From: Armatimonadota bacterium
GTDB lineage: Bacteria; Armatimonadota; Fimbriimonadia; Fimbriimonadales; Fimbriimonadaceae
Assembly: GCA_018268395.1 (NCBI GenBank)
Contig: JAFDWQ010000003.1
Location: 1-35,978, forward strand
DNA: 35,978 nucleotides
Direction: 5' to 3'
Both the position numbers and the translations under genes were made by a program. The notes beneath the pieces are model-generated. The model ran no database searches. It was given only the letters and a program-made list of their open reading frames with translations, and was not told where the DNA came from. Below, in pieces: positions 1 through 35,978 of the stretch (positions are counted from its first letter, which is position 1; each line of letters opens with the position of its first letter).

Positions 1-989
1 GTCGTGTTGATCGCCGTCTGCGGCAAGATCACGTCGTAACCCGCGTTGTTGTTCGGGTTGTTCGGGTCGTGGCTCAACAGGAGCTGGACCTTGAAGGTCC
101 CGCTGTGCACCATCTTGGCCGTCACGGCCCAGTCGATCGCGGTCGGGGCGGTCTTGGTCGTGGTGTAGTCGAACCGGACCCGGACGATCGGCGATGTCGC
201 CGAAGTCACGACGAACTTGCAGACGCGCCAGGACACGCCGTCGGCGACGGCTGTGTCGCCAAAGCCGCCCGAGCTCGACTTGCCGATCGAGACCGCTCCG
301 TTGACCGGGGCCAGGATCTCGGTGGTCGAGCCCATGCTCGCTTCGAACTCGAGCGTCGGACCTTGATACGTGTTATGTGAGAACCCCGCGAACGTGGCCG
401 CAACGTTCAGAAAGTCGGGGTCGGTCGAGTCGGGCGTGACCACGATCCGGATGTCTTTGCCGTTATTGAGCGCGTCGATCAAGATCGACTTGGCCTGGTC
501 GCTCAGCGTGCACGGGAAGGCGTCCACCTGCCCCGAATTCGCGTTGCCCGTCGTATTGAACTGACCGCTGCCAAGGAACACCGTCGGCAGTTGGTTTCCC
601 GCACCGTCCGGCGTCACGTCGTTCTGCCAGACAAAGGGCGACGTACCCGGGTCGATGGAGTTGACCGTATCGGTCGAGATCCAGAATTTGACCGTTCCGG
701 GAAGGGTGAACGCGGCGTTCGCCTCCGTCAGGACGATCTTGAAGTCCGTGACGTCGTTGACCGGCATCCCGATGTTGAAGTCGGTCCCATGAAAGTCAGC
801 GGCCCCCCAGCTCCGAAAGTTCTCGGCGTTCCCTTCGCCTTCGATGTTGAAAAAGTTCTTGCCGTTCGTCCCTTGTCGCGGGCCGGCGATCTGGATCGTG
901 GCGTTGTTGAACGCTTCCGCGCTATAGGCCGCCATCGCCGCATGCGCGACGAGTGAAAGAAGTCCGAGTGCTAAGGCTCTCTTGAACAT
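1..989 (-). CDS. Secreted hypothetical protein, C-terminus cut by window edge
   Basis: The reverse strand reads open from an ATG at 989 to the window edge, about 329 codons with no stop, so the C-terminus is missing. It begins MFKRALALGLLSLVAHAAMA, a classical Sec signal peptide with a cleavage site near AMA|AYS. The mature part is rich in Asn, Thr, Gly and Val, as in beta-rich secreted or surface proteins, and no enzyme motif is visible. A Shine-Dalgarno GAGAGG precedes the ATG by about 4 nt. The protein may carry a PEP-CTERM tail like the one at 20968-21708, but that part lies outside the window. Function unknown. Signal peptide and consistent codon use make the gene secure. Confidence 0.8.
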   Translation of the reverse strand, partial: MFKRALALGLLSLVAHAAMAAYSAEAFNNATIQIAGPRQGTNGKNFFNIEGEGNAENFRSWGAADFHGTDFNIGMPVNDVTDFKIVLTEANAAFTLPGTVKFWISTDTVNSIDPGTSPFVWQNDVTPDGAGNQLPTVFLGSGQFNTTGNANSGQVDAFPCTLSDQAKSILIDALNNGKDIRIVVTPDSTDPDFLNVAATFAGFSHNTYQGPTLEFEASMGSTTEILAPVNGAVSIGKSSSGGFGDTAVADGVSWRVCKFVVTSATSPIVRVRFDYTTTKTAPTAIDWAVTAKMVHSGTFKVQLLLSHDPNNPNNNAGYDVILPQTAINT

Positions 990-993
990 GGTT

Positions 994-1020
994 TCCTCTC
1001 TGGTCTTGATGACCGGAGAG
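994..1020 (-). promoter_or_regulatory. Hairpin covering the ribosome binding site of the secreted protein gene
   Basis: CTCTCCGGTC and GACCAGAGAG, separated by 5 nt, form a 10-bp stem with one mismatch in the 5' leader of the gene starting at 989. The right arm contains most of the GAGAGG Shine-Dalgarno, so folding could limit translation. A GATAAA hexamer on the same strand at 1042-1037 is a possible -10. The structure is seen; the role is inferred. Confidence 0.3.
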
Positions 1021-1057
1021 ATGTTCGCAGGGGCGGTTTATCGAGGGGTTATGGCGA

Positions 1058-2692
1058 CTAGGCGACGGTCGAATTCTCGACCAAGCTCGCGGCCCGTTTG
1101 TCAAGGGCGGCTTGGACGAGCCCCAGGAACAACGGGTGCGGCCGGTTCGGACGGGACTTGAACTCGGGATGGGCCTGGGTCGCGATGAAGAACGGGTGCG
1201 ACGGCAACTCGACCATTTCGACGAGCCTATAGTCCGGGGAGACTCCGGAGACGACCAGGCCTTTCTCGATCATCAGTTCCCGGAACTCGTTGTTCACCTC
1301 GTAGCGGTGCCGGTGACGGTCCTCGATCCTCGTACTGCCGTACAGCTTGTGGGCCAACGATCCGCTCGCGATGTTGCACGGGTAGCTCCCCAGCCGCATC
1401 GTGCCGCCCTTCGTCTTGACCTTGGTCTGATCGGGCATGAAGTCGATTACGGGATAGGGGGCGTCGGGGTCGACTTCGGTGGTGTTCGCTCCCTCCAGTC
1501 CGCAGACCGACCGGGCGAACTCGATCACCGCCATTTGGAGGCCCAGACAGATCCCGAAGAACGGGATGCCGTTCTCACGGACGTACCGGATCGCGCGGAT
1601 CTTGCCTTCGATACCACGGTCGCCGAACCCTGGGGCCACGATGACCGCGTCGACGTCGCCCAAAAGGGTCGCAGGATCGATCGTAGACTCCAACGTCTGG
1701 CTCTCGACCCAACGGATCTCGACCTTGGTGTCGTGGGCGCCACCCGCGTGGATAAGGGCTTCGGCGATCGACTTGTACGAGTCTCCGTTCTGGGTGTACT
1801 TCCCGACGACGGCGATGCAGCACCGCTTGGACGGGGCTTTGATCTTGTCGACGATCTTGCGCCACTCGCTGAGGTCGGCCGAACGGTTCTCAAGGCCCAG
1901 CCGGTTTTCGACGAGGTCGCCCAATCCCGCCTCTTCGTACATCAGCGGGACTTCGTAGATCGTTTCGGCGTTCAGGCTCTCGACCACGGCGTCGGTCGGG
2001 ACGTCGCAGAACAGGCTGATCTTCTCCTTCACGTCGTGGCCGATCGCGACGTCGCTCCGGCAGACGAGCACGTCGGGGGAGATGCCGATCTCTCGGAGCT
2101 TGATGACGCTGTGCTGCGTCGGCTTTGTCTTGATCTCGTGCCAAGGGCCGACTTGGGGGACGAGCGTCACGTGGACGTACAGCGTGTTCTCTTTCCCGAA
2201 GTCCTTTCGCATTTGACGGATGGCTTCAAGGAACGGGAGGGACTCGATGTCCCCGACCGTGCCGCCGATTTCGGCGAGGACGACGTCGGCTTCTTGCTGC
2301 CGACCAAGGTCCACGATCGCGCGCTTGATCTCGTTCGTGACGTGGGGAATGACCTGGACCGTTCCGCCGAGGTAGTCGCCTCGCCTCTCGGCGTCGATGA
2401 CGTTCCGGTACACCTTGCCCGTCGTCACGCTCGATCCGGACGAACACGAGACGTCGATGAACCGTTCGTAATGTCCCAGGTCGAGGTCGGTCTCCGTGCC
2501 GTCGTCCGTGACGAAGACCTCGCCGTGCTGGAACGGGTTCATCGTCCCGGCGTCGACGTTGATGTACGGGTCGAGCTTCATCGGGGCGACGACCCAGCCC
2601 CGGTTGCGAAGGATCCTCCCGAGCGAGGCCGACGTGATGCCCTTGCCGATGCTCGAAACGACGCCGCCCGTCACAAAAATGTACTTCGTCAT
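1058..2692 (-). CDS. pyrG: CTP synthase (glutamine-hydrolysing)
   Basis: Converts UTP to CTP using ATP and glutamine, the last step of de novo CTP synthesis, in the cytoplasm. The 544-residue product has the usual family length. The N-terminal synthetase domain opens with MTKYIFVTGGVVSSIGKGI (P-loop around residues 8-19). The C-terminal class I glutaminase has the nucleophile motif GICLGLQ (Cys about 382) and the AHPEF segment that supplies the catalytic His/Glu. The start at 2692 is chosen because the family begins with M-[TK]-K-[YF]-[IV]-F-V-T-G-G; the 58 codons upstream encode no domain. A perfect TATAAT lies about 70 nt upstream at 2768-2763. The gene is transcribed away from ribBA, and the secreted-protein gene follows it by 68 bp. 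Confidence 0.98.
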   Translation of the reverse strand: MTKYIFVTGGVVSSIGKGITSASLGRILRNRGWVVAPMKLDPYINVDAGTMNPFQHGEVFVTDDGTETDLDLGHYERFIDVSCSSGSSVTTGKVYRNVIDAERRGDYLGGTVQVIPHVTNEIKRAIVDLGRQQEADVVLAEIGGTVGDIESLPFLEAIRQMRKDFGKENTLYVHVTLVPQVGPWHEIKTKPTQHSVIKLREIGISPDVLVCRSDVAIGHDVKEKISLFCDVPTDAVVESLNAETIYEVPLMYEEAGLGDLVENRLGLENRSADLSEWRKIVDKIKAPSKRCCIAVVGKYTQNGDSYKSIAEALIHAGGAHDTKVEIRWVESQTLESTIDPATLLGDVDAVIVAPGFGDRGIEGKIRAIRYVRENGIPFFGICLGLQMAVIEFARSVCGLEGANTTEVDPDAPYPVIDFMPDQTKVKTKGGTMRLGSYPCNIASGSLAHKLYGSTRIEDRHRHRYEVNNEFRELMIEKGLVVSGVSPDYRLVEMVELPSHPFFIATQAHPEFKSRPNRPHPLFLGLVQAALDKRAASLVENSTVA

Positions 2693-2762
2693 AGGACAAC
2701 CGGAGGCTTCCTCGAACGAGCCCATGCGTCGGGACGAAGCAAAGGGTGAGGGGGCCTCTCGA

Positions 2763-2768
2763 ATTATA
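2763..2768 (-). promoter_or_regulatory. -10 element of pyrG promoter
   Basis: The reverse strand reads TATAAT, a perfect sigma-70 -10 hexamer in GC-rich surroundings. The transcript start would fall near 2756, giving a leader of about 65 nt to the pyrG ATG. No good -35 is visible at the expected place. Confidence 0.5.
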
Positions 2769-2947
2769 CGGGATTTCTCATCGCGAGGCATGGCCCGGCT
2801 CTCGAAGGAGGCACCGCCCTCAGGGCTTGACGAGGCGGGCCGAGCCGTCGTTCGGCCCAGCGGCACAGGGACTTTACGGGGATCGGCCTGCCGGACGGCC
2901 CGTCTCCCGTGCCGAAGGTGTCGGCCCGTCGTAGAATCGGCTCAGAA

Positions 2948-4147
2948 ATGGCGTTTGCGTCGATTCCGGAAGTGCTCGAAGAGATCAAAGCGGGTCGAAT
3001 GGTCGTCGTCGTCGACGATCCCGACCGGGAGAACGAAGGCGACTTGATCATGGCGGGCGAGAAGTGCACCGCAGAAGACATGAACTTTATGATCCGGTAC
3101 GGCCGTGGCGTCCCGTTCATTCCGACGACAGCGGAGCGCCTCGAACGTCTGGGCATCCCCATGATGACCAAGCAGAACACGGCCCGGCTCGGAACGGCGA
3201 TGGCCGAGACCGTGGACGCCCGGCACGGGACGACGACGGGCGTGTCCGCGGCCGACCGCGCGCGAACGGTCGAAGTGTTCTGCGACCCTTCGTCCCTTCC
3301 GAGCGACCTCTTGCGGCCGGGCCACGTCATCCCGCTCCGCGCAGAAAAGGGCGGGGTGTTGCGGCGTGCCGGTCACACGGAGGCGGCGGTCGACCTCTGC
3401 TTGCTCGCCGGACTACAGCCGGTCGCGGTCGGAGTGGAGATCCTCAACGAGGACGGCACGATGATGCGGATGTCGGACCTCCAGGCTTACGCCGGGCGCC
3501 ACGGGCTCAAGATCACGACGATCGCAGACCTGATCGCTTACCGCAGGAACCACGAGCAGCTCGTCAAACGCGTGGCAGGCCCGATCGACTTTCCGACAAA
3601 GCACGGCCGGTTCACGCTGTACGCGTACGAGACCGAAGTCGAACCCCATCCGTTCCTGGCCATCGTCAAGGGCGCGATCGATCCGGAAGTTCCGACGCTC
3701 GTGCGGGTGCACTCGTCGTGCCTGACAGGCGACCTCCTTGGGTCCCTGCGGTGCGACTGTGGAGACCAACTGGTGCTCGCCCTCCAGAAGATCGAGGAGA
3801 GCGGTTCGGGCGTCGTGCTCTATATCGCTCAAGAGGGCCGGGGTATCGGCCTCGTGAACAAGCTCCGGGCCTACGAGCTCCAAGACCAAGGGTTGGACAC
3901 CGTCGAGGCGAACGAGGCCCTCGGTTTTAAGCCGGACCTTCGCGATTACGGGCTCGGGTCGCAGGTCTTGATCGACCTTGGCGTCCGCAAGATGCGGCTG
4001 ATGTCGAACAATCCAGCTAAACGTGCCGGATTGACGGGCCACGGGCTCGAGATCGTGGAGTTCGTCCCGATCGTCGCCGAGCCGAACGATCACAGCGGCC
4101 GTTATCTCGAGACCAAGAAAGAGAAGCTAGGACACTTGCTGCCTTAG
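2948..4147 (+). CDS. ribBA: Bifunctional DHBP synthase / GTP cyclohydrolase II (riboflavin synthesis)
   Basis: Makes both riboflavin precursors: 3,4-dihydroxy-2-butanone 4-phosphate from ribulose 5-phosphate (N-terminal half) and the diaminopyrimidine from GTP (C-terminal half). The RibB signature DDPDRENEGDL is at residues 23-33, followed by RHGTTTGVSAADRA. The RibA half carries the zinc site CLTGDLLGSLRCDC (Cys258, Cys269, Cys271), then AQEGRGIGL. Length is 399 residues, typical of RibBA. The start MAFASIPEV is chosen for homology; the codons before it are not conserved. A TAGAAT hexamer at 2932-2937 ends only 10 nt before the ATG and there is no Shine-Dalgarno, so the mRNA may be almost leaderless. 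No other rib genes and no FMN riboswitch were seen nearby. The stop codon overlaps the convergent ceramidase-like gene by 4 nt. Confidence 0.97.
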   Translation: MAFASIPEVLEEIKAGRMVVVVDDPDRENEGDLIMAGEKCTAEDMNFMIRYGRGVPFIPTTAERLERLGIPMMTKQNTARLGTAMAETVDARHGTTTGVSAADRARTVEVFCDPSSLPSDLLRPGHVIPLRAEKGGVLRRAGHTEAAVDLCLLAGLQPVAVGVEILNEDGTMMRMSDLQAYAGRHGLKITTIADLIAYRRNHEQLVKRVAGPIDFPTKHGRFTLYAYETEVEPHPFLAIVKGAIDPEVPTLVRVHSSCLTGDLLGSLRCDCGDQLVLALQKIEESGSGVVLYIAQEGRGIGLVNKLRAYELQDQGLDTVEANEALGFKPDLRDYGLGSQVLIDLGVRKMRLMSNNPAKRAGLTGHGLEIVEFVPIVAEPNDHSGRYLETKKEKLGHLLP

Positions 4148-5352
4148 ATTCCTCTCCGGACCGTAGCTTTCGGAGAAAGGGCCGACGACAGGCACTCGAC
4201 GATCTTCTCGGACGTCGACCTGCCGTTAAAGGACAATGTGGCCTCATAGCCGCCGCGGTCGTAATCGGAGGGCGTCAAGACGTATCCGATCCATCCGTCG
4301 ACGTGGCTGACCACCAAACAATGTGGAAAACCTGCCTTCCGGGCGACGGCCTGGATCCGCCGACCCACCTCTGCCGTAGGTTCGCCCGGTATTCCGACGA
4401 GGAGAAACTTGCCCATCTTGACGAGCCGTAGGGTGGCCGACCGTTGTGCGAACTTGCCGATTACAACCTGAGCGAGGGCGTCCGGAACAGAATACGACTT
4501 GGCGAACGTCGGATGCGGTACCGGCGGGTCGAGCGTGCAACGGACGTCCTCAGACTCTGGCGAGGCCCCTGGCGAAAGGACGGGGACGGGCACGTCGCAA
4601 GACATGTTGCGCAGGAAACTTTCCACAAAGTTTCGGCACTTTTCCACAGGCCCTGGGCCTGTTGCCCGCGGGGACACGTCTCCGATCGCTCCGGGGATCA
4701 CGGGAGCGTCCAGCCTGTCGGCCAAGACGGTCGGCCAATCGCCGTCCGTCCTGTTCCAAGTCTCGTCGTGGATGGTCGCATGGGCCGGATAGGACGCCAA
4801 GAGCGGGCGGCCGTCGCCTTCGAGCACCCAACCCGTCTTGTCCGGCTTCGCTCCGGGACGGCGGCCTCGGTTCAGGTCCGCACGGAACCTCCGGAGGGAC
4901 AGTCCGTGGACCGCGCGGACCGGGGCCGTCCGGACCGCTTGGACCGCAGCCACCGTCCGCGCCACGTACCAACGGAACCACCGTTCGCTGTACGGTGCGA
5001 TCCCGGGGACCGCGAACGTCATCTGAGGGTTGAGCATCTGGCTGTCGGGGGCGCAGTGAGTGTGGGTCGCTACCAACCAAAGGGCCTTGCCCCGCCCTTC
5101 CTGGCCCTTCGAAAGTTCGTCCGAGACCGCCTGAAAGAAGCCGTCCGGTACGGTGAGCATGTCTAAGGCTACGACCGTCACGTCGCCGATCTCGATTCCT
5201 CGGGCGTAGAGCCTGTGCCCTCCTGCTTCCGCGACCGCCCCTTTGCGCGCCGTATAGCCTCCGAGCGGCAGTAGGTCCGGAGGGGTGATGTCGGTATCGG
5301 CCGTCCGGACGGTGACGGTCGCGAACCCCAGGGCGGCGATCCACGTGAGCAC
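4144..5352 (-). CDS. Secreted neutral/alkaline ceramidase-like hydrolase
   Basis: Resembles the N-terminal catalytic domain of neutral/alkaline non-lysosomal ceramidases, zinc amidases that cleave N-acyl-sphingosine; the real substrate here is unknown. Visible family motifs are ATHTHCAPDS (zinc histidines, equivalent to THTHSGP), SYPAHATIH (third zinc His), GDVSPR, GIPGEPTAEVGRR (Glu ligand) and IGYVLTPSDYDRGGYEA (Tyr ligand region). At about 402 residues it is the short bacterial form without the C-terminal Ig-like domain. The start is taken as GTG 5352, giving the signal peptide MLTWIAALGFATVTVRTA. The open frame continues upstream in Pro/Arg-rich sequence that overlaps the divergent gene and is unlikely to be coding. 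A TAGAAT at 5363-5358 ends 5 nt before this GTG. Confidence 0.85.
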   Translation of the reverse strand: MLTWIAALGFATVTVRTADTDITPPDLLPLGGYTARKGAVAEAGGHRLYARGIEIGDVTVVALDMLTVPDGFFQAVSDELSKGQEGRGKALWLVATHTHCAPDSQMLNPQMTFAVPGIAPYSERWFRWYVARTVAAVQAVRTAPVRAVHGLSLRRFRADLNRGRRPGAKPDKTGWVLEGDGRPLLASYPAHATIHDETWNRTDGDWPTVLADRLDAPVIPGAIGDVSPRATGPGPVEKCRNFVESFLRNMSCDVPVPVLSPGASPESEDVRCTLDPPVPHPTFAKSYSVPDALAQVVIGKFAQRSATLRLVKMGKFLLVGIPGEPTAEVGRRIQAVARKAGFPHCLVVSHVDGWIGYVLTPSDYDRGGYEATLSFNGRSTSEKIVECLSSALSPKATVRRGI

Positions 5353-5408
5353 GGCCCATTCTACGTCGGGCCATGAGGTGCCCGGGGCGTCTGCTAAACT
5401 CGCCTCAC

Positions 5409-7007
5409 ATGAGTTTTGCGGTCCAGTTGGCCAGCGATGTGTGCCAGGTGGAGCCGGGTTCGACGGTGCCGGTCGCGATCGAGGTCGTGAACCGGACGGA
5501 CTCGGCCGACCGCTTCGAAATCGAGATCGAGGGCCTGGATCCTCGATGGGCGGCCGTTCCGGTCCCCAGCTTTCAACTCGAAGCACGCGAGGCGCGGACA
5601 GAGCGGATCTTTCTGAAGCCGCCCCGAGAGTCGGAAAGTACGGCCGGCGTGTATCCGTTCGTCGTCAAGGTCCGGTCGCTCGAGACGGGCGACGTCCGAA
5701 GCGCCCAGTGCGCGCTGGAAGTCAAGCCGTTCTCCAGTTTCAGCCTTGACGTCCAACCGAAACGGGGCAAGGTGTCCCCGTTCTCCGGTTCGACCCGGTT
5801 TGACGTGACGGTGATGAACCTAGGCAACGGGGAGCAGACCCTGCAGATGTTCGCCACCGACACCGAAGCGATGTTCGCGTTCGAGTTCGATGCGGACCAG
5901 GTGACCTTGGCCCCGGGTCAACAACGTTCTCTCAGCCTGACCGTCGCGGCGACGAAGAGTTCGCTGTTGGCGAACTCCCGGTTGCAGAACTTCACGGTGA
6001 CGGCCAGGAGCACCGACAACCCGGCCGTGGCCGCGGCGGGCACGGGACAGATCGAGCAGCGGGCCTTGGCGACGCCAGGCACGTTCCTCATGCTGCTCGT
6101 CGTCATCGGCGCCCTGTTCGCATGGGTCGTCTATTGGCCGAAACCACCCAAGATCGAGAGCCTCGTCACGTCCGCCGATACGGTGACGGTCGGGCAACCG
6201 GTAGAGATCAAATGGAAGGCCTCCCGGGCCACGTCCGTGAAGATTCAAGTCGGGAACTGGTCGAAGGACAGGCTGTTCCCGGACGGTCAGACCGTCTTCA
6301 CGCCGGACACTCCAGGGGACTACTTGGTCGAGTTGACGGCCGTGAACGGGGACCAGGCGACGAAGGATACGAGCAAGCTGATCAAGGTCCTGGCACCGGT
6401 CCAAGTCCCGAAACCTGTGATCGAGCAGATCAGCGTCGAACCGAAGCAGGTCGACCTCGGCCAACCGTACATGCTCAACTACAAGTTCTCGCCTTCGGTC
6501 ACGCGCGCCGTCCTTCACCCGGCCCAACGGGACCTCGACGTCAAAGAGGAGAGCATCCAGCTCGTCGCGGACACCGTCGGAAAGGTCCGACTGACGGTCA
6601 AGGCGTTCAATTCGGCGGGCGACCAGGTCGAGAGTTCGGTCACGGTCAACGTCATCAAACAAAGTAAGGCCAAGATCCTGCAGTTCTCCGCGACGCCGTT
6701 GGAATTCGAACCTGGAGGTGGGACGACCACGCTGTCCTTCGTCCTGACGGGCGCTGCCAAGATCGAACTCTATTCAGGCGGGGATAAGACCGTGATCGAC
6801 CAAGCGAACGAGGTCACGGTGGCCAACGACAGGCTTACGGGAAGCAAGTCGTTCACGGTGACGGCGGACAGGACGTTCAAGCTGGTCGTGTACGACGACG
6901 AAGGCGTTCCCGTGACGTCGACCGTCACGGTCAAAGTGAAACCTGCCGATACGGCGACCGAGCCGGCAACGACGGGAGGCGAGACGACCGGGGGCACGGG
7001 CCATTGA
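5409..7007 (+). CDS. Single-span membrane protein with Ig-like/NEW3-type beta-sandwich domains
   Basis: 532 residues with no signal peptide. The N-terminal 215 residues look like two CARDB/NEW3-type beta-sandwiches (for example VPVAIEVVNRTDSADRFEIEIEGLDPRW would be expected in the NPCBM-associated family; only this similarity is noted). A single hydrophobic span, about residues 223-243 (GTFLMLLVVIGALFAWVVYW), follows. Beyond it are three further repeats of Ig-like character and a Thr/Gly-rich tail. It resembles the COG1470 group of uncharacterised membrane proteins. No catalytic motif is seen. The start ATG 5409 lies 8 nt after a TAAACT hexamer (5395-5400) without a Shine-Dalgarno. Its TGA overlaps the TTG start of purH, so the two are probably translationally coupled, though no functional link is evident. 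Confidence 0.8.
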   Translation: MSFAVQLASDVCQVEPGSTVPVAIEVVNRTDSADRFEIEIEGLDPRWAAVPVPSFQLEAREARTERIFLKPPRESESTAGVYPFVVKVRSLETGDVRSAQCALEVKPFSSFSLDVQPKRGKVSPFSGSTRFDVTVMNLGNGEQTLQMFATDTEAMFAFEFDADQVTLAPGQQRSLSLTVAATKSSLLANSRLQNFTVTARSTDNPAVAAAGTGQIEQRALATPGTFLMLLVVIGALFAWVVYWPKPPKIESLVTSADTVTVGQPVEIKWKASRATSVKIQVGNWSKDRLFPDGQTVFTPDTPGDYLVELTAVNGDQATKDTSKLIKVLAPVQVPKPVIEQISVEPKQVDLGQPYMLNYKFSPSVTRAVLHPAQRDLDVKEESIQLVADTVGKVRLTVKAFNSAGDQVESSVTVNVIKQSKAKILQFSATPLEFEPGGGTTTLSFVLTGAAKIELYSGGDKTVIDQANEVTVANDRLTGSKSFTVTADRTFKLVVYDDEGVPVTSTVTVKVKPADTATEPATTGGETTGGTGH

Positions 7008-8527
7008 GGCGCGCCCTGCTTTCGGTGACCGACAAATCAGGGTTGATCGACTTTGCCTCCGGCCTCGTTAGGCTCGGCTTCGACATCGTGAGCACCGGGG
7101 GGACGGCCAAGGCCCTGCGTGAAGCCGGCATCCAGGTCACCGACGTCCAAGACGTAACGGGCTTTCCGCCGATGCTAGACGGCAGGGTCAAGACCCTGCA
7201 TCCCATGATCCATGGCGGACTGCTCGGCGACCTTCGGTCGCCGGACCACCGGGATCAGATGGACGACGCGCGGATCCGCCCGATCGAGGTGGCCTGCGTC
7301 AACCTTTATGCGTTCGAACAGACCGTTAAGTCCGGCTGCACCCTTGAGGAAGCCGTCGAATCGATCGACATCGGGGGCCCGGCCATGGTCCGTGCCGCGG
7401 CGAAGAACTTTGCGAACGTGACGGTCGTCGTCGACCCGGACGACTATGGTCGCGTCCTTAGCGCGCTCGAAAGCGACGATGTCCAGGACCTGAGGAAAGG
7501 CCTCGCTGCCAAGGCCTTCCGTCACACCGCCTTCTATGATTCCCTCGTCAGCCGGTACTTGACCGAGGACGTCGCCGACCAGGAGACGTTGACCTTAGGG
7601 TGGCGGTCGTCGCCCCGGCTCCGTTACGGCGAGAACCCCCATCAAAGCGCTTCGCTCTATGTCGACCCCTTGACCGAAGGCGGCGTCGCCCAGGCCAAAA
7701 AGCTTTGGGGAAAGGACATGAGCTACATCAACGTCCTGGACGCCGCCGCGGCATGGGAACTCGTCTGCGACCTGCCGGAAGGTTCGTGTGTGGTCATCAA
7801 GCACGCGAACCCGTGCGGCGCCGCTTCGCTCGGCGACCTTGCAGCGAGTTACGTCGCGGCCAAAGCGTCCGACCCGGTGTCGTCGTTCGGTGGCATCGTC
7901 GGATTGAACGGTGTCGTCGATGCCCGAGCGGCGGAAGCGATGACGTCGAAAGGCAATTTCCTGGAAGTCGTCGTCGCCCGGGGGTTCGATCCTGAGGCGC
8001 TCGATGTTTTCCGCGAGCGTTCGGGTTGGGGTCAAGACGTCCGCCTACTGGAGGCCGTCGCGGCTCCCGCGACTCCGTTCCTGTCCGTCCGTTCGGTCCG
8101 GGGCGGACTTCTGGTCCAAGACTCCGACGAAGATTTCGGAGCGCCATGGACGTGTGCTACGGCCAAAGAGCCTTCGGCGGAAGAAACGGAAGCCCTGAGG
8201 CTGGCATGGACCCTGGTCAGGCACGTGGGATCGAACGCCATCGTCGTCGCTTCGAAAGACCGGTTGCTCGGAGTCGGAGCAGGCCAAATGAACCGCGTCC
8301 AGTCCGTCCGGCTGGCCTTAGACCAGGCCGGCGAAGGGGCCAAGGGCGCGGTCTTGGCAAGCGACGCCTTCTTTCCGTTCCCGGACAGTATCGAGACCGC
8401 AGCGGCGGCGGGCATCGTTGCCGTCGTCCAACCGGGCGGGAGCAAGAAAGACCCGGACGTCATCGCCAAGGCCGACGAACTCGGCCTGGCGATGATGCTG
8501 ACCGGAGTCCGGCACTTTCGGCACTGA
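7004..8527 (+). CDS. purH: Bifunctional AICAR formyltransferase / IMP cyclohydrolase
   Basis: Performs the last two steps of purine synthesis: formylation of AICAR with 10-formyl-THF, then ring closure to IMP. The 507-residue product has the usual length. The N-terminal MGS-type cyclohydrolase begins RRALLSVTDKSGLIDFA and includes DGRVKTLHPMIHGGLL. The formyltransferase half has RYGENPHQSA near residue 207 and the catalytic KHANPCG near 266. Translation starts at TTG 7004, which overlaps the TGA of the preceding membrane-protein gene as TTGA. There is no room for a separate promoter, so expression probably depends on that gene's transcript. No other purine genes are in the window. Confidence 0.97.
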   Translation: MRRALLSVTDKSGLIDFASGLVRLGFDIVSTGGTAKALREAGIQVTDVQDVTGFPPMLDGRVKTLHPMIHGGLLGDLRSPDHRDQMDDARIRPIEVACVNLYAFEQTVKSGCTLEEAVESIDIGGPAMVRAAAKNFANVTVVVDPDDYGRVLSALESDDVQDLRKGLAAKAFRHTAFYDSLVSRYLTEDVADQETLTLGWRSSPRLRYGENPHQSASLYVDPLTEGGVAQAKKLWGKDMSYINVLDAAAAWELVCDLPEGSCVVIKHANPCGAASLGDLAASYVAAKASDPVSSFGGIVGLNGVVDARAAEAMTSKGNFLEVVVARGFDPEALDVFRERSGWGQDVRLLEAVAAPATPFLSVRSVRGGLLVQDSDEDFGAPWTCATAKEPSAEETEALRLAWTLVRHVGSNAIVVASKDRLLGVGAGQMNRVQSVRLALDQAGEGAKGAVLASDAFFPFPDSIETAAAAGIVAVVQPGGSKKDPDVIAKADELGLAMMLTGVRHFRH

Positions 8528-8575
8528 ACCTGCTTTAGGGTCTCCTGTGACTTTTCCCGCGAACCGAGCATCTGC

Positions 8576-8581
8576 TACAAT
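8576..8581 (+). promoter_or_regulatory. -10 element (TACAAT) for the small membrane protein gene
   Basis: TACAAT lies 25 nt before the TTG start at 8606, with an AGGAG Shine-Dalgarno in between (about 8594-8598, spacing 7 nt). A weak TTTTCC at 8552-8557 could act as -35 with an 18-bp spacer. Confidence 0.45.
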
Positions 8582-8605
8582 GCGTCTCAAGCACAGGAGC
8601 CCAGT

Positions 8606-8899
8606 TTGAAGAACCAGAACGACCTCATCGTCATCATCGTCGCCGTCTTTTTGGCGCTCTGTTCGGTGGCTTACTTCTTCTTCGGCAAGCGGACCGTCAT
8701 GAAGCCGGCCGATCCGACGCCTGTGAACGTCTCGGCCGCCAAACCCGCCGAAGGCGCGGTCTCGATGGCGAACAAGCTTCCTGCGGCCAAGGACCAGCAG
8801 GGCGGTGCCCCAGCGAGCGCGGGGAGCCGCATGGGCGGCGGCGCGCCGGGCGGCAGTGCTCCTTCGGGCCCTATGAAGGCAGGCGTCCAGGGCGGCTAA
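8606..8899 (+). CDS. Small single-pass membrane protein with Gly/Pro/Ala-rich tail
   Basis: 97 residues beginning MKNQNDLIVIIVAVFLALCSVAYFFF: one N-terminal hydrophobic segment, then a low-complexity tail rich in Gly, Ala, Pro, Ser and Met, probably outside the cytoplasm. Start is TTG, with a good AGGAG ribosome binding site. It has its own promoter and a strong terminator, so it is likely a single-gene unit. No family was recognised. The tail resembles linker or cell-wall-spanning regions, and the protein could be a small envelope scaffold; this is speculation. Confidence 0.7.
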   Translation: MKNQNDLIVIIVAVFLALCSVAYFFFGKRTVMKPADPTPVNVSAAKPAEGAVSMANKLPAAKDQQGGAPASAGSRMGGGAPGGSAPSGPMKAGVQGG

Positions 8900-8919
8900 A
8901 CCCTCAAAGTTCCCTTCCG

Positions 8920-8951
8920 AGAGCCCCGGTGCCGCGCACCGGGGCTCTTTT
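8920..8951. terminator. Bidirectional intrinsic terminator
   Basis: AGAGCCCCGGTGC, a CGC loop and GCACCGGGGCTCT make a perfect 13-bp GC-rich stem followed by a T-run on the plus strand. It lies between the convergent genes ending at 8899 (+) and 8962 (-) and can serve both. Confidence 0.85.
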
Positions 8952-8961
8952 CGTCCGCTTC

Positions 8962-9369
8962 CTAGGATTGCGAGAGGCGGCGGGCGGCGGGCAAGGCGAC
9001 GACCACGAAGTAGACCGTCGCCATCGCGGCGACGCCGATGTAGTCCTTGAGCGGCCCGCCGAGGAGGACGCTCATGAAGGCGACCAGGACGGGGAACTCG
9101 GCCGCGACGAAGGAGACCAAGAAGGCCTGGAACACAGGCTTCGGAGCGGTCGGACGCTGGGTCGTCCGACGGACGATGTTCCATGACACGACGAGCCCGG
9201 CGAGGGCCATGAACCACAGCACCGGCCCAGGGAACATCCCTGCCCCCTCTCGGCTTTGCCCGGAGGTGACGGTGGCGGCGACGACGGCGAGAAGGACCGG
9301 CATCGCCGTGTACGCGTAGGCCACGGTCACGAGCGCTCTCCCCGCCTCCCTTATCGATCCCACGCGCAT
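8962..9369 (-). CDS. Small four-span integral membrane protein
   Basis: 135 residues with about four hydrophobic segments: ALVTVAYAYTAMPVLLAVVAATV, PVLWFMALAGLVVSWNIV, AFLVSFVAAEFPVLVAFMSVLLG and AAMATVYFVVVALPAA. No family motif was recognised. A TATCCT hexamer at 9381-9376 ends 6 nt before the ATG and no Shine-Dalgarno is evident, suggesting a leaderless message. An inverted repeat immediately upstream (9384-9400) would lie inside that promoter. It diverges from the pilus operon and ends at the shared terminator. Confidence 0.75.
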   Translation of the reverse strand: MRVGSIREAGRALVTVAYAYTAMPVLLAVVAATVTSGQSREGAGMFPGPVLWFMALAGLVVSWNIVRRTTQRPTAPKPVFQAFLVSFVAAEFPVLVAFMSVLLGGPLKDYIGVAAMATVYFVVVALPAARRLSQS

Positions 9370-9383
9370 CCGATGAGGATAGC

Positions 9384-9400
9384 GTTCCGCGAGGCGGAAC
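9384..9400. promoter_or_regulatory. Inverted repeat, possible operator between divergent genes
   Basis: GTTCCGC-GAG-GCGGAAC is a perfect 7-bp inverted repeat. It sits where the -10/-35 spacer of the minus-strand membrane-protein promoter would be, which is a typical repressor position. It is about 107 bp upstream of the pilus operon start. No candidate regulator can be assigned. Confidence 0.3.
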
Positions 9401-9506
9401 CTGAAGCCCTTTGCAGGTCCTCAGGCTGAAACCTTGGAGCCGCCCCTCAAGTTGCGTCCCGCATCTACCGAAACAAATACCGGGTCGCAAGACCGGAGCC
9501 AAACGC

Positions 9507-10322
9507 ATGTACGAGCAGTACTGGGGACTGAACGAGCCGCCCTTCACGCTCACGCCCGATCCTCGATTTCTATATATGAGCCGGGCACACGAAGACGCGT
9601 TGATGATGTTGCATTACGCGGTCACGAGGAACAAGGGGGCCGCAATGCTGGCAGGGGACATCGGGTTGGGCAAGACCACGATCAGTCGTAAGCTGATCGA
9701 GACGCTCGATCCGGTTCAGTACAAGGTCGTCATGATCGTCAACCCGATCTTGACGCCCACACAAGTGCTGCAAGAGATCCTGGACCAGTTGGACATCGAC
9801 GCGACGAGCCGCAACCGACAGGTCCTCGTCCAACGCCTGCACCTCGCCCTCTTGGAGTACTACGACAAAGGGCGACGCATCGTCGTCCTGGTCGACGAAG
9901 CCCACCTGATCAAGTCGCTCGGGACGTTCGAAGAACTCAGGCTCCTGCTGAACTGTCAGATGAACGACCAGTTCTTGCTGAGCTTGCTGCTCTTGGGCCA
10001 GACCGAGCTGAGGCCGAAGATCGCCAAGGTCCCGGCATTGGAACAACGCCTGTCCGTCCGCCACGTCTTGAAACCCCTTGACGTCTACGACACGGGCGAG
10101 ATGATCCTGCACCGGATGCGGGTCGCGGGCTACACGGGTGAGAAGAACCCGTTCACGCCCGACGCCGTCCACAAGATCCACCAAATTTCTAAGGGCGTGC
10201 CCCGCGTCGTCAGCCAACTGGCCGACAACGGGCTCCTGATGGCCATGGCCCGGAAGGAAGAGATGATCGACGCCTTCCTCATGCACGAAGTCGCCGAAGA
10301 GTACACGGGGGTGGCGGCATGA
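9507..10322 (+). CDS. ExeA/MshM-like AAA ATPase of the type IV pilus operon
   Basis: 271-residue P-loop ATPase of the ExeA/GspA/MshM group. It opens MYEQYWGLNEPPFTLTPDPRFLYMS, the hallmark start of this family, which fixes the initiation codon at 9507. Walker A is GDIGLGKTT (residues 50-58) and Walker B is VVLVDEA (126-132). It lacks the transmembrane and peptidoglycan-binding C-terminus of ExeA, so it matches the shorter MshM form found with MSHA pili. A GGAG Shine-Dalgarno lies 8 nt upstream. It is the first gene of a contiguous operon ending with the secretin at 16638, and its TGA overlaps the next ATG. The likely role is ATP-dependent help in pilus or secretin assembly, inferred from family and context. 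Confidence 0.88.
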   Translation: MYEQYWGLNEPPFTLTPDPRFLYMSRAHEDALMMLHYAVTRNKGAAMLAGDIGLGKTTISRKLIETLDPVQYKVVMIVNPILTPTQVLQEILDQLDIDATSRNRQVLVQRLHLALLEYYDKGRRIVVLVDEAHLIKSLGTFEELRLLLNCQMNDQFLLSLLLLGQTELRPKIAKVPALEQRLSVRHVLKPLDVYDTGEMILHRMRVAGYTGEKNPFTPDAVHKIHQISKGVPRVVSQLADNGLLMAMARKEEMIDAFLMHEVAEEYTGVAA

Positions 10323-10786
10323 ACCTCGCCGACGCCATTCGGAAAGCCGCGCAAGAGGGGTCGATCCCTACGATCGGCGAACTCCCGCAGGCCTTCCAGC
10401 CGAAACTCATGGAACCGGACCCTGGCCGGGTCGACCGACCTGCCGAACCGCAGGCTTCGGTCAACTTCGGTGCGCCACCGGAAGCGCCGAACGCGGCGGT
10501 CCTCGGCGGGAACTGCGTCCGGATCGAGCTGTTCATGACGGCCGAGCAGACGTCGAACCTGCTTCGCGCCGTGATGACCGGCCAGCACACCGTATTGACC
10601 TTGGCCGAAGCCGCGCACTACTTGCGCGTCAGGCCACAGGCCCTTTCGAAGATGGCCGAAGAGAACGAAATCCCCGCCGTCGAGATCGACGGCAAATGGC
10701 GGTTCCTCAAGTCGAACCTCGACGAGTGGCTCGCCGTGACGGTCGGACACCCCGAACCGGAGGAGGACAACCAGAATGTCGCTTAG
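10319..10786 (+). CDS. Helix-turn-helix (excisionase/MerR-type) protein in the pilus operon
   Basis: 155 residues. The C-terminal part, about residues 92-138 (VLTLAEAAHYLRVRPQALSK...WRFLKSNLDEWL), matches the HTH_17/excisionase-type winged helix-turn-helix with its typical final DEWL. The first 60 residues are Pro-rich and probably disordered. A short conserved-looking block (CVRIELFMTAEQTSNLLRAV) precedes the helix-turn-helix. The gene overlaps its upstream neighbour (ATGA) and overlaps pilM by 11 nt, so it is firmly inside the operon. A DNA-binding domain is unusual here. It may regulate the operon, or the fold may have been reused for protein contacts. Confidence 0.8.
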   Translation: MNLADAIRKAAQEGSIPTIGELPQAFQPKLMEPDPGRVDRPAEPQASVNFGAPPEAPNAAVLGGNCVRIELFMTAEQTSNLLRAVMTGQHTVLTLAEAAHYLRVRPQALSKMAEENEIPAVEIDGKWRFLKSNLDEWLAVTVGHPEPEEDNQNVA

Positions 10787-11864
10787 CCTATTCCGAAACA
10801 AGTCCTTCATCGGGCTCGACCTTGGTTCGAACACGATCAAGGCCGTCCAGATGGAACGGACGCAGGCCGGCTGGAAGGTCGTCCGCGCGGTCCGGTACCC
10901 CACGCCGAAAGGAGCCATCCAGGACGGCGTCGTGACGGACGTCGAAGCGGTGACCGCCGCGATCGGCCAGATGTTGAAGGACAACCGGCTCGCCGCTACG
11001 AGCGCGGTCATCGGCGTTTCCGGAGGTTCGGTGATCGTCCGGAGCGTCCGGATCCCGAACATGCCGGAAGCCGTCCTTCGCAAGTCGATCAAGTTCGAGG
11101 CGAGCCGGTACGTACCGTCGAGCATCGAAGACAGCTACATCGAGTTCGAGATCGTCGGGCCGGCCGATGATGACCACATGGAGGTCTTGATCGTCGCCGC
11201 GCCCAAGGAGATCGTCGAAAGCCGGATCCGTGCCTGTGAAGGGGCCGGTCTGGAAGTCGAGATCGTCGACGTGGAGGCCTTCGCGGCCTATCGGTCACTG
11301 ATCGAGGCCGCTCCCGACGCGGCCGATTCGGACGAGACGCTGGCGATCATCGACATCGGCTCCCATACGGCCAACGTCAGCGTGGTCCAGAAGGGCGTCT
11401 TCGCGATGACGCGCAGCATCCCTCAGGCCGGATCGACATTGACCGATGCCCTCAAAAGCTATTTCAAGCTCAGTGACGAGGACGCCGAGTCGGGCAAAGC
11501 CCAGCTCGACCTGACCTCGCTGCTGGATCCGGACCGACCGACGGAAAACCCGCCGATCCGGGTCATCCAGCCGTTCCTCGACGACCAGATCCGCGAAATC
11601 CGGCGCTCGTTGAACTACTACCAGTCGCAACAGACCGAAGCCGGACAGTCGAACACCGTTTCGCGGCTGATCCTTTGCGGAGGCGGAGCCGCCCTCCACG
11701 GAATGGCCGACTATGTCGGACACAAGTTGGGGATCGAAACCGTGTCGCAAGGGGTCTTGGACAATCCGCGCTTCGCTTTCGGCGGCAACGAAGACTTGGG
11801 GAGCGGACTTGATTGGACCGTCGCGATCGGCCTTGCCATGCGCCCGTTCGCAAAGGCGGCTTAG
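10776..11864 (+). CDS. pilM: Type IV pilus assembly protein PilM
   Basis: 362-residue actin-like ATPase that sits on the cytoplasmic side and binds the N-terminal tail of PilN. It begins with the phosphate-1 loop FIGLDLGSNTIKAVQME (around residues 11-27), and a second nucleotide motif LAIIDIGSHTANVSVV follows in the middle. LILCGGGAALHGMADYV near the C-terminus is the adenosine motif. Length and order are typical. GGAGGAGGAC upstream is a good ribosome binding site, located inside the preceding helix-turn-helix gene. It is followed 15 nt later by pilN. Confidence 0.95.
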   Translation: MSLSLFRNKSFIGLDLGSNTIKAVQMERTQAGWKVVRAVRYPTPKGAIQDGVVTDVEAVTAAIGQMLKDNRLAATSAVIGVSGGSVIVRSVRIPNMPEAVLRKSIKFEASRYVPSSIEDSYIEFEIVGPADDDHMEVLIVAAPKEIVESRIRACEGAGLEVEIVDVEAFAAYRSLIEAAPDAADSDETLAIIDIGSHTANVSVVQKGVFAMTRSIPQAGSTLTDALKSYFKLSDEDAESGKAQLDLTSLLDPDRPTENPPIRVIQPFLDDQIREIRRSLNYYQSQQTEAGQSNTVSRLILCGGGAALHGMADYVGHKLGIETVSQGVLDNPRFAFGGNEDLGSGLDWTVAIGLAMRPFAKAA

Positions 11865-11879
11865 CCAGGAGCACTGAAC

Positions 11880-12476
11880 ATGCCATTGATCAATCTCATC
11901 CACGAGCAAAGGCTCGTCGTCCGCAAGAGGGACCACCAGGTCCGGCTCGCGGTCGTGACGACGATCGGCCTCAGCGCCCTGTCGTTCCTAGCGGCCGGAT
12001 ATTTCCTGTTCAACGCGGCGCGCTTCCAGGTCATGTCGACCGTCCTCGAGGCGAAGAAGCAGAAGCTCCAGCCGCTGCTTCAACAGCTCGAGGGCAACGA
12101 ACGTGACCGGCTGGTCATGGAGCCTAAGCTCACGACTTTGACGAGCGCGACGAAGTCGACCGAACAGTGGTGCCGGATCATGGACCACCTCACGGTCAAC
12201 GTTCCGAAGAACGTCTGGCTCAACAACATCCGGTGTGCGCAGGCCACAGGGTCTGACTCCGGGACCAACTTGACGTTCCAGGGCAACAGCGTGAACCACG
12301 ACGAAGCGGGCGAGTTCCTGCTCCGTCTCGAAGCCTGCCCCGATCTCGAAGCCGTGACCCTGAAGTTTATTCAGGAGAAGCAGTCGGACAAGGAGCGCGT
12401 CCTCGAGTTCGAGATCAGCGCGTTCGTGGCAGGTTCCCGAGAAACGAAGAAGATCAGGGAGAAGGAGGAATCGTGA
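11880..12476 (+). CDS. pilN: Type IV pilus assembly protein PilN
   Basis: 198-residue bitopic inner-membrane protein. The N-terminus MPLINLIHEQR carries the INL[IL] motif by which PilN binds PilM. One transmembrane helix follows (VVTTIGLSALSFLAAGYFLF, about residues 23-42), then a coiled coil (EAKKQKLQPLLQQLEGNERD) and a periplasmic ferredoxin-like domain. AGGAG lies about 9 nt before the ATG. The last codons overlap pilO (GTGA). It forms the alignment complex with PilO and PilP. Confidence 0.93.
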   Translation: MPLINLIHEQRLVVRKRDHQVRLAVVTTIGLSALSFLAAGYFLFNAARFQVMSTVLEAKKQKLQPLLQQLEGNERDRLVMEPKLTTLTSATKSTEQWCRIMDHLTVNVPKNVWLNNIRCAQATGSDSGTNLTFQGNSVNHDEAGEFLLRLEACPDLEAVTLKFIQEKQSDKERVLEFEISAFVAGSRETKKIREKEES

Positions 12477-13111
12477 ACAAGACGACATCGGTCCGAACGA
12501 TCGTGATGCTGTGCGCCGTCGTCGTCCTCGCCGGTGGAGGAGCGACGTACTGGGCGAACGGTGCGAGCAACCAAGCGAAGGCCCGGTACTTGGCCCTGGA
12601 GGCCGAAGTCCCGGACGAGGCCGAGCTGAAGAAGAGCGTCGCCGAGTCTCAACTCGTCGTCGATGACTACAAGGGTCAGCTTCAGCATTTGGAGCAGTCC
12701 GTGCCGAGCCTGGCCTATGTCCCGACCCTTCTGACAGAGCTCGAAAAACTCGGGAAAGACCACCGGATCGAAGTGACGGGCGTCCGGCCCGTGATCGGAG
12801 AAAAGGCGGGCAAGTCCAACGACGACAAGAAGGGCGGCGAAAAGAAGGCCGCCTACCAAGAAATGAGCATCGACATCAACGGGCGCGGAACCTACGCGGA
12901 CGTCATGTCGATGGTCGACGCGCTGAAGAAGTTCCCAAAGATCCTCGCGGTCCAGACGGTCGCCCTTCAGCCGAAACGGGCGACGTCGGAGAAGGAATCG
13001 GGTCGGCAAGACGTCCGTGTGCTCGACGCCACGGTCCGCATCAAGGCGTACCTCTTCCCGATGGCGCAGGCGGACAAGACCGGGAACGACCGGTCGGGTG
13101 AAACATCGTGA
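12473..13111 (+). CDS. pilO: Type IV pilus assembly protein PilO
   Basis: 212 residues: an N-terminal transmembrane helix (VRTIVMLCAVVVLAGGGATYW), a coiled coil with Glu/Lys/Leu repeats, and a C-terminal periplasmic domain (YQEMSIDINGRGTYADVMSMVDALKKFPKILAV) typical of PilO. An inserted Lys/Asp/Gly-rich loop (GKSNDDKKGGEKK) sits in the domain. Start is GTG 12473 overlapping the pilN TGA; GAAGGAGGA is the ribosome binding site. PilO pairs with PilN in the inner-membrane alignment complex. Confidence 0.92.
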   Translation: MNKTTSVRTIVMLCAVVVLAGGGATYWANGASNQAKARYLALEAEVPDEAELKKSVAESQLVVDDYKGQLQHLEQSVPSLAYVPTLLTELEKLGKDHRIEVTGVRPVIGEKAGKSNDDKKGGEKKAAYQEMSIDINGRGTYADVMSMVDALKKFPKILAVQTVALQPKRATSEKESGRQDVRVLDATVRIKAYLFPMAQADKTGNDRSGETS

Positions 13112-13863
13112 ACGACAAGAAGAAGACACTGGTCATCGCGGGCCTAGCCGTCGTTCTCGTCGGCGTCGGCGCCTTCCAGTTCCTGCCGAAGGGCGGGGGC
13201 GGTACGGACAGCGCCGCGACGACGGCCAAGCCGGCGTCCACTTCGACAGGAAGCGGCAAGCCGACCGGGAAAGAGGCTCCGACGACGTCTCAAGCATCCG
13301 AGCCGACCAAAGGCGGAACGTCCGAGTCGGGCTCAAAGCCTGCCGACAAGGCGGCTGAGAAGGAGATGGACCCTCAGAAGGCGATGCTGCTCGCGATGGT
13401 GAAAGACCCGCTGCCGAAGCGGGACCCCTTCCAGCAACAGGTGGCTACGACCGGACAGACGACGGATCCGAACGCCTACATGCCGGAACAGGCGCCGAAG
13501 AGCACGAAACCGGCACCGACCTACCAGGGTCCGCGCCGGTCGTACGGCGGTCCGGGGATTTCGGGGGACGTTCCTCCGGTGAACCCGTTGCCTGACGGCA
13601 TGGGCAACCAACAAGGCGGGCCCGTCGTGCTCCAGGGTGCGACTCCGCTTCGCCAGCCCGGTGAGTTCGCTTATCAGGTGAAGGGCGTGATCGTGGGCAA
13701 AAAGCCCATGGCGGTTTTCGAAGACGACAACGGTAACCAGCGCCTGGTCCCGTTGGGCGGTTCGATCGACGGTGACAGCACGGTCACCGGGGTCGAGAAA
13801 GGCAAAGTGCGCATCCGTCACAAGGGCAAGGACAAAACCTTGCGCCTTTCGGAGGGACAGTAA
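13108..13863 (+). CDS. PilP/GspC-like pilus assembly protein
   Basis: 251 residues. An N-terminal hydrophobic anchor (KTLVIAGLAVVLVGVGAFQFL) is followed by a long Thr/Ser/Lys/Pro-rich linker and then the motif KRDPFQQQ. The C-terminal domain (AYQVKGVIVGKKPMAVFEDDNGNQRLVPLGGSIDGDSTVTGV) has the beta-rich form of PilP and the GspC homology region, which contacts the secretin. Unlike classic PilP there is no lipobox; the anchor is a helix, as in GspC. The GTG start overlaps the pilO stop. Position between pilO and the secretin supports the PilP role. Confidence 0.85.
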   Translation: MNDKKKTLVIAGLAVVLVGVGAFQFLPKGGGGTDSAATTAKPASTSTGSGKPTGKEAPTTSQASEPTKGGTSESGSKPADKAAEKEMDPQKAMLLAMVKDPLPKRDPFQQQVATTGQTTDPNAYMPEQAPKSTKPAPTYQGPRRSYGGPGISGDVPPVNPLPDGMGNQQGGPVVLQGATPLRQPGEFAYQVKGVIVGKKPMAVFEDDNGNQRLVPLGGSIDGDSTVTGVEKGKVRIRHKGKDKTLRLSEGQ

Positions 13864-16638
13864 ATGAAAAAGAACACCCTGACGGTCGGCCTCCTCGCGT
13901 TCCTGGCGACCTCCGCCCTGGGACAGGCCAAGCTGACCGGAATCGAAACCAACAAGGTCGGCGACGGCCTCCAGATCGTCATTAAGGGCGAGGGACTGTC
14001 GAACCCGCGGACGATACGCGTGAACCACAACACGTCGTACATCGTCGAGTTCGACGCGCACCTTGCGGGCAAGGCGGGCAGCCAGAGGATCGGACACGCC
14101 GACGTCAAGTCGGTGCAGTACGTCTGGTACAAGTCCAAGCCGCCGATCGTCCGTGTCCACTTCCGGGTCTCTCCCACGGCCGAGCCCGTCCTGACCCAGA
14201 CCAACGGTGTCTGGACGGTCTCGTTCGGTGCGGCTGCCGCTTTGGCGGTGCCGAACTTGGCGGGAACGGACCAGACCGTCCCTGTCAAAGACCTCCACCA
14301 AGCCGACCGAGACTTGATGGCCGAAGCCGAAAAGCTCTTGACCGGCAACGTGACCGCAACGCCGTCGCAGCCTTCGGAACCGACCACGGTCCCCGTTCAG
14401 GGCCCGATCGTCCCGGTCAAGGCGGCGATCGAAACGAAGGAGCCTGCGACCATGGTGCTGCCCGACCCGTTCGTCGGCGCCAAGGGAGCGGTGACGTCGC
14501 AGGACACGACCGCTCAGGCCGCGGTCAAGGCGCCCAAGCCGGCTCCTGCCGCCGGTCCTGGAAACGAGGACAAAGGCGCCCCCCAACGGTTCAACCAGAA
14601 CGTGTCCCTCGACTTCGTCGGGACGGACATCGTCCAGATCCTGAAGGCCCTGTCGATCCAAGCGGGCGTCAACATTATCACGTCCCCGGACGTGAGCCCG
14701 ACCGATAAGCCCGTCAAGCTGACGATCTCGTTGTCGAACATCGACCTGGAAAGCGCGCTGTCGTACGTGACCGCGATGGGCGGCCTTCGGTACGCCCGGA
14801 TCGGCAACACGTTCGTGGTGACGCCGTCGGCCTCGTTCTCCTCGGCGATGCGCCAGATCATGGAGCGCAGTTCCGAGAACTACCGCACCAAGGTCGTCAA
14901 CCTGGTCAGCGGCGAAGCCGAGAAGATCAAGGAAGCCACCGTTAAGGCGATCCCCCAGGACGGTCGGAACGGATACTACGAGATCATCGTTCCAGGCCAG
15001 AACGACGTCACGCAGCCTTCGGGCGCCGGACAGGCCCAGCCGCAGAACGGCAAGACGGGCGAAGGCCAGGTCGATCCTCAGGCGAACGGACAGGAGCCGC
15101 CACAAGGTGGGGAGTCGATCCCGTCGGTCGCTCCCAAGATGAACGGCCGCGCCTTCTATCTGATGATCGTCGGCGATCCGAACCGGCTGAGCGCCGTCGA
15201 GGACTACGTCCGCAAGCTCGACATCGAGATCGCGGCGAGCTTCTCACTGAGCCGCTCGAACAGCACGGGCACGGTCGCGATCCCGATCCAAAGCGGTCAG
15301 ACGCAGAAGATCAAGTCGATGATCGAGAAGCTGCTCATGGGCAACCCCAGGGCCAGCGACTACTCGATCACCGAGACGTCGGTCAAGGAACTGGCCGTCG
15401 GCGAAGAGTCGACCAAGTTCCTCCTCATGATCGGTCCTGACCAGGAACTTTCGACGTTGAAGAGCTTCGCCGTCGCCCTCGACCGCGAGCTCTGTAAGCC
15501 GCTGGGCATCAAGTACATCGACGACGTCGCCGACATGGTCAAGGACTACGAGGTCGTCGAGCTGAAGTACCTAGAGCCCATCATTGCTGCTCAGGACCTC
15601 AAGGGCCGCTTCAAGGACCTCTGGGTGACCGTGGTCCCCGACAACGTGACGCCGGGCCTGCTCGGCGAAGGCGAGTCGAAGAAGGAAGAAGCGCCGACCG
15701 ATGCCGGTAACGGCCAGAACGGCGCGCCGCAGAAAGCCGGCGACGAGAGCAAGCTCAAGAAGATCATCGGCCGCGAACCGATGCGCCTGATCCTGCGCGG
15801 GACCCGCAACTCGATCGAGGAAGCCAAGCTGTACCTCGCCAAGGTCGACATCGCCCCCCGGCAGATCGCCTTGGAAATGAGGGTCATGGAGCTCTCCAAA
15901 GAGGACGCGCTGAAGCTCGGTATCGATTGGAGCCTCAGCCTCGGCAAGTCGGGCGTCATCACGGGCTCGAACGGTCTCGGCGGCGGCGCCTTGAGCGGCC
16001 ACGTCAAGGTCGGGAGCGCCAACTTCACGGCCCAACTCGACAGCATTGCGAACAACAGGAACCTGATCGCCCGACCGAACGCTCTCGTTTCGGACGGTCG
16101 GCAGACGAAGCTGTTCGTCGGCGACACCGTGCGCTACGTCAAGTCGATCCAGTCGAGCCAGAACGGCGTGACCGTCGTGACGGACGAGATCCAGGTCGGA
16201 TCGCAGTTCGACATCAAGGCCCGCGTCGGCGACCAGGGCGCCATCGCCCTCGACCTGACCCAGAACTTCACGCTCCTTACCGGGTTCCTCGACGTGCCGA
16301 ACGGCGGCAAGCTGCCTCAGACCAGCGACCGCATGAGCAGCATGTTCGTGAACATGAAGAGCGGCGAGACGATCGCGATCGGTGGACTGATCTTGGATCA
16401 GGACATCAAGAACTACTCGGGCATCCCTTGGCTCAAGGACCTTCCGATCATCGGCAGGCTCTTCGGCAAGACCTCGAACAGCCGGGTCCGCACGGAGATC
16501 GTGTTCTTCTTGACCGCGGTCGAGGTCACGGACCAGAACCGCCCGACGGCCGCGTCCCCGCGGACCGCTTCGGAGAGGTCTCCGGATCCGCTCGGCGACT
16601 ATAAGAAGAGCATGGGCAACGGAAACGGCAAAGGCTGA
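13864..16638 (+). CDS. pilQ: Type IV pilus secretin PilQ
   Basis: 924-residue outer-membrane secretin, which forms the channel through which the pilus crosses the outer membrane. A signal peptide (MKKNTLTVGLLAFLATSALG) is followed by an AMIN-type peptidoglycan-binding domain to about residue 125 and a Pro/Thr-rich linker. An STN/N0-type domain starts at about 242 (FNQNVSLDFVGTDIVQILKAL). Several N1-like modules with Gln/Gly-rich inserts follow. The secretin beta-barrel runs from about 665 (RQIALEMRVMELSKEDALKLGIDW) and includes GIPWLKDLPIIGRLFG at about 853-868. It is longer than typical PilQ because of the inserts. Last gene of the operon, followed by a strong hairpin. Confidence 0.95.
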   Translation: MKKNTLTVGLLAFLATSALGQAKLTGIETNKVGDGLQIVIKGEGLSNPRTIRVNHNTSYIVEFDAHLAGKAGSQRIGHADVKSVQYVWYKSKPPIVRVHFRVSPTAEPVLTQTNGVWTVSFGAAAALAVPNLAGTDQTVPVKDLHQADRDLMAEAEKLLTGNVTATPSQPSEPTTVPVQGPIVPVKAAIETKEPATMVLPDPFVGAKGAVTSQDTTAQAAVKAPKPAPAAGPGNEDKGAPQRFNQNVSLDFVGTDIVQILKALSIQAGVNIITSPDVSPTDKPVKLTISLSNIDLESALSYVTAMGGLRYARIGNTFVVTPSASFSSAMRQIMERSSENYRTKVVNLVSGEAEKIKEATVKAIPQDGRNGYYEIIVPGQNDVTQPSGAGQAQPQNGKTGEGQVDPQANGQEPPQGGESIPSVAPKMNGRAFYLMIVGDPNRLSAVEDYVRKLDIEIAASFSLSRSNSTGTVAIPIQSGQTQKIKSMIEKLLMGNPRASDYSITETSVKELAVGEESTKFLLMIGPDQELSTLKSFAVALDRELCKPLGIKYIDDVADMVKDYEVVELKYLEPIIAAQDLKGRFKDLWVTVVPDNVTPGLLGEGESKKEEAPTDAGNGQNGAPQKAGDESKLKKIIGREPMRLILRGTRNSIEEAKLYLAKVDIAPRQIALEMRVMELSKEDALKLGIDWSLSLGKSGVITGSNGLGGGALSGHVKVGSANFTAQLDSIANNRNLIARPNALVSDGRQTKLFVGDTVRYVKSIQSSQNGVTVVTDEIQVGSQFDIKARVGDQGAIALDLTQNFTLLTGFLDVPNGGKLPQTSDRMSSMFVNMKSGETIAIGGLILDQDIKNYSGIPWLKDLPIIGRLFGKTSNSRVRTEIVFFLTAVEVTDQNRPTAASPRTASERSPDPLGDYKKSMGNGNGKG

Positions 16639-16657
16639 GCCTGGCCCTTCCGGAAAC

Positions 16658-16692
16658 ACGACGGCCCGCCGCATCACGCGGCGGGCCGTCGT
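16658..16692 (+). terminator. Terminator of the pilus operon
   Basis: ACGACGGCCCGCCGC and GCGGCGGGCCGTCGT form a perfect 15-bp stem with a 5-nt loop, 20 nt after the pilQ stop. Only a short T-run follows, so its efficiency as an intrinsic terminator is uncertain. Confidence 0.7.
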
Positions 16693-16798
16693 TCGTGAGC
16701 CCGCGCCGACCGATCGACGGTATCAATACCGGATCGGAGGACGACGACGGTCAGAACCGGGAGCGACCGGTACACTTTGACGACCAGACCGGTGTCCT

Positions 16799-17608
16799 AT
16801 GCTCTGGAGTTTCTCAAGTCGCCTGGCCCTATTCGCCGCGGTTTGCGCGCCCGCATCGGCGCATGCCGACGAGCCGCTTTTCCTCGTGCCGAAATCAGCG
16901 GCCGTGACCGCGAAATCGGCCTCGTTCGATTTGAAGGCCGGGTACGGCCCGACTGCGGCGACGGTCGCATGGTCGGACAATCCGGTGCGTTGGGCCTTCG
17001 TCAAGACCGGGCTCGTCCAAGAGAACCGGGACACGGTCGACGAATGGCTCGACCCGCAGAAGGTCTTCAGTCCGCCGGTTCCGGCTCCAGGTGCGGTCTT
17101 GATCGGAATCGATTTTGAACCTCGGTTGGAAGACATAGGCGCGGCCGAGCTCGGGCGGCTCCTGGAAGAGGGACGCCCACCGCGATCGGCGACGGTCAAA
17201 GTCAGGCACTTCCGAACGGCGGTCGCGATCGTCCGGACCGCTTGGAACGTCGACGACGATCCCGCCTCGCACGTCGCCGTGGCCGAGTCAGGGCTTGCGG
17301 CCGAGATCCGGCCCCTTATGGACCCGACCCGCTTGCCGCCAGGCGCCGACATCAAGTTCGAAGTCGCGCAGAGAGGGCGTGAAGCCGACGACATCGAAAT
17401 CGAAGCGACCCATTTCACGTCGGGCCGCAGAATGGAACTTTCGCATAAGGGCGTGGGCGGATTGAAGTTGAGTCCGGACAAGTCCGGAGCCTGGGGTCTT
17501 TCGTGTACGTTCGCACGTCCCCTGAAGAACGATCCGGAAGCCCAATACGCGGTCTATACCGCCACTCTCTGTTTCAGCGTCCCGGACCGGAAGGAGGCGG
17601 GTCGGTGA
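16799..17608 (+). CDS. Secreted hypothetical protein
   Basis: 269 residues with an N-terminal signal peptide (MLWSFSSRLALFAAVCAPASAHA, cleavage near AHA|DEP). The mature protein is probably beta-rich and has no motif that I recognise. A TACACT hexamer at 16771-16776, 22 nt before the ATG, is a possible -10. The TGA overlaps the GTG of the propeller gene (GTGA), so the two are probably co-expressed and both exported. The second gene's GGAAGGAGGCGGG ribosome binding site is inside this one. Function unknown. Confidence 0.72.
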   Translation: MLWSFSSRLALFAAVCAPASAHADEPLFLVPKSAAVTAKSASFDLKAGYGPTAATVAWSDNPVRWAFVKTGLVQENRDTVDEWLDPQKVFSPPVPAPGAVLIGIDFEPRLEDIGAAELGRLLEEGRPPRSATVKVRHFRTAVAIVRTAWNVDDDPASHVAVAESGLAAEIRPLMDPTRLPPGADIKFEVAQRGREADDIEIEATHFTSGRRMELSHKGVGGLKLSPDKSGAWGLSCTFARPLKNDPEAQYAVYTATLCFSVPDRKEAGR

Positions 17609-19698
17609 AGACCCTCACAGCGCTTGTCGCCGTTTCATTGGCTTCGTCCGTTTCCGCTCAGACCTGGCGCGAACTTGGGCCTTCGCCGATTTCCGGCGGG
17701 TTCACAGGCCGGGTCTCGGCGATCGCTTGTAGCGCGACCGACGCGAACAAGTATTTCGTGGGGGGTGCTGACGGAGGCGTCTGGCGAACGACGGACGGCG
17801 GGTCGCACTGGAAAAACGTCACCGACTTCACGGCGACGACGTCGGTCGGAGCCGTCGCTATCGACCCGACTGATGACAACGTGGTCTACGTGGGTACGGG
17901 CGAGGCCAACTATGCCAACCACAGCCGTTACGGCCAAGGGATCCTGAAGAGTACGGACGGCGGTGCGACGTGGACCTTGAACGGGGCCGGATCCTTCGCC
18001 GGGCGCACCGTCTCCAAAATCGTCATCAATCCGCAGAACACTCAAGTCCTCTATGCGGCGGTCGCAGCGGCGGGCGGGTTCCCTGAGAAAGCAGCGGCGA
18101 AAGGGCATCCTCAAAAGGACGGCCCATATGGGGTGTTCAAGTCGACCGATGGAGGAGTGAACTGGACGCAATTGGCAGGCGGGTTGCCGAACCAGGCCGC
18201 GACCGACCTTGCCCTTGTACCCAGCAGCCCGGACACGCTCTTCGCGGCCATCGGCCGTCCGTTCGGTGCGACCGAGAACGGCATCTATAAGTCGACGAAC
18301 GGTGGCTCGACGTGGTCGAAACTGGCCGGAGGACTGCCGTCGGCGAACGTGGGGAGGATCTCGATCGCGACCGCGCCGACGGACGCGAACCGCGTCTACG
18401 CACTTTTCGTGAACAAGTGCGACGCTGCAGGGAACAACGGCTTCACGCTCGGCGGCTACAAGTCCGTCAACGGTGGAACGTCGTGGACGAGCGTGCCCGT
18501 CGGGGACTTCCAAGCGACGTACGGCTGGTACCTCTGTGCTGTCGGCGTGAGTCCGACGAACGCCGACACGGCCGTCTTCGCCGGCTACGACCTGATGCGG
18601 ACGACGAACGGCGGGACGACGTTCTCGTTCATCACGCCGCAGCACGTGGACAACCATGCCGTAGCCTGGGACGCTTCAGGGCGGCTCTTGGCCGGGTGCG
18701 ACGGAGGCTTCTTCCGATCGACGAACAACGGCTCGTCCTGGACGAACTTCAATGCAGGGCTGGGCATCACGCAGTTCTATGCGGCGATTTCGCTGAGCCC
18801 TGTCAACAAGTTCCTTGTTTTGGGAGGCTTGCAGGACAACGGTACGGTGCAAAGGAGCACCGACACCAAGACCTGGGGCAATTACATCGGCGGAGACGGC
18901 GGCTATACGGCGATCGATCCGAACCTCCCTTCGCGCGAATTCGGTCAGTTCCAAGGTGCGGGCAACATCTACCGTTCCACGAACTCGGGAGGGACATGGA
19001 ACGCCGCCGGAAGTGGGATCAACGGTGGAGACCGGGCCGCCTTTTTCACGCCTATCGAGGTCGACCCCACTACGTCCAGCCGCATTCTGCTCGGGACGCA
19101 CCGCGTCTACCGCAGTACGAACGGCGGCACGTCATGGTCGGCGATCAGTGCCGACGTGACCAACGGTTCTGGTGCGATCCGGGCCCTTGCGATTTCTAAG
19201 TCGAACCCGAGCGTCGTCTGGCTCGCGACGACCGACGGGAACGTCAGTCGGTCGATCGACGGCGGCGCCACGTTCACGAAGAAGCTGACCAACGTGCCGG
19301 GCTGGCCCAGGACGACCCGGGAGATCAGTATCGATCCGACGAACGAGAACACCGTCTATCTGGCGGTCTCCAACTTTGGGACGGACCAGGTCCGCAAGAC
19401 GACGGACGGGGGTACGACTTGGACACCGATCGATGGCGACCTGCCGGATGTCCCCGTGAACGTCGTCGAAATCGACCGGCGGCTGGGGACGGTCGTCCTG
19501 TACGCCGGAACGGACGCAGGGGTCTACAGGTCTTCGGACGGTGGCTCGCACTGGACGCGCTTCGGGAACGGGATGCCGCATTGCGCCGTCATCGACCTCA
19601 GGTTGGACGCGGTCAACAACAGGTTGGTCGCCGCGACCCAAGGCCGGGGCGCCTGGGAGATCCTGTTGATCACGCACGACGATCCGAGCCAGGAGTAA
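17605..19698 (+). CDS. Secreted Asp-box (BNR/sortilin-like) beta-propeller protein
   Basis: 697 residues with signal peptide MKTLTALVAVSLASSVSA, then many copies of the Asp-box pattern S-x-D/N-G-G-x-x-W (for example TTDGGSHWK, STDGGATW, STNGGSTW, SSDGGSHW), spaced 50-70 residues apart. This is the signature of VPS10/sortilin-like or photosystem-stability-factor-like propellers, with enough repeats for one ten-blade or two smaller propellers. No catalytic residues of sialidases were recognised, so a binding role is possible. The start GTG 17605 is chosen because it opens the signal peptide and overlaps the previous stop; the open frame extends 34 codons further upstream inside the preceding gene. 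Confidence 0.9.
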   Translation: MKTLTALVAVSLASSVSAQTWRELGPSPISGGFTGRVSAIACSATDANKYFVGGADGGVWRTTDGGSHWKNVTDFTATTSVGAVAIDPTDDNVVYVGTGEANYANHSRYGQGILKSTDGGATWTLNGAGSFAGRTVSKIVINPQNTQVLYAAVAAAGGFPEKAAAKGHPQKDGPYGVFKSTDGGVNWTQLAGGLPNQAATDLALVPSSPDTLFAAIGRPFGATENGIYKSTNGGSTWSKLAGGLPSANVGRISIATAPTDANRVYALFVNKCDAAGNNGFTLGGYKSVNGGTSWTSVPVGDFQATYGWYLCAVGVSPTNADTAVFAGYDLMRTTNGGTTFSFITPQHVDNHAVAWDASGRLLAGCDGGFFRSTNNGSSWTNFNAGLGITQFYAAISLSPVNKFLVLGGLQDNGTVQRSTDTKTWGNYIGGDGGYTAIDPNLPSREFGQFQGAGNIYRSTNSGGTWNAAGSGINGGDRAAFFTPIEVDPTTSSRILLGTHRVYRSTNGGTSWSAISADVTNGSGAIRALAISKSNPSVVWLATTDGNVSRSIDGGATFTKKLTNVPGWPRTTREISIDPTNENTVYLAVSNFGTDQVRKTTDGGTTWTPIDGDLPDVPVNVVEIDRRLGTVVLYAGTDAGVYRSSDGGSHWTRFGNGMPHCAVIDLRLDAVNNRLVAATQGRGAWEILLITHDDPSQE

Positions 19699-19751
19699 AG
19701 TCAAGGCCGTCCTCACAATTTCCAAACACGGGGCGGCCAAACTCGCTCACG

Positions 19752-19770
19752 GAAGAAGCCCTGCTTCTTC
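19752..19770 (+). promoter_or_regulatory. Hairpin just before the ribosome binding site of the peroxidase gene
   Basis: GAAGAAGC-CCT-GCTTCTTC is a perfect 8-bp inverted repeat ending 3 nt before the GGAGGAG Shine-Dalgarno (about 19773-19779). It could be an operator, an mRNA-stabilising hairpin or a weak terminator for the propeller gene. It is too short and lacks the T-run for a confident terminator call. Confidence 0.35.
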
Positions 19771-19788
19771 GTTGGAGGAGAACCGAAG

Positions 19789-20925
19789 ATGAGGATCCGA
19801 ACCGTCGTGATCGGCGCGTTCGCAGCCGTTCCGTGGTTGCTGAACGCCATGCCCGTGCAAGACCTGGGACACGTTCCGAGGTTGCCAGGCTCGCCCTATC
19901 GGTACGCCGACGCCAGTCAACCGTATCCGCGCTATTTTTGGGACCCGAACGTCTTGGGGAGCGTAGCGCCTGCAGACAACACGCCCGCCGACAATCCGGT
20001 CACGGACGCTGGGGCGGCGCTCGGCCGAGTGCTTTTCTACGATACACGACTCTCGAGGAACTTCACGGTCTCCTGCGGCTCGTGCCACCGCCAGTCTCAC
20101 GGGTTCTCAGACCCTGCCAGGTTCAGCACCGGCCTTTACGGCGGACTGACGCCCCGCCATTCGATGGGGATCACCAATTCGCGGTACTACGTCAACGGCC
20201 GGTTCTTCTGGGACGAACGGGCCGCGAGTCTTGAAGAACAAGTGCTCCAGCCGATCCAGAACAGCGTCGAGATGGACATGACGCTCGGTGAAGCGGTCCA
20301 GCGCGTCCAGGCCGCGCCCTATTACGGGAAGCTGTTCAAGGACGCTTTCGGTGACGCACAGGTCACGACCGGACGGATCAGCAAGGCGCTCGCGCAGTTC
20401 GTCCGCTCGATCGTGTCGTACCGTTCCAAGTTCGATTCGGCGATCGACGCTAACGGGGTGCCTCACTTCGATACGGTGTTCACGCAACAGGAATTCTTGG
20501 GGATGAGGCTGTTCCAACCCGTCCCCGGGTTCCCCAACATCGCCCGAGGATGTGACCGGTGCCACTCGCTGACGGCCCAGATCAGCGACCGGGCCCGGAA
20601 CAACGGACTCGACCTCGTCACGCCAGGCGGTGGCCGGTTCAAGTCCCCATCGCTGAGGAACGCGGCCCTTCGGGCGCCTTACATGCACGACGGACGGTTT
20701 CCCGACCTGCGGGCGGTCGTCCAGTTCTACAATGCGGGCGTCCAAGACAATCCGGACCTGGATCCCATCCTTCGCGACCCGCAGGGGCGTGTCCGGAGGC
20801 TGAACATGACGCCTCAGGAAATCGACGCCATGGTCGCTTTCTTGCGGACGTTGTCCGACCAGAGCTTGGCCGTTGACAAGCGCTTCAGCGACCCGTTCGT
20901 CAAGATCGCTCCCGTCTCGCCCTAG
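19789..20925 (+). CDS. Di-haem cytochrome c peroxidase / MauG-family protein
   Basis: 378 residues, exported (MRIRTVVIGAFAAVPWLLNA). Two c-type haem sites are visible: CGSCH at residue 96 and CDRCH at 255. GRVLFYDTRLSRNFTVSC, WDERAASLEEQVLQPIQNSVEM and YMHDGRFPDLRAVVQFYN are characteristic of bacterial di-haem cytochrome c peroxidases, which reduce hydrogen peroxide in the periplasm with electrons from a small cytochrome or cupredoxin; MauG-like oxidases share the fold. GGAGGAG lies 9 nt before the ATG. It has its own downstream hairpin. No electron-donor gene is adjacent. Confidence 0.93.
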   Translation: MRIRTVVIGAFAAVPWLLNAMPVQDLGHVPRLPGSPYRYADASQPYPRYFWDPNVLGSVAPADNTPADNPVTDAGAALGRVLFYDTRLSRNFTVSCGSCHRQSHGFSDPARFSTGLYGGLTPRHSMGITNSRYYVNGRFFWDERAASLEEQVLQPIQNSVEMDMTLGEAVQRVQAAPYYGKLFKDAFGDAQVTTGRISKALAQFVRSIVSYRSKFDSAIDANGVPHFDTVFTQQEFLGMRLFQPVPGFPNIARGCDRCHSLTAQISDRARNNGLDLVTPGGGRFKSPSLRNAALRAPYMHDGRFPDLRAVVQFYNAGVQDNPDLDPILRDPQGRVRRLNMTPQEIDAMVAFLRTLSDQSLAVDKRFSDPFVKIAPVSP

Positions 20926-20934
20926 GCGACCGTC

Positions 20935-20961
20935 GCCGGGGCACGGAACCCGTGCCCCGGC
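20935..20961. terminator. Bidirectional hairpin terminator
   Basis: GCCGGGGCACGG-AAC-CCGTGCCCCGGC is a perfect 12-bp stem between the convergent peroxidase (+) and spondin/PEP-CTERM (-) genes. T-runs are poor on both sides. Confidence 0.7.
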
Positions 20962-20967
20962 AGTTGT

Positions 20968-21708
20968 TCAAGAACGCCGCTTGGACCGTCTGGTCACGAC
21001 CGGAGCGAGGCCGAAGAGGACGAGAAGGGCGGTGCTCGGCTCAGGAACGACCGTTAACGTGACCGTCGCTAAGTGAGTCGCGTCGCTCCATGACGGCATC
21101 TCGGTCCAAGAGTCGCCCTTGCCGGCCTCGATGCCTCGGTGGAAACCGATCACGTCGTACTCTAAGGGGTTACCAAGGCCCCCGCGAAAGGGCAAATCGA
21201 TCCCGTTCTGGGTATTGACTTCCGTGCCGGCGTCCCAGACCCGGGATCCGGTGACTTCGAGCGTCCATCCAGCGGCGACGCCGTTCTGATAGAGGTGGAG
21301 GTTTCCTGTGGAGGCGCTTTCGCCGATGAAACCGTCGTTCGTCTTGCCGAGCATCGTCGCGAACGAAAAGTGGTCGTGGAAGGCGTCGGCTTCGAAGAAC
21401 ACCGAGCGTGTCTCCATCGAACGCTGGGGCGACGATCCGATGATTCCGAAGGACGTGACACTGCCTCGCGACAGTCCCGCAAGCCGGGCCATCGTACGGG
21501 CGTCACCCGCTTCGGCGATGTCCTTGATCCCGGCTGATGCGGCTTCCCCCTCGGTGAAGATGTCCCAGTCGGCGGTGCCCGCCGAAAAGAAGACCGGACT
21601 CAGAGGTTGGGGCCCGTGGTTCGTGACCGTGAGTTTGAAAGTGTCCGCGCTCGATGCGACGGCGCAAGCGATGAAAGTGAGTGATGCCAGTCGGCGGAAA
21701 GTGTTCAT
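20968..21708 (-). CDS. Spondin-domain PEP-CTERM protein
   Basis: 246 residues with signal peptide MNTFRRLASLTFIACAVASSA. The region KLTVTNHGPQPLSPVFFSAGTADWDIFTEGEAASAGIKDIAEAG would be one continuous spondin N-type block (about residues 25-69), recognised from PLSPVFFS and GIKDIAEAG. The C-terminus is a PEP-CTERM sorting signal: VPEPST, a hydrophobic stretch (ALLVLFGLAPVV), then TRRSKRRS. Such proteins are processed by exosortase and usually displayed on the surface or in exopolysaccharide, so an exosortase should exist elsewhere in the genome. A GGAG Shine-Dalgarno precedes the ATG. Confidence 0.88.
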   Translation of the reverse strand: MNTFRRLASLTFIACAVASSADTFKLTVTNHGPQPLSPVFFSAGTADWDIFTEGEAASAGIKDIAEAGDARTMARLAGLSRGSVTSFGIIGSSPQRSMETRSVFFEADAFHDHFSFATMLGKTNDGFIGESASTGNLHLYQNGVAAGWTLEVTGSRVWDAGTEVNTQNGIDLPFRGGLGNPLEYDVIGFHRGIEAGKGDSWTEMPSWSDATHLATVTLTVVPEPSTALLVLFGLAPVVTRRSKRRS

Positions 21709-21871
21709 TGTTCACTCCGATCAGGGGCCCAGTGACCCCCACTTCCCAAGAGCGCCGCCTCAAGGTCGAACGTGTCACGGAAGCGCCCGCGAAGCAGAAA
21801 CTGAGTCCCATTGCCTGTCGGTGTCCGTCGAGGGCGTAGGGTCCACACCGGCCGAACGCGTCGCTTGGACG

Positions 21872-21901
21872 TTGCATCCACGCCGTGGGGCGGGTGATAA
21901 T
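21872..21901 (+). promoter_or_regulatory. Promoter for a leaderless transcript (TTHB210-like gene)
   Basis: TTGCAT (21872-21877), an 18-bp spacer and GATAAT (21896-21901) form a reasonable sigma-70-type promoter. The hexamer ends 8 nt before the ATG at 21910, so the predicted transcript start is at or next to the A of the ATG. No Shine-Dalgarno is present. Confidence 0.55.
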
Positions 21902-21909
21902 GCACCCGT

Positions 21910-22698
21910 ATGTCAACTAAAGGGATCTTCCGAACGGCAGTGACAGCGTTCCTGAGTGCTCCGCTCGTCGCTGTCGCCTGCCCGTTCTGCGGTCAAGTCC
22001 GGAACAGCATCGTCGGCGACGTCATGGACATGGGCAACGGTACCGTCCGGACTTGGGTGCGCCTCGATAAGGACAAGAAGCCCGAGGCGATCGGCATCAC
22101 GTTCACCGCGACGGCCCTGGAGGGGCTGCCGACGGAAAAGCCCGACAACGGCGAAGACGGCTATGAGTTCACGTTGAAGCTTCCCAAGGAGGCTTCGATG
22201 CTACCGTTCGACCATGTGGCCGTCGACTGGAACCCGAAGAGTCACATTCCTGCACCGATCTACACCGTCCCGCACTTCGATTTCCACTTTTACATGATCT
22301 CGCCGAAGGACCGGATGAAGATCACCGCGAAGGGCGAAGACCTCAAGAAGTGCCAGACGAAGCCGGACGCTGCTTACCTGCCGAAGGACTTCATGTACGC
22401 CCCGGAAAGCGAGATCGCCTTCATGGGATCGCACTGGGTCGACGTCAAGACGCCGGAGCTCCATGGCAGCCCCTTCACCCAGACCTTCATCTATGGGACG
22501 TACGACGGCAAAGTCGTCTTCATCGAGCCGATGGTCACGATGGAATACCTGAAGTCAAGTCCTGACGTGTCGATCGACTTGCCCCAGCCCGAAAAGTTCG
22601 CGTTCAAGGGCAAGGCCTTTCCGACCAAGTACCACATCGCCTTTGACAAGAAGCGACAAGAGTACATGATCGTGTTCAGCGGCTTTATCAAGCGCTGA
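21910..22698 (+). CDS. Exported TTHB210-like protein
   Basis: 262 residues. A signal peptide (MSTKGIFRTAVTAFLSAPLVAVA) ends directly before CPFCGQ, leaving a CxxC pair at the mature N-terminus; the Cys could also be a weak lipobox. The centre contains VDWNPKSHIPAPIY and VPHFDFHFYMI, the conserved block I associate with Thermus TTHB210-like (DUF5602) proteins; the His/Asp cluster could bind a metal. Function is not known. It precedes the octahaem cytochrome gene in the same direction, but a separate regulated promoter lies between them. It appears to be translated from a leaderless mRNA. Confidence 0.8.
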   Translation: MSTKGIFRTAVTAFLSAPLVAVACPFCGQVRNSIVGDVMDMGNGTVRTWVRLDKDKKPEAIGITFTATALEGLPTEKPDNGEDGYEFTLKLPKEASMLPFDHVAVDWNPKSHIPAPIYTVPHFDFHFYMISPKDRMKITAKGEDLKKCQTKPDAAYLPKDFMYAPESEIAFMGSHWVDVKTPELHGSPFTQTFIYGTYDGKVVFIEPMVTMEYLKSSPDVSIDLPQPEKFAFKGKAFPTKYHIAFDKKRQEYMIVFSGFIKR

Positions 22699-22746
22699 TC
22701 CGACGCCCCGTCCTGAAAGGGGTTCTCAGTATAAAGACCTTGGCTG

Positions 22747-22778
22747 CGGAGCGGTATGACGGCCGTCATACCGCTCCG
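22747..22778. promoter_or_regulatory. Crp/Fnr-type operator (32-bp palindrome) of the octahaem cytochrome promoter
   Basis: A perfect 32-bp palindrome with the core TATGACGGCCGTCATA, centred at 22762.5. The half-site ATGAC-N4-GTCAT has the size and symmetry of Crp/Fnr-family sites and contains the TGA read by the E-x-x-x-R recognition helix. A TATGCT -10 hexamer lies at 22792-22797. If it spans -12 to -7, the +1 is 22804 and the palindrome is centred at exactly -41.5, the class II activator position. The probable regulator is the protein encoded at 25656-26369. Confidence 0.75.
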
Positions 22779-22791
22779 GTCGCGGAGACCG

Positions 22792-22797
22792 TATGCT
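22792..22797 (+). promoter_or_regulatory. -10 element of the octahaem cytochrome promoter
   Basis: TATGCT, placed 29.5 bp from the palindrome centre. It has no recognisable -35, as expected for an activator-dependent class II promoter. The leader would be about 24 nt and contain AAGGGA (22816-22821), 6 nt before the GTG start. Confidence 0.6.
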
Positions 22798-22827
22798 CCA
22801 AACGGCCTTCGTGCCAAGGGACTTAAG

Positions 22828-24150
22828 GTGAGAAACAGCTTTGCGGCCATCGTCGGCCTACTCGGCACCGTCCTTCTCTTCGCGGCCGGATCAGGCGTCG
22901 TTTCGACGCCGGTGAAAGCAGAAGCCAAGGCGGCGACCGCTTCCAACCATCGCAGTGCCGGACAGGACAGCGCGTGCGTCAAGTGTCACGAGAAGACGAC
23001 GCCAAAGATCGTCACGGACTGGAGGATCAGCAAGCATAGCGGCGTGCCCGTCGACTGCTCCGACTGTCACGGCAGCGAACACAAGACCGTTGCCGACGCC
23101 GCCAATGCCAAAATCCCGACTCCGCAGACGTGCGCCAAGTGCCATGGCGAGCAGGTCGAGCAGTTCATGGAGGGCAAGCATTCGAAGGCTTGGACCGTCA
23201 TGAAAGCCATGCCGACGACGCACTATCAGCCGATGATGCTCACGGAAGGCCTGAAGGGCTGCGGCGGATGCCACAAGATCGGGGTGAAGTCCGAAGCGGA
23301 CATTAAGGAGATGTCGAAGAGCGGGTCGACGATCTTCGGGCTCTCGAGTTGCGACAGTTGCCACACCCGGCACACGTTCTCGGTCAAGGAGGCCAAGCAG
23401 CCGCAGGCCTGCCAGACGTGCCATATGGGGTTCGACCATCCTCAGTGGGAGATGTACTCGGCGAGCAAGCACGGGGTCCGCAACGGCCTCAAACAGAACG
23501 GCCAGCTCCCAGAGGACACGGCCGCTCCGACCTGCCAGACCTGCCATATGGACGAAGGCCATCATGGCGTCAAAACCGCTTGGGGCTTCCTCGCCGTCCG
23601 GTTGCCGTTACCTGAAGACAAAGAGTGGGCGGCCGACCAAGTCACCATCCTGCAAGGCCTGGGCGTCCTCGATCCCACCGGAAAGCCGACGGCCCGTCTC
23701 GATGCCGTGAAGGCGGTCGACGCGGCTCGTCTCACCCAAGAAGAGTGGCAGGTCCAGCGGGACAAGATGATCCGCATCTGCTCGAAATGCCACTCGCAAA
23801 ACTTTGCGAAGGGCGAACTCGAGAAGGGCGACCGCATGATCCGGGAAGCGGACAAACTGATGGCGGAGGGCGTCAGAATCGTCGCGGGCCTGTACAATGA
23901 CGGGATCATTCCCAAGCCCGAAAACTACGCGGCCGCATTCCCAGACCTGCTCGCGTTCCACGACTCGCCGACACCGATCGAGCAGAAACTGTGGACGATG
24001 TTCCTCGAACACCGCATGCGGACGTTCCAGGGCACGTACCACGCGAACCCCGACTATGCGCTCTGGTACGGATGGAGCGCGATGAAGACGGACATCGTCG
24101 AGATCCGGGGGCTCGAAAAGGACATGCGGGAGAAGTCGAAGAAGGGCTAA
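22828..24150 (+). CDS. Octahaem c-type cytochrome of the hydroxylamine oxidoreductase (HAO) family
   Basis: 440 residues, exported (MRNSFAAIVGLLGTVLLFAAGSG). Eight CxxCH haem sites begin at residues 50, 77, 102, 145, 175, 195, 236 and 318. Family-like segments are WEMYSASKHG and the C-terminal TYHANPDYALWYGW (403-415). HAO-type enzymes either oxidise hydroxylamine or hydrazine, or run in reverse to reduce nitrite or hydroxylamine. The oxidative type has a Tyr cross-linked to the active haem; Tyr404, Tyr410 or Tyr414 may be at that place, but an alignment is needed. There is no C-terminal membrane helix. The start is GTG 22828, with AAGGGA 6 nt upstream; the longer open frame begins inside the operator palindrome. 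Neighbours nnrS and a Crp/Fnr regulator favour a role in nitrogen-oxide detoxification or respiration. Confidence 0.88.
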   Translation: MRNSFAAIVGLLGTVLLFAAGSGVVSTPVKAEAKAATASNHRSAGQDSACVKCHEKTTPKIVTDWRISKHSGVPVDCSDCHGSEHKTVADAANAKIPTPQTCAKCHGEQVEQFMEGKHSKAWTVMKAMPTTHYQPMMLTEGLKGCGGCHKIGVKSEADIKEMSKSGSTIFGLSSCDSCHTRHTFSVKEAKQPQACQTCHMGFDHPQWEMYSASKHGVRNGLKQNGQLPEDTAAPTCQTCHMDEGHHGVKTAWGFLAVRLPLPEDKEWAADQVTILQGLGVLDPTGKPTARLDAVKAVDAARLTQEEWQVQRDKMIRICSKCHSQNFAKGELEKGDRMIREADKLMAEGVRIVAGLYNDGIIPKPENYAAAFPDLLAFHDSPTPIEQKLWTMFLEHRMRTFQGTYHANPDYALWYGWSAMKTDIVEIRGLEKDMREKSKKG

Positions 24151-24169
24151 CTGGAAGAAAGTCCCGCCT

Positions 24170-24183
24170 ATGACGGCGGTCAT
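24170..24183. promoter_or_regulatory. Crp/Fnr-type operator of nnrS
   Basis: ATGACGGCGGTCAT is the same ATGAC-N4-GTCAT site with one mismatched central pair, centred at 24176.5 and only 20 bp after the cytochrome gene stop. GATCAT at 24206-24211 lies 29.5 bp from the centre, identical to the spacing at 22792. The predicted +1 at -41.5 geometry is 24218, the A of the nnrS ATG. Confidence 0.7.
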
Positions 24184-24205
24184 GTCCCGTGGCCCGGCAG
24201 AAGTC

Positions 24206-24211
24206 GATCAT
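24206..24211 (+). promoter_or_regulatory. -10 element of a leaderless nnrS promoter
   Basis: GATCAT matches four of six consensus bases including A(-11) and T(-7), and ends 6 nt before ATG 24218. No -35 and no Shine-Dalgarno are present, in keeping with activator-dependent transcription of a leaderless mRNA. Confidence 0.5.
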
Positions 24212-24217
24212 GGGACT

Positions 24218-25648
24218 ATGGCCGCCAGTGGCGTTCCCCGTTTCTCACAGGCCAGTCGATGGGCGCAAAACGCCCGATCTGGGTCGTGCGCGAAGGTCGA
24301 GGTCTTCAGACCGTTCTTCGTCTGCGGTATCACGACGGTCCTCACCGCCGGGTGCCTGCTCGGAGCCCTCGCGCTGTACGGAATCTCGGTCCAAGGCACC
24401 TATCTGGCGAGCGCTTGGACGCCCTACGTCCTCGCCCATGCGAATTCCCAGCTCTACGGCTGGGTCGGGTTCTTCGTCATGGGCTTCTCGCTCCAACTGC
24501 ACGCACCTAGGGTCTCAAGGGAACGGTTGTTCCATCTCCTTGCATGGGCGACGCTCGGTCTGATGTCTCTCGGCGTCTTGCTCCGGTTTGTGGCCGAACC
24601 TCTAGCCCAGGAGGGAGCACCCCGGGCGGTCGCCCTTGGCGTCCTGTCCGGCTGGCTGCAGTTCGCAGCCGTCGGTTTGTTCCTGATCAACACTTCGGTC
24701 ACCCGGTACCGACCCCGTATCCAGGACGGTACGGCAAGCCTCGCACTCGTCCAGGGCGGCGAAACGCTCGGTCCGAAGAAGCCGATGACGTGGCCGACCC
24801 TTTTCGTCTTCTTCTCCCTCGGGTGCCTCTTGGCCGTTTCCGCGGCTGAACCCTTCGTGTTCGCCCTTTCCCACCAACCGGACAAGAGGGCATCTGTCCT
24901 CTTTGTCGCCGAGTGGTTCCCGCCGCTTCGTGAGACCCAGTTCCTCGGATTCGTCGCTTCGATGGTGTTCGGTGTCGGCCTGTCCCGGTTCCGTGAGGTC
25001 TTCGGAACCGTCGAAGCCCGCCAAGGGCCAGGATTGGCCGGCTTCGTCATGTGGACGGTCGGACTGGTCGCCCGAGACCTTGGATGGCTCAGCGCGTTCC
25101 GGAACGGGCTCCAGCCGGGATCGGGCGTGCTCTATGCGCTTGGCGGCACGTTGCTTTGCGTCGGAGCTCTGTTGGTCACCTACTCGGCGGGAGTCTTCGA
25201 CCCCTTCCGTGGCCCGTTGCGGACCCATAAGTTCTTGCGGGCCGCCTTTGGATGGCTGTTGGTCGCAGGATTCATGATGGTCGTGGAGCCCCTCTATCTT
25301 AAGGTCTTGGGGCAGCCGTTCTCCCACGCTTACACCGGCGCCGTGCGACATGCTGTTACGGTCGGCTTCCTTTCTCAGACCATCATCGCGTTCAGTTCCA
25401 CGATGGTGCCGAACATGGCCGGACTCGACCAGAGGAAACTGTCGCCCCTATGGCCGACGTTCGTCCTCCTGAACGTCGGTAACGCGGCGAGGGTCTTCCT
25501 CGAAGTCGGCACGGACTTCGGCCATTGGGCTTTCCGTCCGATGGGTTGGACCGGTTTCGTCGAATTGACCGGGCTCGTGCTTTGGGCCGTTCCCATGCTG
25601 TCCTTACTCGTCAAGTTCCGCTCCAAGGCGGTAGCCTTCGGAGTGTGA
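24218..25648 (+). CDS. nnrS: NnrS family haem-copper membrane protein
   Basis: About 476 residues, strongly hydrophobic, with roughly twelve membrane segments. The family hallmark is in helix 2 (HANSQLYGWVGFFVMGF, matching the NnrS H-x2-x-Q-x-x-GW...GF pattern), and further His residues occur late (SHAYTGAVRHAVTVGF). NnrS proteins of denitrifiers bind haem and copper and protect against nitric-oxide stress, for example by keeping iron-dinitrosyl complexes from forming; no enzymatic reaction is established. The start is taken at ATG 24218 because the predicted transcript begins there. An ATG at 24170 gives 16 more residues but lies within the operator. It is followed 7 nt later by the Crp/Fnr-family gene, so the two share a transcript. 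Confidence 0.88.
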   Translation: MAASGVPRFSQASRWAQNARSGSCAKVEVFRPFFVCGITTVLTAGCLLGALALYGISVQGTYLASAWTPYVLAHANSQLYGWVGFFVMGFSLQLHAPRVSRERLFHLLAWATLGLMSLGVLLRFVAEPLAQEGAPRAVALGVLSGWLQFAAVGLFLINTSVTRYRPRIQDGTASLALVQGGETLGPKKPMTWPTLFVFFSLGCLLAVSAAEPFVFALSHQPDKRASVLFVAEWFPPLRETQFLGFVASMVFGVGLSRFREVFGTVEARQGPGLAGFVMWTVGLVARDLGWLSAFRNGLQPGSGVLYALGGTLLCVGALLVTYSAGVFDPFRGPLRTHKFLRAAFGWLLVAGFMMVVEPLYLKVLGQPFSHAYTGAVRHAVTVGFLSQTIIAFSSTMVPNMAGLDQRKLSPLWPTFVLLNVGNAARVFLEVGTDFGHWAFRPMGWTGFVELTGLVLWAVPMLSLLVKFRSKAVAFGV

Positions 25649-25655
25649 GGTTTGA

Positions 25656-26369
25656 GTGAGCGGTCCGGCAGGTGCGCCGGACAAACCGTCGGTAATGGGC
25701 GTCGTGGCTTCTTGCTCGGCGCTCGACCCGTTATCGGACACAGAACGGGAGGCGCTGGCAAGAAGCTGCTTCATGTCCTACGCGGGCCGAGGCGAACTGA
25801 TCTGGCTCGCCGGATCCCCGATCCAGTTCGCGGCCGTGATCGGAAGCGGTTTCATCAAGATGACGAGGACGACGCCACAAGGGAACGAGGTCGCAGTCGA
25901 ACTTCTCGGACCGGGCCAATGCCTGGGCTTGATGGTGCTCCTCGAAGGACGGACGTATCCTTTGAACGCCGTCGCCGTCACCGACTGCTGGTACCTCAAG
26001 GTTCCCTCCCGGGCGTTCCTCGACCTCTATGATGCGAACCCCGGCCTCAGGGACACGATGTTCCGCTCGCTGGCGCCCCGGTTGCGGCGGGCGCACGAAA
26101 TGATGGCGCGCATGACGTCGGACAAAGTCGAACAGCGGGTTGCGGCGATCCTCTTGATCTTGCTCGACTCGTACGGCCGCGAATCGGACCGAGGCGTCAC
26201 GCTGACGGTACCGTTGACGCGTCAAGACCTCTCCGAGATGGCGGGAACGACGGTCGAATCGACGATCCGCGTCATGAGCCGTTGGCAGAAGGAGGGCGCC
26301 GTTACGACGGACAAGCAGTGGATCACGGTCTTGGACCTGGCGTCCCTTGAGTCGCTTCTGGCCGATTGA
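25656..26369 (+). CDS. Crp/Fnr-family transcriptional regulator
   Basis: 237 residues: an N-terminal cyclic-nucleotide-binding-type beta-roll, a dimerisation helix (RAHEMMARMTSDKVEQRVAAILLILL) and a C-terminal winged helix-turn-helix (LTRQDLSEMAGTTVESTIRVMSRWQKEG). The recognition helix has Glu201 and Arg205 in the E-x-x-x-R spacing by which Crp and Fnr read TGA/TCA. Fnr Ser212, which sets the outer base, is Ile204 here, consistent with ATGAC half-sites rather than TTGAT. The Fnr iron-sulphur cysteine pattern is absent (Cys are at 20, 38, 89 and 111), so it is more like Dnr/NnrR-type sensors of nitric oxide. The signal is inferred, not shown. Start is GTG 25656; Met14 is an alternative. It is co-transcribed with nnrS and hence probably autoregulated. 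Confidence 0.88.
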   Translation: MSGPAGAPDKPSVMGVVASCSALDPLSDTEREALARSCFMSYAGRGELIWLAGSPIQFAAVIGSGFIKMTRTTPQGNEVAVELLGPGQCLGLMVLLEGRTYPLNAVAVTDCWYLKVPSRAFLDLYDANPGLRDTMFRSLAPRLRRAHEMMARMTSDKVEQRVAAILLILLDSYGRESDRGVTLTVPLTRQDLSEMAGTTVESTIRVMSRWQKEGAVTTDKQWITVLDLASLESLLAD

Positions 26370-26465
26370 CGTCGCCATGTGCCGACAACGGGCACTGAGA
26401 TGCTTCCTGATGCACTTGCGACGGTCGCGAAGGCCCTTGCCTTGACCGTCGTTCGAAGGGACGAC

Positions 26466-26493
26466 TTGGTGCGCCAGGAAAGGTCGATATCAT
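26466..26493 (+). promoter_or_regulatory. Possible promoter upstream of the small heat-shock gene
   Basis: TTGGTG (26466-26471), a 16-bp spacer and TATCAT (26488-26493) could form a sigma-70 promoter, giving a leader of about 140 nt to the ATG at 26642. No CIRCE element was seen in 26370-26641, and this gap holds no other recognisable gene. The reading frame is open through most of the leader (from 26492), but the encoded residues do not resemble an Hsp20 N-terminus. Confidence 0.3.
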
Positions 26494-26641
26494 GAAGGCG
26501 TGCCGGCAGAAAAGCCAGGCCGCCGCGGACCGAACGTCCGCCCTTCGGCGCCGGCCTGCCTCCGCAAGCGAACGCGGAGCACAAGGCGCGACCCTGAAGG
26601 CCGTCGACCCGCCCGATGCCCGGCACGGGAAGGACAAGACA

Positions 26642-27061
26642 ATGACACCTAAGACTCCGAGTTCGACGCTGACTCCGATCGAGCGGTTGAGCAGCCTCAT
26701 CGAGGACGTGTTCCCCGCATCCACGATGCCGCGCGGAACATGGAACCCGGCGGTGGACATCAAGGAGAACGAGAAGGAATTCGTGATCCAAGCCGAGCTT
26801 CCCGGAATGAACAGGGAAGACTTGGACGTGCATCTCACGGGCGACACGCTGGTGATCCAGGGCAAACGCCAAGAGGTCAAAGAGGAGACGTCCGAAGGCT
26901 ATGTCCGCAGGGAGCGGACGTTCGGCACGTTCTACCGCTCGTTCCGACTCGAAGACAAGGTCGATCCACAGCAGATCGGTGCCGAATACAGAGACGGCGT
27001 CCTGAATGTGAGGATCCCGAAGGTCCGGCAGCCGGACCCGCAACGGATCGCGGTCAAATAG
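26642..27061 (+). CDS. Small heat-shock protein, Hsp20/alpha-crystallin family
   Basis: 139-residue ATP-independent holdase. The alpha-crystallin domain runs from about residue 38 (WNPAVDIKENEKEFVIQAEL) through LPGMNREDLDVHLTGDTLVIQGKR to GVLNVRIPKV. A C-terminal I-x-V motif (RIAVK) suits oligomer assembly. The start is set at ATG 26642 by the GGAAGGA ribosome binding site and by family length; the open frame extends 50 codons further upstream with Ala/Arg-rich residues. It converges on atpD with a long hairpin in between. Confidence 0.92.
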   Translation: MTPKTPSSTLTPIERLSSLIEDVFPASTMPRGTWNPAVDIKENEKEFVIQAELPGMNREDLDVHLTGDTLVIQGKRQEVKEETSEGYVRRERTFGTFYRSFRLEDKVDPQQIGAEYRDGVLNVRIPKVRQPDPQRIAVK

Positions 27062-27082
27062 ACCTGCGGAGCGCCCGTCCGG

Positions 27083-27124
27083 TACGACGAGAGCGAGAGG
27101 CGGCTGCCTCTCGCTCTCGTCGTA
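27083..27124. terminator. Long bidirectional hairpin between hsp20 and atpD
   Basis: The arms at 27083-27101 and 27106-27124 pair perfectly for 19 bp around a 4-nt loop (GGCT). It separates two convergent genes and is probably a shared terminator. It lacks a T-run on either strand. Confidence 0.6.
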
Positions 27125-27142
27125 TCCGTCGGTCGGTCAGAC

Positions 27143-28603
<1,461 letters not shown>

Positions 28604-28613
28604 TCAGGGGCGG

Positions 28614-28619
28614 ATTATA
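28614..28619 (-). promoter_or_regulatory. -10 element of atpD promoter
   Basis: TATAAT on the reverse strand, 38 nt before the atpD ATG. The -35 region is GC-rich without a clear TTGACA. It supports separate transcription of atpD. Confidence 0.5.
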
Positions 28620-28726
28620 CCGTCGGGCCCGCCGAGGCCCGGGAGGACGTCCAGAGCCCTTCAGGGTCGTGCCAGGGCTCTATCGGGCCTCGGGCGAACC
28701 CGGGCCCGTCGTCGTGTCGAAACGTG

Positions 28727-29023
28727 TCAGGATTTCTCCCAGACGGACGAGCGGCCCTCGTTCTCGGATTTGAGCTTGTGAAAGAGGTCGATCAAGAGCG
28801 GGACCGTAGAAAGGACGCCGATTACGACCAGGGCCTTGCCCATGTTCCGGCGGCGGCCCGTGGCGATCCGGTCCGCCGTCAGGAACCCTAGACCCGCGCC
28901 CAAAAGGCCTCGCGTCACAGCGATGAGTCCGAGTTCGGCCAACGGTACGGTCAAGCTTCTCATGCCTTGAAACGACGCCGGCCGGGCCAAGGGGCGCGGG
29001 CCGTCGAGGGCCTCAGCCGACAT
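28727..29023 (-). CDS. Small two-span membrane protein
   Basis: 98 residues with two hydrophobic stretches, LAELGLIAVTRGLLGAGLGF and ALVVIGVLSTVPLLIDLF, separated by a basic loop (ATGRRRN), so both ends are probably on the same side of the membrane. No family was recognised. The ATG at 29023 overlaps the end of the GNAT gene by 11 nt, implying translational coupling. An internal ATG (MRSLTV) would give a product of 78 residues. Confidence 0.6.
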   Translation of the reverse strand: MSAEALDGPRPLARPASFQGMRSLTVPLAELGLIAVTRGLLGAGLGFLTADRIATGRRRNMGKALVVIGVLSTVPLLIDLFHKLKSENEGRSSVWEKS

Positions 29024-29969
29024 CCTTTTCGAGGCACACCCATTCGAAGCGCTTGATGAAGCCGAGTCCCTGGTTCAACGCGTACATCGGGTTGCTATCT
29101 TCGTTGTCGGTCCAAACGCTCTTGATGCCTTGCCCTTGGGCCCATGTCAAACCCGTTACTTTGAGGGCGGTCGCCAACCCTTGCCGTCGATGGTCGCGCC
29201 GCACGCCCGTCAGTCCCGTGCTGCAGACCGAGGGATCGATCTTGTTCGGGAGGAGCTGGGAGATCCCCGCCGGAGTGCCGTCGAGGAGGGCGATGAACAG
29301 GGCGTGCTGGTCGACCGAGGGGCTCTGAGTCTCCTTGCGCCAACTCTCGAACGGGGTCTCTTCGAAAGGTTCGGGCAGGGGGACGTCGCTCATGACGTCC
29401 ATTTCGATCCGCCAAGCTTCGTGCAGCCAACCTTCGGGATCCGTCTTGGCGTAGGCGGCGTAGTCGACGATGTCGTACCGTCGGCGGACGTCGTGCATCA
29501 ACTTGGCGTAGGGGGCCGGATCGAACGCTTCCACGTCGACCGACGATTCAGGGTTCCGTTGCGTCTCGACGAAGCCGTCCTCCGTGAGCAACGCGAGCTT
29601 TTCAGGCTGGTCGCTGCGCTGCCATGTCGAGAGCTTTCGGGCGCCGTCCTCGACGGCCATGGTCATGTGTCGGTCGAGAAGGCGGTGCCAAGACTCGGCG
29701 TCGGTCGCGGTGCAGAACAATTCGAACCTGGATTCCGACTTCATCCAGTAGTTCTCGACGGTCGACGCATAGGCGACGTCGGCTCCGTCGATACTCATCA
29801 GGGTGCGCCGGGCCCGGACGCTGAGCGGGTGATAACCGATCGATTCTTCTAACTGATCCCCACTGATCGGTCGTTGGAAGAAGTGGAGGTTGCGAAGTCG
29901 GGCGGCCGAGTCGTAGTCCGAGGCGGCGGCCAAAGGGCGAAACGTGACGTTTTGAAGTCGTGTGTCCAT
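29013..29969 (-). CDS. GNAT-family N-acetyltransferase (tandem domain)
   Basis: 318 residues. The C-terminal GNAT domain has the acetyl-CoA-binding motif A in TGVRRDHRRQGLATALK (pattern R-x-x-G-x-A/G), followed by TDNEDSNPMYALNQGLGFIKR, typical of the last strands. The N-terminal half looks like a second, degenerate GNAT fold (DGADVAYASTVENYWM; LLTEDGFVETQRN), as in mycothiol-synthase-like or two-domain GNATs. The substrate is unknown. No Shine-Dalgarno precedes the ATG at 29969; the upstream sequence contains CCTCCT instead. An attenuator-like leader lies at 29995-30083. Confidence 0.87.
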   Translation of the reverse strand: MDTRLQNVTFRPLAAASDYDSAARLRNLHFFQRPISGDQLEESIGYHPLSVRARRTLMSIDGADVAYASTVENYWMKSESRFELFCTATDAESWHRLLDRHMTMAVEDGARKLSTWQRSDQPEKLALLTEDGFVETQRNPESSVDVEAFDPAPYAKLMHDVRRRYDIVDYAAYAKTDPEGWLHEAWRIEMDVMSDVPLPEPFEETPFESWRKETQSPSVDQHALFIALLDGTPAGISQLLPNKIDPSVCSTGLTGVRRDHRRQGLATALKVTGLTWAQGQGIKSVWTDNEDSNPMYALNQGLGFIKRFEWVCLEKDVG

Positions 29970-29994
29970 GAATACTGAAGAGGAGGTCGTGTCG

Positions 29995-30040
29995 AAAAAC
30001 GCCCGACCCTTCAGGGCGCCGTCCTCAGCGCAAGGTCGGG
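29995..30040 (-). promoter_or_regulatory. Terminator/anti-terminator leader upstream of the GNAT gene
   Basis: On the minus strand CGCCC (30018-30014) and GGGCG (30004-30000) form a stem directly followed by five Ts (29999-29995), an intrinsic terminator. The alternative pairing CCCGACC (30040-30034) with GGTCGGG (30008-30002) uses part of the same arm and would disrupt that stem. The upstream arm lies inside the last codons of a 14-codon reading frame, as expected for attenuation by ribosome position. Confidence 0.45.
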
Positions 30041-30069
30041 GAGGGGACGGGAGCGTTGACGTTCGCCAT
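30025..30069 (-). CDS. Possible 14-residue leader peptide
   Basis: Reads MANVNAPVPSPTLR and stop. It has a perfect AGGAGG Shine-Dalgarno (30083-30078) at 8-nt spacing, among the strongest in the window. A TATCAT hexamer (30114-30109) could be its -10. It ends 7 nt before the terminator stem that precedes the GNAT gene. The Pro-rich middle (APVPSP) could slow ribosomes. It could also be an unrelated small protein with its own terminator. Confidence 0.45.
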   Translation of the reverse strand: MANVNAPVPSPTLR

Positions 30070-30562
30070 AGAGGTCGCCTCCTGGGCCCGTGACGGGCCT
30101 AAGCACCGATGATACCTGTCACGCACGGCCGGACCGCGAGCCCGGTCGGGCCGGACCTTTCGAAGGCGCGGTCTTGAACCAGAACACGGTCGATTGTCGG
30201 CGCAGTGAGGCGCCGCACGGAGTCGGGCCGACGGTCAACGGCAGGTTGACGGTCCCCGGATCCAGCCGCTTGACGCCTGGGCCGTACTCAGACCCTCTCA
30301 CGACGCTCTGGGCTTCTGGCGGCCAAGTCACTACGACCGGCCTGTGGGTGGCAAGGAACGTGAGGATCGGCACGATCGCCAAAGTCGCGGACATCGTACA
30401 TCCGGTGACGCGCAAAGCCCGCCCGAAGTTCCAGGACCGGTACGACGCCCCCGTGCCGGGTGGGGACGCATCCTTCAACGTCGTGCCACGTATTCTCCTG
30501 AGGGCCCTTAGGTAGACTCGAACGTAGTCCGTTCGGATGCCGGACAGGGCCGGAACACTGCG

Positions 30563-32128
30563 ATGAAACTCAAGACGCCAGGCAAGGTCCTGATCTTCCT
30601 CATGGTCCTCGTCGCCGCCGTTTTCGGCACCATGAAGTACCAAGAGACGCAAGGCGGGGCGAAGTCAGGGCCGGGATCGAACACGGCCGGCTTCGGCACC
30701 GTCAAGGTCGATGGCGAGCAAGGCATCCTGAACCGTCCGCTCCGTGTCGGGGTCGTCACGTGGCCCGGCTATATGGGCGGCGTGACCGCCAACAACGGGT
30801 TCGCCCCCAACAAAGACTGCATCTATTGGCGGAACCACAAACTCCTTGTGGAATTCAAACTGATGGAAGACGTCGACGTCCGCGCCAAAGCGTTCGCTAA
30901 CGGCGACGTCGACGTCGTCTGGTCCACGGTGGACTTCCTCGCGAACGAAGGCCCCGGCTTCCGAAAGGGCGGGACGCCCGCCAAGGCCGTCATGCAGGTC
31001 GACTGGTCGCGCGGCGGCGACGCCATCGTCGTCGACGGCAGCATCAACCGGATCGAAGACCTGCGCGGAAAGAAGATCAGTCTGGCGCTGTTCACGCCGT
31101 CGCACTGGCTCCTTGTCTCGATGCTCCGGAACTCGAGCCTCGAAGACGCCGAGCAGACGAAGATCATCAAGAACCTGGTCGGGAAGAACGCGTCGCCTGA
31201 CGCCCGCGCCGACTTCGTCGCCGGGAAAGTCGACGCGGCCGTCGTATGGGAGCCCGACGTCGCCGAAGCGCTCGCCAAGCGGCCCGGCTCGAAGATCCTC
31301 GTTTCGTCCAAGACCGCCGCGAACCTGATCGCCGACCTCATGATCGCGCGGCAGGAGTTCATCGACAAGCATCCGGACGTCATCCGGGCGTTCATCCAAG
31401 GTTGGATGGAAGGCACGGAGGACGCCAACAGGAACCTGGACAAGGTCGTCCAGCTGATGATGGACAACATGCCGCTCTATAAAGACCTCGGCCCCGAGAC
31501 CTCGAGGGACAACGTCACGACCGTCAAGTGGGCCGACCTTGCCGACAACGCCAAGATGTTCGGTCTCGACGGCTCCGAGCCCCTGTTCGACAGGATCTTC
31601 AAAGACGCGAGCGACGCCTGGGTCAAGTTCGGCTATATCGGGCAGCGCATGTCTCCGGCCGACGCGAAAAGCGACCAGATGCTGAGGCAGATCTTCGCCT
31701 CGATCCCCAGCGCAGAACGGTCCGTGACTCCGAAAGAAGAGTTCCCGGTCTCGAAGCCGCCGACCACCACCGATCATAAGCCCCTCTCGACCAAGCCGAT
31801 CGCGCTTTACTTCCAAACCGGAAGCTCACAGCTCGACGACAACGCCAAACAACTGCTCGATTCGGTCGCCACGACCGCCCACGAGTTCTCGAACGCCTAC
31901 ATCGGCGTCGAGGGGAACACCGACAACGTCGGGAACGCGGGACAGAACGTCGCGCTCAGCGAAAAGCGCGCCGCCTCCGTCGTCCGTTACCTCGTCGGCA
32001 AGTACGGCTTCGACCGCAACAGGTTCATCCCCAAGGGGAACGGCCCGTACAAGCCCGTCGCCGACAACGGCTCGTCCGAAGGCCGCGCCCGCAACCGCCG
32101 CACGGACGTCGTCCTGATCAAACGCTGA
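30563..32128 (+). CDS. NitT/TauT-type ABC substrate-binding protein fused to an OmpA peptidoglycan-binding domain
   Basis: 521 residues. The N-terminal helix (VLIFLMVLVAAVFGTM) is a signal or anchor. Residues about 58-380 form a periplasmic binding protein of the NMT1/SsuA/NitT class: LRVGVVTWPGYMGG, GDVDVVWSTVDFLANE, DLRGKKISLALFTPSHWLL, AAVVWEPDVAEAL. After a Pro/Thr linker, residues about 413-521 are an OmpA C-terminal domain (ALYFQTGSSQLDDNAKQLL, GNTDNVG, LSEKRAASVVRYL, GRARNRRTDVVL). Asp454 and Arg469 have the 15-residue spacing of the diaminopimelate-binding pair. The binding protein is thus probably tethered to peptidoglycan. The substrate is not predictable; nitrate, sulphonate and pyrimidine-precursor transporters use this class. 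The permease gene starts 1 nt after the stop. Confidence 0.9.
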   Translation: MKLKTPGKVLIFLMVLVAAVFGTMKYQETQGGAKSGPGSNTAGFGTVKVDGEQGILNRPLRVGVVTWPGYMGGVTANNGFAPNKDCIYWRNHKLLVEFKLMEDVDVRAKAFANGDVDVVWSTVDFLANEGPGFRKGGTPAKAVMQVDWSRGGDAIVVDGSINRIEDLRGKKISLALFTPSHWLLVSMLRNSSLEDAEQTKIIKNLVGKNASPDARADFVAGKVDAAVVWEPDVAEALAKRPGSKILVSSKTAANLIADLMIARQEFIDKHPDVIRAFIQGWMEGTEDANRNLDKVVQLMMDNMPLYKDLGPETSRDNVTTVKWADLADNAKMFGLDGSEPLFDRIFKDASDAWVKFGYIGQRMSPADAKSDQMLRQIFASIPSAERSVTPKEEFPVSKPPTTTDHKPLSTKPIALYFQTGSSQLDDNAKQLLDSVATTAHEFSNAYIGVEGNTDNVGNAGQNVALSEKRAASVVRYLVGKYGFDRNRFIPKGNGPYKPVADNGSSEGRARNRRTDVVLIKR

Positions 32129-32129
32129 C

Positions 32130-32903
32130 ATGCAGGTCCGGGGGAAGCTCTCACCGCAGTCCGACTTCGCCCTCGGCCTTACGGGGATCTTCGTCGTGGT
32201 CGCCGTGTGGTGCGCCATCACCTATTCGGGAGCGGTGAAGCCGCTGTTCCTCCCCTCGCCGACCCTCATCTGGGAGGGCGCGGGCGAGTTCGCGAAGCAA
32301 GGATGGTTGGTCGACGCGGTCAAGAACAGCACCGTCCGCGTCCTCTTGAGCCTTCTCCTCGTGACGGCGATCGGAGTCCCCATCGGCGTCTTGATGGGCG
32401 CGTTCCCTCAAGTCGACGCCGTCCTCAGGAAGATCGTCAGTGCGGGTAAGAGCGTCCCCACGACGGGCCTCGTCGGCCTCGTCGTCCTGTGGTTCTCGGT
32501 GGAGGAGAAGGCGAAGATCGTCTTCCTCTTCCTCGGCGCGATCTTCTACATGATCGTGCTCGTCAAGAACGCCGCCGCCTCCGTGAGAGAGGACTATGTC
32601 CGCGTCGCGCTCGACATGGGCGCGAACCAGACGCAAGTCTTGACCAAGGTGCTGGTGCCAGGCGCCTTGCCCCAGATCTGGGAAGCCGTCGCCGTCTGCA
32701 ACGGCATCATGTGGACGTACATCGTCCTCGCCGAATACATCAACAGCAACGTCGAACAGATCGGCCTCGGCTACCTGCTCAACATCGGGAGCCGGACACA
32801 GGACTCGGGCAAGGTCTTCGCCACATTGATCCTGATCGGGCTCGTCTCCACCGCGACCGACTGGATCATGCAGACGGTCAAGAAGAGGTTCTTCGCATGG
32901 TAG
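32130..32903 (+). CDS. ABC transporter permease (SsuC/TauC/NrtB class)
   Basis: 257 residues with about six membrane helices and the binding-protein-dependent transport signature late in the protein (AALDMGANQTQVLTKVLVPGALPQIWEAV would be the EAA loop; the core here is DMGANQTQVLTKVLVPGALP). Together with the fused binding protein and the ATPase it forms a complete importer. The ATG is 1 nt after the preceding stop, and the last codons overlap the ATPase start (ATGGTAG), so translation is coupled. Confidence 0.93.
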   Translation: MQVRGKLSPQSDFALGLTGIFVVVAVWCAITYSGAVKPLFLPSPTLIWEGAGEFAKQGWLVDAVKNSTVRVLLSLLLVTAIGVPIGVLMGAFPQVDAVLRKIVSAGKSVPTTGLVGLVVLWFSVEEKAKIVFLFLGAIFYMIVLVKNAAASVREDYVRVALDMGANQTQVLTKVLVPGALPQIWEAVAVCNGIMWTYIVLAEYINSNVEQIGLGYLLNIGSRTQDSGKVFATLILIGLVSTATDWIMQTVKKRFFAW

Positions 32904-33739
32904 ACCCCCAGTTCGGTCCGGACACCCGACCGCCCGCCATCGACTTCCGCAGCGTCTCCAAGTCCTTCACCGTGAAGAACAACAAGGACACGGAAGTCCT
33001 CCACGTCGTCGACGACATGTCCTTCGTCGTCCCCGACAAGCCCGACGGCGAGTTCGTCGCGCTCCTCGGCCCTTCGGGCTGTGGCAAGAGCACGATCCTT
33101 GGCATGCTCGCCGGACTGACGAAGCCCGACAAAGGCGAGGTCCACATCTTCGGCAAAAAGGTCGAAGACCTCAGCCCCGACGCCGTCACCGTGCCCCAGT
33201 CGTACACCTGCTTCCCGTGGCTCAGCGCGCTCGGCAACGTCGAGTTCGGGCTCAAGCTGAACCCGGCGACGCGCGCGGACGCGACCGAGGTCGCGACGAC
33301 GTACCTTCAAAAGGTCGGACTCGGCGACCGCCTCCACGCGATGCCCTCCGAACTCTCGGGAGGCATGCAACAGCGGGTGGCGATCGCCCGCGCCCTCGCC
33401 GTCAAGCCCAAAGTGCTCCTCATGGACGAGCCGTTCGGCGCCCTCGACGCCAACATCCGGACGGACATGCAAGCCATGCTCCTCAGCCTCTGGGCCGAGG
33501 AAAAGAACACGGTGGTGTTCATCACCCACGACATCACGGAAGCCATCCTCCTCGCCGACCGGATCCTCGTCCTTTCGACCAAGCCCGCCCACATCATCCA
33601 GGACGTGAACGTCCCCTTCCCGCGGCCAAGGCCGTCGAACGTCGCCTTCGACCCGCACTTCATCGCCCTCAGCCAGTCGCTGCTCGGACTGCTGAAGACG
33701 ACGCCGGGCACGGGCGGTCAGGTCCGCGTCACGGTCTGA
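32897..33739 (+). CDS. ABC transporter ATP-binding protein (SsuB/TauB/NrtC-D class)
   Basis: 280 residues. Walker A GPSGCGKST is at residues 58-66. The Q-loop region PQSYTCFPWLSALGNV follows, then signature LSGGMQQRVAIARAL (from about 153), Walker B VLLMDEPFGALD (from about 173) and the switch His in VVFITHDITEA. FPWL after the Q-loop is typical of the nitrate/sulphonate/taurine class. The start ATG 32897 is set by the overlap with the permease stop; the frame is open further upstream inside the permease gene but is not homologous. It converges on the glutamate dehydrogenase gene with only 12 bp between stops and no hairpin. Confidence 0.95.
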   Translation: MVDPQFGPDTRPPAIDFRSVSKSFTVKNNKDTEVLHVVDDMSFVVPDKPDGEFVALLGPSGCGKSTILGMLAGLTKPDKGEVHIFGKKVEDLSPDAVTVPQSYTCFPWLSALGNVEFGLKLNPATRADATEVATTYLQKVGLGDRLHAMPSELSGGMQQRVAIARALAVKPKVLLMDEPFGALDANIRTDMQAMLLSLWAEEKNTVVFITHDITEAILLADRILVLSTKPAHIIQDVNVPFPRPRPSNVAFDPHFIALSQSLLGLLKTTPGTGGQVRVTV

Positions 33740-33751
33740 GCGGAGCGGCCC

Positions 33752-34993
33752 CTACACCCAACCCCGGGTGTGGCACGCTTCGGCGACCCGCTGCACGGAG
33801 ACCGTGTACGCCGCCAGGCGCGTGTGCATCGAACCGCTCTCGCGCACGCTGTGCACCGAATGGAACGCCTCGGTCATGATCGCGTCCAGCTTGCCGTAGA
33901 CCTTCGCCCGGTCCCACTTGTCGAGCGCCGCGTTCTGCACCTGCTCCATCCAGGACACCGTCACCCCGCCCGCGTTGCAGAGGAAGTCCGGGATCACGTA
34001 GACCCCGCGTTCGTACAGGATCTTGTCGGCTTCCGGGGACGTCGGCCCGTTGGCCAGTTCCGCCGAGACCTGGCACCGCAATCGACCCGCGTTCTCGGCG
34101 GTGATCACGTTCTCCAGCGCGCTTGGCAGCAGCACGGTGACGTCCAGCTCCAGCAGCTCTTCGTTCGTGACCGGCGTCGTGCCGGGGAAGCCGACGACCG
34201 AACCCGTCGCGTTCTTGTAAGCGACCAAGTCCTTGTAACACAGCCCGTCCGGACTGAAGACGCCTCCTTTCGAGTCGCTCGCCGCGACCACCGTCGTGCC
34301 GAACATCTCCTCCAGCAGCCTGTGCGCGTGCTGGCCGGCGTTGCCGTAACCTTGGACCGCGGCCGTCGCCTGGCCGAGGTCGCAACCCGCCGTCGCCGCC
34401 CATTCGCGCAGCGTATACATGCCGCCGCGGGCGGTGGCGTCGTCCCGACCGGCGATCCCGCCGACGTTCAACGGCTTGCCCGTGATGACCCCCGACTGGT
34501 GCTTGCCGTGGATGGCTTCGTATTCGTCCATCATCCACGCCATGATCTGCGGGTCGGTGTAGACGTCCGGTGCGGGGACGTCGCGCTCCGGGCCGACGAC
34601 GTTGCTGATCTGTCGGATGAAGCCGCGCGCGAGGCGCTCTTTCTCGCCCGCCGACATCGCCTTGGGGTCGCAGACCACGCCGCCTTTTCCGCCCCCGAGC
34701 GGGATGTCGACCGCGGCCGTCTTCCACGTCATCCACGCGGCGAGGGCGCGGACGGTGTCGACCGTCTCTTCCGGATGCCAACGGATCCCGCCCTTGGCCG
34801 GCCCGCGCGCGTCGTTGTACTGGACGCGGAAGCCTTGGAAGGTCTTGACCCGGCCGTCGTCCATCCGGACGGGGATGCGCACCCAGTATTCGCGCATCGG
34901 CCACCGGAGGAATTCGTGGGTGGAGGGGTCGAGGTTGAGACGCGCAGCAGCCTCATCGAGTTGCGCTTGCGCCGTTGCAAACGGGTTCGACAT
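33752..34993 (-). CDS. gdhA: Glutamate dehydrogenase (Glu/Leu/Phe/Val dehydrogenase family)
   Basis: 413 residues, the usual length of hexameric GDH of the GudB/RocG type; interconverts glutamate with 2-oxoglutarate plus ammonium. Substrate-site motifs are [11 protein letters not shown] (Lys67) and PLGGGKGGV (catalytic Lys103), and DVPAPDVYT has Asp143. The Rossmann motif GYGNAG is at residues 215-220, and the acidic Asp240 after the second strand favours NAD over NADP. The start ATG 34993 (MSNPFATA) is chosen for family length; the frame stays open for 85 codons upstream through Pro-rich repeat sequence. TAAAAC (35007-35002) ends 8 nt before the ATG, with TTCACC 16 bp further up, so the mRNA is probably leaderless. 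Confidence 0.95.
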
Positions 34994-35001
34994 ACGCCCC
35001 G

Positions 35002-35029
35002 GTTTTACCCCTGTCGCGCGGCCGGTGAA
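35002..35029 (-). promoter_or_regulatory. Promoter for a leaderless glutamate dehydrogenase transcript
   Basis: On the reverse strand TTCACC (35029-35024), a 16-bp spacer and TAAAAC (35007-35002). The -10 ends 8 nt before ATG 34993 and no Shine-Dalgarno is present. Confidence 0.4.
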
Positions 35030-35120
35030 CGTGGGGTTTTTGGGAAGCTTTGGGGGAGTTCGGGGGTTCGGACGGATCGAATTGGTTCGGGGGTTCGGGT
35101 TGCTCCGGTGGTTCGGGTGT

Positions 35121-35438
35121 GCATGAGGTCCTCCCCTGATTGCGGATGCCTTGTGCCGCCATCGGGGGAGGTGCCCGCAGGGCGGAGGGGGTAGAGGGGG
35201 CATTCGGACATCCGAGTGGTACGGCCGTTCGGACAATTCAGCGTGCATGAGGTCCTCCCCTGATCGCGGATGGTTCGTGCCGCCATCGGGGGAGGTGCCC
35301 GCAGGGCGGAGCGGGTAGAGGGGACCGTTCGGACATACGAGTGGTACGGCCGTTCGGACAAATCAGCGTGCATGAGGTCCTCCCCTGATCGCGGATGGCT
35401 TGTGCCGCCATCGGGGGAGGTGCCCGTAGGGCGGAGGG
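35121..35438. repeat. 124/125-bp tandem direct repeat (2 full copies and a partial)
   Basis: Copies start with GCATGAGGTCCTCCCCTGAT at 35121, 35245 and 35370. The third diverges after about 35438. Each unit includes the imperfect inverted pair GGTCCTCCCCTGAT...ATCGGGGGAGGTGCC and the block GTACGGCCGTTCGGACA. Copies are over 90% alike by eye. Confidence 0.9.
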
Positions 35439-35493
35439 GGTTCCCCCTGAGACGCGCCCCCTCCGTCAAGCGGCACGATCCCTCCGCTTGCCA

Positions 35494-35536
35494 CCTCCCC
35501 CGCTGTCCCGCACGGGCATCGGGAAAGCAGGGGAGG
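35494..35536. repeat. Imperfect 17-bp inverted repeat
   Basis: The arms at 35494-35510 and 35520-35536 match at 15 of 17 positions around a 9-nt loop. The arms share the CCTCCCC motif of the preceding tandem repeat, so this may be a related element. Confidence 0.6.
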
Positions 35537-35622
35537 ACCTTGTTCGGGACGACTCTTAGCAGATCCTCCTGATCGCGGAGCGTCCGTGACGCCATCGGAC
35601 AACGTCCCGCCCCCGCTCCCCC

Positions 35623-35978
35623 GTCGTCCCGAGCGGAGCCGAGGGACCTCCCTCTTGACCGTCGACGCCCCACCACCGCTCTCACGTCGTCCCGAGCGAA
35701 GCCGAGGGACCTCCCTCCCGACCACCGACAGCCCACCCCCGCTCCCACGCCGTCCCGAGCGGAGCCGGGGGACCTCCCTTCCGACGTACAACGTCCCGCC
35801 TCTGCTCGCACGTCATCCCGAGCGAAGCCGAGGGGCCACCTTCCCGACCTCCGACAGCCCACCCCCACTCTCCCGTCGTCCCAAGCAGAGCCGCAGGCCC
35901 TCCCTCCCGACCGCCGACCCCCCGCCCCTGCTCGCACGTCATCCCGAGCGGGGCCGAGGGACCTCCCTTCCGACGGAC
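35623..35978. repeat. 63-bp tandem repeat (about 6 copies, continuing past the window)
   Basis: The conserved half is GTCGTCCCGAGCGAAGCCGA followed by GGGACCTCCCT, starting at 35623, 35686, 35749, 35812, 35875 and 35938: an exact 63-bp period. The other half is variable and C-rich (GACAGCCCACCCCCGCTCCC and similar). Variants alternate between neighbouring copies, giving a 126-bp higher-order period. As 63 is a multiple of 3, all frames remain open or closed in step. Confidence 0.92.

Follow-up and report, generated by a model that had tools for sequence, protein, structure and literature searches.

The window analysed here is a stretch of 35,978 nucleotides at the start of contig JAFDWQ010000003.1, from an Armatimonadota bacterium of the family Fimbriimonadaceae (order Fimbriimonadales). 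It holds a cluster of a multihaem cytochrome c gene, an nnrS-like gene and a gene for a CRP/FNR-family regulator. The features of the cluster are as follows, with op+n giving the distance in nucleotides from the first base of the operator concerned.

22748-22777, + strand: 30-bp perfect palindrome (GGAGCGGTATGACGG/CCGTCATACCGCTCC) upstream of the multihaem cytochrome gene, holding an exact operator at 22756-22769
22792-22797, + strand: -10 element TATGCT of the cytochrome promoter, at op+36, with a predicted +1 at 22804
22828-24150, + strand: multihaem cytochrome c gene, with a proposed GTG start at op+72 and AAGGGA upstream
24170-24183, + strand: CRP/FNR-type operator ATGACGGCGGTCAT, a perfect 5-4-5 palindrome centred at 24176.5, predicted position -41.5
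24170-24217, + strand: mechanical N-terminal extension MTAVMSRGPAEVDHGT of 16 codons, whose own ATGs are the operator; proposed not to be translated
24206-24211, + strand: -10-like hexamer GATCAT, at op+36 and at -12 to -7 of the ATG; class II activation needs no -35
24218-24220, + strand: predicted +1 and leaderless ATG of nnrS; across the operator-bearing loci an in-frame start (ATG or GTG) falls at op+48 to op+51 in 34 of 38
24218-25648, + strand: nnrS-like gene, 476 aa from the proposed true start, a distant match to Pfam NnrS
25656-26369, + strand: CRP/FNR-family regulator (Pfam HTH_Crp_2 and cNMP_binding), second gene of the proposed operon

The first-pass annotation had called the second of the three genes nnrS, a name which is right in that Pfam NnrS (PF05940) was matched by 12 of 12 aligned homologues (best E-value 1.3e-8), but the relationship is distant and the window protein itself scores 17.6 bits, below the cut-off of 28. 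'NnrS-like' is a fair name for what appears from its sequence to be a distant branch of the family. As in other NnrS proteins, there are a conserved H-A-N and further histidines, and the predicted model has about 12 helices. This model (mean pLDDT 77) resembles haem-copper oxidase subunit I and NO reductase, with TM scores of about 0.67 to cbb3 CcoN and 0.60 to cNOR and with conserved histidines; judged from it, NnrS may represent a divergent version of the haem-copper-oxidase fold. The gene probably has a role in nitric-oxide tolerance. Conservation begins at about residue 30 of the protein read from 24218 ('VFRPFF'), so the choice of start codon leaves the domain untouched.

The operator at 24170-24183 has no mismatches to ATGAC-N4-GTCAT. 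A scan of the window for this palindrome with up to two mismatches gave 23 matches (9.6 expected), of which two are exact, at 22756 (ATGACGGCCGTCAT) and at 24170; no window site of the FNR consensus TTGAY-N4-RTCAA was present among the matches listed. Adding 41.5 to the operator centre at 24176.5 gives 24218, the A of an ATG in frame with the reading frame opened at 24170; this placement of the predicted +1 had been claimed from the single sequence, and recomputed coordinates agree with it. The hexamer GATCAT, not mentioned in the first-pass annotation, is a weak -10 with the key -11A and -7T, and a -35 element is not apparent by eye at nnrS. The 3' end of the host 16S rRNA (GGATCACCTCCTT) carries a normal anti-Shine-Dalgarno (anti-SD) sequence, with which the 15 nt before the ATG pair at only -2.0 kcal/mol, bearing out the earlier statement that this start lacks a Shine-Dalgarno (SD) sequence. 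Possible starts in the frame are 24170, 24182 and 24218. The first two were rejected because their ATGs consist of operator bases, because the extension is closed in a sister species, and because SD pairing is weak (GGAAG before 24170, -3.3 kcal/mol).

For comparison, the regions 5' of 46 nnrS-like genes in the family and the order were collected, and an ATGAC-N4-GTCAT-type palindrome was found within 200 nt at 38 of them. An in-frame ATG or GTG lies at op+48 to op+51 in 34 of these 38 loci (14 at op+48 and 11 at op+49). Counted with one locus per genus, and bearing in mind that the related genomes are not independent samples, the start lies at op+48 to op+51 in 21 of 23 genera, whereas other 4-nt windows hold a mean of 1.4 and a maximum of 5. 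A geometry proposed from one sequence is thus kept in 21 of the 23 operator-bearing genera, together with a placed -10 and a weak or absent SD. No possible start earlier than the codon at op+48 to op+51 exists in 17 genes, whose frame is closed upstream. One of them is that of the sister species (G033), in which 48 nt separate the first base of the operator from the ATG; the frame closes 30 nt ahead of this ATG and leaves no alternative start upstream of it. As a matter of sequence comparison, the cross-genus series settles the start codon of nnrS far better than the single sequence does. At five loci (L033, L039, L041, L062 and L063) two palindromes lie upstream of nnrS, 35-83 bp apart, which suggests tandem activation.

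The -10 element follows the same spacing. With one locus per genus, A occupies op+37 in 83% of cases and T occupies op+41 in 70%, corresponding to -11A and -7T if +1 is op+48. In an unconstrained scan the best -10 fell at op+36 or op+37 in 21 of 38 genes (shuffled sequences: mean 1.7, maximum 6), and in 26 of 37 genes it precedes the start codon by 12 or 13 nt. The median SD duplex is -1.8 kcal/mol at operator-linked starts versus -6.2 kcal/mol at the 12 other nnrS copies (p=0.0006), a contrast somewhat inflated by scoring those 12 copies by the best of all possible starts. GGAGG is frequent in nnrS copies without the spacing (L040, L043, L049), and a few operator-linked starts show modest pairing (L032, -6.3 kcal/mol; L055, -7.0 kcal/mol). 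These modest pairings count against leaderless starts, as does the presence of GTG at the operator-linked position in several relatives, 5'-terminal GUG being used poorly by E. coli ribosomes (PMC9031893). An accidental coincidence of an ATG and a class II start, although not very unlikely for a single gene at one given position, can be set aside as next to impossible given its recurrence in 21 of 23 genera.

The host genome comprises 3.7 Mb, and a baseline for start sites was drawn from a sample of 436 kb, made up of the window and twenty stretches of 20 kb. Among about 290 genes in this sample, TAnnnT peaks at exactly -12 from ATG or GTG starts, with 21 genes there; most other offsets have about 2-3. 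TANNNT at about -12 without an SD has been described as characteristic of leaderless genes in Actinobacteria and Deinococcus-Thermus (PMC3160421, PMC12340547). With a sharp peak of this kind, the host is, on start-site statistics, an organism in which leaderless initiation is widespread, and its geometry is matched exactly by nnrS.

The computed operator, its spacing to the -10 and to the start codon, the missing SD, the order-wide conservation and the general leaderless usage are best read, with a probability of about 0.75, as a class-II-type activated, leaderless nnrS-CRP/FNR operon with its +1 at 24218. A CRP/FNR-family activator, most likely the product of 25656-26369, would bind 24170-24183 at the class II position -41.5, perhaps on a nitric-oxide or anoxia signal. 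The bound activator would replace the -35 element and recruit RNA polymerase to the weak -10 GATCAT, the transcript would begin at 24218, and the leaderless mRNA would be read from its 5'-terminal AUG. The regulator gene, which begins at 25656 directly after the end of nnrS at 25648, is probably on the same mRNA, so that a positive feedback loop would result.

Of the competing accounts the closest is a transcript that begins 1-5 nt upstream of the ATG and carries a very short leader without an SD. The start codons of relatives are spread over op+48 to op+51, often at op+49 or op+50, where a leader of 1-3 nt may exist, whereas the -10 keeps to op+36 or op+37, as such an account would have it. 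Against it, TAnnnT in the host peaks sharply at -12, which is precisely the spacing of the window gene, and for nnrS in the window a short leader is unlikely.

A second account concerns the cytochrome promoter, where the exact operator at 22756 and TATGCT form a strong promoter-like unit with the same operator-to--10 geometry as nnrS. The 30-bp palindrome around this operator exceeds what a CRP/FNR site needs, and a TTHB210-like protein is encoded just upstream of the cytochrome, at 21910-22698 (Pfam PF18197, E-value 2.8e-18). On this account most nnrS expression would come from an mRNA that runs from the 22756 promoter through cytochrome, nnrS and regulator, with nnrS in a distal position; its translation would begin at 24170/24182 or at 24218 through coupling or reinitiation, and the operator at 24170 would be minor. 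It draws on the strength of that upstream unit, on the gap of only 19 bp between the cytochrome stop and the nnrS operator and on the weak GGAAG before 24170. The 24170 extension is not conserved, however, and the operator-to-start spacing persists where the neighbours are different or divergent; a search of the other loci revealed no relative of the cytochrome in the vicinity of nnrS. Genes upstream of nnrS differ among relatives, and in G033 and some others they are divergent, which calls for a promoter local to nnrS in those genomes. As the main source of nnrS expression, the upstream promoter is therefore improbable, more so than a short leader; some nnrS mRNA may nevertheless arise by read-through from 22756, given the short distance of 19 bp from the end of the cytochrome gene to the operator.

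A third account would make the palindrome a repressor site, at which a CRP/FNR or other protein blocks an otherwise active promoter. The operator does overlap the expected place of the -35, and its location is by itself no proof that it activates. Sites for repressors can in general occur at varied positions. The nnrS promoter has no -35 apparent by eye and a weak -10, and the fixed operator-to--10 spacing across genera and at other targets is what a requirement for contact with RNA polymerase would give; repression is accordingly rated very improbable.

Counting the window, 22 loci have a relative of the regulator next to nnrS, and the 25656-26369 product is, by its sequence and position, a probable candidate ligand of the operator; if it binds there, it would be autoregulated. 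The arrangement shares a CRP/FNR-family protein, a 5-4-5 palindrome and an nnrS target with the DNR, NnrR and HcpR regulons as described in the available part of PMC1274295. The half-site ATGAC is unlike the consensus of all three, given in the same part of that source as TTGAT (DNR), TTGcg (NnrR) and TTGAC or CRP-like (HcpR), and leaderlessness of the targets forms no part of the account there.

Across 85 family genomes, operator-N34-37-ATG occurs in 56 and operator-N42-45-ATG in 33. The first arrangement gives 91 distinct sites outside nnrS, 39 of which carry a -10 at op+36 or op+37. Among 29 sites with the second arrangement, 10 likewise show a -10 at op+36, here with a longer leader. The spacing of 36-37 between operator and -10 is shared by the nnrS relatives and these other targets, and places the operator at -41.5 relative to the predicted +1. 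Further activated leaderless genes beyond nnrS are likely, to judge from these site counts. One locus of the host genome (L017, G000:C9:251022-251074) has an exact operator with an ATG at op+50 behind GCATAAT and opens a long ORF, which by eye alone resembles a molybdopterin oxidoreductase; it is a second candidate leaderless target. In two relatives' loci (L103 and L105) operator-N34-37-ATG precedes long transporter-like ORFs of 489 and 494 aa. Leaderlessness throughout the regulon was considered for the host genome and rejected, several exact operators having their likely start at op+72 to op+85, with leaders of about 24-37 nt. Exact operators within permease genes (in the region coding for GGIDLSVG) were discounted as coding coincidences. 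The cytochrome gene of the window has its -10 in the same position as nnrS and yet a 24-nt leader, so leaderlessness is a gene-specific property.

The first-pass annotation had regarded a class II activator driving a leaderless mRNA as seldom described, which overstates the case. In phage lambda, OR2 lies at position -42. The lambda cI gene, CI-activated at OR2 and transcribed from PRM as a leaderless mRNA, is a textbook precedent, and in both lambda PRM-cI and the prophage pair PRM933P-paaR2 an activator binds near the -35, the mRNA starts at the AUG and the activator gene is on that mRNA (PMC8630535, PMC4488713). CI, however, is a phage repressor and activator, whereas nnrS has a CRP/FNR-type operator, a cellular regulon of the nitric-oxide/denitrification type and a regulator as the probable second gene. 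Leaderless genes of Actinobacteria and Deinococcus-Thermus resemble nnrS in a -10 that abuts the start codon and in lacking an SD (PMC3160421, PMC12340547); the surveys treat the -10 motif, whereas nnrS has an activator site at a fixed distance in place of the -35. C. glutamicum bca/RamA was dropped as a published case of an activator-driven leaderless gene, because RamA represses bca. A limited literature search found no relevant report on leaderless genes in Armatimonadota. This type of arrangement is already known; the present case contributes a cellular CRP/FNR-type example, strict order-wide conservation and a phylum for which that search gave no earlier report.

For gene annotation, the finding corrects starts to which mechanical annotation adds 16 residues that are operator and promoter. 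It also makes available a series of over 30 naturally occurring genes with a fixed spacing of operator, -10 and start codon, for which the leadered cytochrome gene under the same operator offers a paired control within one cluster, and it ties the activation of transcription to the mode of translation initiation. Taken further, and tentatively at best, the nitrogen-oxide response genes of the Fimbriimonadales as a whole set might use CRP/FNR-activated leaderless mRNAs, in which case activation would also select a translation mode (5'-AUG, 70S-type) suited to nitric-oxide or anoxic stress.
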